Shown in pieces: positions 1 to 64,000 of a DNA stretch of 64,000 bases. The stretch covers positions 1,054,001 through 1,118,000 of the forward strand of contig JADJQH010000002.1 of NCBI GenBank assembly GCA_016712865.1, in the 5' to 3' direction. Both the position numbers and the translations under genes were made by a program. The number at the start of each line of letters is the position of its first letter. Position 1 is the stretch's first letter. The notes below the pieces were generated by a model. That model made no database searches. It was not told the DNA's origin and worked only from the letters and a program-made list of their open reading frames with translations. The DNA is from Dokdonella sp. GTDB lineage: Bacteria; Pseudomonadota; Gammaproteobacteria; Xanthomonadales; Rhodanobacteraceae.

Positions 1-1031
1 CGCATGTCGGTCAGCGTCGGCAACTCAAGCAAGGGCCTCGCCGCATTGCCCAGCAACACCGGCGCGACATGCAGCAGCACTTCGTCCACCAGGCCCGCAG
101 CGAAGAACGCTCCGCACAGGGTCGCACCGGCCTCGACTTGCACTTCGTTGATTTCCCGCTGAGCCAGAAGAGCCAACACCCGGCACAGGTCGAGGCGGCC
201 ATCGCGCAATTCAAGCGCGGCAAGCTCGACCCCGTCAAAGCGTGAATCCGTTGTGCGTGCACCCTCGCCGTGCACAACCAGGGTCGGCACGGATCCATCC
301 AGCACGCGACAGCCGGATGGCGTGCGCAGATGCGTATCCAGCACCACGCGCAGCGGCGCGGGGATTGCCGGCTCCGGCAAGCGCACGGTCAGTTGCGGAT
401 CATCCGCCAGCACCGTGCCGACACCCGTGAGCAAGGCGCAGCTTCGCGCACGCCAATGCTGAACATTGCGCCTGGCCGGCTCGCCCGTGATCCAGTGCGA
501 CTGGCCGTTGGCCAATGCGGTACGCCCGTCCAGACTCATGGCCAGCTTGAGGCGCAACCAGGGGCGTGCGCGTTCGATGCGGGAAAAGAAGCCCCGATTG
601 ATCTCGCGCGCATCGGCATGCATCAGTCCCGCATCCACGCGAATTCCGACAGCGCGCAACTTCGCCAGTCCGCGTCCGTCCACTTCGGCAAACGGATCAC
701 CGTGCGCAATCACCACGCGCGCGACGCCGGCTGCGATCAGGGCGTCGGCGCAGGGCGGCGTGCGTCCGACATGCGCACACGGCTCCAACGTCACATACGC
801 GGTTGCACCCCTCGCCCGTTCGCCCGCCTCGGCCAGGGCCAGTGCTTCGGCGTGCGCTTCACCGGCACGTCGATGCCAGCCGCTGCCGAGAATCTGCGTT
901 CCCTGCGCGATCACGCAGCCGACACGGGGGTTGGGCCGGGTCGTGCACAGACCGCGCGCGGCCAGGCGCAGGGCTTCAGCCATATGTGCGTGATCTGCGG
1001 CGCTGAATGCTGCGCCATGCACGGACATCAT
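1..1031 (-). CDS. ribD: Bifunctional riboflavin deaminase/reductase RibD (C-terminus cut by window edge)
   Basis: RibD deaminates the GTP-derived pyrimidine (2,5-diamino-6-ribosylamino form) and then reduces its ribose, two early steps of riboflavin synthesis in the cytoplasm. About 343 residues are visible. The N-terminal cytidine-deaminase-like domain carries the zinc motif HAEALAL near residue 60 and [11 protein letters not shown] near residue 90. The reductase domain follows ([16 protein letters not shown] near residue 165) and runs off the window. The start chosen is the ATG at 1031, whose ATGA overlaps the nrdR stop, so the two genes are translationally coupled. The nrdR-ribD order is common in gammaproteobacteria. 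Confidence 0.95.
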
Positions 1032-1543
1032 TTGCCCCGCGATCTGGGCTCTTCACCCAACAAGGGCAACTGCATGCCTTCAAGCGCGGGAAGATCGCGC
1101 TCGAGTTTCTCGATTTCCTCGCGGAATGCCTGCACGTCCTCGAAGCTGCGGTAGACAGAGGCAAAGCGCACGTAGGCCACCTGGTCGAGCTTTTTCAACT
1201 CGCGCATGACCAGCTCACCAATACGCAGCGAGGCCATTTCCCGCTCGCCGCTGCGCCTGAGCTCGTCAATCACGTTGCGCACGGCGGTGTCGATCTGTTC
1301 ACTGGCCACCGGTCGCTTCTGCAAGGCGCGATGAAAGCTGGTACGCAGCTTGCGCTCATCGAAGGCCTCCCTGCGACTGTCGCTCTTGACCACCGCGGGC
1401 AGCTTGAGCTCGGCCGTCTCGAAGGTGTTGAAGCGTTCGCCGCAGTGCTCGCACCCGCGCCGGCGCCGGATGGTTGCGCCATCCTCGGACACGCGCGAAT
1501 CGATCACGCGGGTGTCTTCATGCTGGCAGAAGGGGCAGTGCAT
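1028..1543 (-). CDS. nrdR: Transcriptional repressor NrdR
   Basis: NrdR represses ribonucleotide reductase genes by binding NrdR boxes in response to ATP/dATP. The protein has 171 residues, slightly longer than the usual 150-160. The N-terminal zinc ribbon is complete ([15 protein letters not shown], then CEHCGERF), and the ATP-cone domain covers about residues 49-139. It lies between glyA and ribD, overlapping ribD by 4 bp. A heptad-repeat palindrome sits just upstream, so transcription may be separate from glyA. Confidence 0.97.
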
Positions 1544-1551
1544 TTAGAAGG

Positions 1552-1687
1552 CCGGGAATAGAGAATAGAGAATCGGGAATAGTATGAAAACCGGGAATCG
1601 GGAATGGGGAATTGGGAATGGGTGAAAAGCGACATGGCGCGGGAACCAGGCTTCTACTATTCCCGATTCTCTATTCTCTATTCCCGG
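1552..1687. repeat. Heptad-repeat palindrome between glyA and nrdR
   Basis: Two 31-bp arms, 1552-1582 and 1657-1687, are perfect reverse complements. They are built from 7-bp units of the GGGAATA/GAGAATA/GAGAATC type, and further GGGAATG units fill the loop. The right arm ends 4 bp from the glyA stop, so the transcript could fold into a long hairpin there. Related heptad tracts occur at about 38.3 and 42.8 kb in this window. Confidence 0.8.
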
Positions 1688-1691
1688 CCCT

Positions 1692-2945
1692 TCAGGCATA
1701 CACCGGATACTTCCTGCACTGCGCGGCCACCTTTTCGCGGGTTGCCGCAATCACCTTTTCGTCATTGGGCGCATCCAGCACGTCGGCCATCCAGCCGGCG
1801 AGATCAACGCAATCCTGCTCGCCATAGCCACGCGTGGTCACGGCCGGTGTACCGATGCGCAGGCCCGAGGTGATGAACGGCGAGCGCGGATCATTCGGCA
1901 CCGCGTTCTTGTTGACCGTGATGTGCGCCTTGCCGAGCGCGGCTTCGGCATCCTTGCCGCTGGTATCGCGACCGATCAGGTCGATCAGCATCAGGTGATT
2001 CTCGGTGCCGCCGGAAACGATCTTGTAGCCGCGCGCAATCAGGGTGCGCGCCATGGCCTTGGCATTGACCACGACCTGCTGCTGGTAGGTCGTGAACTCC
2101 GGCTGCAGGGCTTCGAGGAAGGCCACCGCCTTGGCCGCAATCACGTGCATGAGTGGCCCACCCTGGATACCGGGGAACACGATGGATTGCAGCTTCTTCT
2201 CGATGGCTTCGTCGAGCCCCTTGGCGATCACGAAACCACCGCGCGGACCACGCAGGGTCTTGTGCGTGGTCGAAGCCACCACATGCGCGTGGTTGATCGG
2301 ATTCGGATACACGCCAGCGGCAATCAGGCCGGCCACATGCGCCATGTCGACGAAGAAATACGCGCCGACCTTGTCGGCAATCGCGCGCATGCGCGCCCAA
2401 TCGACCACCTGCGAATAGGCACTGAAGCCGCCGACCAGCATCTTGGGCTTGTGCTCCAGCGCGAGGCGCTCGACCTCGTCATAGTTGATCAAACCCTGTT
2501 CGGTGACGCCATACTGCACGGCCTTGAACAGCTTGCCGGAGACATTGACCTTGGCGCCGTGGGTCAGGTGGCCGCCATGGGCCAGGCTCATGCCGAGAAT
2601 GGTGTCGCCCGGCTCCAGCAGCGCCAGATACACCGCCTGGTTGGCTTGCGAGCCGGAGTGCGGTTGCACGTTGGCGTAATCGGCGCCAAACAACTTCTTG
2701 ATGCGCTCAATGGCCAGACGCTCGGCCACATCCACGTATTCGCAGCCGCCGTAGTAGCGCTTGCCCGGATAGCCTTCCGCGTACTTGTTGGTCAGTACCG
2801 AGCCTTGGGCCTCCAGCACACGCGGGCTGGCGTAGTTTTCCGAGGCGATCAGCTCGACATGGTCCTCCTGGCGCCCGGCCTCGGCCGTGATCGCGCCCGC
2901 CAGTTCCGGATCAAACCCTTCGATACGCATGGTCTTGGGAAACAT
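1692..2945 (-). CDS. glyA: Serine hydroxymethyltransferase
   Basis: GlyA is a PLP enzyme that interconverts serine plus tetrahydrofolate with glycine plus 5,10-methylene-THF, the main one-carbon source. The chosen start at 2945 gives 417 residues, the normal family length. A longer reading from 3038 adds an unconserved 31-residue extension. The PLP lysine is visible in [12 protein letters not shown] near residue 230, and the substrate/PLP-binding [11 protein letters not shown] and [17 protein letters not shown] are intact. It follows rimI by about 105 bp on the same strand. Confidence 0.97.
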
Positions 2946-3050
2946 CGACGCACTCTCGGCAGCCAGAATGGGATTGCGCAGTTTACCGCGTTGCAGCACG
3001 GCAAGGGGGCGCAGGGGATCGGAGCCCGCGCCCGGCACGGCGGCACAGGA

Positions 3051-3527
3051 CTACTCGGGCGAGAGCAATTCCATGGCCATGACCAGCGCGTCCTCGCGCG
3101 ATCGCGCGGCCGGGTAGTAATTGGGGCGCCTGCCGATTTCGTTGAACCCGACATCGTGATAGAGCGCGATGGCGGTCTTGTTGGACGGGCGAACCTCAAG
3201 GTAGGCGCGTTCCACGCGATGCCAGCGCGCCAGGTCGAGCAGGCGCATCAGTACGCGGCGCCCGTGGCCCCTGCCCTGCTCGGCGGGTGCCACGCAGATG
3301 TTGAGTACATGCGCTTCGCCGGCGGCAACCGAGAGCACGCCATAGGCAATGACTTCGGCGGAACGCTCCAGCACCCAGCATTCATAACCGGCCGAAAGGC
3401 AATCGCGAAAGATGGCGTAAGTCCAGGGAAACGGATAGGCGCTCAGTTCAATGCGGGCCACCGATTCCAGATCGGCCGCGCGCATGGCGCGGAAACTGGA
3501 GAGGGGCTCCTGGAGATTGGCGACCAT
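3051..3527 (-). CDS. rimI: Ribosomal-protein-alanine N-acetyltransferase RimI
   Basis: RimI is a GNAT enzyme that acetylates the N-terminal alanine of ribosomal protein S18. The 158 residues include the family start RAADLESVARIE, the acetyl-CoA loop QGRGHGRRVL, and the C-terminal ALYHDVGFNEIGRRPNYY motif typical of RimI. It follows a probable holD by about 10 bp, matching the holD-rimI order of enterobacteria. No unusual substitutions are apparent. Confidence 0.93.
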   Translation of the reverse strand: MVANLQEPLSSFRAMRAADLESVARIELSAYPFPWTYAIFRDCLSAGYECWVLERSAEVIAYGVLSVAAGEAHVLNICVAPAEQGRGHGRRVLMRLLDLARWHRVERAYLEVRPSNKTAIALYHDVGFNEIGRRPNYYPAARSREDALVMAMELLSPE

Positions 3528-3537
3528 GGCGCCTGGC

Positions 3538-4017
3538 TCAATAAGGCCGTGTGCCTAGCAAGCGGGAAATGCGCTTGAGCTCACCCCACAGCGCACGCCG
3601 GGCTTCAACGCTGCACATCAACTCCCGGGCAGGCGCACCGATCACCCAATGCAGGCGGCCCTGTTCCTTGGAGTCGAGCCCCTCACTCAGGCTGCGCGCA
3701 TGCGCCTCACCCAGAACCACCAGGCCCGCGGCCTGGCGCAGTGATTGCCGATCATCGGCCACGCACAGGCGCGAGGCCACACCCAACCATTTCAGCGTCG
3801 CCAGCACATCCCGGGACCAACGCGCGCCTTCGCTGGCACCGATCACGAGCACTTCGCGGAATTCTCCGGTACTGCGCGGTGGAGATGCCTGCGAAGCAGC
3901 GCAAGCAGGTTCCGCGGCCGCGCTCGCCGGTGCTTGCATGGCCAAGTTGGCTAGCCGCGGCTCGTAGACATCGATGCCCATTTCCGCCAGCAAGCGCAGG
4001 CTGCGTTCATCGAGCAT
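3538..4017 (-). CDS. holD: Probable DNA polymerase III psi subunit (HolD-like)
   Basis: The 159-residue product is weakly conserved and was identified mainly by context plus short HolD-like signatures. The N-terminal RSLRLLAEMGIDVYEPR resembles the chi/clamp-loader binding helix, and the C-terminal RRALWGELKRI resembles the E. coli ALWQQI segment. A low-complexity Ala/Ser linker covers residues 35-50. HolD joins chi to the clamp loader tau/gamma complex. The start at 4017 overlaps the upstream lipoprotein gene by 11 bp, and an alternative start at 4092 adds 25 unconserved residues. If not HolD, it is an unknown small cytoplasmic protein. Confidence 0.6.
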   Translation of the reverse strand: MLDERSLRLLAEMGIDVYEPRLANLAMQAPASAAAEPACAASQASPPRSTGEFREVLVIGASEGARWSRDVLATLKWLGVASRLCVADDRQSLRQAAGLVVLGEAHARSLSEGLDSKEQGRLHWVIGAPARELMCSVEARRALWGELKRISRLLGTRPY

Positions 4018-4621
4018 GTTCGCGCACCTCGCTTTGCAGGAGATCGCCATGAAAACTGGCAAAGATCTCGTCGACAGCCACCGAAAGCGCATCCACCGTG
4101 GAGATCAACCGGCTGTCCGCTGCGGGCGCGTCGGCGTGATAGATCTCGTCCAACTGCGGAGTTCCGTCAGGACGATCAACGCGCATGCGCAAGGCAACGC
4201 TGGCGATGGAACCGCCGTCGGGCGCCGGCACGCGCTCGAAACGCAGGATGGTTCCGCTGATGCGCAAGGCCGCCTGGCTGGCCGGCAAGGCATCGATGAC
4301 CAATGGACTGATCGACGCGGCATCCAGCATCCGCTTCAGGCGTCTTTGCAACTGGCGCGTGGGTGGGTCCGTCCACAGCTGGTAATGGTACTGGCGCAGT
4401 TCACGCGCCTCCGGATCCAGCGCATAGATCAGGGCACGGTCGGCGTACAGGCCATCCGCGGCAAACAGGTTGACCACGATCGGCGTGCGAAACGGGGCCG
4501 CCTCGCTGACCGGCAGCGCGGCCGGCTTGGCCATCTGGAAAAAGGTGTGGTCCGGCGCGCCGGGAACATTGCCACACGCCGCCAGCACCAGCGCCAGGAA
4601 GAAAGGGAAAACCGTTTTCAT
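4007..4621 (-). CDS. ABC-transport auxiliary lipoprotein (PqiC/LetC-like)
   Basis: The 204-residue protein starts with a lipoprotein signal ending in the lipobox LVLAAC, with the acylated Cys near residue 16. The rest fits the ABC_trans_aux family (PF03886), periplasmic lipoproteins associated with MCE transport systems such as PqiC. It is the last transport gene of the mla-like operon, and its start overlaps the MCE gene stop by 4 bp (ATGA). Its place downstream of MCE suggests an outer-membrane partner for phospholipid delivery. Direction and substrate are inferred from the family only. Confidence 0.85.
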   Translation of the reverse strand: MKTVFPFFLALVLAACGNVPGAPDHTFFQMAKPAALPVSEAAPFRTPIVVNLFAADGLYADRALIYALDPEARELRQYHYQLWTDPPTRQLQRRLKRMLDAASISPLVIDALPASQAALRISGTILRFERVPAPDGGSIASVALRMRVDRPDGTPQLDEIYHADAPAADSRLISTVDALSVAVDEIFASFHGDLLQSEVREHAR

Positions 4622-5544
4622 GGCGCGTCATCCTCCAGCTTGTCGGGCTCCGGCGAACGCAGCAATTGGCCCGGATTGCGCCGAATCTCGCGACTGAACT
4701 CGTCGAGGTTGCGCGTGGCGGATTCCAGATGATGGGTGATCACATCCATGCGGCTGGAAAGGCTCGCCATGACCGTGGCCAGGTCGGTGGTCGCGCTGCG
4801 GATATCGCCACGGTTTTCACGCGCGATGTCGGCCAGTTCGCTGATGGCCTGGTCAACGGTCTTGCGCGTTTCACGCAGTTCGCCACTCAAGCCCTGCACG
4901 TTGCCGAGGATGGCGGCCACGGCTGCGCGGTTTTCCGGTTTGAGCAGATCATCCATTGCCGTCGATGCGCTGTTGAGCTTGTCGAGCAGGGCCTGGGCCT
5001 GGCCAAGGATCTCCGGTGCGTTGTCATCCAGGGCACCGGTGATTGATTCCACGCGCAAGGAAAGCTGCTTGACCATGGGCGTGATCTGGTCACGGGTCAG
5101 GTTGGATACCTCGCCCGCCAACTCGCTGAAGGCGGCAAACACATCCGCCGACTCGGCCGAGCGGATTTCCGCGCCCGCCGCCAGCATTTCGCGGCTGGCT
5201 CCTTCCTTGATGCCGATCGACATGTCGGCCAGCAAGCCGCTGGATTGCAGGTGCGCCACGCTGTCCTTGGGAATCTGCCAGTCGCGCTTGACCACCAGGG
5301 TGACCTTGTAGCGGGTTCCCGCTGCGCTGCGCTGCGGCTGGATCGCGCCGACATCGCCGATGCGATAGCCCTCGTAGAAAACCGGTGCGCCGTAGCGCAG
5401 GCCAGTGACATTGCGGTACTGAACAAGATACTCGGAGGCCGGTCCGCTGCGTCCGGTGATGAGGGCGAGGCCAACCAGCAGCACCACCAGGGCCACGGCC
5501 ACAACCGCACCCACAAGCGTGTAATTGACCGTGTCACGTTTCAC
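4618..5544 (-). CDS. mlaD: MCE-domain periplasmic lipid-binding protein (MlaD family)
   Basis: The 308-residue protein has an N-terminal membrane anchor (residues about 9-30, VGAVVAVALVVLLVGLALI). One MCE domain follows at about residues 38-115, with the typical GLRYGAPVFYEGYRIGDVG. A long amphipathic helical tail covers about residues 130-290. MCE proteins form hexameric rings that carry phospholipids between membranes. It is longer than E. coli MlaD (about 180 aa), which suits the PqiB/Ttg2-like long-tail type. It sits about 55 bp after the ATPase gene. Confidence 0.92.
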   Translation of the reverse strand: MKRDTVNYTLVGAVVAVALVVLLVGLALITGRSGPASEYLVQYRNVTGLRYGAPVFYEGYRIGDVGAIQPQRSAAGTRYKVTLVVKRDWQIPKDSVAHLQSSGLLADMSIGIKEGASREMLAAGAEIRSAESADVFAAFSELAGEVSNLTRDQITPMVKQLSLRVESITGALDDNAPEILGQAQALLDKLNSASTAMDDLLKPENRAAVAAILGNVQGLSGELRETRKTVDQAISELADIARENRGDIRSATTDLATVMASLSSRMDVITHHLESATRNLDEFSREIRRNPGQLLRSPEPDKLEDDAP

Positions 5545-5599
5545 GTCTTGATCCCCTCAATCCAAGCCCGATTGTATGTATGTCGGATGCGCGGCCGCC

Positions 5600-6400
5600 T
5601 CATGCATCTTCCCCGATCAGCCTGCGCAAGTACTCGTCGGCATCGATCTGCACGTCACGCGGGCGCCGGTTGAGCAGATCCTGGATGCGTTCGTTGTCGG
5701 CGGCGCGCACCTCGGCGGTGCTGCCGGTCATCAGCACCTTGCCCTGGTCGAGCACGGTGATGCTGTCGGCGATCTTGAAGGCACTTTCCAGCTCATGGGT
5801 GACCACCACGATGGTCATGCGCAAGGCATCGCGCAGACGCAGGATCAATTCATCCAGCTCTGCCGAAACCACCGGGTCCAGACCCGCCGATGGTTCATCG
5901 AAAAACAGCAGGCGCGGATCCATGACGATCGCACGCGCCAGCGCGGCGCGCTTGACCATGCCACCGGAAAGCTGGCTCGGCATGAGGTCCTGGAAGCCAC
6001 CCAGGTTGACCACTTCGAGCTTGATGCCGGTCATGATGCGGATGGTTTGTTCATCCAGGCGGGTGTGCTCGCGCAAGGGCAAGGCCACGTTGTCGCCCAC
6101 CGTCATGGACGTCAACAGGGCGCCGCCCTGGAACGAAACCCCGATGCGCTTGCGCACATCGAGCTTTTCGCGCTCGCTGGCACGGGCCATATCCACGCCG
6201 AACAACGTGACCGTGCCACCCGCCGGCCGATTGAGGCCCAGCATGTGCCTGAGCAAGGTGCTCTTGCCGGAACCCGAGCCGCCCATGATCACGCGGATTT
6301 CGCCGGCATTCACGCGGAAGTCCACGCCATGCAGGATGCGCCGACGGCCGTACCAGGCCTCCAGCTTTTCGACTTCGATCAGGGGCGTCGGCGTGTTCAT
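5600..6400 (-). CDS. mlaF: ABC transporter ATPase of the Mla-type lipid transporter
   Basis: The protein has 266 residues. Walker A is GGSGSGKST near residue 40, the signature is LSGGM near 145, Walker B is LLFFDEP near 165, and the switch His is VVTHELESAF near 200. The LSGGM form and C-terminal extension are typical of MlaF, which powers phospholipid transport with MlaE, MlaB and MlaD. Upstream lies an abnormal homopolymer tract of about 415 bp where the mlaE-mlaF junction should be, while the coding sequence itself looks intact. Confidence 0.95.
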   Translation of the reverse strand: MNTPTPLIEVEKLEAWYGRRRILHGVDFRVNAGEIRVIMGGSGSGKSTLLRHMLGLNRPAGGTVTLFGVDMARASEREKLDVRKRIGVSFQGGALLTSMTVGDNVALPLREHTRLDEQTIRIMTGIKLEVVNLGGFQDLMPSQLSGGMVKRAALARAIVMDPRLLFFDEPSAGLDPVVSAELDELILRLRDALRMTIVVVTHELESAFKIADSITVLDQGKVLMTGSTAEVRAADNERIQDLLNRRPRDVQIDADEYLRRLIGEDA

Positions 6401-6426
6401 GCGTTAGCGTCCGAGGGCGGCGAAAC

Positions 6427-6843
<417 letters not shown>

Positions 6844-6850
6844 CTGGACT

Positions 6851-7648
6851 TCATCGATTCAGGAAGAACGAGAAGATCATGTCGGCAACGATGATCCAGC
6901 AAATGGAAACCACCACGGCGCGCGTGGTCGCGCGACCCACGCCTTCCGCGCCCCCGGTGACCGAAAAGCCCGTGCTGACTCCGATCAGGGTGATCAGCAG
7001 GGCGAACACGGCGCTCTTGGCGATACCCTGCCCGACATCACCCGGGGTCAGCAGCGACAGGGTCTGCAACATGTAGGCGGTGGGCGTCAGGTTCAGCGAA
7101 GGCGCGCTGTAAAGCGCGGCCCCGAAGATGGCCACGGCATCGGCCAGAACAGTCAGCAGCGGCAGCATCACCAGCATCGCGATCAAGGCCGGTGCAACCA
7201 GATAACGAACCGGATCAATGCCGATCACCGCCAACGCATCGACTTCCTGGGAAACGGTCATGGAACCGATGCGTGCGGCCAATGCGGATCCGGAACGCCC
7301 GGCGACCAGGATGGCGGTGATCAGGGCACCGAACTCGCGGGTCACCGACTTGGCCACCGCGATCACCACCTGCGACTGCGCGCCGAATTCACTGAGCGCT
7401 GCAACGAACTGGATGCCGAGCATGATGCCGACGGTAAACGCCAGCAGGCAGACGATGGGCAGGGCGTCGACGCCGAACTGGCGCATCTGCTCGAACACCG
7501 CACGCAAGCGCAAGGGTTGGCCCACGCGCCAACCAAACAGGGCCAGACGCAACGCATCGACCAGCAACATCGCGGCATAACCCATGCCAGCCAGGGCCGC
7601 AACGGCGCTGCGCCCCAATTGCGCCAAGGGGCGCGTCAGGGCTTCCAC
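6851..7648 (-). CDS. mlaE: ABC transporter permease, MlaE family
   Basis: The 265-residue inner-membrane permease has about five to six hydrophobic segments and the MlaE hallmark region (RSGSALAARIGSM near residue 145, then QEVDALAVIGIDPVRYLVAP). It forms the membrane core of the phospholipid transporter with the ATPase at 5600-6400. Its start lies inside the end of the STAS gene (13-bp overlap), so translation of the two is probably coupled. The C-terminus, ending IFSFFLNR, looks complete although the artefact tract starts just after it. Confidence 0.95.
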   Translation of the reverse strand: MEALTRPLAQLGRSAVAALAGMGYAAMLLVDALRLALFGWRVGQPLRLRAVFEQMRQFGVDALPIVCLLAFTVGIMLGIQFVAALSEFGAQSQVVIAVAKSVTREFGALITAILVAGRSGSALAARIGSMTVSQEVDALAVIGIDPVRYLVAPALIAMLVMLPLLTVLADAVAIFGAALYSAPSLNLTPTAYMLQTLSLLTPGDVGQGIAKSAVFALLITLIGVSTGFSVTGGAEGVGRATTRAVVVSICWIIVADMIFSFFLNR

Positions 7649-7992
7649 ACCGGCACACTCGCCGCATCGGGAATGGCGCTGGCGTCCGCCACGATCGGCA
7701 GTACCCTGTCCAGCCGCGCCAATTCGAGTACGGAGCGCACCGACGTGCTGACCGCGACCAGGGCAAATCCGCCCTGCTTCGTGCGCGCGTTCTGGAAACC
7801 TTCCACCAATGCGGCAATGCCCGATGAATCGATGTAGCTGACCTCGCTGAGCACCACGCCCACCTTGCGGCTGAGCTTTTGCGCATCGAGCACGGCTTCA
7901 CGCACCTGCTGTGACCAGGACAGATCCACCTCTCCGCGCAGACGGATGAGGGTCAACTCGGCCGAACTCTCTTTTTCAATCCCGTTGTTCAT
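7636..7992 (-). CDS. STAS-domain protein, MlaB-like / anti-sigma-antagonist-like
   Basis: The 118-residue single STAS domain has the motif SYIDSSGIAALVEG near residue 55. Ser occupies the site that is phosphorylated in SpoIIAA-type antagonists and that is Thr52 in E. coli MlaB. MlaB binds MlaF and is needed for transporter activity; SpoIIAA-like proteins are controlled by phosphorylation. The ATG at 7992 was chosen because its ATGA overlaps the stop of the PP2C/HATPase gene. At the other end it overlaps mlaE by 13 bp. The neighbours therefore support both readings at once: a transporter subunit and a phospho-switch substrate. Confidence 0.88.
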   Translation of the reverse strand: MNNGIEKESSAELTLIRLRGEVDLSWSQQVREAVLDAQKLSRKVGVVLSEVSYIDSSGIAALVEGFQNARTKQGGFALVAVSTSVRSVLELARLDRVLPIVADASAIPDAASVPVWKP

Positions 7993-9686
7993 TCCCGTAT
8001 TTCCCCGACTTGGCCGCGATCGCCGATGCGCTTGCGCATGGTCAGCCGGTTGCCGCACCCGCACGGCAAACCGCACAAGCTCCATTCATCCATGACCTGT
8101 TCCATCAACGCAACCCCCAGACCACCGGAGCGGCATTCGCCCAGTGGCTTGGCCTTGATGGTTTCCGGGTCCACCGCCGGCGCCGTATCGGAAATGACGA
8201 ATTCCAGTGCCGCGCCATCGCGACTGACGCGCAGGTCGATATCACCACTCTGCCCCGGCCCATAGGCATGCCGGATGACGTTGCAACATGCCTCATCCAC
8301 CACCAGGACCAGTTGGTCACGCAACGCGCTTTCCACACCTGCGTCGTCCAGCGCGCTGCGCAAGCGGTTGCGGATATCGCGCATTTGCTCGGCCTGTGCC
8401 GGGAAACGCCGCTTGAGCAGCACTTCCGGCCCCTGCACCTGCATGCGCTCGACAAGCAGCAAGGTTGTATCGTCGACCAGGCGCAGGTGCTTCAGCTCGG
8501 TCACCATGCCGCGCAGTCGCGGTTCGGCAGAGGCACCGGCGTGACGCTGGATCAACGCGCGCACACCTTCCGATCCAATCGTCTGACGCTCGGCGTCGCG
8601 CACGTCGGTCAAACCATCGGAAAAACAATAAAGGGACGCACCGCGCAGGTCGATGCGGCTGGCCTCGAAGCTCATGCCCGGCAGGATTCCGAGCGGCGCG
8701 CCACCGGACAGGTATTCGGTGAACTCGCCGTCCTTGTAGCGCAGGGCGGGCGGGAATCCCGCAGCGGCAATTTCCACCCGCTCGCCGTTGCGGTCGCACT
8801 TGCCAACCAGGGCGCAGACGAAGCGACCTTCCAGACTGGTCTGGCACAGCTCCTCGTTGACTCGCGCCAACCATTCCGACGGTGGTGTGCCTTCCTTGCC
8901 GACCCAGCGCAACAAGGAGGCCGCGCGCACCATCAGCAGCGCCGCATCCAGACCCTTGCCGGAAACATCGCCAATGACAAAGCCGATGCGGCCATCGGCC
9001 AGGTCGAAATAATCGTAGAAGTCGCCCGAGATCTCGTGCGCCGGCAGGTTCATGCCGAGCAGGGGGAAACCGTCACGGCGACGTTTGGGCAGCAGCGATT
9101 TCTGCATGCGCCGGGCGAGGTCGAATTCGCGCTTCATGCGCGCCTGCTGGACCAGCTCGTGCGCCATGCGCGCATTGTTGATGGCCAGCGAAGTCGGTGC
9201 GGCCACCAGGCGCAGGATCTCTGCATCCTCGGCGCTGAAGGTACCACCACTGCGTTTGTTGACCACCTCAAGCGCGCCGATGGGACCGTTGGCGGTGGAC
9301 AGCGGAGCGCACAGCAAGCTGCGCGTGATGAAGCCGGTATCGCTGTCGTTGCTGCGGTCCACGCGTTCATCGCTGGCGGCATCGGCCACGATCTGGCTGG
9401 CATTTTCGGCGACGCAACGGCCGACCACGCCTTGCCCGAGCGGAATGCGCAGCCCGGCAATATCGATCGGCCCCACGCAGACGCGGCATTCCAGCATGCC
9501 TTCGCCCTCGGTGAGGAGGAACAGCGAGGCAGCCTCGGCATCCATGAATTCGGCAATGCGCCTGACCGCCTCGCTCAAGGTCTGGCGCAAGTCCAGGGAG
9601 ACGGCAAGGGCGGCGGAAAGATCGGCCAGAAAGACCAGGGCCCGCGCTTCGCTGTGGGCAGCCAGGCGAGCTTGCACGGCTGCCAT
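7989..9686 (-). CDS. GAF-PP2C-HATPase partner-switching regulator (RsbU/RsbW-like fusion)
   Basis: The 565-residue protein has three modules. A GAF sensor domain covers about residues 20-175. A SpoIIE-type PP2C phosphatase covers about 205-412, with GDFYDYF (221-227), GDVSGKG (239-245), SDGLTD (356-361) and a final DD (405-406). An RsbW-like HATPase covers about 425-550, with N-box EACCN (465-469) and G-box SGGLGVALMEQ (520-530). The same chain could thus both dephosphorylate and phosphorylate a STAS partner. It starts 4 bp after pssA, and its stop overlaps the STAS gene. No transmembrane segment is seen. Confidence 0.9.
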   Translation of the reverse strand: MAAVQARLAAHSEARALVFLADLSAALAVSLDLRQTLSEAVRRIAEFMDAEAASLFLLTEGEGMLECRVCVGPIDIAGLRIPLGQGVVGRCVAENASQIVADAASDERVDRSNDSDTGFITRSLLCAPLSTANGPIGALEVVNKRSGGTFSAEDAEILRLVAAPTSLAINNARMAHELVQQARMKREFDLARRMQKSLLPKRRRDGFPLLGMNLPAHEISGDFYDYFDLADGRIGFVIGDVSGKGLDAALLMVRAASLLRWVGKEGTPPSEWLARVNEELCQTSLEGRFVCALVGKCDRNGERVEIAAAGFPPALRYKDGEFTEYLSGGAPLGILPGMSFEASRIDLRGASLYCFSDGLTDVRDAERQTIGSEGVRALIQRHAGASAEPRLRGMVTELKHLRLVDDTTLLLVERMQVQGPEVLLKRRFPAQAEQMRDIRNRLRSALDDAGVESALRDQLVLVVDEACCNVIRHAYGPGQSGDIDLRVSRDGAALEFVISDTAPAVDPETIKAKPLGECRSGGLGVALMEQVMDEWSLCGLPCGCGNRLTMRKRIGDRGQVGEIRE

Positions 9687-9690
9687 CCGC

Positions 9691-10482
9691 CTACTCCTCG
9701 CCGCGCTCGTTGCCGCGCAGGGCGCGCTTCTCGCGCGAGCGGCGCAATCCCCACAGGGTCATGACCGGTCCGGAAAGCAGATACAGCACGCCAATGGCAA
9801 ACAGCACCCGCGGCGGATCGATGACCAGGGCAACAATGATCAGCAGGGCCGCGGGAATCCACACAAACGGCACCTGTTCCGAACTCGGCCAGGATTTGAA
9901 ACTGAAGTAGCGGAAATTGCTCACCATCAGCAGGCCGGCCACCACCGCCACGAACGGGGTGAAGAACTGGACATCGATGCCGCTCAGGTCGAATTTCTCG
10001 ATGGTCCACACGAAGGCCATGCAGAATCCCGCGGCGGCCGGGCTTGCCAGCCCCTGGAAATAGCGCTTGTCGGCCACGCCGACCTGGGTGTTGAACCGGG
10101 CCAGGCGCATGGCGGCACACGCCGCGTAGATGAAGGCAGCCGACCAGCCGACCTTGCCCCACAGGGATCCGTACTCGGTCAAGGACGACAACGACCAGGT
10201 GTACATGACCAGGGCCGGGGCGAGCCCAAAGCTCACCAGGTCCGAGAGCGAGTCGTACTGGACACCGAAATCGCTCTGCGTGCCCGTCAGCCGCGCCACG
10301 CGGCCATCCAGGCCATCGAGGATGCCGGCGATGAACACGGCCAGGGCCGCCTCGGAATAGCGCCCGCCAATGGAAGCCACGATCGCGTAGAAACCCGCGA
10401 ACATGGCGGCCGTGGTGAACAAATTGGGCAACAGGTAGATGCCGCGGGGCCGCTTGCGTGCTGTTGTGGGCATTTCTGCCAT
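9691..10482 (-). CDS. pssA: CDP-diacylglycerol-serine O-phosphatidyltransferase
   Basis: PssA makes phosphatidylserine from CDP-diacylglycerol and serine, the precursor of phosphatidylethanolamine. The CDP-alcohol phosphatidyltransferase motif is present as DGLDGRVARLTGTQSDFGVQ followed by YDSLSD, and several membrane helices follow. The start at 10482 (263 aa, MAEMPTT) is preferred. An upstream ATG at 10533 would place the first 17 residues at the edge of an inverted-repeat element. It heads the overlapping run into the phosphatase/STAS/mla genes, joining phospholipid synthesis and transport in one unit. Confidence 0.93.
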   Translation of the reverse strand: MAEMPTTARKRPRGIYLLPNLFTTAAMFAGFYAIVASIGGRYSEAALAVFIAGILDGLDGRVARLTGTQSDFGVQYDSLSDLVSFGLAPALVMYTWSLSSLTEYGSLWGKVGWSAAFIYAACAAMRLARFNTQVGVADKRYFQGLASPAAAGFCMAFVWTIEKFDLSGIDVQFFTPFVAVVAGLLMVSNFRYFSFKSWPSSEQVPFVWIPAALLIIVALVIDPPRVLFAIGVLYLLSGPVMTLWGLRRSREKRALRGNERGEE

Positions 10483-10514
10483 CGTGGATGCCGCCAAAAT
10501 TGTCTGGGACCAGT

Positions 10515-10854
10515 TTAAGGCAACGCTGAGCAAGTGGCGCAGCCGTCACGACACCTGTCTGTGTGCAGATCGCGGCGCGATGACGCAGACGGACTGGCCG
10601 TCTCGGCAACTGCTCCTTGCGTTGCTCTACCTCCTGCATCCATGCAGTCGCTTCAAGGCAGCGCGCCAATGAGCTGCGCACAGACTGGCGTCGCCCAACT
10701 GTTTGGTTTTCATGGAATCGGGTGGCGCCCGGAAGGCTCTCCAGTCGCACCGCGTGTCTCGGAAAGGCAACCAGCCTTCCCATCGCCGCGCAGCACGACT
10801 GGCGAACCTTCTGGGCACCATGACGGTTGTGCCACTTGCTCAGCGTTGCCTTAA
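10515..10854. repeat. 340-bp MITE-like element with 36-bp inverted ends
   Basis: The ends, TTAAGGCAACGCTGAGCAAG at 10515 and its inverse ending at 10854, match at 33 of 36 positions by eye. The interior has no convincing coding sequence. TTAA at both ends could be a target-site duplication or part of the ends. The element lies immediately upstream of the pssA start and probably separates the gene from its original promoter. Similar GGCAACGCTGA ends occur at 16612-16840. Confidence 0.7.
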
Positions 10855-11032
10855 CCGGATCATGTTGGCCGCCGCGCAGGGCGGATCCCTCCGGGGGTTG
10901 GGAAGCTGCGATTCAAGTCAGGCAAAATATGCGAATTCGTTGCGAAGTGCTTGTCAGATAACGAAACTAGTGCTATCCAATGCGCTGTAATCAAGGTCCA
11001 ACTGCCGGCTCGCACCGGCGCGGAGTCAAACC

Positions 11033-11449
11033 ATGAAGCACCAATTGCCTGCGCTGCTCATCCTGCTCGGCCTGGCTGTCGCCCCTGTCGCTGCCCAGCA
11101 GGTCTACTCCTGGACCGACGCCAACGGCACCAAGCATTTCTCGGACATGCCGCCACCGCCCAATACCGCCTCCGCGAAGCGCCTCAACGTGCGCAGCGGC
11201 GTAACCACCACGCAAGCAGTGGAAGAACCCGCGGCTGACAGCGAACCCGCCGCCGGTTCCGGCCCTGCCATGGCCGCCGCCGCCGGTTACAGCGACGCCG
11301 ATATCAAGCGCAATTGCGCGGCAGCACAGAAGAACCTCGAGCGTTACGAAGCCGCCAAGCCGGCAGAAGACGAGGAAGCCGAAGTGCAGACGCGCTACCA
11401 GGAAGGCCTGAGCAAGGTGCAATCGCAGATCAAGCTGTTCTGCGGGTGA
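11033..11449 (+). CDS. DUF4124-domain exported protein
   Basis: The 138-residue protein begins with a cleavable signal peptide (cut near AAQQ, residue 22). A DUF4124 segment follows (VYSWTDANGTKHFSDMPPP), then an Ala/Glu-rich linker and a helical C-terminal part with two Cys. DUF4124 proteins are common periplasmic or envelope proteins of proteobacteria with no known function. A possible promoter is TTGTCA at 10951 with TATCCA at 10974 (17-bp spacing). It is a single gene just ahead of proS. Confidence 0.85.
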   Translation: MKHQLPALLILLGLAVAPVAAQQVYSWTDANGTKHFSDMPPPPNTASAKRLNVRSGVTTTQAVEEPAADSEPAAGSGPAMAAAAGYSDADIKRNCAAAQKNLERYEAAKPAEDEEAEVQTRYQEGLSKVQSQIKLFCG

Positions 11450-11586
11450 TCTGCCAAAACCCGGCCTCGCGACAACCTTGATTCCGCTGCGCGGGCCGAG
11501 AACCGCTCGCGACAGCACGTGATGCGCGCGATTCAGGTCCGCTCGCTTCTGTAGAATGGCCGGTTTCCTTCACCTGAACCGACCCC

Positions 11587-13284
11587 ATGCGTCTTTCCCG
11601 TTATCACCTTGCCACCGTCAAGGAAGTCCCCGCCGATGCCGAGATCATCAGCCACAAGCTGATGCTGCGCGCCGGCATGATCCGCAAGCTTGCCTCCGGC
11701 ATCTACACCTGGGCGCCACTGGGTTTGCGCGTGCTGCGCAAGGTGGAGGCCATCGTACGTGAGGAAATGAACCGCGCCGGTGCCATCGAGATGCTGATGC
11801 CCTCGATCCAGCCCCAGGAGTTGTGGGAGGAAACCGGGCGCTGGGAAAAATTCGGCGGCCAGTTGTTGAAGATCAAGGATCGCAAGGATGCCGGTTACTG
11901 CTACGGTCCCACCCACGAGGAAGTGGTCACCGATTTCGCACGCAATGAGCTGAAGTCCTACAAGCAGTTGCCGATCAATTTCTACCAGATCCAGACCAAG
12001 TTCCGTGACGAGATCCGCCCGCGCTTCGGCATCATGCGCGCGCGCGAATTCCTGATGAAGGATGCGTATTCCTTCCACGCCGACGCGGAAAGCCTGGCGA
12101 CCGAATACCGCAACATGTACGACACTTACACGCGCATCTTCAGCCGCCTGGGCTTGCGCTTCCGCGCGGTTGATGCCGATACCGGCGCCATTGGCGGCAG
12201 CGCGTCACACGAATTCCACGTGCTCGCGGATTCCGGCGAGGATGCCATCGTGTTCTCTTCTGCTTCCGACTATGCGGCCAACATGGAGAAGGCCATTGCC
12301 TTGGCGCCGACGGGCACGCGTGCCCAGGCCGGTGCGCCCTTGCGCACCATCGATACACCCACGCAGAAGACCATCGACGAAGTCTGCGCGCTGCTCGCTG
12401 TCGAACCCAGGCAATGCATCAAGACCATCATCGTGCGTGGCACGGAAGGCCTCGTCGCCCTGTGCGTTCGCGGCGACCACGAGGTCAATGAAATCAAGGC
12501 AGCGCGCCTGGATGAAATGCCGGGCGAATCGAAACTTGCCGACGAAGCGGAGATCGTGTGCGCGATCGGCTGCAAACCCGGTTTCATAGGCCCGGTCGGT
12601 TTGCCGCAATCCATCCCGGTGATTGTTGATCGCGACGCCGCCTTGCTCGCTGATTTTGTCTGTGGCGCCAATGCCGATGGCAAGCACCTCGGTGGCGCCA
12701 ACTGGGAGCGCGATGCGCGCATCACGCGCATTGCCGATTTGCGCAAGGTGGTGGAAGGTGATGCCTCGCCGGATGGCAAGGGCACGCTGGGCATTGCCCG
12801 CGGCATCGAGGTGGGCCATGTTTTCCAGTTGGGCGAAAAGTACGCCAAGGCGCTGGGGGCGACGGTCCTCGACGACCAGGGCAAGGCGCGGGTGATGTCC
12901 ATGGGCTGCTATGGCATCGGCGTCAGCCGCATCGTCGCCGCCGCCATCGAACAGAATCACGACGAGACCGGCATCATCTGGCCCCAGGCCATGGCGCCCT
13001 GGCAGGTGGTGATCTGCCCAATCAACATGGCGCAGAGCGCTGCCGTGCGCGAAGAAGCCGAGCGCCTGCATGGCGAACTGGAAGCACGCGGCATCGACGT
13101 GCTGCTGGATGACCGCGGCCTGCGTCCGGGGGCCATGTTTGCCGATTCCGAACTGATCGGCATCCCGCATCGCATCGTCATCGGTGATCGTGGCCTTGCC
13201 AGCGGCAGCTACGAGTACCGCCGACGCGGCGAATCCGAGAACCGGTCGCTTTCGCGGGACGAGTTGCTCGCCCTTTTCGACTGA
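11587..13284 (+). CDS. proS: Prolyl-tRNA synthetase
   Basis: ProS charges tRNA-Pro in the cytoplasm. The 565-residue length matches the bacterial type. Class II motifs are visible ([15 protein letters not shown] near residue 29, [20 protein letters not shown] near 140). An INS/YbaK-like editing domain lies at about residues 225-380, and the C-terminal anticodon-binding domain covers about 470-565. The ATG at 11587 begins the canonical [13 protein letters not shown]. It appears to have its own transcript and is followed by a membrane-protein gene on the same strand. Confidence 0.98.
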
Positions 13285-13333
13285 TGCCGTCGCAAGCACC
13301 CAGCCGCGACGCGATTTTCCGGCCCGGGATGGC

Positions 13334-14134
13334 ATGGGCATGGCGTCGGTACCCGGCGTGAGCGCCGACCATCCTGAAACAGCGCAAGGCACGCGGCGGC
13401 GCCACTTGCTGGCGCGGGAGATTCGCGCGCTGGCTCCGTTTGCCATCGTCGCCGTGCTGGTGGTGGTGGCGATGGTTCTGCTCGGCCAGGAAGCCGAACG
13501 GCACATGGACGCCATCGAAACCTGGATCGGCCAGCTCGGCAAACTCGGCATGCTGATCTTCATCCTGCTGGTGGTTGTCGGCACTTCGCTGCTGGTTCCC
13601 GAGTCACTGTTTGGCCTGGCTGCCGGAGCCTTGTTTGGCTTGGTTTGGGGCATTCTGGTGATGCTGGTCGGCAATCTTCTGGCCTGCGCCCTGCAATTTG
13701 CCCTGGCGCACCGTTGGCTGCGGGGTCCCATCCAGCGCGCACTGGATTCCAGGCCGTTGTTGCGCGCCATCCAGAAAGCAGTGGTACGCGATGAACTGCG
13801 CCTGCAGGCGATGCTGCGCCTGACTCCGCTCAATCCGGCCTTGATCAGCTATCTGCTCGGTGCTGCCGGCGTGCGTTTTGCCGGTTTCATGCTGGTCAGC
13901 CCCTTGCTGGCCGCGCACTTCATTCTGGAGGTCTATCTCGGCCACGCCGGAAAGCAATTGCTTGAACACGGGCTGGATGGTGGTTCGGCCATGGGCACCA
14001 ACACGGTTCTGGCCTATGCAGCGGGCATCATCGGCATTGCCGCCATCGTCCTGGTTTCCCGCACGGCCCATCGTGCGGTCCTGCGCGCGCTCAACGAGCA
14101 AGCCGCGGCTAACGACACCCATCCATCGTCCTGA
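13334..14134 (+). CDS. TVP38/TMEM64-family (VTT domain) membrane protein
   Basis: The 266-residue integral membrane protein has an N-terminal helix (about residues 32-50) and a VTT/SNARE-associated domain (PESLFGLAAGALFGLVWG near residue 95, then LRLTPLNPALISYLLG near 155). Two C-terminal helices follow. DedA/VTT relatives move or scramble lipids across membranes in some organisms; the substrate here is unknown. The start at 13334 or 13340 is chosen because the longer reading from 13184 overlaps the end of proS without conserved sequence. Confidence 0.85.
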   Translation: MGMASVPGVSADHPETAQGTRRRHLLAREIRALAPFAIVAVLVVVAMVLLGQEAERHMDAIETWIGQLGKLGMLIFILLVVVGTSLLVPESLFGLAAGALFGLVWGILVMLVGNLLACALQFALAHRWLRGPIQRALDSRPLLRAIQKAVVRDELRLQAMLRLTPLNPALISYLLGAAGVRFAGFMLVSPLLAAHFILEVYLGHAGKQLLEHGLDGGSAMGTNTVLAYAAGIIGIAAIVLVSRTAHRAVLRALNEQAAANDTHPSS

Positions 14135-14307
14135 TCGGGCAGCTCAGCAGTCACCGACAGCCTGCGGATCACAAACCGCCCTGAATCGGCATGCAACGTC
14201 CGAATGATCGGCAGGTCAATGATGCTGCAACGCAGCATGCACTTGCGTATCATGGCGCCCCGCTTTGTACCGCGGCGCCTCATGCGCGCACCACTTCAGG
14301 AACCCCC

Positions 14308-14844
14308 ATGGCTCTGCAACTCATTTCCACCGGCAAGGATGTACCCAACGACATCAACGTCATCATCGAGATCCCGAAGGATGCCGAACCGGTCAAGTAC
14401 GAGGTCGACAAGGCCACCGGGGCGATCTTCGTGGACCGCGTGCTGTCAACGCCGATGCGCTATCCCTGCAACTACGGATACATCCCGCAGACCCTGGGTG
14501 GCGACGGCGACCCGCTCGACGTGCTGGTAATCCTGCCCTTGCCGCTGGTGCCGGGGTCGGCCATCCGCTGCCGTCCGGTGGGAGTACTGCGCATGAGCGA
14601 CGAAGCCGGCGCAGACGAGAAGCTGGTGGCCGTGCCGGTGCCGAAGATCTTCGAAGGCTATGCGCACATCACCGACATCGAACAGGTTTCACGGCACTGG
14701 TTGGAGCGCATCGGCCATTTCTTCGAGCACTACAAGGATCTCGAAAAGGGCAAATGGGTCAAGCTCGAAGGCTGGGGCAACGCCGACGATGCGAAGGCCG
14801 AGATCCTCGCCGGGGTCAAGCGCTACCAGCAAGCCAACGCCTAG
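14308..14844 (+). CDS. ppa: Inorganic pyrophosphatase, family I
   Basis: Ppa hydrolyses pyrophosphate to drive biosynthetic reactions. The 178-residue protein carries the family signature DGDPLDVLV near residue 66, preceded by the substrate-binding RYPCNYGYIPQT. The start at 14308 (MALQLISTG) matches family length, and the upstream ATG at 14191 would add an unconserved segment. A 162-bp repeat element begins directly at the stop codon. Confidence 0.97.
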   Translation: MALQLISTGKDVPNDINVIIEIPKDAEPVKYEVDKATGAIFVDRVLSTPMRYPCNYGYIPQTLGGDGDPLDVLVILPLPLVPGSAIRCRPVGVLRMSDEAGADEKLVAVPVPKIFEGYAHITDIEQVSRHWLERIGHFFEHYKDLEKGKWVKLEGWGNADDAKAEILAGVKRYQQANA

Positions 14845-15005
14845 GAGCCTGCGCGGCAGAATGAATTCGAAGCGAAACGGCGCTGGCGCGATTCAGCGGA
14901 TTAATCGGAAGGTGCGCATAGCGGGCTCTATGAAAGCCTGACGATTGATCCGATCAATCGATGACAGCGTCGTTGCAGCCGGATGGCTTCTGCCGCGCAG
15001 GCTCC
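14844..15005 (+). repeat. 162-bp inverted-end repeat element, copy 1
   Basis: The element is bounded by inverted ends, GGAGCCTGCGCGGCAGAA on the left and its complement on the right. The interior is non-coding (…AATTCGAAGCGAAACGG…). It matches copies at 17398, 22187 and 35223, all 162 bp and in the same plus-strand orientation. It abuts the ppa stop and is followed by a REP pair at 15029-15088. Confidence 0.85.
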
Positions 15006-15028
15006 CAGGGAAGGTCTGAACACGTATT

Positions 15029-15088
15029 GTCGCGAGCAAGCTCGCTCCCACCATTGCTTGATTTTGTGGGAGCGAGCTTGCTCGCGAC
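15029..15088. repeat. REP pair (GTCGCGAGCAAGCTCGCTCCCAC type), copy 1
   Basis: Two 23-bp arms (15029-15051 and 15066-15088) are perfect inverted repeats around a 14-bp loop. This resembles the REP/REPIN units common in Pseudomonas and related genomes. Flanking sequence GTCTGAACA...TGTTCAGAG forms an outer inverted repeat, giving an element of about 110 bp. The copy at 22104-22163 is its reverse complement. Confidence 0.8.
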
Positions 15089-15125
15089 GAATGAGTTCCG
15101 TACTTGTTCAGAGTTTCCCCAGGGC

Positions 15126-15401
15126 TCACGCCCGCAGGTCCGCGTATTCGGCATGCTTGTTGAGGTATGCCTCGGCATACGAGCACTCGGCCAGCACCTT
15201 CCAACCCAGCGTGCGCGCCGATTCCAGTGCAAACTTCGTCAGTTCCCCGGCGATGCCGCGCCCACCCAGACTGGCTGGCACGATGGTATGGGTGATGGTC
15301 ATGGTGCTGCCGGACAGGTGGTAGTCGATCACGCACTCCTGGCCTTCCACCACCGCAACAAACCGGCTGCGACTGGTTTCATGCGCAATTGCAAGGGACA
15401 T
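15126..15401 (-). CDS. Small GNAT-like N-acetyltransferase domain protein
   Basis: The 91-residue protein matches the short acetyltransferase family PF14542 (YjdJ-like). The acetyl-CoA loop is VPASLGGRGIAGELTKFAL near residue 42, and the C-terminal CSYAEAYLNKHAEYADL is typical. The acceptor is unknown. It lies convergent to the ppa side, separated by repeat elements, with DUF2333 downstream of its promoter region on the same strand. Confidence 0.88.
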   Translation of the reverse strand: MSLAIAHETSRSRFVAVVEGQECVIDYHLSGSTMTITHTIVPASLGGRGIAGELTKFALESARTLGWKVLAECSYAEAYLNKHAEYADLRA

Positions 15402-15468
15402 TGCAGGTTCTCCTCGAAGAAAATCGTTTCACCAGCAGCGGCGCAGTTTGCGCCGGGAGGCGCGCTGC

Positions 15469-16485
15469 TCAACCGCGCCTGAGCAACTCGCGCAGATCGA
15501 TCAGGGCGGCGTTGGCGCGCGAGATGTAGTTGGCAAGCACCAACGAATGATTGGCGAAGAATCCGAACGGGGTTCCATTCAGGACCATCGGACTGTGGAT
15601 GGGGCCTTGCGCCTCTTCAAGCTCGCGAATGACCTGCTCCAGGCTGACCAGCGCATTCTTGTCACGCAGCACCGGCGCGAAGTCCACGCGCAGTGCTTCC
15701 AGCTGTTCGCGCAAGGCCCAGGTGTAACCGCGCGCCTCGTAAAAATTGTCATCGATCTTCGACCACGCCGTCTTCACCATGCGCTCACCGGGTGCCGGTC
15801 GCGATTGCTGGGCGTTGGCGTCATTGGCCAAGTCGGTATCGATGCGCGCTTGTCCAACGCTCGCCGAGAGGCGCTGCGAAAGCGAACCGAGCCGGGTCGA
15901 GACCACCGAGAGGTAATCCGCCAGATTGTCGGCGCGCGCATAGAACTGCGCATCGTCAAGATCATCGTCGGCAAGCCGGTCGGCATAGCTTTCGATGCGT
16001 TCGATCGCCTTGCGGTACTGGCTTTCCGAACTCGGCAGCAACCAGCGGTCATTGGGTGAACTGAACAGGGGCTCGGCTTCCTGCAGGTCCTTGTCTTCGA
16101 CCGACTGCGTTTGCGAACGACTGAATTCGTTGCGCAAGGCGCGGGTCAGATCGCGTGAGGCGGTGACCACGCCAAACTCCCAGTTCGGCATGTTGTCCAT
16201 GATCACGCCGGGGGGAAACTTGTCGTTGCTGAGGTAGCCGCCGCGCTTGTCGAGCATGACCTCGGCGCTGCGCACAAGCGCAGCGGTGGTGGCCGACCCC
16301 ACCACGACACGCTGGTTGTTGAGCGATGCGCGTTGGCGGGCAACCTCGACCGGGTCGAAATGATCGGGCTCGGTATCCCACCACCACATCAAGCCCAGCG
16401 TGCCCAGCGCCAGCAACACGAGCACTGCCCATACGCCGCGGGCAAACCACGATGTCGAACTGGCCCCTGAATCAACCGTTTGCAT
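15469..16485 (-). CDS. DUF2333-family inner-membrane protein
   Basis: The 338-residue protein has one N-terminal transmembrane helix (about residues 13-33) and a large soluble region ending NAALIDLRELLRRG. This matches DUF2333, a family of unknown function found in Xanthomonadales, Pseudomonas and relatives. The start at 16485 (MQTVDSG) places the helix near the N-terminus. The longer reading from 16617 extends into repeat DNA. Confidence 0.85.
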   Translation of the reverse strand: MQTVDSGASSTSWFARGVWAVLVLLALGTLGLMWWWDTEPDHFDPVEVARQRASLNNQRVVVGSATTAALVRSAEVMLDKRGGYLSNDKFPPGVIMDNMPNWEFGVVTASRDLTRALRNEFSRSQTQSVEDKDLQEAEPLFSSPNDRWLLPSSESQYRKAIERIESYADRLADDDLDDAQFYARADNLADYLSVVSTRLGSLSQRLSASVGQARIDTDLANDANAQQSRPAPGERMVKTAWSKIDDNFYEARGYTWALREQLEALRVDFAPVLRDKNALVSLEQVIRELEEAQGPIHSPMVLNGTPFGFFANHSLVLANYISRANAALIDLRELLRRG

Positions 16486-17397
16486 AGACCCTCCTGCCAA
16501 AGCGCGTTCACCTGCATGCCACATTGTCGCCCGATTCACGCCCCGGCATGGACATGCGGGCACGATCCATCGGTTGGATATGGATGGCAAGTTGCCGACT
16601 TGCAAGAGGTGAGGCAACGCTGAATAGGGAGGTTTCGTTCGTGGTGAGATTCCATGTTGCCGGTCAACCAGCTCTGAGCAAAAAATTCCGTTCGTGGTGA
16701 GGTTCCATGTTGCCGGTCAACGAGCTCTGAGCAAAAAGTTCCGTTCGTGGTGAGCCCGTCGAACCATGAACGGAACGAAGGTGCCATGCGCTCATTTGTA
16801 GATGGGCTCCGGACAAGCAGGACTTCATCAGCGTTGCCTTGATGGTCGACAGAGCGGGTTGAGGCGTGGTTCGCGATGGGAAAACCCCGGTCATGGTGAG
16901 GAGGCGTCGAGCAAGCGCAGCGCGTCGAGAGGGCGTCTCGAACCACGACCCTGGGTCTCGATCCAGTCTCCTCACCACGGACGGTTTTGAGGAAACGACG
17001 AGCGCCCGAGCCGTGCAAGGCGATGGCCGGCCCGTGTGGTTCGAGACGGCGGCGCTCGACCTTCGGTCTCGACGTCGCCTCCTCACCACGAACGGATTTT
17101 GGGCAATGCTGATCAAGCGGCTACCGTTCGTGGTGAGCCAGAGCCTGTCCTGAGCTTGTCGAAGGGAACCATGAACGGAATCAAGGCACTACACGTACAT
17201 CCTTGGCCCCGCCAAGGACGAACGGTATTTCTTCTTCCGCCTTGCCTTGAATGCACCATGGCGCGCGATCCGTGCGGCGTGTAGGAAATTTCCTACGTTC
17301 ACTCGCGACGAAACCCCGATGACGCCCGGCCCACGTTTGTCCATGCTGCGAGCGCGCCAATCGCCTTGTGGAGCCTGCGCTCCGGCGAATTGACCCA
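16486..17397. repeat. Repeat-rich intergenic region with palindromes
   Basis: No supported gene is seen. Ends of the GGCAACGCTGA type bound 16612-16840. Palindromes with CCGTTCGTGGTGAGC on one side and GTCGAACCATGAACGG on the other lie at 16741-16773 and 17124-17178, with half-copies at about 16633 and 16688. Several short open frames here only trace the repeats. The region looks like a landing zone for small mobile palindromic elements between DUF2333 and the hydroxylase cluster. Confidence 0.6.
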
Positions 17398-17559
17398 GGA
17401 GCCTGCGCTGCAGAATGAATTCGAAGCGAAACGGCGCTGACGCGATTCAGTGGATAAATCGGAGGGTGCGCATAGCGGGTTCCATGCAAGCCTGACGAGT
17501 GATCCAATCAATCGATGGCAGCGGCGCTGCAGCCGGATGACTTCTGTCGCGCAGGCTCC
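17398..17559 (+). repeat. 162-bp inverted-end repeat element, copy 2
   Basis: Same length and orientation as the copies at 14844, 22187 and 35223. The inverted ends carry small changes (left GCGCTGCAGAA, right TTCTGTCGCGC). It directly abuts the TIR element at 17559-17706. Confidence 0.82.
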
Positions 17560-17706
17560 TAACAGGCTGTTGAAAAACGTAGGCGAGGCAGCCAGTGCAA
17601 GACAAAAGCAGGCGAAAAAGCGCAGTTTACGTGCGGTAAATGAGCATTTTGAGCCTGTTTTTAACGCAGCAATGGCAACGCAGGTAGTTTTTCAACAGCC
17701 TGCTAA
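17559..17706. repeat. 148-bp element with ends AGGCTGTTGAAAAAC
   Basis: Left AACAGGCTGTTGAAAAAC and right GTTTTTCAACAGCCTG are inverted repeats around about 110 bp of non-coding sequence. This looks like a small non-autonomous palindromic element. It stands just upstream of a short reading frame and the hydroxylase gene, where it may act as terminator or promoter spacer. Confidence 0.7.
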
Positions 17707-17733
17707 CCCCCTGAACACAGAGCGTAAGTAGCC

Positions 17734-17916
17734 ATGATCCGTGCAGAAGCCAGAAACACCCTGACCCAGATCCGTACCCTGACCCGCCTGGAGGCATGGA
17801 TCCGCTGCGCCAAGGCGGAACTTGCCAGCACGCCGGGCGACCTGCTCCTGGCCGAGTTCATCCGCGTCAATGAACGCCTGCTTGCGGATGAGCGCGAAAA
17901 GCTCAGGGCTGCCTGA
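17734..17916 (+). CDS. Small hypothetical protein (60 aa)
   Basis: The 60-residue product is helical and charged (RLEAWIRCAKAELASTP in the middle), without a signal peptide or recognised domain. It starts 28 bp after the repeat element and ends 72 bp before the hydroxylase gene on the same strand. The ribosome-binding site is weak. It may be a real small gene of the cluster, a peptide partner, or chance. No homology can be claimed. Confidence 0.4.
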   Translation: MIRAEARNTLTQIRTLTRLEAWIRCAKAELASTPGDLLLAEFIRVNERLLADEREKLRAA

Positions 17917-17988
17917 AGCACTCCGTGCTGCGCAACCGGCAAGGCCAGGCGCTAAACTGGGGCCCCTGCAATCCTTGCCATTTCGCCT

Positions 17989-18645
17989 GTGCTGAACCTG
18001 CCTGATCACGCTGTTCTCGACAAGATCGCCCTGATTGGCGGTTGTGCGAAGTTGCCCATCACCTTCGACGTTGCGCGTGCCGTGACGGAGATTTCCGCGC
18101 TTCCGCAGAGCTTTTGGGGGTCTCGCGGGGGACGTGTCGGGGTCCACAATCCTGCCCAGGCGGTGTTCCTTCGTGGCTACGCGCCGGCCGAAGGAAACCT
18201 TCCGGTCGAGGATCGCGAGGCGCTGTCCCACCTGCCCTACTTGCGCGAGCTGATCGAACAGGTGATTCCTGCGCAACCGCTGCGCTGCCTTCTCGCATTG
18301 CTGCCGGGCGGCAGCGTGATTGCCCCGCACATCGACAAGGCCGACTACTTCGCCAAGACCCTGCGCATTCACTTTCCCATCACCAGCCACGAGCAGGTGT
18401 GGATGTACTGCGAAGGCTTGAACTACCAGTTGCGCCCTGGCGAAATCTGGGCACTCAACAACAGTGCAGGCCACGGCGTATTGAACGCGGATGCCGAGCG
18501 TTCGCGCCTGCACATGATCTGCGATTTCCTCCCCAGTCCCGAGCTGATCGCGCTGCTTGCACGCTCCGACAAGGGACTGGGCCAGCGCAACGCCGAGGTT
18601 GAATCGCGGTTGTTTGGCGGAAAAACGCAGCTGGCCTATCCGTGA
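17989..18645 (+). CDS. Aspartyl/asparaginyl beta-hydroxylase-family protein
   Basis: This is a 218-residue Fe(II)/2-oxoglutarate oxygenase of the AspH/LpxO superfamily (PF05118). The metal triad is visible as H114-x-D116 in APHIDKADY and H162 in NNSAGHGVLN. R173 in RSRLHMICDF is the likely 2-oxoglutarate anchor. No signal peptide is seen, so it is probably cytoplasmic. It uses a GTG start, and its stop overlaps the next gene (GTGA), indicating coupling with the sulfotransferase. The substrate is unknown: protein Asp/Asn, a peptide or a lipid are all possible. Confidence 0.85.
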   Translation: MLNLPDHAVLDKIALIGGCAKLPITFDVARAVTEISALPQSFWGSRGGRVGVHNPAQAVFLRGYAPAEGNLPVEDREALSHLPYLRELIEQVIPAQPLRCLLALLPGGSVIAPHIDKADYFAKTLRIHFPITSHEQVWMYCEGLNYQLRPGEIWALNNSAGHGVLNADAERSRLHMICDFLPSPELIALLARSDKGLGQRNAEVESRLFGGKTQLAYP

Positions 18646-19337
18646 TCGCCACGGATCGTTTCGTCTTCATCCACCTGCACAAGTCTGGCGGCAGTTTCGT
18701 CAACGAATTCCTGATGCGCTGCTTCCCCGGCGCGCACATGCTGGGCTACCACCTGCCTCGTTCGCTGATCCCTGCGGAACTGTCGGGCCTGCCGGTGCTG
18801 GGCTTCGTGCGCAGCCCATGGAGCTATTACGTTTCCTGGTACGCGTTCCAGTTGCAGATGGCGCAGCCCAATGCCCTGTTCCAATTCGTCAGTGACAACC
18901 GCAGGCTGGATTTTTCCGGCACCCTGCACACGCTGATGGAACTCGGCAGCAATGATCGCCTGCTCGACCGATTGCTGGACGTCCTCCCCCACGAATACAC
19001 CAACCGCGGCTTGAACCTGCCCCGCTTCGCTGTGGAGTCGATTCGCGGCAGCGGCTTGGGTTTCTATTCCTGGCTGTATGGCCATCTCTACAGCGGTGGT
19101 GCCAACCCGAGTCGCATCGGCCGGCTGGAAAACCTGCGCACCGACCTGCTGGAACTCCTTGCTGGCGTCAGTCATCCGCTCACGGCGGAGCAAAAGCAGT
19201 TCATCGATACGGCTGCACCACGCAATGCCTCAAGCCACGAACACTGGCGCAGCTACTACGACGAGGAAACCGCGGCGCTGGTGGCGAGGCACGATCATTC
19301 GATCATCCAGCCACACGGTTACCGCTTCGACGCTTGA
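18642..19337 (+). CDS. Sulfotransferase-family protein
   Basis: The 231-residue cytoplasmic protein has a P-loop-like PAPS-binding motif at the N-terminus (FIHLHKSGGSFVNEF, residues 8-22) and a 3'-phosphate-binding segment GFVRSPWSYYVSWY near residue 54. This fits the PF03567-type sulfotransferases more than the cytosolic aryl type. It starts with GTG overlapping the hydroxylase stop by 4 bp. Its end overlaps the convergent fusion gene by 19 bp. The pairing suggests sulfation of a hydroxylated product. Confidence 0.75.
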   Translation: MIATDRFVFIHLHKSGGSFVNEFLMRCFPGAHMLGYHLPRSLIPAELSGLPVLGFVRSPWSYYVSWYAFQLQMAQPNALFQFVSDNRRLDFSGTLHTLMELGSNDRLLDRLLDVLPHEYTNRGLNLPRFAVESIRGSGLGFYSWLYGHLYSGGANPSRIGRLENLRTDLLELLAGVSHPLTAEQKQFIDTAAPRNASSHEHWRSYYDEETAALVARHDHSIIQPHGYRFDA

Positions 19338-21211
19338 GCAAACATCGCGTCGGCTCGCTCGCAGGTTTCGGCAACGCTGTCCCAGACGCTGGCGATTTCG
19401 CGTTCGTGACGTCGCCACTTTTCCTTCTCCGGCGCAGACACCGTGTGCCTGGAGCGCGGCAGGTTGTTTTCCAGACTGAGATCCCACTCGAAGCCGAGCT
19501 CGGCGCACAACCTGCGCATTTCCCGGTCGGGATCGTCCAGCAACGCGTCGTAGTGGATGGCGTGGACGTGATCGCGTGGACCCATGGCCAGATCGTCGAG
19601 CAGGATGCGCATGGTGGTTTGCCACTGGCGTGCCACGATCTGGGGTAATGGTTTTCCAATCAGCTCCCGCCAGCCCGGAACCAGCAGCAGCGACCAGTCG
19701 GGCCCGCTCCATCCGGGCAATTTCGGATAGGTGCGGAATCGTCCCGAAGTCCACGCCTCCATCATGCTCGACAGCACTTCTCGCGGATCGCGATGGAGAT
19801 AGATGAAATGCGCGTCCGGAAACACCTTGCGCAGGAAAGGAATGCGCAGCGCATTCTTTGGCGTCTTCTCCAACAGGCGCACCGCGCCCGCTGCGGGTGG
19901 CCTGCCGTCGCGGTCGCGCAGGGCCTCGAAGAATCGACCGCGCAGACGTGCCACCACCGACTCGAGCGCCAATTCCGCACCCAGCGCGTTGGAATCAAAA
20001 TTGTGATTCGCCGGATGCAATTCCGGCATGCCTTCGATCTGCACGTGGCTTTCATCGCCCACGGTGAACACGTTGCGTGCACGCGCCAGGGTTTCAAACA
20101 GCAGGGTCGAACCCGATCGCGGAGGCGAGATGATGATGACGGGTCGATCAAAGCGCGGCATCGCATCAACGGCATGGGTTGCAGGAGTCCTGCCGGGTGC
20201 CGCTTGCGTCGCCGCCGCCGTCGACGTGGCGAAGGCATCCGGATCGTAGTCGCCCTTGACCACCAGCCCGCCCGCGCCCTGGTCGGTCAACGCGGCTTGC
20301 ACGATCATCGCGCGAAAGGCACCGAGGAACCGCATGCCGTTGCGCATCAACATGCCTTCACCCAGGCGCTGCATTTCGACGTTGAACGGGTCCAGCGCCG
20401 CACGGTAGGCCGGCCAACCTGCCTCGCTTGCTCCAAAGCGCGCCCACAATCCAAGCCAGGTGGCATTGAAGCGCGAGCACAACTGATGGATGGCCCCGAG
20501 CTGCGGCACCGGCATGGCTTCCGTCAGGATGAAATTGAGGTGCTCGCGCAACTCCCATGGCGTCATCACGTTGCCGAGATTTTCGGACTCGAAGATCAGC
20601 TCGGGAGCGTTGCTGGCAACATAGGGCACGCGCTGCGGCCGCCAGCCGGAAACCGGCCGCCCGGCAACCTGTCCACCACTGGCGTGCTGCCAGAACACCT
20701 CGCTGCCCACGGTATCGGCAACCAGGTGAATGCGCTGGTCTGGATTGGCGTTGATGACCCGATGCGGTGCCCAGGTATCGAAGATCCAGCACTCGCCCTC
20801 GGCCATGTTGACTTCGGCATCTGCGCACTGGAAGCGTACCGTTGGCTGGGTCTGGATCGGCACATGCACGCGCACCCGATCTCGCCAGTAGTAGGCAAGA
20901 TCGGCGTGGCGGGGAACTTCGGCATGGCCGGACAGGCGCATCAGGCGGCTGCGTCCCCACACGGCGCCGAGACTCGCCAGCACCTGGCGCAGGTACGGGC
21001 ACGCATCCAGATGGGGCGTCGGCCGCATGGGGCCGGAAATCGAATCGCTCTGCGGATCGCCATTCACGGAAATCAACGGCAGCGCGGAATTGCCGGCAAA
21101 ACCCTGGGGGTGCGGACGCCAGACCGATTCACCGAGTGCATCGATTTCCGAGCGCAGGCGCGCCGCGTCAAAACTGAGCGGCAATTGGACAAAAGGGACT
21201 TGCAGTTTCAT
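19319..21211 (-). CDS. Fusion of Asp/Asn beta-hydroxylase and sulfotransferase domains
   Basis: The 630-residue protein joins two enzymes. The N-terminal AspH-type oxygenase (about residues 20-180) has H102-x-D104 in RHADLAYYW and H150 in APHRVINANPDQR, with R160 for 2-oxoglutarate. The middle helical region covers about 205-345. The C-terminal sulfotransferase (about 355-620) has the PAPS loop PPRSGST (363-369), EKTPKN (448-453) and the 3'-phosphate motif HRDPREVLSS (473-482). It is convergent with a two-gene version of the same activities. Both halves keep their key residues, so it is probably bifunctional. Confidence 0.85.
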   Translation of the reverse strand: MKLQVPFVQLPLSFDAARLRSEIDALGESVWRPHPQGFAGNSALPLISVNGDPQSDSISGPMRPTPHLDACPYLRQVLASLGAVWGRSRLMRLSGHAEVPRHADLAYYWRDRVRVHVPIQTQPTVRFQCADAEVNMAEGECWIFDTWAPHRVINANPDQRIHLVADTVGSEVFWQHASGGQVAGRPVSGWRPQRVPYVASNAPELIFESENLGNVMTPWELREHLNFILTEAMPVPQLGAIHQLCSRFNATWLGLWARFGASEAGWPAYRAALDPFNVEMQRLGEGMLMRNGMRFLGAFRAMIVQAALTDQGAGGLVVKGDYDPDAFATSTAAATQAAPGRTPATHAVDAMPRFDRPVIIISPPRSGSTLLFETLARARNVFTVGDESHVQIEGMPELHPANHNFDSNALGAELALESVVARLRGRFFEALRDRDGRPPAAGAVRLLEKTPKNALRIPFLRKVFPDAHFIYLHRDPREVLSSMMEAWTSGRFRTYPKLPGWSGPDWSLLLVPGWRELIGKPLPQIVARQWQTTMRILLDDLAMGPRDHVHAIHYDALLDDPDREMRRLCAELGFEWDLSLENNLPRSRHTVSAPEKEKWRRHEREIASVWDSVAETCERADAMFAQASKR

Positions 21212-21330
21212 GCATGGACTACCAAAGGCGATGCACCATTATCGCCGTTTGCCGAGACGACGAGTGCCTACGTGTGAGTCAGAACGCCGCAGGCGCTTGG
21301 CTATGGTGGCACTCATGCTACCATCTTGAA

Positions 21331-21753
21331 ATGCTCATCGTTGTTGATACCAATGTTTTCGTTGGTGCCTGTCTTGGCATGGAGGCGTCGAGCACTGTCA
21401 TAAGGAATTGCATTCTCGGCCTGCACATTCCACTGATGGGCAACGCCCTGTTTAGCGAACACTTGGACGTGCTTGCGCGTAACGCGCCTTTCAGCAAGAG
21501 CAAATTGGGTGTCAACGAACGCAATGAACTGCTGGATATCTACCTGGCTTCGTGTCGGTGGACGCCAATCTACTTCGGTTGGCGGCCAAACCTGGCGGAC
21601 GAAGCAGACAATCGCCTGATCGAGCTGGCGGTCGCAGGCAATGCGAGCCACATTGTCAGCCGCAACCTGCGCGATCTGCGGCGCGCTGAACTGCACTTCC
21701 CTTCCATCCATGCCGTTACGCCGGAGCATTTCCTGAAGGAGACCACGCCATGA
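21331..21753 (+). CDS. PIN-domain toxin (putative endoribonuclease)
   Basis: The 140-residue protein begins with the PIN signature MLIVVDTNVFVGA, giving the first acidic residue D6. Later acidic residues lie in NLADEADNRLIELA near residue 88. It belongs to the PIN family often annotated as a toxin of type II systems, cutting RNA with Mg2+. The start at 21331 was chosen at the conserved N-terminus. Its ATGA overlap with the next gene shows a toxin-first operon. Confidence 0.88.
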   Translation: MLIVVDTNVFVGACLGMEASSTVIRNCILGLHIPLMGNALFSEHLDVLARNAPFSKSKLGVNERNELLDIYLASCRWTPIYFGWRPNLADEADNRLIELAVAGNASHIVSRNLRDLRRAELHFPSIHAVTPEHFLKETTP

Positions 21754-21965
21754 GCGCACTTACCATCCGCATGCCCGACGAAAAATACCAGCGCCTGAAG
21801 GCGCTCTCACGTCGTCGTCGTACCAGTGTCAATCAGCTGATCGATGAAATGGCTACCCTGCTACTGGCCGAAGCCGATGCGGAAGCACATTTCGCACTTC
21901 GCGCGGCGCGTGGAAAAGGCAAAGTGGAGCGTAGATTGGAGCTTCTGCAAAAAGCGCAACGCTAA
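21750..21965 (+). CDS. Ribbon-helix-helix antitoxin for the PIN toxin
   Basis: The 71-residue protein opens with an RHH DNA-binding core (ALTIRMPDEKYQRLKALS, then SVNQLIDEMATLLL) and a basic C-terminal tail likely to bind the toxin. RHH antitoxins neutralise the toxin and repress their own promoter. The start overlaps the toxin stop by 4 bp. Confidence 0.82.
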   Translation: MSALTIRMPDEKYQRLKALSRRRRTSVNQLIDEMATLLLAEADAEAHFALRAARGKGKVERRLELLQKAQR

Positions 21966-22186
21966 ATCACCCCAGATTGGGGAATTCCCGTTCGTGGCGA
22001 GCCCTTCGACTGCGTTCAGGACAGGTCCGTCGAACCATGGACGGTATCAAGGAAGCGCTGATTGAGCCGCTAGCGAAACTCTGAACAAGTACGGAACTCA
22101 TTCGTCGCGAGCAAGCTCGCTCCCACAAAATCAAGCAATGGTGGGAGCGAGCTTGCTCGCGACAATACTTGGTCAGACCTTCCCCA
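21966..22186. repeat. REP pair copy 2 and palindrome downstream of the PIN pair
   Basis: The palindrome CCCGTTCGTGGCGAGC...GTCGAACCATGGACGG lies at 21988-22045. The REP pair GTCGCGAGCAAGCTCGCTCCCAC and its inverse lie at 22104-22163, as the reverse complement of the 15029 locus. No gene is supported here. Confidence 0.75.
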
Positions 22187-22348
22187 GGAGCCTGCGCGGC
22201 AGAATGAATTCGAAGCGAAACGGCGCTGACGCGATTCAGTGGATCAATCGGAGGGTGCGCATAGCGGGCTCTATGCAAGCCTGACGATTGGTCCAATCAA
22301 TCGATGGCAGCGCCGTTGCAGCCGGATGGCTTCTGCCGCGCAGGATCC
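22187..22348 (+). repeat. 162-bp inverted-end repeat element, copy 3
   Basis: Same length and orientation as the copies at 14844, 17398 and 35223. The right end has a GGATCC variant in place of GGCTCC. It directly follows a REP pair, as copy 1 directly precedes one, and the junction sequence is conserved in inverse. Confidence 0.83.
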
Positions 22349-22396
22349 CAGGCTGCACCTTGCCAACTGGTCGAGCGCGCCGAGGCTCGCGCCCGC

Positions 22397-24364
<1,968 letters not shown>

Positions 24365-24382
24365 TCAGGCAACCGAACCGAA

Positions 24383-24451
24383 GCTCCCTACACCGGTGCT
24401 AACCGGATCAGGTTCCAAGGGACTCTCTCAGCCGGCACGCCGGCACCCCCG
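24383..24451 (-). promoter_or_regulatory. TPP riboswitch (THI element) controlling thiC
   Basis: On the minus strand the conserved TPP aptamer elements appear in order: GGGGGTGCCGG, GCTGAGAGAG, then AACCTGATCCGGTTAGCACC and GGTGTAGGGAGC. It lies about 110 bp upstream of the thiC start. By family knowledge, thiamine pyrophosphate binding lowers thiC expression. The Shine-Dalgarno or terminator control step was not resolved. Confidence 0.93.
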
Positions 24452-24520
24452 CTTGCAGACGCCCATTCAAGCATGTTCAAGCAGCGCAGGCCAGCAGTGG
24501 GCCAATCCGCGCCCCCAATC

Positions 24521-24912
24521 GGTGGATGCGCTGCGCTTATCCACCCTACGAAAGCCAAGTCCGCCGTTGTTCGGTGGATGCGCTGCGCTTATCCACCCTA
24601 CGAAAGCCAAATCCGCCGATGTTCGGTGGATGCGCTGCGCTTATCCACCCTACGAAAGCCAAACCCGCCGTTGTTCGGTGGATGCGCTGCGCTTATCCAC
24701 CCCACGAAAGCCAAGTCCGCCGATGTTCGGTGGATGCGCTGCGCTTATCCACCCTACGAAAGCCAAGTCCGCTGTTGCTCGGTGGATGCGCTGCGCTTAT
24801 CCACCCTACGAAAGCCAAGTCCGCCGTTGTTCGGTGGATGCGCTGCGCTTATCCACCCTACGAAGCCCGATTCGCCGTTGTAGGGTGGATAAGCCCGCAG
24901 GGCGCATCCACC
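24521..24912. repeat. Tandem REP array 1: seven 52-bp units plus one inverted REP
   Basis: Direct units begin at 24521, 24573, 24625, 24677, 24729, 24781 and 24833, each GGTGGATGCGCTGCGCTTAT then CCACCCTACG and a short spacer (GAAAGCCAAGTCCGCCGTTGTTC-like). A single inverted REP closes the array at 24881-24912. All frames are open, so several spurious readings cross it. It has the same design as array 2 at 31631-32278. Confidence 0.92.
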
Positions 24913-24981
24913 ACGGCACTCCACGCGATCGAGGTGGATGGGTTAGGCGACGGAATAGAGCAAACGTGACTCCGCGCCACC

Positions 24982-27051
24982 GTGATTGAGGATCCAGGTG
25001 ATAACCGCGGCCCAGCCAATACCCGCGCACTGTCGCATCTGGTGAGATGCGCGCCCCACAGGCTTCTGCCCTCGTCATCACCGAGCAGGGCCGTGATTCC
25101 CACCATTCACAACGTGAAGCACACGCCGCCGTCCGGCCTCGCCGGTGACGCGGGGACGACCTCCGTGGTCTGGGTCGAAGCGCGCCATTTCTTTTCGCGC
25201 GAAGATGCCCGGCAGAACGGCTGGCTGTGGCTGTTGGGTGACGATGGCTGCGTCCAGGCCCTGCGTCTGAATGCTGAGCGACTGGGCGATGATCGGCTCG
25301 TGCAGACCTTGAGGGCGCAAGCGGGTTTGACCACTCGCGCAACCCGCATATCAGAGGATGGCGGCATGGCCAGTCTGGCCCAGGCCCCGGTGGTACCAAC
25401 GCCGCAGTGGACGGTGTCATGGGGACATCCCTTGCAGCACGCGATTCGCGCCTTCGCGGCGCGGCTGGACGTGCGCATTCTTGATGTGCTCGGCTGGCTT
25501 GAGGCTCCCGGCGGCTTTCTCGGTACCGTGCAGAACTACAACCGGCTGGCGGTGCTGGCAGAGCCGGTTCGCCAGCATCGCTTGCAGGCCTTGTTGCGTT
25601 TCCCCGCGCTGGTAACGCCGCTGCTGCTGGCCGTCGGCAACCATCCCGAGATGTGGGGGCGCGACGCAAGCGCGCAGCCGGAGGCATCATGCCAAGCGCG
25701 CGCTTCCGCCGCCGCCGTGCTTGATGCCATGGATCGCGGCCGCGATCTGACGGGTGCGCTGGCCACCCACCATCGAATCAGCCGCGCCCTGGTTCGCTCG
25801 CCCCTGCTGGGCAAACCGTGGCGTGCGGGCCGCGTTTCGGTTGAAGTGCTGCGCCTGATTGACGCCATCACTCCCGAGGCGCGACCGCAGAATCCGGCCG
25901 ATGTGGAAGATCGCCTCGACGCCCTGGCCCAGTTGCCCGTGCATCAACGCAACGAAACGGCCAAAGCGCATCTGGCAGGCGCATTTGCCAATGGCTGGAA
26001 CCTGATCTGGACGCAACTGGAAGCCTGCGCACCCTATCGATTGCACCAAGCGTGGCGCGATTGCACGGACTTCTTGCGCGCGGCGCTGCGCGACGGCGCG
26101 CTACCGGGGGAATTGCGCAATCTTGACGAAGCCAGCCTCGGCCTGGCCTGGATTGCCCGACGCGGTTTGCTGTCGTTGTTGCGGGCTTCACTGCGTTGGC
26201 ACGCGCGCCCGCTGGTGCAGGTTGTGATCGAGGATGATCTGCCGGATACATTGCCCGCATTGCTTGGCGAGCTCACCTTCGCAAAGGATGGCTCGGCACA
26301 GGAACTCGCAAGCCGCGAAGCAGTGATCGCCGAAGGCCAGCGCATGCGCCATTGCGTGGGCAGCTACTGGGAATACTGCGTGCTCGAAGGCATGCGCATC
26401 TTTCATCTGGTCGATGCGAACGCGAACACCGCGACCGCAGCGTTCGCACAATCCGGCCCGGCACCCACGCTTGGGTTTTCGCTGGAACAACTCAATGGCC
26501 CCTCCAATCAGGCGGTGGGCGCACCGCTGAAAACGCTGGCCCAGCGGGTGCTGGCGGCATTGAACGATGATGCATTGCGGCAGGCCCGGCGCGATGCGAG
26601 CGAGGAAGCGTTCCGCCAAGCGGAGCACGAAGCCGCACGGCGCGAAAATCGGCCAGTCATGGCGCAACCCACGCTGGATCGAAGCTTGCGCCGGGAGCTG
26701 CGATTGGTGCTCGACTGGAGCATTCGCCAGGCGCATTGGCTGATCGGCCCGCGTCGGCTGTACGCAGGCCACATTGCCGGCTTCAACTACACCGAGGGCC
26801 CGCATTTGCGCCAGCAGCTTGCCATGGGCGACTCCTTGATTCTGGTTCGCGAGCCGGACAACCCGCACGATGAGCGCGCTGTCCGCATTGACTGGCAGGG
26901 CCACAAGCTGGGCTACATCCCGCGCGCCGAGAATGCAGAAATTGCACGACGCCTGGACGCGGGCGATGCGATGGCCGCATGCATCACCCTGGTGCGCAGC
27001 GAAAGCGCGCGCTGGGCCGAAGTGCTGGTGGATGTCTGGATGGCCGCTTGA
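24982..27051 (+). CDS. PcfJ-like protein with C-terminal HIRAN domain
   Basis: The chain reads up to 689 residues, but the real start is uncertain (ATG 24982, or GTG at 25093 or 25114), since conservation appears to begin near VVWVEARHFF. A PcfJ-like region lies around residues 425-490, with the motif MRHCVGSYWEYC near 456. A HIRAN domain follows at about 592-680 (GFNYTEG near 600, REPDNPHDERAVRI near 632, LGYIPRAENAEIARRL near 650). HIRAN binds DNA ends in helicases such as HLTF; PcfJ-type proteins occur on mobile elements. It neighbours a toxin-antitoxin pair and a restriction enzyme. Confidence 0.75.
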   Translation: MIEDPGDNRGPANTRALSHLVRCAPHRLLPSSSPSRAVIPTIHNVKHTPPSGLAGDAGTTSVVWVEARHFFSREDARQNGWLWLLGDDGCVQALRLNAERLGDDRLVQTLRAQAGLTTRATRISEDGGMASLAQAPVVPTPQWTVSWGHPLQHAIRAFAARLDVRILDVLGWLEAPGGFLGTVQNYNRLAVLAEPVRQHRLQALLRFPALVTPLLLAVGNHPEMWGRDASAQPEASCQARASAAAVLDAMDRGRDLTGALATHHRISRALVRSPLLGKPWRAGRVSVEVLRLIDAITPEARPQNPADVEDRLDALAQLPVHQRNETAKAHLAGAFANGWNLIWTQLEACAPYRLHQAWRDCTDFLRAALRDGALPGELRNLDEASLGLAWIARRGLLSLLRASLRWHARPLVQVVIEDDLPDTLPALLGELTFAKDGSAQELASREAVIAEGQRMRHCVGSYWEYCVLEGMRIFHLVDANANTATAAFAQSGPAPTLGFSLEQLNGPSNQAVGAPLKTLAQRVLAALNDDALRQARRDASEEAFRQAEHEAARRENRPVMAQPTLDRSLRRELRLVLDWSIRQAHWLIGPRRLYAGHIAGFNYTEGPHLRQQLAMGDSLILVREPDNPHDERAVRIDWQGHKLGYIPRAENAEIARRLDAGDAMAACITLVRSESARWAEVLVDVWMAA

Positions 27052-27151
27052 TGCACGGCCTTGCTCTAGGAGCCTGCACGGTGCTTTTCCAGCTCAGTTC
27101 GCCTTGCGACCATTTGCGCGGCACAATGGCGGCCTGCCTACAGGAACTGCC

Positions 27152-27376
27152 ATGGTCAGATCCATTGAATCGCTCGAGCTGGAACTCCTCGGCTTACCTG
27201 CCGTCGACCGCGCCCGCTTGCTGGATCGCGTAGTCGCCAGCCTCGATGCTGATCGAGCACGCGACGAAGCGTGGGATCAAGTTGCGGCGACTCGAGATTC
27301 CGAGATCGAACGCGGAACGACCTCCGCCCTATCGGGAGACGAGGCCATCACCCGCCTGCGCAAGGAACTGCTGTGA
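27152..27376 (+). CDS. Addiction-module antitoxin (TIGR02574-like)
   Basis: The 74-residue protein has the typical start MVRSIESLELELLGLPAVDR and a charged C-terminal segment ending [11 protein letters not shown]. This resembles antitoxins paired with ParE/RelE toxins. The start at 27152 was chosen from the conserved N-terminus. Its stop overlaps the toxin GTG start by 4 bp. Confidence 0.83.
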   Translation: MVRSIESLELELLGLPAVDRARLLDRVVASLDADRARDEAWDQVAATRDSEIERGTTSALSGDEAITRLRKELL

Positions 27377-27666
27377 ATTATTCGCTTCATCGAGACGCGG
27401 AGCGCGAACTCGGTGAAGCGGCCCGGTTCTATCGGCGCGAAGCAGGTCGCGCCGTGGCAAACCGGTTTCTGATCGAATTCGAACGCATCTGCGAACTGCT
27501 CTCGGCAAACCCCGAGCTTGGTATTCCCACCCAGGGGCAAAGGCGCAGATTCCCGCTGCACGGGTTCCCTTACTCGATCATCTATCGGCCTGCGCCGGAT
27601 GGACTTCGCATTCTCGTGGTTCGCCATCAAAGCCGCGACCCGACTTCACGCGAGCAACAACGCTGA
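27373..27666 (+). CDS. ParE/RelE-family toxin
   Basis: The 97-residue toxin uses a GTG start overlapping the antitoxin stop. Family features include [18 protein letters not shown] near the N-terminus, a basic stretch [18 protein letters not shown], and the terminal VVRHQSRDP. ParE toxins inhibit gyrase and RelE toxins cut mRNA; the sequence does not settle which. Confidence 0.85.
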
Positions 27667-27728
27667 GGCCACGGCCACACCACAGCGTCGGCGTTGCCTT
27701 AAGCTCGCCCAATCCACAAGGAAACGGC

Positions 27729-30700
27729 ATGGACGACGCTACACGCATTGACGCCTTTATCGCACGCTGGCAAGGCGCCGACGGTCGCGAGCGCGCCAAC
27801 TATCAACTGTTCCTGACCGAACTGGCGGCACTGCTCGAATTGCCGGCACCGGAACCGGCCAGCGCGGATGATCGCGCCAATGCCTACGTGTTCGAGCGCC
27901 GGGTGGGATTTCGCCACGGCGACGGTTCCGAATCCTGGGGCTACATTGATCTTTACCGTCGCGGCGCATTCGTGCTGGAAGCCAAGGACGTCAAGGAATC
28001 CAACGATCAACGCTATGACCAGGGCATGCTGCGCGCACGTTCGCAGGCGGAAAACTATGCCCGCGCCTTGCCCGCGGATGAAGGTCGCCCGCCGTTCGTG
28101 GTGGTGGTGGATGTGGGACGCAGCATCGAGCTGTACAGCGAGTTTTCCCGCTCCGGGGCTACCTATACGCCGTTCCCTGATCCGCGTTCGCACCGCATCC
28201 GCCTCGACGACTTGCGCGACGCCGAAATCCGCGAGCGCCTGCGCGCACTCTGGCTGGAACCGCTCAGCCTTGATCCAACGCGCCGCTCCGCCCGCGTCAC
28301 CCGCGAAATTGCCGCTCATCTGGCAGAACTCGCGCGCAGTCTGGAACGCGCCGGCCACGCACCACAGGCCAGTGCGGGCTTCCTCACCCGCTGCCTGTTC
28401 ACCCTGTTTGCGGAAGATGTCGAGCTGATTCCGAAAAACGCATTCCGCGACCTGCTGGAAACGCTCAAGGACAACACCGCGCAGTTTCAACCGATGCTGG
28501 GTGAGCTGTGGCGAGCCATGGATGCGGGCCTGTTCTCGGTCGCCATCCGCGCCGATCTGCTGCGTTTCAACGGCAAGCTGTTCAAGCATCCCGAGGTGTT
28601 GCCGCTGGATCGCGCGCAGATTGAACTGTTGCTCAAGGCCGCGCAGGCCGACTGGCACCAGGTGGAACCGGCCATTTTCGGCACCCTGCTCGAACGCGCA
28701 CTGGATCCCGATGAACGTCACGCGCTGGGTGCACACTACACGCCACGCGCCTACGTCGAGCGCCTGGTGCTGCCCACCGTCATCGAGCCGCTGCGCGAGG
28801 ATTGGAACATCGCCCAGGCTGCTGCCCTCACCCTTGCCGCCGAAGGCAAGGCGGATTCTGCGCTGGCCGAGATCACCGCGTTTCATCAGCGTTTGTGCGC
28901 AGTGCGCGTGCTCGATCCGGCCTGCGGCTCGGGCAATTTCCTCTACGTCACCCTCGAACATTTGAAGCGTCTGGAAGGCGAAGTGCTCAATGCCTTCGAC
29001 GAACTCGACCCCAACCGACAGGCCGGCAAGCTGCGCCAGGCTGGGCTCGCGCTCGACGGTGACCGCGCCGACCCGTTTGGCGGCGAAACCGTGGACCCGC
29101 ATCAACTGCTGGGCATTGAACTCAATCCACGCGCGGCGGCCATCGCCGAACTGGTGCTGTGGATCGGCTACCTGCAATGGCACTTCCGCACGCGCGGCAA
29201 ATCGCTGCCACCCGAGCCCGTGCTCAAGGATTTTCGCAACATCGAATGCCGCGATGCGGTGCTCACCTGGGATGAGGTGAGCTACGCCACCGACGAACGC
29301 GGCGTACCCCTCACGCGTTGGGACGGCAAGACCCTGAAAGCCTCGCCCGTTACCGGCGAATTGATCCCCGATGAATCCGCCCGCGTGCCGCAGGAGCGGT
29401 ACGCCAACCCACGCAAGGCGGCCTGGCCGCAAGCGGATTTCGTCATCGGCAATCCGCCGTTCATCGGCGCATCGACCATGCGCCGTGCACTCGGCGATGG
29501 TTATGTCGAAGCCCTGCGCGACAGCTGGCCCGATGTTCCCGAGTCTGCCGACTTCGTCATGTACTGGTGGCACCACGCGGCAACACTCACCGCAGGCGGC
29601 GCACTGCGCCGCTTTGGCCTGATCACCACCAACTCCCTGCGCCAGACCTTCAATCGCCGCGTAGTTGAGGCCGCGCTGAGCCCTGCTGTCGCAGAGCAAG
29701 CAACACCAGGCAAACGTTCAGTCCGCGCAACCTCTGCGCAGCAATCCACGCCAACGGAAGGTTCTACAGCAAAGGCACTGGGTCCCGGCCTGCGCCGGGA
29801 CGACGCAACCCGGAGCGCGCCACCCATTTCGCTGGTATTCGCCATTCCCGATCACCCCTGGGTGGATGCCGCCGACGGGGCAGCCGTGCGCATTGCCATG
29901 ACCGTAGGTGCAACCGGCACCACGCAGGGACGTTTGCTGGAGGTCACTGCCGAACGCCCGGATGAAAATGGCGAAGTGGCGGTGGACGTGCGCGAGCGTG
30001 GCGGCGTGTTGCATGCGGATTTGCGCATGGGCGCCAATGTCGCCAGCGCAAAGGCTCTGCAAGCCAACGAAGGCTTGAGCTGCCCCGGCTTCAAGTTGCA
30101 TGGCGCGGGCTTTATCGTCACGCCCGAACGCGCGCGGGAACTTGGCTTGGGCACCGTCGCCGGACTCGAAAACCACATTCGCGCCTACCGCAATGGTCGC
30201 GATCTCACCGACAAACCGCGCGATGTCATGGTGATCGACTTGTTTGGACTGGAGGCGGACGAAGTGCGCGCACGTTTTCCGGCCGTCTACCAGCATGTGC
30301 TGGAACGGGTAAAGCCGGAGCGTGATGCCAACCAACGCGCCACCTATCGCGACAACTGGTGGATTTTTGGCGAGCCACGCCGAGCGTTTCGACCGGCACT
30401 CGCCAATCTGCCGCGCTATATCGCCACCGTGGAAACCGCCAAGCACCGCACCTTCCAGTTTCTCGATGCGCAGATTGCGCCGGACAATCGCCTAATCTGC
30501 ATTGCGCTGGACGATGCCCATGCCCTCGGCGTGCTCTCCAGCAACGTGCATGTGGTCTGGGCTCTGGCCGCAGGCGGCACCTTGGAAGATCGTCCGGTCT
30601 ACAACAAGACCCGCTGCTTTGATCCCTTCCCCTTCCCCGCCGCCAGCGAAGCCCAGCAAGCGCGCATCCGCGATCTCGCCGAACAACTCGACGCGCATCG

Positions 30701-31469
30701 CAAACGCCAGCAAGCCGCGCACCCCGACCTCACCCTGACCGGCATGTACAACGTGCTGGAAAAACTGCGCAGCGGCGAACCCTTGAGCGCCAAGGAACGC
30801 AGCATCCATGAGCAGGGCCTGGTTTCCGTGCTGCGCCAACTGCACGACGAACTCGACCTGGCCGTGCTGGATGCCTATGGCTGGTCCGACCTCGCCGCGC
30901 AGCTTCCCGGCCTGACGATGGCTGCGGCGGATGCGCTGCACTTGTCCGACCGCGAAGGCTCGGTGGATGCGCCCTGCGGACTTATCCACCCTACGAAAGC
31001 CAAAACCGCTGTTGTAGGGTGGATAAGCGCAGCGCATCCACCATCGCCCACCCAACACGACACCGCGCCACTCGGTGGCAGGTTCGACGAGACCATCCTC
31101 GAACGCCTGGTTGCGCTCAACGCCGAACGCGCCGCCGAGGAAAAACGCGGCCATGTGCGCTGGCTGCGCCCGGACTTCCAGAACCCGAACGGCCAGGCCA
31201 CCGCGCAACAGATGGCCATGGACGACGCCACGCCGGCCGCTCTCGCCAAAGGCGAAAAGAAACTGACCTGGCCCAAGACCTTGCCGGAACAGGTGCGCGC
31301 GGTGGCCGATCTGATCGCCGCATCGCCCATGCCGCTGGATGCCGATGCCATCGGCACGCAATTCAAGGCCAGCAAGACCGCACGCGAACGTCTGCGCACC
31401 ATTCTCGACACCCTGATCGCCCTCGGCCGCGTTCGTCGCGACGCGCAAGGCCGCTACGTCGGCGGTTGA
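27729..31469 (+). CDS. Single-chain MmeI-like (type IIL/IIG) restriction-modification enzyme
   Basis: The 1246-residue protein combines nuclease and N6-adenine methyltransferase. An N-terminal PD-(D/E)XK-like site is visible at D74, E84 and K86 ([20 protein letters not shown]). Methyltransferase motif I is [11 protein letters not shown] near residue 396, and motif IV is NPPFIG near 575. A target-recognition region and helical C-terminus follow. It is longer than MmeI (about 920 aa), partly because of two repeat-derived in-frame insertions, at about residues 655-695 and 1078-1105. It likely acts alone against foreign DNA; the recognition site cannot be read from the sequence. Confidence 0.85.
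30962..31042. repeat. REP pair inserted in frame in the restriction-modification gene
   Basis: A direct GGTGGATGCGCCCTGCGGAC REP and an inverted GTAGGGTGGATAAGCGCAGC REP flank a short spacer, 81 bp (27 codons) in all. The insert stays in frame and codes [15 protein letters not shown] and [12 protein letters not shown] inside the C-terminal part of the enzyme. It is the same REP family as the flanking arrays. Confidence 0.88.
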
Positions 31470-31630
31470 TGCGCAACGAGCCGGTTTGGTGGTTGCGCTG
31501 CGCTTGGCCGCCCCACATCGAAAAAAAGGCCTTCCTGCCATCTGCACTCGCTTGCGCGATCCGATGGCTTAAACGTCCTGAACGGCGGAAGGCCCAGCCA
31601 CAAGGTAACACCGTTGCGTGCATGACCTTC
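31470..31630 (+). other. Short spacer between the RM gene and REP array 2
   Basis: This stretch has no supported gene, promoter or RNA. It includes AAAAAAAGGCC at about 31521 and leads straight into the tandem REP array. Open frames that continue through the array are repeat-derived. Confidence 0.5.
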
Positions 31631-32278
31631 GGTGGATGCGCTGCGCTTATCCACCCTACGAAAGCCAAACCCGCTGTTGCTCGGTGGATGCGCTGCGCTT
31701 ATCCACCCTACGAAAGCCGAATCCGCCGCTGTTCGGTGGATGCGCTGCGCTTATCCACCCTACGAAGCCCGATTCGCCGCTGTTCGGTGGATGCGCTGCG
31801 CTTATCCACCCTACGAAAGCCCGATTCGCCGCTGTTCGGTGGATGCGCTGCGCTTATCCACCCTACGAAAGCCGAATCCGCCGCTGTTCGGTGGATGCGC
31901 TGCGCTTATCCACCCTACGAAAGCCCGATTCGCCGCTGTTCGGTGGATGCGCTGCGCTTATCCACCCTACGAAAGCCCGATTCGCCGCTGTTCGGTGGAT
32001 GCGCTGCGCTTATCCACCCTACGAAAGCCGAATCCGCCGCTGTTCGGTGGATGCGCTGCGCTTATCCACCCTACGAAAGCCGAATCCGCCGCTGTTCGGT
32101 GGATGCGCTGCGCTTATCCACCCTACGAAAGCCGAATCCGCCGCTGTTCGGTGGATGCGCTGCGCTTATCCACCCTACGAAAGCCCGAATCCGCCGCTGT
32201 TCGGTGGATGCGCTGCGCTTATCCACCCTACGAAGCCCGATTCGCTGTTGTAGGGTGGATAAGCGCAGCGCATCCACC
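31631..32278. repeat. Tandem REP array 2: twelve units plus one inverted REP, upstream of RAYT
   Basis: Units begin at 31631, 31683, 31735, 31786, 31838, 31890, 31942, 31994, 32046, 32098, 32150 and 32203, with 51-53 bp spacing. Each holds GGTGGATGCGCTGCGCTTAT, CCACCCTACG and a spacer varying in a few bases (CCGAATCC or CCCGATTC forms). An inverted REP at 32251-32278 closes the array. The RAYT gene starts 62 bp further on, consistent with REP units being substrates of that transposase. Confidence 0.93.
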
Positions 32279-32339
32279 ACATCCAGCCGGCGACAAGGCA
32301 GAATGCCCACCTGCGATTGCAAAACGGGAAAGGACTTCC

Positions 32340-32858
32340 ATGAGCAACTATCGACGCGCCCTTGTAGCCGGCGGCACCTATTTTTTCACGCTGGTCACCC
32401 ATTCGCGCCAACCGATTCTCGCTTCACCGGATGCGATTGCGGTATTGCGATCTGCATTCCGCAAAGTGAAGGCGACACGGCCGTTCACCATCGAGGCCAT
32501 GGTGGTGCTGCCCGATCACCTGCATTGCATCTGGCGAATTCAGGAAGCCGACACCGACTACGCTTCGCGTTGGCGTGAAATCAAGAAAGCCGTATCGAGA
32601 CAGATTGCGCCGGGGTCGGACGCACTGGGTGAGCGCCGCGTCTGGCAGCGCCGCTACTGGGAACACCTGATCCGCGACGAGGATGATTGGCGCCGCCATG
32701 TGGCCTATATCCATTACAACCCGGTCAAGCACGGACTGGTTGCGCGCGCTGCGGATTGGCCATGGTCGAGTTTTTCACGTTTCGTTGCGCGTGGTTGGCA
32801 TGAACCTTCGTGGGGAGATTCCGAGCCCGCAGAGATACGGGGGTTGAGCCTGGAGTAG
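32340..32858 (+). CDS. REP-associated tyrosine transposase (RAYT, TnpA_REP)
   Basis: The 172-residue Y1-type transposase has the HUH metal motif in VLPDHLHCIWR near residue 58 and the family signature HVAYIHYNPVKHGLV near 125, in which a Tyr is the likely nucleophile. RAYTs cut and join single-stranded REP sequences and are usually single-copy genes that generate REPINs. The start at 32340 (MSNYRRALVAGG) is standard; in-frame upstream sequence belongs to the REP array. REP units flank both sides (31631-32278 and 32892-32968). Confidence 0.93.
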   Translation: MSNYRRALVAGGTYFFTLVTHSRQPILASPDAIAVLRSAFRKVKATRPFTIEAMVVLPDHLHCIWRIQEADTDYASRWREIKKAVSRQIAPGSDALGERRVWQRRYWEHLIRDEDDWRRHVAYIHYNPVKHGLVARAADWPWSSFSRFVARGWHEPSWGDSEPAEIRGLSLE

Positions 32859-32891
32859 ACCGATTGGTGGATGCGTAGAGGCAGCCGGCTT

Positions 32892-32968
32892 GGTGGATGC
32901 GCTGCGCTTATCCACCCTACGAAAGCCAAATCCGCTGTTGTAGGGTGGATAAGCGCAGCGCATCCACC
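32892..32968. repeat. REP pair downstream of RAYT
   Basis: A direct GGTGGATGCGCTGCGCTTAT REP and an inverted copy (GTAGGGTGGATAAGCGCAGC) surround a short spacer, forming a classic REPIN. A degenerate half-REP precedes it at about 32865. It lies between RAYT and pepQ. Confidence 0.9.
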
Positions 32969-33026
32969 ACCGTTCGCCATGCGCCGGCTGGCGCGGCACA
33001 ATGGCCGCCTGTTTCCCGGAGGCGTC

Positions 33027-34370
33027 ATGGATATCCATCACCCCGATTTGCACCCGCTGTTTGCCGAGCACATGGCCACGCTCACGCAGCGCAGCGACGC
33101 GGCATTGGCCAAGGCCGGGTTCGATCATCTGCTGATCCCGGCGGGCAACCTGCATTACCAGTTCCTGGATGATCGCGATTACCCGTTCTGCGTCAATCCG
33201 CAATTCAAGCACTGGCTGCCGGTGACCAACGCGCCCGGATCGTGGCTGGTGTACACGCCGGGGCGCAAGCCGAAACTGGTCTTTCTGCAACCGGCGGATT
33301 ACTGGCATGTGGTTCCGGAGGCTCCGGCCGGTTATTGGGTGGAACACTTCGACATCATCATCATCCGCGAGGCCGAGGAAGCCTTGGCTCATTTGCCGAA
33401 GGACACTGATCGTTGCGCCATCATTGGCGAGACAGGCTCTGCACTTGGCCCAGTGGTTCCGAACAATCCGCAGGCGGTCATCGACCACCTGCACTACCAC
33501 CGCATGTGCAAGACCGCCTACGAGCTGGCCATGATGCGCGTGGCCAGCAAGATCGGCGCGCGTGCCCATCGCGCCGCCGAGGCGGCCTTCCGCAACGGCG
33601 CATCGGAGTTCGACATCCACATGGCCTACCTGGCCAGTGCGCGCCAGACCGAACACGAACTGCCCTACAGCAACATCATCTGCCTCAACGAGCATGCCGC
33701 CGTGTTGCACTATCACAGCTTGCAACATGCGCCGCCGGCGCACCGGCATTCCTTCCTGATCGATGCGGGCGCGAGTTTCCACGGCTATGCCAGCGACATC
33801 ACGCGCACCCATTCGGCGGATACCGGGGATGCTTTCCAGGGGCTCATCAACGACATGGACGCCATGCAGCAGCATCTGTGTGCACGCGTTCGCGCCGGCC
33901 AGGATTACGCGGCGCTGCATGTGGATACGCATCGCTTGCTGGGCGGCATCCTCAAGCAGCACGGCTTCATTCGCATGAGTGCCGAAAGCGCGGTGGAAGC
34001 CGGCGTCACCTCGACTTTTTTCCCGCACGGCCTGGGCCATCCCATCGGCTTGCAGGTTCACGATGTCGCGGCGTTTGCCGCCGACGAGAGCGGAAAATCC
34101 ATCGCGCGCCCCGACGGTCATCCCTATCTGCGCATGACACGTACGCTGGAACCCGGCGCGGTGGTCACCATCGAGCCGGGCCTGTACTTCATCGACATGC
34201 TGCTGGCGAAGCTCAAGGATGACACCGCGCTTGCACGCGAGATCGACTGGCAGCGCGTGGACGCCTTCCGAAAATTCGGCGGCATCCGCATCGAGGATGA
34301 CGTGGTGTGCACGGAAGGCGAACCGGAAAACCTCACCCGCGACGCATTCGCCGCGGTCGGGCAACGCTGA
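33027..34370 (+). CDS. pepQ: Xaa-Pro dipeptidase PepQ
   Basis: PepQ splits dipeptides with C-terminal proline in the cytoplasm. The 447-residue protein has the M24 fold with metal ligands visible: two Asp in DAGASFHGYASDITRT near residue 248, His in HGLGHPIGLQVHD near 334, and Glu in TIEPGLYF and GIRIEDDV. The start at 33027 has a good ribosome-binding site (GGAGG) and matches family length. An upstream in-frame extension reads through REP DNA and was dropped. Confidence 0.96.
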   Translation: MDIHHPDLHPLFAEHMATLTQRSDAALAKAGFDHLLIPAGNLHYQFLDDRDYPFCVNPQFKHWLPVTNAPGSWLVYTPGRKPKLVFLQPADYWHVVPEAPAGYWVEHFDIIIIREAEEALAHLPKDTDRCAIIGETGSALGPVVPNNPQAVIDHLHYHRMCKTAYELAMMRVASKIGARAHRAAEAAFRNGASEFDIHMAYLASARQTEHELPYSNIICLNEHAAVLHYHSLQHAPPAHRHSFLIDAGASFHGYASDITRTHSADTGDAFQGLINDMDAMQQHLCARVRAGQDYAALHVDTHRLLGGILKQHGFIRMSAESAVEAGVTSTFFPHGLGHPIGLQVHDVAAFAADESGKSIARPDGHPYLRMTRTLEPGAVVTIEPGLYFIDMLLAKLKDDTALAREIDWQRVDAFRKFGGIRIEDDVVCTEGEPENLTRDAFAAVGQR

Positions 34371-34481
34371 ACCGCACCCAACGCGGCACAGCTTGCGCAG
34401 GCGTGACGCGACGAACCGGCGCCGACCGACGTCATGGAACACGTACGACGCTGCCCCTGGCGTCATCTGCTGGAGAAACAC

Positions 34482-35030
34482 ATGCTGTATCGCCGCACCG
34501 TGATGAAACTCGCCTTCGGTCTCGCCATCGGCCTTGGCGTTGCGGTTTCCGCTGCCGCTGCACTTGAGGACAAGGAAGATGGCAACTCCGCGCAGGTGAA
34601 GGTGACCTGGACCGATCCCGCGCAGTTCGACGAGCTTCGATTTGGGCACCAGTTCCACCAGGCCAAGCCGGAAGTGTGGCTGAAGGAATTCCGCAAGACC
34701 CTGGTCAAGAGCGGTGATCGCATCCTGCCCAAGGACCAGCATCTTTCAGTGACCATCACCGACGTCAAGCTCGCCGGAGATTTTGAACCCTGGCACGGCC
34801 CGGATTTCCACGACGTGCGCGTGGTCAAGTCGATCTACCCACCGCGCGTGAAGCTGTCCTTCACGCTCACCGACGCCAACGGCAACGTGATCGAAAGTGG
34901 TGACCGCGAGTTGCGCGACCTGGCCTTTCTCAATCGCGGAACCAGCGTGCGCAGCAACCAACCCTATCGCTACGAGAAGCGCATGCTGAGTGATTGGCTC
35001 AAGCGCGAGTTTGCTGCGGAAAAGCGCTAG
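34482..35030 (+). CDS. DUF3016 exported protein
   Basis: The 182-residue product has a signal peptide (hydrophobic LAFGLAIGLGVAVSAAAA, cut near residue 27) and a DUF3016 domain (VKVTWTDPAQFDELRFG to the C-terminal KRMLSDWLKREF). The family is periplasmic, of unknown function, and common in Xanthomonadales and Shewanella. The start at 34482 has GGAG 8 bp upstream, and an internal ATG at 34503 is an alternative. Confidence 0.87.
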   Translation: MLYRRTVMKLAFGLAIGLGVAVSAAAALEDKEDGNSAQVKVTWTDPAQFDELRFGHQFHQAKPEVWLKEFRKTLVKSGDRILPKDQHLSVTITDVKLAGDFEPWHGPDFHDVRVVKSIYPPRVKLSFTLTDANGNVIESGDRELRDLAFLNRGTSVRSNQPYRYEKRMLSDWLKREFAAEKR

Positions 35031-35071
35031 CAGCCTACGAGAGACAATCCCACGAGACGCGGCGCAACCCT

Positions 35072-35193
35072 GGTGGATGCGCTGCGCTTATCGACCCTAC
35101 AGACGCAACGCGGGTTTGGTGGATGCGCTTCGCTTATCCACCCTACAACAGCGAGCAACGACGCGTAGGGTGGATAAGCGCAGCGCATCCACC
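35072..35193. repeat. REP cluster (two direct, one inverted)
   Basis: Units of the RAYT-type REP lie at 35072 and 35127, followed by an inverted unit ending at 35193. The second direct unit carries the variant GGATGCGCTTCGC. The cluster lies downstream of the DUF3016 gene and has no coding content. Confidence 0.85.
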
Positions 35194-35222
35194 GATTGGC
35201 TTGCAGAGGCACACACCGGCCA

Positions 35223-35384
35223 GGAGCCTGCGCGGCAGAATGAATTCGAAGCGAAATGGCGCTGGCGCGATTCAGCGGATCAATCGGTAGGTGCGCATAG
35301 CGGGCTCTATGAAAGCCTGACGAGTGATCCGATCAATCGATGACAGCGTCGTTGCAGCCGGATGGCTTCTGCCGCGCAGGCTCC
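35223..35384 (+). repeat. 162-bp inverted-end repeat element, copy 4
   Basis: Identical length and orientation to the copies at 14844, 17398 and 22187, with intact GGAGCCTGCGCGGCAGAA ends. It is followed directly by a different REP pair at 35388-35452. Confidence 0.85.
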
Positions 35385-35387
35385 CTC

Positions 35388-35452
35388 GTAGAGCGGAGCT
35401 TGCTCCGCTTGCCGCTGTTCGCACGCCCACAGCCGAGCAAGCTCGGCTCTAC
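35388..35452. repeat. REP pair of the GTAGAGCGGAGCTTGCTCCGC type
   Basis: The left arm GTAGAGCGGAGCTTGCTCCGC and right arm GCCGAGCAAGCTCGGCTCTAC are imperfect inverted repeats around a short loop. This is a second REP family distinct from the GGTGGATGCGC one. Confidence 0.75.
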
Positions 35453-35466
35453 AAAAGCGTTGCCCC

Positions 35467-36246
35467 CTAACGCCCATCCACACTGGCCCACGGATTGCGC
35501 GTCAAGCTGCGAAACCAACCCAGGCGATACGCCGCCTCGCCAAACCATTCATGCAACACGGCGTCGGATTTTTCCAGCGCGTCGCTTGATGGAAGGTAGT
35601 ATCCGACGCTGTTGGCTCGTGTGTAGCGCGCATCCACCGGCCAGGCGCACACCTCGAACCCGGCCTGCTCGAACGCGTACCGCGAGCGCGGCATGTGCGC
35701 GGCCGAGGTCACCAGCCAGATGCGTGATGGCAAGGCCGGCTCAAGCGCACGCACAAACTGTGCGTTCTGCCAGGTCGAGTGCGATGCGTTTTCCAGCATC
35801 GTGTTTTCTCCCGCCACGCCCAGGCGTTCGGCAAACGCACGCATCAGCGCGCCTTCGCCAACGCCATACACGGTACTGCCACCGGAGATCACCAACCGCG
35901 CATCGGGCTGCTGGCGCAAGCGATCGACCGCACCGATCAGGCGACGCAGGCTCGACTCGCCCAGGGCGCTGAAGTCCGTCTCGTCGGTCGGTTGCCGGGT
36001 TGTGCCACCGCTCAGCACCACCACGGCGTGCGGGGGTGATTGCAGACAGCTTTCGCTGACGGCGCTTCTTCCTTCCTGCCAGCCGATCATCGCGTTGGCC
36101 ACCCACGGCAAGGTCATCAGTACGCAGGCAAGCAGGGGAACCAGCGCCAGCGCGCGCATCCAGCGCGGCAGCCAGCGCCAGATGAGCACGACAAGCAGCG
36201 CGAACAGGATTCCAAACCGAAGCGGCGAAAAGAATGAGCTCAGCAT
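35467..36246 (-). CDS. YdcF/ElyC-type DUF218 membrane protein
   Basis: The 259-residue protein has two N-terminal helices (about residues 9-25 and 31-53) and a periplasmic DUF218 domain starting VVVLSGGTTRQPTDET near residue 77, with VTSAAHMPRSRYAFEQAGF near 183. This matches the YdcF/ElyC group linked to envelope and peptidoglycan precursor steps. The start at 36246 places the helix at the N-terminus; a longer start at 36354 overlaps the methyltransferase gene. Confidence 0.85.
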   Translation of the reverse strand: MLSSFFSPLRFGILFALLVVLIWRWLPRWMRALALVPLLACVLMTLPWVANAMIGWQEGRSAVSESCLQSPPHAVVVLSGGTTRQPTDETDFSALGESSLRRLIGAVDRLRQQPDARLVISGGSTVYGVGEGALMRAFAERLGVAGENTMLENASHSTWQNAQFVRALEPALPSRIWLVTSAAHMPRSRYAFEQAGFEVCAWPVDARYTRANSVGYYLPSSDALEKSDAVLHEWFGEAAYRLGWFRSLTRNPWASVDGR

Positions 36247-36292
36247 GTCGGCACCCGAATGCGGCGAGCGAGGACTGCGTGCGCCTGCGCGC

Positions 36293-37483
36293 TCACAGGC
36301 GATGTCCCTGGCTGATGTCCACCAGGCTGCGCGGCACGGCAGCCGGCGGCACATCGCGCGCCAGCAGCATGGCCTGGAACCTCTCGCCCATTTCGCCGGG
36401 AAGCGTCAGGCGTTTCACTTCCTGCGCGAGCCGATAGCAGGCCAGTTCATCGACTTGTGTACTGGCCTGCTCGAATCGATCGGCGATGCCCGTTGCAAAC
36501 AGGAACTGCGCCTGCGAGCAGTAACTGGCCACCGCAAATCCCGCCTGGTTTCCGCCTTCGGCCAGCGCCGTGAAATCAACGAATGCGGTGATGTCCTGCA
36601 AGCCGGGCAGATGCAAGGGATCGGCATGTGCCCGATGCCGGTAATGGCAGACCAGGGTGCCATCGACACGCTCCGGCAAGTAGAACTCCGCGCGTGGGTA
36701 GCCGTAGTCGGTGAACAGGGCCAGGCCACGCTTCAGGCTGCCCAGCACGGCCTGCATCCAGTACGGCAACTGCGGCAGGATTTCCGAGCGGTAACCGTCG
36801 GCGAACGCGACGCCGAGATCCCGCTCGACATGGCGTACCGCACCGCTGACCAGTGCATCGGCCGGTCGGTCGCAGAGGGAGAATCCACCCACCCCATCCG
36901 CGATGACATGCTCCTCGAAAACTTCGCCATCGCGCATCACGAAGCGGGTGACCGGCAAGGCATCAATCACCTCGTTGGCGAACAACGCTCCGTGCCAATC
37001 ATCCTGCGGCGGGCGATCCAGCCATTGGCAACGCGCAAACAGAGTGGCAGGCAGTTGCGCCTGCAGGCGCTCACTCTGGCGCTGGCGCAGATCGGCACTG
37101 GGTTCGAGAATGTAGTACCGCCGCGGCACCACGCCGGCGTCGGCAAAGGCCAGCAGGGCAGCTTCGGCAAAGGCACCGCTGCCGCCGCCCAGCTCGCAGA
37201 AATCCGCCTCCTCGCCAAGCTCGCGCAGGCAGGGCAGCAGCGCCGTTGCGGCGCATTGGGCAAACAAGGATCCGAGTTCCGGCGCGGTGACGAAATCGCC
37301 CGCTGCGCCAAATTTGGTGCGCCCGGCGCTGTAGTAGCCAAGCCCTGGCGCGTACAGGCAGCGTTCCATATAGCGCGAAAACGGCATGGGGCCGCTGCTG
37401 GCGATATCCGCATGCAAGAGGCGGGTCAGCTGTTCACCATGGGCAAGTTCTTCAGCGCTGGGGACGGGCAAGGATGGATTCAC
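36293..37483 (-). CDS. MidA/NDUFAF7-like SAM-dependent methyltransferase
   Basis: The 396-residue protein matches the SAM-dependent methyltransferase family (PF02636). PFSRYMERCLYAPGLGYY lies near residue 35, the SAM motif CELGGGSGAFAEA near 95, and GALFANEVIDALPVTRF near 170. Its mitochondrial relative NDUFAF7 methylates an arginine of complex I; the bacterial target is unknown. A GTG start at 37483 is preferred, though a start up to 37606 cannot be excluded. It diverges from the pteridine reductase gene. Confidence 0.85.
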   Translation of the reverse strand: MNPSLPVPSAEELAHGEQLTRLLHADIASSGPMPFSRYMERCLYAPGLGYYSAGRTKFGAAGDFVTAPELGSLFAQCAATALLPCLRELGEEADFCELGGGSGAFAEAALLAFADAGVVPRRYYILEPSADLRQRQSERLQAQLPATLFARCQWLDRPPQDDWHGALFANEVIDALPVTRFVMRDGEVFEEHVIADGVGGFSLCDRPADALVSGAVRHVERDLGVAFADGYRSEILPQLPYWMQAVLGSLKRGLALFTDYGYPRAEFYLPERVDGTLVCHYRHRAHADPLHLPGLQDITAFVDFTALAEGGNQAGFAVASYCSQAQFLFATGIADRFEQASTQVDELACYRLAQEVKRLTLPGEMGERFQAMLLARDVPPAAVPRSLVDISQGHRL

Positions 37484-37547
37484 GGCTGGCTCGATGCGCG
37501 AAGTTGCGGCACTCTGCGCAGGATACCGACCTGCACGGGGAACACCA

Positions 37548-38294
37548 ATGACAGCACCGACACAGGCGCGACCGGTTGTGCTGGTCAGCGGGGCAGCGCG
37601 TCGCATTGGCGCAGTGATTGCGCAAACCCTGCATGCGGCCGGTCATGACCTTGCCCTGCACTGCCGCAACTCACGCGACGATCTCGATCAATTGATCGCG
37701 AAGCTCGAACGGGAACGTCCCAATTCGACCCTGGCATTGCAGGCCGACCTGTCCGATCTCACGCAGATGCCTGCCTTGATCGAAGCCACGATGCAACGCT
37801 TCGGACGACTCGACGGCCTGGTCAACAATGCCTCGGACTTTTTTGCCACCGCGTTTGGCTCGGTGACTTCCGAACAGTGGGATCGCCTGTTCGCTTCCAA
37901 CGCGCGCGCGCCGTTCTTCCTGGCCCAGGCCGCTGCCCCGCAGCTGAAGAAAACCGGCGGCGCCATCGTCAACCTGCTCGACATCTATGCGGAGCGTCCG
38001 CTTGCCGGGCATTCCGTGTACTGCATGGCGAAGGCTGCGCAGGCGGCAATGACCCATGCCCTGGCCCTGGAACTCGGGCCGGAAGTGCGGGTGAACGGCG
38101 TGGCTCCGGGCGCGGTGATGTGGCCGGAAGCCGACAGCGATGCGGCCCATCGAGCGAAGATCATTGAACGCACCCCGCTCAAGCGCACCGGCCAACCCGC
38201 AGAGATTGCCGATGCGGTGCTCTGGCTGCTGCGCGACGCCCGATTTGTCACGGGCCAGATCATCCGCGTGGACGGAGGGCGGTTTTTTGCTTGA
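37548..38294 (+). CDS. Pteridine reductase-like short-chain dehydrogenase (FolM type)
   Basis: The 248-residue SDR has the cofactor loop VSGAARRIGAVIAQTL (GXXXRIG form typical of pteridine reductases), the NNASDFF catalytic Asn region, and the Tyr-Lys pair in YCMAKAAQAAM near residue 165. FolM-type enzymes reduce dihydrofolate or pterins with NADPH. The start at 37548 is at the conserved N-terminus. It lies upstream of folK and folB by about 2 kb, not in the same operon. Confidence 0.88.
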   Translation: MTAPTQARPVVLVSGAARRIGAVIAQTLHAAGHDLALHCRNSRDDLDQLIAKLERERPNSTLALQADLSDLTQMPALIEATMQRFGRLDGLVNNASDFFATAFGSVTSEQWDRLFASNARAPFFLAQAAAPQLKKTGGAIVNLLDIYAERPLAGHSVYCMAKAAQAAMTHALALELGPEVRVNGVAPGAVMWPEADSDAAHRAKIIERTPLKRTGQPAEIADAVLWLLRDARFVTGQIIRVDGGRFFA

Positions 38295-38295
38295 A

Positions 38296-38346
38296 GGCTG
38301 GAAATGGGGAATGGGGAATGGGGAATGGGGAATGGGGAATGGGGAA
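38296..38346. repeat. Heptad repeat tract (GGGGAAT units)
   Basis: Six near-perfect GGGGAAT units sit in tandem between the pteridine reductase gene and the DUF559 cassette. Related heptads at 1552-1687 and 42776-42869 suggest a dispersed family. Confidence 0.75.
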
Positions 38347-38435
38347 TAGCGAATAGTGATTTTGAGTCCGGAATCCGGAGTCTGGAGTCCGGAGGTCGGA
38401 AGTCGAAGGACAGGGCTTGCGATCAATCGTTTGTC

Positions 38436-38476
38436 TCCCCTCTCCCCTCGCGGGAGAGGGGCTGGGGGAGAGGGGG
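38436..38476. repeat. Left 41-bp inverted repeat of the DUF559 cassette
   Basis: TCCCCTCTCCCCTCGCGGGA begins the arm. The reverse complement of 38820-38860 matches 40 of 41 bases. The arm itself contains an internal palindrome (CTCTCCCCTCGCGGGAGAGG). It lies 15 bp before the DUF559 start. Confidence 0.85.
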
Positions 38477-38491
38477 CAGACATCAGGGAGC

Positions 38492-38872
38492 ATGAAGAAA
38501 CAAGATTTCGCCAAGCATCTGCGCAAACGCATGACCGAAGCTGAATCGATACTCTGGTACCACCTGCGCGCCCACAGGTTGGATGGCCAGAAATTTCGCC
38601 GACAGCAGGTTATCGGTGACTATGTCGTAGATTTTGTTCATTTTGGAACACGGCTGATCGTCGAAGCAGACGGTGGTCAGCACCTCGAATCCGCACGCGA
38701 TCATCAGCGCGATGCGTGGCTGTCATCTCAGGGTTTTGTAGTACTGCGTTTTTGGAATGATGACATTCTGCTGCGCACCGATGGAGTGCTGGAGGCCATC
38801 TGGCAGGCATTGCGCGATGCCCCCTCTCCCCCAACCCCTCTCCCGCGAGGGGAGAGGGGAGGCAGGCAATAA
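38492..38872 (+). CDS. DUF559 endonuclease-like protein (Vsr fold)
   Basis: The 126-residue protein has the DUF559/Vsr-like core: RKRMTEAESILWYHLRAHRL, FRRQQVIGDYVVDFV, the catalytic EADGGQH near residue 57, and VLRFWNDDIL near 90. The last 15 or so residues (PSPPTPLPRGERGGRQ) are coded by the right inverted repeat. The gene lies inside 41-bp inverted repeats, a layout suggesting a small mobile nuclease cassette. The start at 38492 is the family start. Confidence 0.88.
   Translation: MKKQDFAKHLRKRMTEAESILWYHLRAHRLDGQKFRRQQVIGDYVVDFVHFGTRLIVEADGGQHLESARDHQRDAWLSSQGFVVLRFWNDDILLRTDGVLEAIWQALRDAPSPPTPLPRGERGGRQ
38820..38860. repeat. Right 41-bp inverted repeat of the DUF559 cassette
   Basis: Inverse partner of 38436-38476, with one mismatch by eye. 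It overlaps the 3' end of the DUF559 reading frame and so encodes its Pro-rich tail. Confidence 0.85.
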
Positions 38873-38904
38873 GCTGCATACGTTTGAGTCCCGAGTTCCG
38901 AATC

Positions 38905-39750
38905 TCAGCCTTTCACCCGGAACGCATCGGCGACCACGGCCTTGTCGAATCCTTGGCCAGCGTCGCCTTCACTGGCAAAACGATACAAGGCGGCGGAATA
39001 GACGCCTTGCAAGGCGGCCTGGATCAGGATCAGCAACAGGAACACCACGCCCAGCAGGACCGCCATGACATAGAGCAGCGTGAAGTTGCCGCTGGAGATG
39101 GCCGCAAAGATTGCAGCGAAGCCTGCAAGCGCCAACACCAACGTGATCAGGCCAAACACCAATCCGATACCGCCGTTGCCTATCAGGTTTTCACCCCAGG
39201 TTTTCTTGAGCAGTTCGGCGCTGCGCTTGACGGCATCAATGGGGCCGATGTCCTGGCTCACCAGCACCGGGACCACCAGGAACGATGCCACCGTCCAGGC
39301 CACGCCGATGAATCCGATCACGAGTCGGCCAATCCATCCTGCTCGTTCCTGCGCAGCACGCAGCACCACGCCCACCGTTGCCGATATGACCGCATAGCCG
39401 AGTATGGCGGGCAGCCTGGACATCGCGATGCGGAAGCCATCGGCAACCGTTGGATCACCCCCGTCAAGGCGGATCATGGCCGCGCCAATCAGGGCCGAGT
39501 TGAAGAAGATGATGACGAAGTACTGCACCACGTAGAACGCGAACAGGAACAGGTAGAAACCAATGCCCGTGCCCTCGCCGTCGATACCCGCGAACATTCC
39601 GCTCGTGATCGCGGGGATGAAGAACGTTGCAGCAACCAGCATGCAGCTGATTCCCGAGAGCAATGGAAACACCAGCAGTTCCTTGTCGGAGCGCAACACC
39701 GAAGCACTGGCCTTGATCAATGACCAACTGCGGGAGAATTTCTCGAACAT
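38905..39750 (-). CDS. DUF6159-like polytopic membrane protein
   Basis: The 281-residue protein starts MFEKFSRSWSLIKASASVL and has about six hydrophobic helices, with ELLVFPLLSGISCMLVAATFF near residue 27. This fits the DUF6159 family of small-molecule or envelope membrane proteins of unknown function. The start at 39750 is preferred, since the longer frame from 39996 runs through REP DNA. Confidence 0.82.
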   Translation of the reverse strand: MFEKFSRSWSLIKASASVLRSDKELLVFPLLSGISCMLVAATFFIPAITSGMFAGIDGEGTGIGFYLFLFAFYVVQYFVIIFFNSALIGAAMIRLDGGDPTVADGFRIAMSRLPAILGYAVISATVGVVLRAAQERAGWIGRLVIGFIGVAWTVASFLVVPVLVSQDIGPIDAVKRSAELLKKTWGENLIGNGGIGLVFGLITLVLALAGFAAIFAAISSGNFTLLYVMAVLLGVVFLLLILIQAALQGVYSAALYRFASEGDAGQGFDKAVVADAFRVKG

Positions 39751-39862
39751 CCGCTTGCCCTCGGGAAATGAATGAATGGCGCAGAGTATAGAGGCTCGCC
39801 GTTCTCCGGCTGCGCAGGTCAGGCACGAATAAATACTGACCGCTTTGCACCCGCGCCGCTTC

Positions 39863-39952
39863 GTAGGGTGGATAAACGCAGCGCATCCACCTTTCACAAT
39901 ATCAGTCGTCCTGACTCGTTGGTGGATGCGCCCTTTGGGCTTATCCACCCTA
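39863..39952. repeat. REP pair upstream of the DUF6159 gene
   Basis: An inverted GTAGGGTGGATAAACGCAGC REP and a direct GGTGGATGCGCCCTTTGGGC REP flank a 35-bp spacer. It is the same family as the RAYT arrays. Confidence 0.85.
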
Positions 39953-39979
39953 CCACTGCCGAAAACCTGTGGTTTCGCG

Positions 39980-40465
39980 TCATTCCAGAGTGACATTGCG
40001 AATCGGCAGGTCGTGGCCGGGGTGCTCGCGCCACAGTTCGCCCAGGGTTCGCGCGCTACCGGGAGGCCTCACCCCGGCGGCGATTTCCGCGAGCGGCCCC
40101 AGCACGAAGGCGTGCTTGAGCTCATCACGCGGCACCTTGAGATGACCGGGGCCATCGATCACCCGGTCGCCAAACAACACGATGTCGATGTCCAGGGTTC
40201 GGCTTGAGAATCGCGGTACATCGCGGCGGCGGCCATGCGCGTCTTCCAGCGCATGCAGCCAGCCATCCAGATCTGCGGCGGACCAATCCGTGTTTAAACC
40301 CACAGCAAGGTTGATAAACGCAGGGCCGTCAAAACCCACGGCGTCGGTTTGCCAGGCAGAGGAAACCCGCAGTTCGCCGAACTCGGCGCGCAATTCGGCA
40401 AGTGCCGACTTGAGGTTGGCAATCGGCTCCAGGTTGGAACCCAGGCTCAGCCAGGCGCGGGTCAT
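39980..40465 (-). CDS. folK: 2-amino-4-hydroxy-6-hydroxymethyldihydropteridine diphosphokinase
   Basis: FolK phosphorylates the pterin precursor of folate. The 161-residue protein has LSLGSNLEPIANLKSAL at the N-terminus and the catalytic RDVPRFSSRTLDIDIVLF near residue 80. It overlaps the folB stop by 4 bp, so the two folate genes are coupled. Confidence 0.96.
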   Translation of the reverse strand: MTRAWLSLGSNLEPIANLKSALAELRAEFGELRVSSAWQTDAVGFDGPAFINLAVGLNTDWSAADLDGWLHALEDAHGRRRDVPRFSSRTLDIDIVLFGDRVIDGPGHLKVPRDELKHAFVLGPLAEIAAGVRPPGSARTLGELWREHPGHDLPIRNVTLE

Positions 40466-40827
40466 GCGCTGGTGGCCGGGCGCTCGCGTTCGATCTGCAC
40501 GCCGACGGCTCTGGAACCACGCACCGCGCCCGGCTTTGCCAGCCGCAGCCGGACATGTTCAACGCTGAACTCATCAAGGATGATGGCCGCGCAACGTTCG
40601 GCCAGGGTTTCCACCAGCTGGAATTCGGACGCTTCGACAAAGGCGATCAGGCGCTTGGATACCGCCTTGTAGTCGAGCGTGTCGTCGATGCGATCCGTTG
40701 CCGCCGGACGCGTATTGTCGAAACGCATCTCGATATCCAGAGCCACGGTCTGGCGGATGCGACGCTCCCAGTCGTAGATGCCGATGACGGTTTCAATGCG
40801 CAGGTCTTCGATGAAAACGATGTCCAT
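40462..40827 (-). CDS. folB: Dihydroneopterin aldolase
   Basis: FolB splits dihydroneopterin to the hydroxymethyl pterin used by FolK. The 121-residue protein shows the family signature VFIEDLRIETVIGIYDWERR and LVETLAERCAAIIL. It overlaps folK by 4 bp and follows tsaD by about 20 bp. Confidence 0.95.
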   Translation of the reverse strand: MDIVFIEDLRIETVIGIYDWERRIRQTVALDIEMRFDNTRPAATDRIDDTLDYKAVSKRLIAFVEASEFQLVETLAERCAAIILDEFSVEHVRLRLAKPGAVRGSRAVGVQIERERPATSA

Positions 40828-40848
40828 GATCTCGTTCGATGGAAGGAA

Positions 40849-41889
40849 TCACGCCAGCGCCGGCAGGGATTGCAGATCCCAGCGCGGGAAAACCCGGATC
40901 TGCGGGTCGTTGAACTGGCCGGCATGCAGGCGAATGGATCCGGCCAGCGCAATCATCGCGCCATTGTCGGTGCAGAACTCCAGGCGCGGAAAGCGGGTGA
41001 CGAAACCATCCGCGGCGCCGGCCTCGGCCAACTGGCTGCGCAGGCGCCGATTGGCACCAACACCACCGGCAACCACCAGCATGCGCCGCCCCGTCTCCAG
41101 CATGGCCCGACGGCACTTGATGGCCAGGGTCTCCACGATGGCTTCCTCGAAATCCCGTGCGATGGACGCGCGCGTGGCATCGCTTTGGTCGCTGTCCTGC
41201 CAGGCCAGCAACACCTGGGTCTTGAGGCCGGAGAAGCTGAAGTCCAGCCCGGGGCGGTCGGTCATCGGTCGGCTGAAGCGGCGCTGCCCCGGCGTTGCCG
41301 TCTCGGCCAGGCGTGCCAGCGCCGGACCTCCGGGGTAGGGCAAGCCCATCAGCTTGGCGGTCTTGTCGAAGGCTTCACCGGCCGCATCGTCCAGGGTATC
41401 GCCCAGCAGCCGGTAGCGTCCGACGGCTTCGACATCGATCAACATGGAATGGCCGCCGGATACGAGCAGCGCCACGAACGGCGGCTCCAGCGGTTCCGGC
41501 TCCAGCATCGGCGCCAGCAGGTGCCCTTCCATGTGATGCACGGCGATGGCCGGAATCTCCAGCGCCCAGGCCAGAGAACGCGCGGCCGCGGCCCCCACCA
41601 GCAAGGCGCCGACAAGGCCCGGACCTGCGGTATAGGCCACGCCGCCCAGGTCCTTGATGTCCATGCCCGCCTCGGCCAGGGTTTGCCGGATCAGCGGCAG
41701 CAGCTTGCGCACATGGTCCCGCGAAGCCAGCTCTGGCACCACGCCGCCATAGTCGGCATGCAGCTTGATCTGGCTGTAGAGCGCATGTGCCAGCAAGCCC
41801 CGACCTCGGTCGTAGACCGCAACCCCGGTTTCGTCGCAGGAGGTCTCGATGCCCAGCACCGGACCCGGTTTTGCATTGATTGAAGCCAT
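40849..41889 (-). CDS. tsaD: tRNA N6-adenosine threonylcarbamoyltransferase TsaD
   Basis: TsaD transfers threonylcarbamoyl to A37 of ANN-reading tRNAs. The 346-residue protein has the N-terminal [16 protein letters not shown], the metal-binding HHMEGHL near residue 112 and [10 protein letters not shown] near 136. The start at 41889 (MASINAKPG) matches family length. It diverges from rpsU with a shared 60-bp control region. Confidence 0.97.
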
Positions 41890-41899
41890 GAAATAGAAT
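41871..41899 (+). promoter_or_regulatory. Candidate sigma-70 promoter for rpsU
   Basis: TTGCAT at 41871 and TAGAAT at 41894 are separated by 17 bp. The -10 box lies 50 bp upstream of the rpsU start and overlaps the tsaD start region on the other strand. It fits a macromolecular-synthesis operon promoter but was read by eye only. Confidence 0.5.
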
Positions 41900-41948
41900 G
41901 CGCGGCTCGCCCGAGAGCCCGGGTGTCGAGTGTAACAGCGGAGAATCC

Positions 41949-42164
41949 ATGCCAAGCGTCAAAGTTCGCGAGAACGAACCCTTTGAATTTGCCCTGCGCC
42001 GTTTCAAGCGCACCTGTGAGAAGGCCGGTGTGCTGGCCGAAGTGCGCAAGCGCGAGTTCTACGAAAAGCCGACCCAGGAACGCAAGCGCAAGCGCGCGGC
42101 TGCGGTCAAGCGCCACCTGCGTCGCGTCGGTCGCGACGTGACCAAGCGTCAACGCATGTATTGA
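41949..42164 (+). CDS. rpsU: 30S ribosomal protein S21
   Basis: The 71-residue S21 protein matches the family throughout ([36 protein letters not shown]). It heads the classical rpsU-dnaG region with yqeY inserted between. The start at 41949 was chosen by homology. Confidence 0.98.
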
Positions 42165-42260
42165 TCGCCTGTCTGCGTGATCGCCCTCGCGATGCACGCA
42201 GCAACGATTGATCGCCGGTTTGGCCTCGCGCCATTTCGGCAACATCCGGGCTGAAACTCT

Positions 42261-42300
42261 CGGCCGGCTCTGCCCACGCAGCGCCGGCCGTTTGTGTTTG
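42261..42300 (+). terminator. Candidate terminator/attenuator after rpsU
   Basis: CGGCCGGC and GCCGGCCG form an 8-bp stem followed by TTTGTGTTTG. It could reduce transcription from rpsU into yqeY and dnaG, as in macromolecular-synthesis operons where S21 is made in excess of primase. Confidence 0.5.
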
Positions 42301-42331
42301 TGGCGCAACGATCTCCATTTCGAGGTGCACG

Positions 42332-42775
42332 ATGTCTCTCAAGCAGCAAATCACCGATGACATGAAGGCCGCGATGAAGGCCGGCGAAAAAGAACGCCTG
42401 GGCGTGATCCGCCTGATCCTCGCCGCGCTCAAGCAGCGCGAAGTCGATGAGCGCATCGTGCTCGACGATGCCCAGGTCATGGCCATCCTCGAAAAAATGC
42501 TCAAGCAGCGCCGCGATTCCATCGAACAATACACCGCGGCCAATCGCGAGGACCTGGCTGCCGTGGAACGCGCCGAAGTCGATGTCATCCAGACGTACCT
42601 GCCAGCCGCCCTGTCCGATGCCGAAATCGACGACATCATCAATGCCGCCATCACATCCTCCGGCGCCAGCAGCGCCAAGGACATGGGCAAGGTGGTTGGC
42701 CTGGTACGCCCCAAGGTCACCGGCCGCGCCGACATGGGCAAGGTATCGGGCCTGATCAAGGCGAGGTTGGGTTGA
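42332..42775 (+). CDS. yqeY: GatB/YqeY-domain protein
   Basis: The 147-residue protein is the YqeY family, related to the tRNA-binding tail of GatB (AMKAGEKERLGVIRLILAAL near the start, MGKVVGLVRPKVTGRADMGK near 115). It commonly lies between rpsU and dnaG. Its exact role is not established. Confidence 0.95.
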   Translation: MSLKQQITDDMKAAMKAGEKERLGVIRLILAALKQREVDERIVLDDAQVMAILEKMLKQRRDSIEQYTAANREDLAAVERAEVDVIQTYLPAALSDAEIDDIINAAITSSGASSAKDMGKVVGLVRPKVTGRADMGKVSGLIKARLG

Positions 42776-42869
42776 TGACCGGGAATTGAGAACAGGGAAT
42801 AGGGAATTGTAAGAGCCGCGTAGATGTCTGTTCTACTATTCCCGATTCCCCATTCCCGATTCTCGGCTT
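42776..42869. repeat. Heptad repeats between yqeY and dnaG
   Basis: GGGAATT/GGGAATA heptads on one side and their complements (ATTCCCG, ATTCCCC) on the other form an imperfect hairpin in the space before dnaG. It belongs to the same family as 1552-1687. Confidence 0.7.
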
Positions 42870-42872
42870 TCA

Positions 42873-44600
42873 ATGCCCGGCCGCATTCCCGAACGCTTCA
42901 TTGATGATCTCCTGGCGCGCATCGACATCGTCGATGTGATCCAGGAGCGCGTCACCCTGAAGAAGGCGGGCCGTGACTGGTCGGCACGCTGTCCATTCCA
43001 TGACGAGCGATCCGCTTCGTTCACGGTGAGCCCGGCCAAGCAGTTCTACCACTGCTTCGGTTGCGGAGCGCATGGCAGCGCGATCCGCTTCCTGATGGAC
43101 TACGACCGCCTGGAATTTCCCGACGCCATTGAAGAACTGGCCGCACGGGCCGGCGTCAAGGTGGAATACGAGGGCGGCGGCCGTCCCGTTCAACGCGAGG
43201 ATGCAAGCGACCTCTACACCCTGCTGGATGCGGCTGCCCGCTTCTATCACCAGCAGTTGGCAAACAACAGCGCAGCGCGCGACTACGTGGCCAGCCGCGG
43301 ACTGAGCGCGGAAATGGTCGAGCGCTTCACCATCGGTTTCGCCCCGGAACAATGGGATGGGCTGAAGTCCGCGTTGGGCTCCAATGCGCAGCGCCTGGCC
43401 CTGCTCGACAAGGCCGGCATGCTGGCCAGCGGTGACCGCGGCAACAAGTACGACCGCTTCCGCAACCGCATCATGTTTCCGATCCTCGACCGGCGCGGGC
43501 GCACCATCGCCTTTGGCGGCAGGGTTTTGGGCAAGGACGACGGCCCCAAGTACCTCAACTCACCGGAGACTCCGCTGTTCCACAAGGGCCGCGAGCTGTT
43601 CGGCTTGTGGCAGGTGCGCGATGCGCACCAGAAGATCCCGCGCCTGCTGGTGGTCGAGGGCTACATGGACGTGGTCGCCCTGCACCAGTTCGGCCTGACC
43701 CAGGCCGTGGCCACCCTCGGCACGGCAACCACCAGCGACCATGCGGAAATCCTGTTTCGCAATGCGGCCGACGTTTTCTTCTGCTTTGACGGCGACCGCG
43801 CCGGCAAGCAAGCCGCCTGGCGCGCGGTGGAATCGGTACTGCCACGCATGCGCGATGGCCGCCAGGCCTGGTTCCTGTTCATTCCCGATGGCGAAGATCC
43901 GGATACGCTGATCCGAAAGGAAGGCATCGACGGTTTCGAGCAGCGTCTCAAGCAGGCAACGCCCCTGAGCGAATTCTTCTTTGCCGAGACGGGCAAGGAC
44001 GTGAACCTCGCCAGCATCGACGGCAAGGCGCGTCTGGCCGAACGCGCCCGCCCCCTGATCGCGCAAATTCCGGATGGCGCGTTTCGCGACCTCATGTACG
44101 CCGAACTGGAGCGTCTGAGTGGTGCCAGGACGGTGATTCCGGCAAGTACCTCCACGCCTGCGCAGGCAGGTACCCGCCCTGCCCAGCGCTCGCTGGTGCG
44201 CAGCGCCATCACCTTGCTTGTGCAGAACCCTGCGTTGGCTTCCGAACTGCAACCGCCGTGGACCTTTTCCGAGCTTCGCCTGGCCGGCGTACCCCTGCTG
44301 GTGGAGCTGATCGGCTTGTGCCGGGATCGCCCTTCACTGAGCACCGGAAGCCTGCTCGAACACTTCGCCGGGCGCGAGGAATCCGCCGCCCTCAACAAGC
44401 TGGCCCAAGCCGACCTGCTGGTCGATGCCGAATCGGGTCGCAGCGAGTTCCTCGGTGCCATCGAGCAATTGGACGTCCAGACGTCCCAGCAGCGTTTGGA
44501 CGACCTGATCGCCCGCCAGCTTGCTGGCACCCTGTCCGATGCCGAACGCGACGAACTGCGCCAATTGATGGCCAACAAGCCTGCACACAAGCGCCGCTGA
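42873..44600 (+). CDS. dnaG: DNA primase
   Basis: DnaG makes RNA primers for replication. The 575-residue protein has the CHC2 zinc site (RCPFHDERSASF, then HCFGCGAHG), the TOPRIM residues VVEGYMDVVALHQ near 264 and DGDRAGKQA near 313, and a helical C-terminal helicase-binding part. The ATG at 42873 is the family start. The expected downstream neighbour rpoD is not present here. Confidence 0.97.
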   Translation: MPGRIPERFIDDLLARIDIVDVIQERVTLKKAGRDWSARCPFHDERSASFTVSPAKQFYHCFGCGAHGSAIRFLMDYDRLEFPDAIEELAARAGVKVEYEGGGRPVQREDASDLYTLLDAAARFYHQQLANNSAARDYVASRGLSAEMVERFTIGFAPEQWDGLKSALGSNAQRLALLDKAGMLASGDRGNKYDRFRNRIMFPILDRRGRTIAFGGRVLGKDDGPKYLNSPETPLFHKGRELFGLWQVRDAHQKIPRLLVVEGYMDVVALHQFGLTQAVATLGTATTSDHAEILFRNAADVFFCFDGDRAGKQAAWRAVESVLPRMRDGRQAWFLFIPDGEDPDTLIRKEGIDGFEQRLKQATPLSEFFFAETGKDVNLASIDGKARLAERARPLIAQIPDGAFRDLMYAELERLSGARTVIPASTSTPAQAGTRPAQRSLVRSAITLLVQNPALASELQPPWTFSELRLAGVPLLVELIGLCRDRPSLSTGSLLEHFAGREESAALNKLAQADLLVDAESGRSEFLGAIEQLDVQTSQQRLDDLIARQLAGTLSDAERDELRQLMANKPAHKRR

Positions 44601-44642
44601 CCGTCGCGCCGTCGCGACTGTCCGCCACGAGCGACCGTGGCG

Positions 44643-44671
44643 TTGACAGGATGTAGCCTGCCGGATACAGT
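44643..44671 (+). promoter_or_regulatory. Strong candidate sigma-70 promoter for the HigBA pair
   Basis: A consensus TTGACA at 44643 and TACAGT at 44666 are spaced by 17 bp. GGAGGG precedes the toxin ATG at 44690. This would give a short leader of about 10-15 bases and independent expression from dnaG. Confidence 0.6.
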
Positions 44672-44689
44672 CCGCTTCGGAGGGACTGG

Positions 44690-44980
44690 ATGCCCATAGT
44701 CCACAAGACAACGGCCTTTTCGCAATGGATCGACGGGCTTCGTGATGTGCAGGGTCGCGGCCGCATTCAGGCACGAATCGAGCGACTGGCGAGCGGACAT
44801 CCCGGCGATGTCAAACCAGTCGGTCATGGCGTGTCCGAAATGCGAGTCGACTGCGGACCTGGCTACCGGGTGTATTTCACCCGGCAAGGACCTGAAATCG
44901 TGATTCTGCTTGCGGGCGGCGACAAATCAACTCAAGCGGCGGACATCCGATACGCACTGCAATTGGCGCGCAACCTGTAG
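44690..44980 (+). CDS. HigB-family type II toxin
   Basis: The 96-residue protein matches the addiction-module killer family (TIGR02683): TAFSQWIDGLRDVQGR, GHGVSEMRVDCGPGYRVYF and the ending IRYALQLARNL. These toxins cleave mRNA at ribosomes in known members. The toxin-first order with the HTH antitoxin immediately next (no gap) is typical of HigBA-like pairs. Confidence 0.9.
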   Translation: MPIVHKTTAFSQWIDGLRDVQGRGRIQARIERLASGHPGDVKPVGHGVSEMRVDCGPGYRVYFTRQGPEIVILLAGGDKSTQAADIRYALQLARNL

Positions 44981-45286
44981 ATGAAGAAAATGACCAAAAC
45001 TACCCTTTCACGTTACGACGTCGCCGATCATTTGCGCACGCCGCAGGAGATGGCGGCCTACCTTGAAGCCTGCATCGATGAAGCCGCAGGGGATGCGGCG
45101 TTTATCGCCAAGGCCTTGGGCGACATTGCCCGCGCCAAAGGCATGTCGCAAGTTGCGCGCGACGCCGGCCTGTCGCGCGAAAGCCTGTACAAGGCGCTTT
45201 CCGGGGAACGCTCCCCGGATTTCAGCACCATCCTGAGGGTGATGGCCGCACTGGGCCTGAGTTTGCACGCCAAGGCAGTCAATTGA
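44981..45286 (+). CDS. HigA-family HTH antitoxin
   Basis: The 101-residue protein is of the TIGR02684 type: LSRYDVADHLRTPQEMAAYL followed by an HTH segment MSQVARDAGLSRESLYKALS and a conserved tail GLSLHAKAV. It begins right at the toxin stop. It probably binds its own promoter as well as the toxin. Confidence 0.9.
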   Translation: MKKMTKTTLSRYDVADHLRTPQEMAAYLEACIDEAAGDAAFIAKALGDIARAKGMSQVARDAGLSRESLYKALSGERSPDFSTILRVMAALGLSLHAKAVN

Positions 45287-45377
45287 TTCGCGCGCACAAG
45301 GGTTGCTGACCGGGCCTGGGTCAAATTCCGGCTTGACAGCAATGGCCTCGATCGATTCCACTTGCTGCATGTGCACA

Positions 45378-45437
45378 ATGATCATGACTACGACCATGAC
45401 TACACCCAATCGGGTGCGGTCCGTCGTGCACAGTTGA
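45378..45437 (+). CDS. thrL: thr operon leader peptide
   Basis: A 19-codon frame (MIMTTTMTTPNRVRSVVHS) holds five Thr codons and one Ile codon, the hallmark of the threonine attenuator leader. It stands 94 bp upstream of thrA. A promoter candidate is TTGACA at 45333. Together with the hairpin at 45456-45479 it suggests ribosome-mediated attenuation by Thr and Ile supply. Confidence 0.8.
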   Translation: MIMTTTMTTPNRVRSVVHS

Positions 45438-45455
45438 TTTTCCCTTCAACACGAC

Positions 45456-45479
45456 CCCGCAGCTCGACGAAGCTGCGGG
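45456..45479 (+). terminator. thr attenuator hairpin
   Basis: CCCGCAGCT and AGCTGCGGG form a 9-bp stem with a short CGACGA loop. There is no long T tract, so termination strength is uncertain. It lies between the leader stop and thrA. Confidence 0.55.
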
Positions 45480-45530
45480 ATGCGTGAATCCCCCAGCCAC
45501 GAAGCATGCAGGGCCAACTCCGGAGGCTCC

Positions 45531-48071
45531 ATGACTTCGTTTGCCAATCTCTCCGCAGCCCTTGCTGCTTCGCGTCAAAGCATTGCCCCGCCCGATTCGG
45601 GATCCGGACTGACGCTGATCGCGCACAAGTTCGGGGGATCCTCGCTGGCCGATGCCGATTGCTTTCGGCGTGTGGCCGACATTCTGCTGGCTCGTGATGA
45701 CGCCGTTCAGATCACCGTGGTGTCGGCCATGCAAGGCGTCACCAACGCGCTGATCGCTCTGGCCAACGCGGCGGCGGCACGCGATCCGCAATGGCAGGCG
45801 CAATGGAGTGCCCTGCGCGAACGCCACCTGCAGACCGCGCGCGACCTGCTCGGCGACAAGTCCGGCGCGGTGCGGGTGTGGCTGGAGGCGCGCCACGCGG
45901 ATTTCGCCGACATGCTCAAGGCGCTGGCCGTGCTGGGCATGCCTGCCGGCGAGGCACTCGATGCCATCCAGGGCTTTGGCGAGGTCTGGTCTTCTCGCTT
46001 GCTGCACGCCCACATCGAATCACTCGGCGAGGAATGCGCGCTGCTGGACGCCCGCGAGGTGCTGGTGGTCGGACAGGGCGATCTTGGCGTGTCGGTGGAT
46101 TGGTCCGTGAGCGCGGCACGCCTGGCCGACTGGCGTGCCAGCCATCCGCAGCGGCGCGTGGTGATCACCGGATTCATCGCGCGCGATAGCTCGGGTCGCA
46201 TCACCACGCTCGGTCGCAACGGCAGCGATTTTTCCGCCAGCATCTTTGCCGCACTGTTCGATGCGCGCGAGTTGCACATCTGGACCGATGTCGATGGCGT
46301 GCTGTCGGCCGATCCGCGCCTGGTGCCGGAAGCGGTTTCGCTCGATGCCCTGTCCTACGAGGAAGCCTGCGAGCTGGCTTATTTCGGGGCCAAGGTCATC
46401 CATCCCCAGACCATGCTGCCGGCGATGGCACTGGGCTTGCCGATCTTCATCCGCAACACCTTCAATCCTGCACATGCGGGCACCCGCATCGCGGTAAGCG
46501 GTGATGCCTCGCAGAATCCGGTTCGCGGACTCTCCCTTGCCGACGCCCTGGCCATCATCAACGTGGAAGGCGCCGGCATGATCGGCGTGCCCGGCACGGC
46601 CGAGCGACTGTTCGCGGCCTTGCGCGATGCCAAGGTTTCCGTGGTGATGATCTCGCAGGGATCGTCCGAGCATTCCATCTGCGTGGTCGTTCGCGCCGAG
46701 GATTGCGCACGCGCGGAAGTGGCATTGGCTGCCGTGTTTGGTCGCGAGCTGGATCGTGGACAGATGCAGGGCATCAGCGTGACCCGCGACATCAGCGTGC
46801 TGGCCGCCGTGGGCGACGGCATGGCCGGTGCGCCGGGCGTGGCGGCGCGGCTTTTTGCCACCCTGGGTCGCGCACAGGTGAACGTGCGTGCGATTGCCCA
46901 GGGCGCCTCCGAGCGCAACATCTCGGTTGCTCTCGCCAGTGCCGACGCATCGCGCGCCTTGCGTGCGGCGCATGCCGGCTTCTGGCTGTCCGCGCACACG
47001 ATATCCGTGGGCGTGATCGGCCCCGGCAATGTGGGCCGAACCCTGCTCGACCAATTGCAGGAGGCGATTCCGCGGCTGCGTCGCGACGCCAATCTCGACC
47101 TGCGTGTGCGCGCCATCGCTTCGAGCCGAAAACTTGTGCTCGGCGAAGGCGACAGCCTGCTCGCGGACTGGTCGGGTCAGCTGGCTGCGAGTTCACTGGA
47201 AGCTGACTTCGAGCGCTTCACCCGCCACGTGCACGCCCAGCATCTTCCCCATGCCGTCATCATCGATTGCAGCGCCAGCAATGACGTGGCCGAACACTAT
47301 GCAGACTGGCTGGCGGCAGGCATCCACGTCATCACGCCGAACAAGCAGGCCGGTTCCGGTCCGATTGCACGCTGGCATGCGATACGCGATGCGCGCGCAA
47401 GCAGCGGTGCGCGCTGGCGTTACGAGGCAACCGTCGGTGCGGGCCTGCCGGTGATTTCCACCTTGCGCGACCTGATCGACACCGGCGATGAACTGACGTC
47501 GATCGAAGGCATTTTCTCCGGTACCCTCGCCTGGCTGTTCAACCGCTACGACGGCAGCCAGCCGTTTTCGGCACTGGTGCGCGAGGCGCTGGCATTGGGC
47601 TATACCGAACCGGACCCACGCGATGACCTGTCCGGCATCGATGTCGCGCGCAAGCTGGTGATCCTGGCTCGCGAAGCCGGCCAAGCGCTTGAGCTTGACC
47701 AGGTCGATGTGCGCGGGCTGGTTCCGCAGAGCCTGCTCAGGCTGGACAAGGATGAAGCCATTGCCGCGCTCGAGACAATTGACGCTTCGCTGGCCGGCCA
47801 GCTTGCGGCGGCCAAGGCAAAGGGCTGCGTATTGCGCTATGTTGCCCGCCTCGACAGTCGCGGCAACGCCAGTGTCGGCCTCACCGAGCTGCCCGCCAAC
47901 CATGCCTTTGCCAATCTCCGACTGACAGACAACGTGGTCCAGTTCACCAGCAAACGCTATGCCGACAACCCGATGATCGTGCAGGGTCCGGGCGCCGGTC
48001 GCGACGTGACCGCGGCGGGAATCTTTGCCGATTTGCTGCGCCTGGGTGCGGCCTTGGGGGCTCGCCTTTGA
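45531..48071 (+). CDS. thrA: Bifunctional aspartokinase / homoserine dehydrogenase
   Basis: The 846-residue fusion catalyses the first and third steps from aspartate toward threonine. The aspartokinase starts with [12 protein letters not shown] near residue 32. ACT domains lie near 335-480 (regulatory Thr binding). The dehydrogenase has [14 protein letters not shown] near residue 493 and the substrate motif [16 protein letters not shown] near 662. The start at 45531 is chosen after a GGAGG site. It overlaps thrB. Confidence 0.97.
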
Positions 48072-48988
48072 GTTCGGCCTGCGCCTTTGCCCCGGCCAGC
48101 ATCGGCAACGTTGCGGTAGGTTTCGACATCCTTGGCCAGAGCTTTGCCGGGCCAGGTGACCGCGCCACGGTCAGGCGCGTTGCCGAGCCAGTGGTGCGCA
48201 TCGAGGCCATTCGAGGCTGCGTTTCGGCATTGCCCATCGAGGCGGAGCGCAACACCGCCGGTCGCGCCCTCATCGCGCTGCGCGAAGCACTTGGCCTGCC
48301 CTTCGGATTCAGCATCGAACTCGACAAGGGCATTGCCATGGGTTCGGGCATGGGTGGCTCCGCCGCATCCTGCGTGGCCGCGCTGGTGGCTGCCAACGCG
48401 CTGCTTGATCGGCCCTTGCAGGCAGGGGAACTCTATCCATTTGCCATCGAGGGCGAAGCCGTTTCCAGCGGCAGTCGCCATGGCGACAACGTGGGCCCGA
48501 TGTTGTTGGGCGGACTGGTATTGGCAGCACCTGCGCGCCTGGTCCGCATCGACGTTCCCGACGCCTGGCACAGCGTTGTCGTGCATCCGGATGCGGTTCT
48601 GGAAACCCGTCATGCACGCGAAGTGTTGAACGCTGCATACCGCTTGTCCGATCTGGTCGGGCAAAGCGCAAACCTGGCGCTGGTGCTGTCCGGCTGCCAT
48701 CGCGGCGATGCCGGAATGGTGCGCGAGGGTCTTGCGGATGTGCTTGTCGAGCCGAGGCGGGCGCCATTGATCACTGGGTTTGCCGCCGTGAAACAGGCGG
48801 CACTGGATGCCAATGCCATGGGCGCCTCGATCTCCGGCGCAGGCCCCAGTGTGTTTGCCTGGTTCGAAAATCGCACGGATGCCGAGGCCGCGGCGCCGGG
48901 CATGCAGGCGGCATTCCACGCGGCAGGCCTTGCAAGCCAGGCCTGGATCTCTCCCATCAACGGCCCTGCGGCCACGCTCATCGCATGA
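48068..48988 (+). CDS. thrB: Homoserine kinase (GHMP family)
   Basis: The 306-residue kinase phosphorylates homoserine. The GHMP ATP motif is [16 protein letters not shown] near residue 94, and the C-terminal [15 protein letters not shown] is typical. A TTG start overlaps the thrA stop (TTGA), so this is a coupled, non-ATG start. Confidence 0.95.
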
Positions 48989-50280
48989 ACTACGCAAGCA
49001 CGCGCAACCCCGCAACTCAGGTCGGCCTGAGCCACGCACTGGCGCAAGGCCTCGCTGACGATGGCGGCCTGTATGTTCCCTGCACGCTGCCCGCGTTCAA
49101 TGCGCGCGATTTCGATGCGGATGATTCGCTGGCCGATGTGGCGCATCGCCTGTTGCAACCGTTTTTCGCGGACGATCCCCTGGCGGCGCACCTTTCCGAA
49201 ATCTGCACGACGGCGCTGGATTTTCCTGCGCCACTGGTCCCCCTGACACCCGCGCACACCGGAATGCTGGAGCTGTTTCACGGACCCACCGCCGCGTTCA
49301 AGGACTTCGGCGCGCGCTTTCTTGCTGCCTGCATGCAGCAGGTGGGTGCAACCGATGGTTTGGAGCGCACCATCCTGGTGGCGACTTCGGGCGACACGGG
49401 CGCCGCCGTGGCCGACGCGTTTCACGGCAAGCCCAAACTGCGCGTGGTCGTGCTGTATCCGGACGGTCGCGTGTCGCCGCGCCAGGCGCACCAGCTCGGC
49501 TGCTTCGGCGACAACATCCTGACTCTCCGGGTCGCGGGCAACTTCGACGACTGCCAGCGACTGGTCAAGCAGGCGCTGGCCGACGCCGGGCTTCGATCCC
49601 GACTGTGCTTGAGCTCGGCAAACAGCATCAGCCTCGGCCGCCTGTTGCCACAGATGTCCTACTACGCCCACGCATCGATCCGTCATTGGAGAACCCGTGG
49701 CGGGGAACTCAACTTCGTCATTCCCACCGGGAACCTGGGCAATGCCTTGGCGGCAATCCTCGCGCGACGCTGCGGCCTGCCCATCGGCGACATCGCGCTG
49801 GCGACCAATGCCAACCGCGTGCTGCCGGATTATTTTTCCGGCTCCGCGTATCAGCCAATGGCGAGCCTGGCGACCCTGGCCAATGCCATGGACGTCGGCG
49901 CCCCCAGCAACTTCGAACGCCTGCGCTGGCTGTACCCGGATGAACAGGCGCTGCGCGGCGAATTCATCGCCGAAGCCGTCGAGGACGCTGGCATCCGCGA
50001 GGTGATCGCGCACGGCGAGGCCAGGTACGGGCGCGTGTTTTGTCCGCACACGGCCTGCGCGGTGCGGGTTCTCGAGCGCATTCGCGAACGCGGGGATTCC
50101 CGGGACTGGGCCGTGGTCGCCACCGCCCATCCGGCCAAGTTCGAACAGGTCGTGGAGCCGCTGGTTGGACATGCCGTGGAGGTGCCCGCAGCATTGGCGA
50201 TGCTTCTGGATCGCCCCAGCCAGGCAGAGCCGATCGGGGCGGATTTCGAGCCGTTTCGCGAGCGCCTGCGCCTGATTTGA
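48985..50280 (+). CDS. thrC: Threonine synthase
   Basis: The 431-residue PLP enzyme converts phosphohomoserine to threonine. The PLP lysine sits in [15 protein letters not shown] near residue 107, with [17 protein letters not shown] near 130. Its ATG overlaps the thrB stop by 4 bp, completing the thrABC operon. Confidence 0.97.
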
Positions 50281-50620
50281 CCCTATTCTCGCCGCCCAAA
50301 ATCACGCGACGGGGGTCAAATAACAAGCCAAGGCGTTGATATTGCGCGATATTCTCGGCCGAAGCACGCCGCCGCGGCAGGCAATTGACGGGTTTTTCCC
50401 TCAGCCAACCTTTTTTCAACATTTTGTCGCTTTGTCGCGCAATCCTCTGTAAAGTGCGCGCACTGTGTTTGCCAGGGTCACTGTAAATCGTGGCCCGATG
50501 TGGTCGACTTTGACGATTCCATCGTACCGATTGCGTACTCCTTAGCAACCTCAGTCTCGATTCCGGGGGTTCCCGGAAGCGTGAATTCCATTTCAATTGA
50601 GTTGTTGGGAGTTTCAAAAA
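50281..50620 (+). other. Long cold-shock gene leader region
   Basis: This 340-bp stretch has no gene. AT-rich sequence around 50400-50440 may hold the promoter of the cold-shock gene. The remaining long leader with TTCCATTTCAATTGAG just upstream of the start is consistent with the structured 5' regions of csp genes, but no exact element was assigned. Confidence 0.45.
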
Positions 50621-50830
50621 ATGTCCAATCGCCAGACCGGTACCGTCAAGTGGTTCAACGATGCCAAAGGCTTCGGCTTCATCACCCCGGAAAGCGGCCC
50701 TGACCTGTTCGTGCATTTCCGCTCGATCCAGGGCAGCGGCTTCAAGTCCCTCCAGGAAGGCCAGCGCGTGACGTTTGTCGCCGTGCAGGGCCAGAAGGGA
50801 ATGCAGGCTGACGAAGTTCAGGTCGCCTGA
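50621..50830 (+). CDS. Cold-shock protein (CspA family)
   Basis: The 69-residue RNA/DNA-binding protein has RNP1 KGFGFIT and RNP2 DLFVHF motifs in one OB fold. It acts as an RNA chaperone in related bacteria. A ribosome-binding site GGGAG precedes the ATG at 50621. A clear terminator follows. Confidence 0.97.
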
Positions 50831-50853
50831 GTTTCGCACCGGATTGATCTTCG

Positions 50854-50883
50854 AGCCCCGGATGGAAACATCCGGGGCTTTTT
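50854..50883 (+). terminator. Rho-independent terminator of the cold-shock gene
   Basis: AGCCCCGGATG and CATCCGGGGCT form an 11-bp stem around GAAA, followed by a T tract (TTTTTG). It is a textbook intrinsic terminator. Confidence 0.9.
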
Positions 50884-50935
50884 GTTTGGCGCATCCGCAA
50901 TCCGGCTCCAGGCACGCAGCACGCGTGTGCCCGTG

Positions 50936-53900
50936 TCAGGGCGTCTCGAAGCCATGCGCGAATATCGCGTCCGGCGGCGGCGGGCCCACGCGGAATACAC
51001 CGATCGCAGCGGGGCTGCTGTTGTAGGCACTGTCCACGGCACGCACGCTCCACAGGTAACTGCCATCCGCAAGACCGGACAATGACCATGCGCCCGCGCC
51101 GTTCATGCTTCCCGGCTCCGGAGAGCGTCGGGCTGTCGATCCGGGAATGGCGTTGCCATGAATGCTCACCTCATACGTCAGCGCGGCAACTGGCGTGAGG
51201 TCGTCATTGCCTGGGTTCCAGCCGAGCACGACACTGCCGTTGGCGTCGACTTCGGAAACGAGCGACGCAGGTGCCGAAGGTGCCTGGTTCTGCGCAGGGG
51301 CGGTGTTGCGGTAGACATGCATCTGGGTTTCGATCAGGCCATTGCCGCCGGGCACGAAGTACGAACCGGCGATGAAATAGTCCAGATCGCCCTCGCCGTC
51401 CAGATCAAGCCAGCCGAAGGATCCGCCGCTGAAGCCCATGGCCCTGGGCGCCGGCAGCTGGTTGCCGGAATCAACGAAGGTTCCGCCGACATTGTCGTAG
51501 ATCTTGGCGCGGCCATCGATCTGCGAGCCTGAGTTCCAGGTTCCGGCGAGCAGGATGTCGATGTCGCCATCGGAGTCGTAGTCGGCCCAGGTCGCAGCCG
51601 AGAAGTCGAACCAGCCTTCGCAGGCTGCGCAGTCGATGATGTTGACCGGGACAAAACTCTCATTGTCATTGCGGTACACGCGCAGAACGGTGTCATAGCT
51701 GCCGTCGACCTCATGCACATTGCCGGCAACAAGAATGTCGAGGTCGCCATCGGAGTCGTAGTCGCCCCACTGTGCTTCGCCGTGTTCAATCGACAGCGAG
51801 CCAAGGATGTCCTCGCCCGTGAAACTGCCGTCTCCCTCGTTGCGGTATCGACGGATGAACCCCGTTTCTGTCAGGGGCGCGAGGTGAACGATGAGCACGT
51901 CCAGATCCTGGTCGCCATCGAAATCGGACCAACTGGTCTGGGTGTGCCGAGACTCGCCAAACGCCGTCGGCACTTCCGTGAAAAGCCATCCGCCCGAGCC
52001 ATTGCCGCCATCGTTGCGCAGGAGCGCAGTGCGCGAGACAAAGGTCTCCTCATCCCAGACGGAAGGCACGAGAAGGTCTTGGTCGCCGTCGTTGTCGTAG
52101 TCGGCCCAGGAAATCGAACGCAAGTCGAAGTCGGCTTGCGAATTGTCCTCCCAATAGCCCGGAAGCACGGTGTCGGTCGGCACCAGGGTGCCGGCATCGT
52201 TGCGATACAACACGGTTTCACCGTTGCTGCCGATGACAAGATCCTGATCGCCATCGCCGTCGGCATCGCCCCATGCCAGGTCGGAATCACCCGAAACCAT
52301 GCTTCCAAGAGGCACATCGAGGTACGTGAAATCCCACTCCGTCGCACTGAGCGCACCGTCGTTGCGCATCAGGACCAGCCTGTCGACAACGCTCACGTTG
52401 TAAACCACGTAGTAGCCAAGCACCGCGATATCGAGGTCACCGTCGCCATCGAAATCGGCCGGCGCCGCTGCACTGACGTAGAAATCCTCGTCCTGGGGAG
52501 TGACGAACAAGGGATCGAGCGGAGTAATCTCGGTGAACTCGCCGAAAATGCCACCGGGACCCGGTTGCACCACGATGGATCGAAACGCCACGTCGGTATC
52601 GCCATCGTCATCGGTCACGCTGAGGCTGACCGGATAGGTGCCAGCCAGCTCAAACACGTGCACCGGGTTCTGCTCCGACGAAGTGGAGCCATCGCCAAAA
52701 TTCCACAGCCAGGTGCTGATCGTGCCATCACTGTCCGTGCTGGTGTCGGTGAGTACCACCGACAGTCCTGTCGTGGCGAAGCCAAAGCTTGCCAGCGGAG
52801 GATTGTTCAGGGGTTCCCCCGGCGGACCGGCGAATTGATGGATGGCACCGTAGGATCCGCCGATCCAGGCGTCACCCGCAGGGTTGACAACCAGACTGGC
52901 AAAGGCTCCGAGTTCGATACCACCGGAATCAACCATCGCCCAGTTTTGTCCGCCGTTTGCGGAGTACAGCAGCTTGCCGGCTGCAGTCGACAACCACAGC
53001 TCGTTCGAGCCAATCAATGCGATGTCGGTGAAATCGTCGGTTGCGTCCGGCACGCTCAGGGTTTGCCAGCTCTGGCCGCCGTCGCTGCTGCGTGCGGCAA
53101 AGCCCGAAGACCCAACCGCATAGCCGGTGCTTGCGTCCCAGAAATCAAGATCGCGAATGCTCAGCGAGCCCCCTGGAATCTGCGCTTCCGACCAGGAATT
53201 TCCCGCATCAATCGTGCGGTATACCGTCCCGTTGTACGACGCGGCCCAGCCACTGGCTCCCGCGAAATCCACTGCCACATGCGTGCCCTGGAAGTCGGTT
53301 ACCGGATTCCACGTGGCACCTGCATCCGTGGTATGGAAAAGTGCCGCGCCGCCGAAACCTTGGCCAATCACCCAACCATTGCTCAGGTCTTCAAAGTGGA
53401 GATCCGTTGCAGTCAGGCTTGCCGGAGCGGAGCTTGCGGCCTGCCAGGTGGCTCCGCCATCTTCACTGCGATGGACAGTTCCGGTTCTGCCCACCGCCAC
53501 AACCTGCTGCGGACCGGTGACCTGGACCGCCTCCAGCGTTGCCTCACCCAAGGTGCCACGAATCGTCCACGAAGTAGAACCCGCCGAACGGGTCAGCACC
53601 TGGCCGGAGGTGCCCACGGCAATGAGATCACCGTTGCTGAACCGGTCCATGTCCATGATGTCGATTCCGGAACCACTCGAGATCTGGGTCCAGCTTGCTC
53701 CACCATCATCGCTGCGCAGGAGGTAACCGCTGCCATAGCCGATGTAGCCAGTCTGTGCATCGACAAAATCCGCAGGGCCATTGCTGAAAAAACCCTGACT
53801 CGGGCCAGGTGTTGCGTGGCTCATGGACCAGCTCAACCCGGCATCGATCGATCGGTACAGATTTCCGGAGCCATCCGAGGCAACGATGATCGAAGCCGAA

Positions 53901-54829
53901 AGCACGGTGAAGTTGAGATCAGCGGCGTAGGCGGTCGCCGGAATCACCTCGCCCAAATCGATCCAGGTCTGGCCACCGTCATCCGAACGCAGGATGCGGT
54001 CATCAAAGTCCGGAAACGTTCCGCCGCGCCCGTAGGCCAGCACCACGTCCGCCGAAACCTTGAGCAGGCGATTTCGTCCGGACGCGCTGGCGCCCGCTGT
54101 CCAGGTCGATCCCCCGTTGCTGGAACGGAAGATGATTCCGTCCACGATGGCCACCGCCACGGAAGACGAAAGTGCGGTTACAGCGACAGCCTCTCCGGCC
54201 AATACCGATGCAAACGAGGTTCCGCCATCGGTGGTTCGAAAAATGCCGCTTGCGGAAGCGCCAAGTCCTGTTTGCGCATCCACGAAGGAGAACGCGCTCA
54301 TGCCATCCGGTGAGGGGGCCCAGCTGAGGCCGCCATCGCGGCTCACGTAAACCCCGAAGTTGCCGCTGGTTACACCAAAGTCCGCGGTATGAAACTGCAT
54401 GAAATATGCAGACCCGAGAAGTGGCATCTGCTCCCAGGTCGTGCCGCCATCCAGCGTCCGGTAGTTCACGTTTCCCCACACCCAACCGCGCTGGCTGTCG
54501 AGGAACGTAATGCCGTTGAGGCCGTTGTTGAGGTCCAGCGGAATGTCGCGGTGAATCCAGCTTGTGCCGCCGTCGATCGACTCGAACAGCGCGCCGCCGT
54601 CATCGAAGGAGTTGTCCTCGGTGGCAACGAATATGCGCCCCGGCGCGGGCGAGGCGACGCCGCGAATTTGCAGGTTGGTGGGCAACGGGCTCTCCACGCT
54701 CCATTGGGCAAGCGCACTCGGAGCCGATGCTGCCAAGAGGCAAGAGCCGCTCAGCAGGGCCCGAAGGGCGAGCGAGCGGCTGCAAGTGGACTTGCGAGCA
54801 GGGAGATTTTGGCTGCAGGTGCTGGACAT
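50936..54829 (-). CDS. Secreted YCF48/BNR-PKD-FG-GAP repeat protein with IFAHGFETP tail
   Basis: The 1297-residue exported protein has a signal peptide (cut near ASAPSALAQ, residue 42). Many Asp-box type propeller repeats (SIDGGTSW, SNGGSTW, SDDGGQTW) cover about residues 45-670. A PKD domain covers about 675-755 (WLWNFGDGST, then VTDDDGDTD). FG-GAP/VCBS-like repeats follow at about 785-1165 (AWGDADGDGDQDLVIG and others), and a C-terminal FN3-like domain at about 1180-1285. It ends PPPPDAIFAHGFETP, a tail shared with the next large gene. Surface or extracellular location is likely. The start at 54829 begins the signal peptide. Confidence 0.88.
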   Translation of the reverse strand: MSSTCSQNLPARKSTCSRSLALRALLSGSCLLAASAPSALAQWSVESPLPTNLQIRGVASPAPGRIFVATEDNSFDDGGALFESIDGGTSWIHRDIPLDLNNGLNGITFLDSQRGWVWGNVNYRTLDGGTTWEQMPLLGSAYFMQFHTADFGVTSGNFGVYVSRDGGLSWAPSPDGMSAFSFVDAQTGLGASASGIFRTTDGGTSFASVLAGEAVAVTALSSSVAVAIVDGIIFRSSNGGSTWTAGASASGRNRLLKVSADVVLAYGRGGTFPDFDDRILRSDDGGQTWIDLGEVIPATAYAADLNFTVLSASIIVASDGSGNLYRSIDAGLSWSMSHATPGPSQGFFSNGPADFVDAQTGYIGYGSGYLLRSDDGGASWTQISSGSGIDIMDMDRFSNGDLIAVGTSGQVLTRSAGSTSWTIRGTLGEATLEAVQVTGPQQVVAVGRTGTVHRSEDGGATWQAASSAPASLTATDLHFEDLSNGWVIGQGFGGAALFHTTDAGATWNPVTDFQGTHVAVDFAGASGWAASYNGTVYRTIDAGNSWSEAQIPGGSLSIRDLDFWDASTGYAVGSSGFAARSSDGGQSWQTLSVPDATDDFTDIALIGSNELWLSTAAGKLLYSANGGQNWAMVDSGGIELGAFASLVVNPAGDAWIGGSYGAIHQFAGPPGEPLNNPPLASFGFATTGLSVVLTDTSTDSDGTISTWLWNFGDGSTSSEQNPVHVFELAGTYPVSLSVTDDDGDTDVAFRSIVVQPGPGGIFGEFTEITPLDPLFVTPQDEDFYVSAAAPADFDGDGDLDIAVLGYYVVYNVSVVDRLVLMRNDGALSATEWDFTYLDVPLGSMVSGDSDLAWGDADGDGDQDLVIGSNGETVLYRNDAGTLVPTDTVLPGYWEDNSQADFDLRSISWADYDNDGDQDLLVPSVWDEETFVSRTALLRNDGGNGSGGWLFTEVPTAFGESRHTQTSWSDFDGDQDLDVLIVHLAPLTETGFIRRYRNEGDGSFTGEDILGSLSIEHGEAQWGDYDSDGDLDILVAGNVHEVDGSYDTVLRVYRNDNESFVPVNIIDCAACEGWFDFSAATWADYDSDGDIDILLAGTWNSGSQIDGRAKIYDNVGGTFVDSGNQLPAPRAMGFSGGSFGWLDLDGEGDLDYFIAGSYFVPGGNGLIETQMHVYRNTAPAQNQAPSAPASLVSEVDANGSVVLGWNPGNDDLTPVAALTYEVSIHGNAIPGSTARRSPEPGSMNGAGAWSLSGLADGSYLWSVRAVDSAYNSSPAAIGVFRVGPPPPDAIFAHGFETP

Positions 54830-55240
54830 GGTGTTTGGCTCAAATTGATGGAACGCCAGGTTGCAAACGGACTTCGCCGGACGTGCAGCTTCGAGCACTG
54901 TTGCGCAGGACCCGTGTCGTGCGTATCTGATTCGAACGATCCATTTGGATCGACGTGAAGCAGTTTCGCGCAGTCAGCACCTCAGGTTGCGGCGCTGGGT
55001 GTTTCTCCCCAGCCGCGCTGGGGATATCAACCGCCCGTGTGGGAAACCCTGCGCAAGTCCCACACGACATGCGCAGATGTCGACTTGAATTCGTTCATGG
55101 TTCGACAAGCCTGTCCTGAGCACAGTCGAAGGGCTCACCACGAAAGAGACAGGAATCTCAGCACGAGCGCGCTAGGGGGAGCTCACCACGAACGGGAGCA
55201 CACGGTTCCGCTTCGCATGGGGCCCGAGTCGACAAGCGCA
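54830..55240. other. Intergenic region with palindromic repeat
   Basis: No gene is supported. A palindrome with TTCGTTCATGGTTCGACAAG on one side and GGGCTCACCACGAA on the other lies at about 55095-55145, with a half-copy near 55185. The upstream part should hold the promoter of the 1297-residue gene. Confidence 0.5.
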
Positions 55241-55243
55241 CAC

Positions 55244-55275
55244 AAAAAACCCGCGCCGGGTCAGCGGCGCGGGTT
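55244..55275 (-). terminator. Rho-independent terminator of the 974-residue gene
   Basis: On the minus strand AAACCCGCGCC and GGCGCGGGTTT form a strong stem followed by a T run (complement of AAAAAA at 55244). It lies 25 bp after the stop codon. Confidence 0.85.
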
Positions 55276-55300
55276 TCCTGGAACAGCCTGGCGACTGCGG

Positions 55301-58225
55301 TTACGGCGGATCGAAGCCGTCGGCGAAGATCAGGTCGGATGCCGAGCAGCCCTGTACCTTGAAATCGTCGATGTACCAGCCTTCGCGCCCGACCGAGGCA
55401 TCACTGCCGAGGCGGAAGCGGAACTGGGCGTTCTGTCCGGCAAAGGCCGAAATGTCAACCACCACGTTGTTGTAGGGCACCGAACCGCACCAGCCTTGCA
55501 GCCCGCTCAAGGGATTGCCGCTGGAATTGACGGCACCCGTGTAGTCGCCCACGGCAATTTGCGCGTTGGTGATCTGGGTGAAGGCGCCGCCGCCGAGTGA
55601 GACTTCCAGGATGCCCGCATCCCAGCACGCAGTGGCACCGGAATTCTCGATATTGCGCCAATGCTGGAATTGCAGGTTCAGGCCGCCAAGAGTGGTCGGC
55701 AGGGCAATTGCGGGTGAGACCAGGCGCTGATCGGAAACCAATGCCGGGTCGACGCCGAGCCAGGAACTGACCGGGCTGTTCGGGCGCACCGTGCTAAGGG
55801 CCCAGGTGTCCGAACCTGCCGCCGCAGTGTGCGTCCAGCCATTGGTTCCGGATTCCATGTCGTCCGTGAATACCGGCGTGGTGAACGTACCTGCCGAACA
55901 ATCACCCGGTGCCGCCTGGGTGAAGAAAGTGAACACCGCGCTTGGCGTCCCCGCGCCGCAAATGTTGTTCGGGGTCACCCGCCAGTAGATCTGCGTGTTG
56001 GTTGGCAAGGCCGCGGCAGGCTGGAAACTGGTGCCGGATACCGATTGCGAGAGGATGATGTTGCTAAAGCCGGCATCGGTGGCGATCTCGATCAGATAGC
56101 TCGCGCTCTGGGCCGATGCGGTCCAAGTGAAGGTCGGCGTAGCCGAAACATTTACCGCATTGTTGGCCGGGGCGGTCAGATTCGATGCCCCTGGAAGCGC
56201 TGTCGCAACCGTCACATTGAGTGCGAGATCCTTGTCGATGCCGCCCGAGCTTCCTCGCAAGGTCAATGCATTGAGGCCAGGTGCTGCCACATTGTTGACC
56301 GTCAGATCGGCCTGCGACGAGCCAGGTGGAATAACCGGCGTGACCGAGAAGAACCCGGTGAATCCGGCAGGCAAGCCCGGTCCGAAACCAAGATTGACAG
56401 GCGTGTTGTAACCCGACACCGCCCCGATGTTGATACCCACCGGAGTCAACGCGACAGGCGTTGCCGTCGGCGCGCAAACGCTCTGGTTCAACGGCGAGCC
56501 GGACATGAGGAAGGTGGGGCTCGCGGCCATGTTTTGCACGCGACCGACGTAGGATTTCTGCAATGGCGAGCCACCCACCACGCGATTGTCGGTCCAGCTC
56601 ATGATCGCTTCGGTCGGGCCGGCTGCAATGCCGTTGTAGTCACCCCATTCTTGGCCATTGGTGATGTTGACCGAGGTCGCTGCCGACACGCGCGTTTCAT
56701 CCAGCCATGTCGTTCCACCATCCACCGAATAGTTGTAATAGAAGTCAACGCCCGTTCGGTTGGTCGAATTGCGTGTATCGTAAAAGCCGATGTGAACGGC
56801 GCCTTGGGTGTCCACTTCGAGCCACGGGTGATATCGGTCAATCGTGGCGATATCGGCTTCCGAATGTGGTGTTGTCGTCAAGGCCCAAGTGGCTCCGCCG
56901 TCATCCGAATAGGCAACCTGGATCCAGGCATGGTTGGTGGCTGTAGTGCCGCCGCTGCTCGGGTGCAGTGCCGTGTAGGCCGCATAGATTCGTCCGTCGT
57001 TGGGACCTCCCGATCGATCCGTATCGGCCGCGATGTAAATGAATGCTCGTCGTGATTCCATCGATGGAATCGGGAAGTCGAAGACGTCGAACAACGGTTG
57101 CACAATGACAGGGGCCCCGAAAGTGAGACCACCATCGGTCGATTTGACCATATAGATGTTCGCTGTCGCGGCTTGGCTGCTTGGCCAGATGTAGTAGATA
57201 TTGCCAGCCGCATCGGTGGTGATGTCGCTGCCGATTCCACGTGCCGCGCTCGAGAACGAAATAGGCGTCGACCAGGTCACGCCTTTGTCCGTCGACCGCG
57301 AGAAGAACATCACGTTGCCTTGATGCCAGGTCAGATAGACATTCTCCAGATAGGGCGAACTCGGCGACTTGTCGACATGGATCCACTCCTTGTCCGAGCC
57401 GCCTGTCGAAACGAGGATGACCGACCCCCAGCTTTGGCCGCCATTGGTCGAACGGAACAAGCCGGCGCGCAACCCCCCCGAAGACGGCAGGGTGGCGGCG
57501 TAGGCGACCGTACCATCCGCCGACCATTCCATTGCCGGATCGCAGCAGGTACTGGGCAGGACGCCGGCGCTGAACCAGGTGACGCCACCATCGACCGAAT
57601 AGTTCTGACTTTGGCCACCTGGTCCATTGGATCCGGCGATCACGACGCTCGGGTTCACCGGGTTGTACTTGATCGAAGTTTCGTTGTCGCCGATGGCCAT
57701 TGCCGTCTCGCCATTTACCGGCACGGAGAACGGCATGGCTTGCACGATTGGATCCGAGGTGTAGATCACTGGCGGCGGTGGATTGGCCGGATCCGGGTGG
57801 TAGTAGATGCCAAGCCCACGGCGATGCAGCACACCATCCTGCAGCAGGCCGCCGTAGCGGATCAGGAAATCCTTGTCGAGCTCGCGTGGGTAATGTTCAC
57901 CAATGGGAAACCCCTCGGCAATGCCCTCTTTGCGCCGTTCGATCTTGAAGAACGCAGGAATGCCGCGGCGGTACTCGTCGTCCTTCGGCAACAAGGCGAT
58001 ATCGGCCGCCGTAAGCTCATAATTGCGGTCATCCCACGGACCGAAGTGACGCAAACTGGCGTAGTCAACGGATTGATCTATGCCCTTGGTTTGATCGATG
58101 GTCGCATTGTCGGTCTGTGCAGCCGCGGCATCCTGTTCCGATTCTTCCGCCCATACCGGGAAAGTGGTGGCCCCAGCCAGCGCCACGCAGAGCGCGAGCA
58201 AATATTTCGTAGCAAACGTTCGCAT
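55301..58225 (-). CDS. Secreted BNR/sialidase-like propeller protein with IFADGFDPP tail
   Basis: The 974-residue exported protein has a signal peptide (cut near FPVWAEE, residue 27). Asp-box repeats of a sialidase-like propeller (SVDGGVTW, STNGGQSW, STDKGVTW, SDDGGATW, SVDGGTTW) cover about residues 195-500. Ig-like/FN3-type regions lie at about 570-780, and a C-terminal jelly-roll region at about 800-950 (GWTHTAAAGSDTW, REGWYIDDFKVQG). It ends SASDLIFADGFDPP. Enzymatic activity cannot be inferred from Asp boxes alone. The tail resembles that of the neighbouring large protein. Confidence 0.85.
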   Translation of the reverse strand: MRTFATKYLLALCVALAGATTFPVWAEESEQDAAAAQTDNATIDQTKGIDQSVDYASLRHFGPWDDRNYELTAADIALLPKDDEYRRGIPAFFKIERRKEGIAEGFPIGEHYPRELDKDFLIRYGGLLQDGVLHRRGLGIYYHPDPANPPPPVIYTSDPIVQAMPFSVPVNGETAMAIGDNETSIKYNPVNPSVVIAGSNGPGGQSQNYSVDGGVTWFSAGVLPSTCCDPAMEWSADGTVAYAATLPSSGGLRAGLFRSTNGGQSWGSVILVSTGGSDKEWIHVDKSPSSPYLENVYLTWHQGNVMFFSRSTDKGVTWSTPISFSSAARGIGSDITTDAAGNIYYIWPSSQAATANIYMVKSTDGGLTFGAPVIVQPLFDVFDFPIPSMESRRAFIYIAADTDRSGGPNDGRIYAAYTALHPSSGGTTATNHAWIQVAYSDDGGATWALTTTPHSEADIATIDRYHPWLEVDTQGAVHIGFYDTRNSTNRTGVDFYYNYSVDGGTTWLDETRVSAATSVNITNGQEWGDYNGIAAGPTEAIMSWTDNRVVGGSPLQKSYVGRVQNMAASPTFLMSGSPLNQSVCAPTATPVALTPVGINIGAVSGYNTPVNLGFGPGLPAGFTGFFSVTPVIPPGSSQADLTVNNVAAPGLNALTLRGSSGGIDKDLALNVTVATALPGASNLTAPANNAVNVSATPTFTWTASAQSASYLIEIATDAGFSNIILSQSVSGTSFQPAAALPTNTQIYWRVTPNNICGAGTPSAVFTFFTQAAPGDCSAGTFTTPVFTDDMESGTNGWTHTAAAGSDTWALSTVRPNSPVSSWLGVDPALVSDQRLVSPAIALPTTLGGLNLQFQHWRNIENSGATACWDAGILEVSLGGGAFTQITNAQIAVGDYTGAVNSSGNPLSGLQGWCGSVPYNNVVVDISAFAGQNAQFRFRLGSDASVGREGWYIDDFKVQGCSASDLIFADGFDPP

Positions 58226-58756
58226 AAGAAAATCCCCAAGTGTTACAGGTTCGCCTCGTCAAACGAGGCCGGTGCCTGACGATATTCCTCCCAGAGACGG
58301 AGCGCAATCAATACCTGGACGGATATCGTTGTTTCGTGACGCCATGTGCGAAACGCACCGTGCGAAGAAACGAAACGAATCAAATCGCCTGCGCCAGTAC
58401 GCAGCGCGGGCTCAGGTCAGACCGAAGAATTGCCCGGAGAGCGGACCCGCCTGCGACACGGCGTGCGCCGCGAGAAATTTCGGTTCTCGGCATGGTTGGC
58501 GCCTTGCATCCACGAGCCGCGCGATGATCCAGATCACTCTTGCTTTCGTCGCATCACCTCGGCGGCGAAATTTTTCAAACCGGCGCGCCGCAACGCGGAA
58601 GCACACACGACGGGTGACATCGACACAATGCCGGCTGATGTCGTGGAAGTAGCCGTCGCGCGGTGTGCGTGGGATGACGCATACCTCAGATCTGCGCAAT
58701 CAGGCGGAGGCCGGACATTTCGGGGATGCGCCGCGCTCGTCCGCGGCGCCGATGCG
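58226..58756. other. Intergenic region between pilT and the BNR gene
   Basis: This 531-bp stretch has no supported gene; frames on both strands lack family features. A GC-rich stem (GCGCCGCG with CGCGGCGC, 58726-58747) lies at the pilT end and might terminate that transcript. The left part near 58230-58330 probably holds the BNR gene promoter. Confidence 0.4.
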
Positions 58757-59794
58757 CTACTTGAAGATTTCCTTGTTCTTCGCGTAGGAAAGGGCCTGCT
58801 GGCGAGTCACCAGACCGCGCTTGACCAGATCCTGCAGGCACTGGTCGAGGGTCTGCATGCCGTGTTGCGCGCCGGTCTGGATCGCCGAATACATCTGCGC
58901 GACCTTGTCCTCGCGGATCAGGTTGCGGATGGCGGGGATGCCGACCATGATCTCGTGTGCGGCAATGCGGCCACCGCCCACTTTTTTCAGCAACGACTGT
59001 GAAATGACCGCGCGCAGCGACTCGGACAGCATTGAGCGCACCATCGGCTTTTCGCCGGCCGGGAACACGTCGATGATGCGGTCGATGGTCTTGGCCGCCG
59101 AACTGGTGTGCAGGGTGGCAAACACCAGATGGCCGGTTTCGGCGGCGGTGAGCGCGAGGCGAATGGTTTCAAGGTCACGCAACTCGCCGACCAGGATGTA
59201 GTCGGGGTCTTCGCGCAGGGCCGAGCGCAGCGCCTCGTTGAATCCGTGCGTGTCACGGTGCACTTCGCGCTGGTTGATCAGGCACTTCTGCGAGGTGTGC
59301 ACGAACTCGATCGGATCCTCGACGCTCAGGATGTGCGCGTATTCGTGTTTGTTGACGTGGTCGACCATGGCCGCAAGCGTGGTCGATTTGCCCGAGCCGG
59401 TCGGTCCGGTCACCAGGATCAAGCCCTGCGGCTGCTCGATCAGCTCGCGGAACACGCGCGGGCAACCCAGGTCTTCGAGGGTCAGCACTTCCGAGGGAAT
59501 GGTCCGGAACACCGCGCCCGCGCCGCGATTCTGGTTGAAGGCGTTGACGCGGAAACGCGCCAAGCCGGGAATCTCGAAGGAGAAGTCGACTTCGAGGAAT
59601 TCCTCGTAGTCGCGGCGCTGCTTGTCCGACATGATGTCGTAGATCAGCGAATGGATCTGCTTGTGGTCCAGCATCGGGATGTTGATGCGGCGGACATCGC
59701 CATCAACCCGGATCATCGGCGGCAAGCCAGCGGACAGGTGCAGGTCCGACGCCTTGTTCTTGACCGAAAACGCAAGCAGTTCAGCAATATCCAT
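58757..59794 (-). CDS. pilT: Type IV pilus twitching ATPase PilT
   Basis: PilT powers pilus retraction. The 345-residue hexameric ATPase has ASDLHLSAG near the start, Walker A GPTGSGKSTT near residue 130, the Asp box SVEDPIEF, Walker B EDPDYILVGELRD near 195, and the His box HLVFATLHTSSAA near 220. Length and sequence fit PilT rather than PilU. The gene stands alone in this window. Confidence 0.95.
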   Translation of the reverse strand: MDIAELLAFSVKNKASDLHLSAGLPPMIRVDGDVRRINIPMLDHKQIHSLIYDIMSDKQRRDYEEFLEVDFSFEIPGLARFRVNAFNQNRGAGAVFRTIPSEVLTLEDLGCPRVFRELIEQPQGLILVTGPTGSGKSTTLAAMVDHVNKHEYAHILSVEDPIEFVHTSQKCLINQREVHRDTHGFNEALRSALREDPDYILVGELRDLETIRLALTAAETGHLVFATLHTSSAAKTIDRIIDVFPAGEKPMVRSMLSESLRAVISQSLLKKVGGGRIAAHEIMVGIPAIRNLIREDKVAQMYSAIQTGAQHGMQTLDQCLQDLVKRGLVTRQQALSYAKNKEIFK

Positions 59795-60146
59795 GAGCTT
59801 TCCCCGAGTGACACGAACGGATGGGTCGGGCCGATTCTACGCGCAGCCGAATCCCGGAACACAGCCGGGAATCCCCGGAATCGGCCAGATCGCGACCGTT
59901 TTCGACACTGCGGCGCCGGTCGCGGTCGAGTATAGCCTGCCGAAATCCGGGCCACGCAACGAAGCCGTGCCAAACGGCGATTGCACCTCGCAAACCGTGA
60001 TGTGGCCCGCGCACGCCCGATCCAGACGTGGGCGAGCAACGCATTTCGGGTCCAGCGACGGATTTTCCCCCGATCACCGTTAATGGCTGTTGCCTGCACG
60101 CCGCACCGGTCGGCGACGGCCCTCCCCTCAATCCCGGAGCATCGTC
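59795..60146. other. Intergenic control region between pilT and the EF-hand gene
   Basis: This 352-bp divergent region has no supported gene. It contains the pilT start region with TTTCCCC about 10 bp upstream of the ATG. No clear promoter or palindrome was assigned. Confidence 0.4.
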
Positions 60147-60602
60147 ATGTCCCTACGTTTTCTCGCCCTGCCCGCCGCACTGGTGCTTGCCTTGGCTGCC
60201 CATGCCGCGGAAACATCCACCGCCGCGCAAGACCCGCAGTCGGTTTCCATCGACGAGGCACGCAACCGCATCAGCACCGACGTTGCCGCCATGGACGCCA
60301 ACAACGACGGCTTCATCGATGCCGCGGAACGGAATGCCGAGCACGAGCTACGCCAGGCGGAACGCCGCCAGCGCCAAGCCGAGCACGCGCAAGCACGTTT
60401 CCTTGCCATGGATGCCGATGCTGACGGCAAGGTCAGCGTGGCTGAGGTCGTTGCCGCACGCAGCGCCCGCCTGGAAGCCCGTGACCGCAATGGCGATGGC
60501 AAGATCGGTGCGGATGAATCCGCACATCGCGGGCATGCCAAGCGTGGCTGCAAGGACTCCGGCAATCATGATGCACATGCGTCCGGCGATGCCGGAAACT
60601 GA
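60147..60602 (+). CDS. EF-hand calcium-binding exported protein
   Basis: The 151-residue protein has a signal peptide (LALPAALVLALAAHAAET) and three EF-hand loops: DANNDGFIDAAE near residue 50, DADADGKVSVAE near 88 and DRNGDGKIGADE near 112. It is likely periplasmic and binds Ca2+. The C-terminus is His/Asp-rich (NHDAHASGDAGN). Confidence 0.85.
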   Translation: MSLRFLALPAALVLALAAHAAETSTAAQDPQSVSIDEARNRISTDVAAMDANNDGFIDAAERNAEHELRQAERRQRQAEHAQARFLAMDADADGKVSVAEVVAARSARLEARDRNGDGKIGADESAHRGHAKRGCKDSGNHDAHASGDAGN

Positions 60603-60694
60603 AACGGATCGGGCAGCACATGGAGCTCGCCGAATCATGGTGGCAGGCGCCGACATCAGCGATGATGCCGGCACCTGTCGCATCACCGCGAGCC

Positions 60695-61270
60695 ATGCCG
60701 ACTGATCCTGATGCCAGCGACATTGTGCATGCCGCCAGTGGTGATCCGCGGGCCTTTGCACGACTGGTGGATCGTCATCTGGCACGCGTGCACCGCCTGG
60801 CCTGGCGCACGCTGGGCAATGACGCCGATGCCCAGGAAGTCGCGCAGGACACTTTCCTGCGCGCCTTCACCCAATTGCCGCAGTGGCGATCCGGCCAGGC
60901 CCGTTTCTCAACCTGGTTGTACCGGGTGGCCTTCAATTTGTGCCAGGACCGCCTGCGCGGGCGACGTGACTACCTGCCAGTCGAAGACCTGGATCTCAGC
61001 GATCCGCAGGCCGGGCCGGAAATCGCCATGGCCCGCCTGCAGCGACTCGAGCGCATCGAGGATGCCATGGCGCAACTGCCGCAGCGCCAGCGCGAGGCGC
61101 TCCTGTTGTGCCATTACGAAGGGCAGTCGCAGGAAGCGGCTGCCGAAATTCTCGGGGTTTCGGTCGAGGCCGTTGAATCCCTGCTCGCACGCGCACGTCG
61201 CGCGCTGCGCGCCATGCTTCCCGTGGAACCCGCCGCACACGCCCGTACCGTTCCGGAGACCAAGCCATGA
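60695..61270 (+). CDS. ECF-family RNA polymerase sigma factor
   Basis: The 191-residue sigma factor has region 2 (DAQEVAQDTFLRAFTQLPQW near residue 48) and region 4 (LPQRQREALLLCHYEGQS near 130, then LARARRALR). The ATG at 60695 is preferred over the in-frame ATG at 60620. It overlaps the next gene by 4 bp. The gene order sigma / membrane protein / periplasmic sensor recalls CnrH-CnrY-CnrX. Confidence 0.9.
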   Translation: MPTDPDASDIVHAASGDPRAFARLVDRHLARVHRLAWRTLGNDADAQEVAQDTFLRAFTQLPQWRSGQARFSTWLYRVAFNLCQDRLRGRRDYLPVEDLDLSDPQAGPEIAMARLQRLERIEDAMAQLPQRQREALLLCHYEGQSQEAAAEILGVSVEAVESLLARARRALRAMLPVEPAAHARTVPETKP

Positions 61271-61617
61271 GTACCCATCGACCACCGGATGACGATCGAC
61301 TTGATGCCTGGCTGGCCAGCTCGAAGCCGCCTGCGCCTCCTGCGCAGTTGCGCGAGGCCATCCTTCGTTCGGCACAAACCGCATGCCTGCCGACCCGGCT
61401 GTCGTGGACGCAAGCCTTGCGCGCACTGTGGGCCGAAATCGGCGGACTGCGCGTTGCAGCACCGGTGATGGCGCTGGCCCTGGCGCTCGGCTTGGGCACC
61501 TCCAACCAGATCTGGCAGGCGGGGGATCAAGCGACGACCGAGGAAGACGATCTGCTTTCGCTGGCCTTGATCGACGAGGACTACGGCAGCCTGCTGATCG
61601 CGGGGACACAGCCATGA
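61267..61617 (+). CDS. Putative anti-sigma-like single-pass membrane protein
   Basis: The 116-residue protein has a cytoplasmic N-terminal half (about residues 1-60) and one hydrophobic segment (GLRVAAPVMALALALGLGT near 60-80), then a short acidic tail. Its position between an ECF sigma gene and a CnrX-like sensor suggests it restrains the sigma factor, as CnrY does. No zinc anti-sigma motif is seen, so the role is inferred from context. Confidence 0.65.
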   Translation: MSTHRPPDDDRLDAWLASSKPPAPPAQLREAILRSAQTACLPTRLSWTQALRALWAEIGGLRVAAPVMALALALGLGTSNQIWQAGDQATTEEDDLLSLALIDEDYGSLLIAGTQP

Positions 61618-62102
61618 GTCGTGCCCTGCGCATCGTCCTGATCGCTTCGCTGGCCCTGAACCTGGCGCTGGCTGCCGCACTCGGCCAATGGATCTGGAAA
61701 TCCCATCACCACCCGCGCCCCGCGCACATGCACGATGGTCCTGCCATGTTCCGCCCGGATGCCCTGCGCGCCGCACTGTCAGCCGAGCATGGCGCGATGG
61801 TTGACCAGATTCTTGCGAGCCATCGCGATGCCATGCACGGTCGCATCAAGCAGCTTCGCCAGGCGCGTGAAGACGTGCGCGCGGCATTGCTGGCCGAGCC
61901 GTTCCAGCGCGGGCAACTGGACGCCGCGTTTGCCAAGCTGCGCGCCAGCGAAGCCGACACCGCCGCCGAAGCGCACGCGATCCTGACCGAAGTCGCGCAA
62001 CTGGCTGACGCGACCGAACGCGATCGCATTGCGGGCCTGGTGAAAGGCCGCCACGCGAAAGACCCAGGCAATGCGCCGCGCAAGCGCGAACCGCGCCACT
62101 GA
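61614..62102 (+). CDS. Periplasmic metal-sensor-like protein (CnrX/CpxP type)
   Basis: The 162-residue protein has an N-terminal anchor helix (VLIASLALNLALAAALGQWIW) and a His-rich stretch SHHHPRPAHMHDG near residues 33-45. A helical region follows (HGRIKQLRQAREDVRAALL) as in the PF13801 metal-resistance family. It overlaps the preceding gene by 4 bp. It could sense Ni, Co, Cu or other metals; the metal is not evident. Confidence 0.75.
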   Translation: MSRALRIVLIASLALNLALAAALGQWIWKSHHHPRPAHMHDGPAMFRPDALRAALSAEHGAMVDQILASHRDAMHGRIKQLRQAREDVRAALLAEPFQRGQLDAAFAKLRASEADTAAEAHAILTEVAQLADATERDRIAGLVKGRHAKDPGNAPRKREPRH

Positions 62103-62135
62103 CCACCCCTGCAATCACGTTACCGAGAGCCATTC

Positions 62136-63308
62136 ATGCCCGCACGACGCAACCGTTTGAAAGTCCCCCTGCTGGTGCTTGTCGCCAGCCTGCTTGCAGG
62201 GCTCGCCTGGTGGAAGTTCGGCGACGGCAAACCAGCCACTGCTGCGGCCGCGACAGCCACCGTGCAACGCGCCAGCATCGAGAACACGGTGTCTGCGCTC
62301 GGCAAGATCGGTCCCAAGACCTATGTCGATGTCGGCGCACAACTTTCCGGCCAGCTCGAAACCCTTTCCGTGGAAGTCGGTGATCGGGTCGAACAGGGTG
62401 CCTTGTTGGCCCAGATCGATCCGCGCATCTACGAGAGCCGGGTCGCGGGTGATCGCGCACGCGTGGACAGCCTCACCGCGCAACTGGCCGAGCGCAATGC
62501 CAGCATGGAATTGGCGCGCATCAACCACACCCGCAACCAGGCCATGGCCGATCGCAACCTGATCGCGCGCGATCTGCTCGACACCAGTGCCGCCCAGCTC
62601 AAGCAGGCGCAAGCACAAGTCGCCTCCGTGCGCGCCCAACTCAAGGAAGCCCAATCCACCCTCGACGGCGATGCGGCCAACCTGGGCTATGCCCGCATCT
62701 ACGCGCCCATGTCCGGCACCGTGGTATCGATCAGTGCATTGGAGGGTCAAACCCTCAACGCCAACCAGATCACCCCAACCATCCTGCGCATTGCCGACCT
62801 CGACACGATGACCGTCACCGCACAGGTGGCCGAGGCCGACATCGGGCGTGTGCAAACGGACATGCCGGTGTACTTCACCACGCTTGGGCAAGCGAATCGG
62901 CGCTGGCAAGGCAGCGTGCGCCAGATCCAGCCCACGCCCGACATCGTCAACGAAGTGGTGCTCTTTCGTGTCCTCGTCGATGTCGACAATCGCGATGGCG
63001 TGTTGTTGCCGGACATGACCGCCCAGGTGTTTTTCGTGCTCGCCCAGGCAAGGGATGTGCTGACCCTGCCCGCCGCGGCGGTTTCCAACTCCTCTGAATC
63101 CAAGGACAAGGGCTTTGTGCAGGTGCCCGGACCTTCAGGCCCCACGCAACGCGCCGTGGAAACCGGATTGCGCAATCGCGAACTGGTTGAAATCGTTTCC
63201 GGCCTCGCCGAAGGCGACAGCGTGCTGTTGCCTGCGGCTGGCCCTTCGACCACGGCCAAGGCATCCGAGTCCCCGCCCCGGCGCGGCTTGCTCGGAGGCC
63301 CGCATTGA
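62136..63308 (+). CDS. macA: MacA-family periplasmic adaptor
   Basis: The 390-residue adaptor has an N-terminal anchor ([15 protein letters not shown] near residue 12), lipoyl halves ([20 protein letters not shown] near 81 and [14 protein letters not shown] near 187), a coiled coil at about residues 100-175, and a C-terminal membrane-proximal domain. It ends GLLGGPH with an overlapping stop (TGATG) into macB. MacAB exports macrolides, siderophores or peptides in known systems. Confidence 0.9.
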
Positions 63309-64000
63309 TGAACGCACGGGTACGCCCGGTCGAGGTTGCCGCTTCGCCCGTGCCTGCCACTGCGCTGCTGAGTCTTGCCGGCGTGGGGCGTCACTATGGC
63401 GAAGGTGAGGCACAGGTGCGGGCGCTGGACAACGTGGATCTTGAAATTCACGCCGGCGAGTTCGTCGCCATCGTCGGCCAATCCGGTTCCGGCAAGAGCA
63501 CGCTGATGAACATCCTCGGCTGCCTCGATCATCCCAGTGTCGGCCGCTACAGCGTGCTCGGGCGTGACGTGGCGAGGCTGGGCGCCGATGAACTGGCGGC
63601 CATGCGCCGCGATGTCTTCGGCTTCGTGTTCCAACGCTACAACCTGCTCAGCGACGCCTCCGCGGTGGAGAACGTGGAAGTCCCTGCCGTGTATGCAGGC
63701 CTCGGCAAGCACGAACGGCGCAGGCAGTCGCTCATGCTGCTCAATCGGCTCGGCCTCGATGATCGCGCCAACCATCTGCCGGCGGAATTGTCCGGTGGCC
63801 AGACCCAGCGCGTGGCCATCGCGCGTGCGCTCGTCAATGATGCGTCGGTGATCCTTGCCGACGAACCCACCGGCGCACTCGACAGCCAGAGCGGGCGCGA
63901 TGTGCTGGCGCTGTTGAGCGAGCTGAATGCCGAAGGTCGCACCATCATCCTGATCACCCACGATGCGGGTGTTGCCGCCCATGCCCGCCGCGTCATCGAG
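63308..64000 (+). CDS. macB: MacB-family ABC ATPase (3' end cut by window edge)
   Basis: The 231 visible residues form the nucleotide-binding domain. Walker A is [12 protein letters not shown] near residue 57, the Q-loop region is [13 protein letters not shown], the signature is [15 protein letters not shown] near 160 (GQTQR in place of the common GQQQR), and Walker B is [12 protein letters not shown] near 181. The membrane permease domain lies beyond the window. It overlaps the macA stop by 1 bp. Confidence 0.93.

Follow-up and report, generated by a model that had tools for sequence, protein, structure and literature searches.

Two pairs of AspH-type 2OG/Fe(II) oxygenases and sulfotransferases are encoded side by side in the analyzed 64,000-nucleotide stretch of a Dokdonella sp. 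contig (hereafter, the window): an overlapping gene pair, P1-P2, and a convergently encoded fusion protein, P3. In related genomes, the coupling of these two functions recurs as a fusion, a split pair, overlapping pairs, and a conserved gene order, which supports a repeated association, and the coupled sulfotransferases span at least two families without detectable mutual kinship. On balance, we consider it probable that P1-P2 and P3 each match an oxygenase with a sulfotransferase and together form one cytoplasmic tailoring set serving uptake via TonB-dependent receptors (TBDTs). With such pairs also lying beside receptor genes in other bacteria, these genes suggest a so far undescribed system for chemical tailoring in two steps.

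P1 (17989-18645, plus strand, GTG start) encodes an AspH-type oxygenase of 218 aa that scores 45.6 bits against PF05118 (E 8.8e-12), above the curated cut-off of 22.6. A codon-usage gene caller placed its start later, at 18163; the alignment of relatives favours 17989. Residues H114, D116, H162, and R173 show no variation in an alignment of 13 sequences. Among PDB profiles, P1 matches L-proline cis-4-hydroxylase (3.2e-10), and its own profile matches the N-terminal domain of P3 with an hhalign probability of 99.5. P2 (18642-19337, plus strand, 231 aa) shares a 4-bp overlap with P1. A Pfam search of P2 at E 0.01 gave no match, and the curated cut-off of PF03567 was not reached. P2 nevertheless looks like a relative of Sulfotransfer_2 (PF03567): it matches a five-member set (hhalign 98.2), the one scanned member of which matches this family, and its fold also matches the family.

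P3 (19319-21211, minus strand, 630 aa) is convergent to P1 and P2 and combines PF05118 (52.3 bits; curated cut-off 22.6) with PF13469. Its predicted structure (pLDDT 90.3, pTM 0.60) comprises a proline-hydroxylase/AspH domain followed by a domain like that of tyrosylprotein sulfotransferases (TPST). Residues 1-311 (20279-21211, minus strand) form the oxygenase domain with a C-terminal helical extension as in proline hydroxylases, and residues 350-622 (19346-20164, minus strand) form the sulfotransferase domain; the intervening residues 312-349 include a stretch modelled with low confidence (330-349). The nearest solved structures of the modelled oxygenase domain are nucleoside-antibiotic and proline hydroxylases, and the C-terminal domain passes both profile and fold matches to TPST-like sulfotransferases (Sulfotransfer_3). 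An alignment of P3 with 53 relatives of 47-71% identity (54 sequences) shows invariant H102, D104, H150, and R160 in the oxygenase domain and R365, E387, and K449 in the sulfotransferase domain. The latter three align with the catalytic R79, E100, and K159 of TPST1; S286 is not placed. From family knowledge, we take the invariant oxygenase residues of both P1 and P3 to be the HxD...H metal ligands and the 2OG-binding arginine. No signal peptide of P3 was apparent by eye. Kinship between P2 and the P3 sulfotransferase was undetectable (hhalign probability 0.7), and because the two come from different families, the P1-P2 and P3 pairings are, judging by their sequences, independent. The preliminary description of this region, namely an overlapping pair and a convergent fusion, laid out independently with all key residues kept, was thus borne out.

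Strong P3 matches were found in 69 of the 233 genomes of the family, and full-length fused matches in 48 (row count); 11 of the 80 matching genomes were set aside for weak, AspH-only, or fragment matches with E above 1e-90. P1 is present in 20 genomes (E below 1e-60), 16 of which carry a P3-type gene within 3 kb of it (14 convergent; 2 divergent, G034 and G038). P2 is present in 11 genomes (E below 1e-20; a weak match in G097 was left out of the counts) and adjoins P1 in 10 of them, with a contig break between the two genes in G147; the eleventh, in G129, is a fragment. P1-P2 is unlinked to P3 in G136 and G127, and in G010, where P1-P2 is present, P3 was not found. All these adjacency counts are lower bounds, since contig ends may conceal neighbours.

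Other pairings take several forms: (i) AspH and the sulfotransferase are split into adjacent genes in G177, G157, and G188; (ii) AspH overlaps a divergent sulfotransferase gene by 13 bp in L090, L091, and L093, and the one of the three that was scanned (L090) scores 27.9 bits against Sulfotransfer_3 (cut-off 27); (iii) AspH and such a sulfotransferase gene lie tail to tail in L206; and (iv) AspH' has Sulfotransfer_2 as its partner in L203 and a member of the Sulfotransfer_2 cluster in L078. No sulfotransferase was called near the P3-type AspH genes of L083, L084, and L085 or near the smaller AspH gene of L205, and the AspH of L041 is fused to DUF4915, not to a sulfotransferase.

The P3 genes recurrently adjoin TPR-sulfotransferases and TBDTs in Lysobacterales and Caulobacterales (neighbour names are cluster labels, and the family scans cover the cited representatives only). 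The 116 called fusion genes reduce to 89 distinct ones once 27 with the same residues 61-260 as another are removed; a TPR-sulfotransferase and/or a TBDT lies within 5 kb of 26 of the 89. This neighbour state shows at least 11 changes, not divisible into gains and losses, on a FastTree tree that joins two long rows. A housekeeping block (ThiC, pyrophosphatase, DUF2333, and TetR) hosts 52 of the 89 fusions, the P3 of the window included, and 45 of these 52 lack both neighbour types within 5 kb; therefore, the adjacency of P1-P3 is in part inherited synteny. Around P1-P3 of the window, no TBDT lies within 5 kb. A ferritin-like gene (PF00210), common beside P3 in the ThiC-type block, was considered as a partner and treated as synteny; it is absent beside P3 of the window and was not seen in the receptor-type loci examined. 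Long repeats flank the P1-P3 region in the window.

In another proteobacterial family (f44), AspH' matches occur in 31 of 249 genomes; a 61-residue match without a locus (G718) was set aside. Sulfotransfer_2 and a TPR-sulfotransferase accompany AspH' in all 30 loci, a TBDT does so in 29, and the order receptor–Sulfotransfer_2–AspH–TPR-sulfotransferase holds in 29. A P3-type gene comes next after this run in all 13 loci that were read further, and that of L243 is a fusion with 42% identity to P3. The fusion spans many genera and two classes. The searches for fusions and adjacent pairs that had been proposed at the outset thus revealed a co-occurrence better than chance, as seen both in the P1 genes beside P3-type genes and in the f44 loci.

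For the tailoring set, we infer the following course, including the order of steps and the common substrate: (i) the AspH/proline-hydroxylase-type enzyme of each pair would hydroxylate an amino-acid-type carbon in a peptide, a protein, or an amino-acid-derived ligand, (ii) the partner sulfotransferase would use PAPS to sulfate a hydroxyl on the same substrate, (iii) fusion or translational coupling would hold both steps together, and (iv) the set would serve TBDT uptake by modifying either the ligand of the receptor or the receptor protein itself. The AspH fold also includes enzymes for free amino acids and nucleosides, as well as lipid-acting ones, and the domains of P3 could each target a different atom. 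The initially proposed pathway of hydroxylation and then sulfation is supported in part, by the repeated coupling, and its step order and shared hydroxyl are putative; among its suggested substrates, a lipid ranks last, given the resemblance of P3 to proline hydroxylases and TPST/CurM. Comparison of neighbours for candidate substrates yielded the recurrent link to TBDTs and TPR-sulfotransferases but no precursor peptide gene, either near P1-P3 or, among genes called with at least 40 codons, in 13 operon loci. The 60-aa ORF at 17734-17916 was rejected as a precursor, since in L034 an intervening ORF and about 2.2 kb separate its upstream counterpart from P1. The giant ORFs close to AspH in L092 and L093 were also dropped as substrates; that of L093 resembled a shadow ORF by its letters.

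It is rather unlikely that both activities modify different residues of one protein or peptide, AspH hydroxylating Asp, Asn, or Pro and the TPST-like domain sulfating tyrosine. The P3 sulfotransferase is near TPST1/2 in sequence profile and fold, and the TPR domains of neighbouring sulfotransferases would suit protein substrates; however, CurM, whose sulfotransferase acts on a beta-hydroxyl, is equally close by sequence profile (1.4e-12 vs 3.8e-12 for TPST), and the linked receptors are not enriched in acidic-tyrosine motifs (2-8 each vs 6 in the single comparable other receptor). More doubtful still is a protein-modification system in which the pairs decorate the adjacently encoded TBDT before export with hydroxy-sulfates (such as O-sulfated beta-hydroxy-Asp/Asn or hydroxyproline) and alter binding or import, the TPR domains of the companion sulfotransferases reading protein substrates. 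Sulfation as a transient activation, with the new hydroxyl lost as sulfate and an alkene or a cyclised product formed in place of a stable ester, seems improbable given that TPST is as near to P3 as CurM and that no thioesterase or other eliminating partner was recognised in the conserved run. Modification of a lipid or LPS, as by the PF05118 members LpxO and OlsC, we likewise hold improbable. P3 does lie near waaA-, lpxL-, and core-glycosyltransferase-like genes in Rhodanobacter-type genomes (names read from the sequences, with no family search), but the same conserved block carries tolC-, pcm- (PIMT), thiC-, and pyrophosphatase-like genes. Moreover, the similarity of P3 to proline hydroxylases extends to their helical extension, and elsewhere its neighbours are receptors rather than LPS genes. 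Chance neighbourhood without common function in a repeat-rich region, which the long repeats flanking P1-P3 would favour, is highly implausible, being contradicted by a fusion found in many genera and two classes, by overlapping genes, and by the near-constant f44 order.

Comparison of the tailoring set with known systems revealed partial likenesses. P3 differs from TPST1/2 in being bacterial and fused to an oxygenase, with about 20% identity and no signal peptide seen. P1 and P3 resemble L-proline cis-4-hydroxylase and proline 3-hydroxylase in their sequence profiles, and the modelled P3 fold, which has the helical extension of the proline hydroxylases, resembles these enzymes and human AspH; the oxygenases described here, whose activity is predicted, are in contrast coupled or fused to sulfotransferases. 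CurM and olefin-synthase sulfotransferases, comparably similar to the P3 C-terminal domain in sequence and fold, are domains of polyketide synthases with acyl-carrier-protein substrates, whereas no polyketide-synthase context was seen around P1-P3 type genes. RaxST/RaxX and sulfated methanobactin clusters exemplify bacterial sulfation of a ribosomal peptide, and methanobactin is imported via a TBDT; no precursor peptide gene like those of such systems turned up around P1-P3 or within the conserved operon. In the Caulobacter CciT/CciO (PiuA/PiuC) system, a cytoplasmic 2OG/Fe(II) dioxygenase gene is co-conserved with a TBDT and required for receptor function, the dioxygenase substrate being left open (PMC12004947). 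The f44 operon is similar in that a 2OG dioxygenase gene adjoins a TBDT and is co-conserved with it (29 of 30 loci), whereas P1-P3 of the window has no such receptor within 5 kb, the oxygenases are AspH-type, and no word beginning with "sulfo" occurs in the main text of PMC12004947.

Consistent with the original suggestion of a combination without a described counterpart, a search of open-licence papers found, among the titles and abstract openings listed, no description of AspH-sulfotransferase fusions or of the receptor operon, an absence that is weak evidence. The predicted 2OG hydroxylation and PAPS sulfation are linked in one polypeptide, and the same two predicted chemistries occur within a conserved series of genes associated with import receptors in two proteobacterial classes; should the product prove to be a stable hydroxy-sulfate, that modification would be new. 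The set would also bear on why many TonB receptors neighbour cytoplasmic 2OG dioxygenase genes, a question left open by PMC12004947. The fusion offers a single well-modelled protein for testing.

Elsewhere in the genome of the window, no Sulfotransfer_3 match lies within 130 kb of the third AspH match (C2:238015). In favour of the proposed set, one site combines a TBDT with two genes each of the Sulfotransfer_3 and 2OG oxygenase types, and the matching site of three congeners (L038-L040) carries a TBDT, a TPR-sulfotransferase, Sulfotransfer_2, and AspH. Also in its favour, the genome has two matches to APS kinase.

The preliminary description, in which hydroxylase and sulfotransferase occur both as an overlapping gene pair and as a fusion, holds: the AspH-type oxygenase P1 (17989-18645, plus strand) overlaps the Sulfotransfer_2-like sulfotransferase P2 (18642-19337, plus strand) by 4 bp, and both are convergent to the 630-aa AspH-sulfotransferase fusion P3 (19319-21211, minus strand). 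Judged from sequence, catalytic residues for both activities are present, as is their coupling. The oxygenases of P1 and P3 are homologous (hhalign 99.5), whereas their sulfotransferases have no detectable homology (hhalign 0.7); thus, AspH has been joined to differing sulfotransferase types. Further pairings include (i) a 13-bp overlap between an AspH gene and a divergent sulfotransferase gene in three loci (L090, barely above the Sulfotransfer_3 cut-off for the latter, L091, and L093), (ii) the same two kinds standing tail to tail in L206, and (iii) AspH', the AspH-type oxygenase of another proteobacterial family (f44), with Sulfotransfer_2 in L203 and, by cluster assignment, in L078. A strict tie is opposed by an AspH domain fused to DUF4915 (PF16261) in place of the sulfotransferase (L041, 8433-10451), by P3-type AspH genes with no sulfotransferase called adjacent (L083, L084, L085), by a smaller AspH without a sulfotransferase neighbour (L205), and by the third AspH of the Dokdonella genome itself, remote from every Sulfotransfer_3 match. 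The DUF4915 fusion gene adjoins a gene whose 1242-aa product has a GEVED domain.

In the window's family, P3 matched 80 of 233 genomes at E 1e-10; by row count, 69 of these matches are strong (1e-90 or better), the other 11 being weak, AspH-only or fragmentary, and 48 of the 233 genomes carry the full-length fusion. The two halves are separate adjoining genes in G177, G157, and G188. A phylum sample of 398 genomes gave nine matches at 1e-30, four of them with full-length fusions. Scanning genome contigs with P3 returned 465 relatives, the best 80 of which include Dokdonella, Rhodanobacter, Dyella, Rudaea, Pseudoxanthomonas, Arenimonas, and Luteimonas, as well as Caulobacterales/Hyphomonadaceae bins. 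Fusions are also present in two MAGs labelled Klebsiella pneumoniae (L168) and Rhizobium (L127); the latter label looks doubtful, since L127 is placed among Arenimonas rows in the tree, and the former may be doubtful too.

P1 orthologues were found in 20 of the 233 genomes. In 16 of these, a P3-type gene lies no more than 3 kb away, oriented convergently in 14 and divergently in 2, so the association survived an orientation change. Of the remaining four genomes, G147 has the region interrupted by contig ends, G136 and G127 carry P1-P2 on another contig than P3, and P3 was not found in G010. P2 occurs in 11 family genomes and adjoins P1 in 10, the match in the remaining one (G129) being a fragment. 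Co-occurrence at the level of chance, named beforehand as counting against a single pathway, was not what we observed.

By genomic context, the 89 distinct fusion genes form overlapping sets: 26 with a sulfotransferase carrying TPR domains (TPR-sulfotransferase) and/or a TonB-dependent receptor no farther than 5 kb away, 15 with P1, and 52 inside a ThiC/pyrophosphatase/DUF2333/TetR block. The FastTree tree requires at least 11 changes in the TPR-sulfotransferase/receptor state and 7 in that of P1. In Pseudoxanthomonas, seven loci (L121, L122, L143, L151, L154, L157, L166) have the receptor immediately ahead of P3 or separated from it by three small genes, with a pyrophosphatase gene beside them; L124, L148, L161, and L171 have no called receptor. 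In Caulobacterales, P3 adjoins receptors and TPR-sulfotransferases in different surroundings (e.g., L126, L137, L152, L160). Clusters of four to five TPR-sulfotransferase genes surround the receptor or P3 gene in L086-L089 of the window's family. Seven loci carry, upstream of the receptor, a gene (cluster c276; L039:2351-3379 and relatives) for a probable secreted protein of ~340 aa with C-terminal PYVQY(R/Q/H)QDL and no Pfam match for the one member scanned.

In f44, AspH' matches 31 of 249 genomes. The run Sulfotransfer_2-AspH'-TPR-sulfotransferase is found in all 30 loci returned, preceded by a receptor gene in 29; in the other (L234), the sequence begins 115 bases before Sulfotransfer_2. 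For L203 plus a further 12 of the remaining 29 loci, the sequence was followed beyond this run; all 13 have a P3-type gene next. In L243 it is a full fusion with 42% identity to P3, and in L242 only a 113-aa call, with the receptor there split over two ORFs. The L203 receptor is above the TIGR01782 cut-off, and none of four other scanned receptors (Lysobacterales, Caulobacterales) exceeds a cut-off among the NCBIfam matches listed; thus, the recurring receptors are of differing types. Phosphonate or phosphocholine catabolism genes lie within the stretch read in the same 13 loci (L203, L237-L248): HD oxygenase in 12, phosphonatase and TIGR03364 oxidoreductase in 10 each, and phospholipase C in 7, with one representative scanned per cluster. 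Representatives of phosphonatase, TIGR03364, and PC-PLC exceed their cut-offs; those of HD oxygenase (195 vs 214.6 bits) and the PhnR-like regulator (248 vs 297) fall below. Since the f44 genomes are related, this context may be a single inherited arrangement.

In the Dokdonella genome, a receptor, two Sulfotransfer_3 genes (ORFs 675 and 614 aa long), and two 2OG-FeII_Oxy_3 proteins lie at C2:1025-1035 kb, ~37 kb from P1, flanked by pilT-like and hslO-like genes (names read from the sequences). One Sulfotransfer_3 protein has TPR repeats; the other was scanned as a 212-aa call only. The equivalent site in congeners L038-L040 holds a receptor, TPR-sulfotransferase, Sulfotransfer_2, and P3-type AspH, so the oxygenase family there seems exchangeable against a constant background of receptor and sulfotransferase. 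L186 contains a second receptor-TPR-sulfotransferase pair. Nine Sulfotransfer_3 matches, including P3, and two APS-kinase matches support a predicted capacity for sulfation in this genome.

The idea of one pathway is thereby strengthened as a hypothesis. Both enzymes draw on cytosolic cosubstrates, and inspection by eye reveals no signal peptide; thus, oxygenase and sulfotransferase would likely act on one cytoplasmic substrate. The fusion and the 2:2 pairing favor hydroxylation first, after which sulfate would be placed onto the new OH. The receptor, its ligand or another molecule may be the substrate. What favors the receptor is only that every other gene of the conserved run encodes an enzyme, and a motif count gave it no support in this role. 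Both enzyme types are known already; searches of open-licence literature, mostly covering listings, turned up neither their coupling nor this gene run.

The P1-P3 region is flanked by a 135-nt inverted repeat (96%; 14988-15122 and 22070-22204) and by three copies of a 170-nt direct repeat (14840, 17394, 22183), which might be marks of past rearrangement. A tandem array of 52-bp units (24519-24890; 7.2 copies, 93% matches) lies just upstream of a HIRAN-domain gene. P3 is adjoined by a PIN-domain ORF (PF13470; 21214-21753), a shorter counterpart of which, a 74-aa call, occupies the equivalent place in L034.
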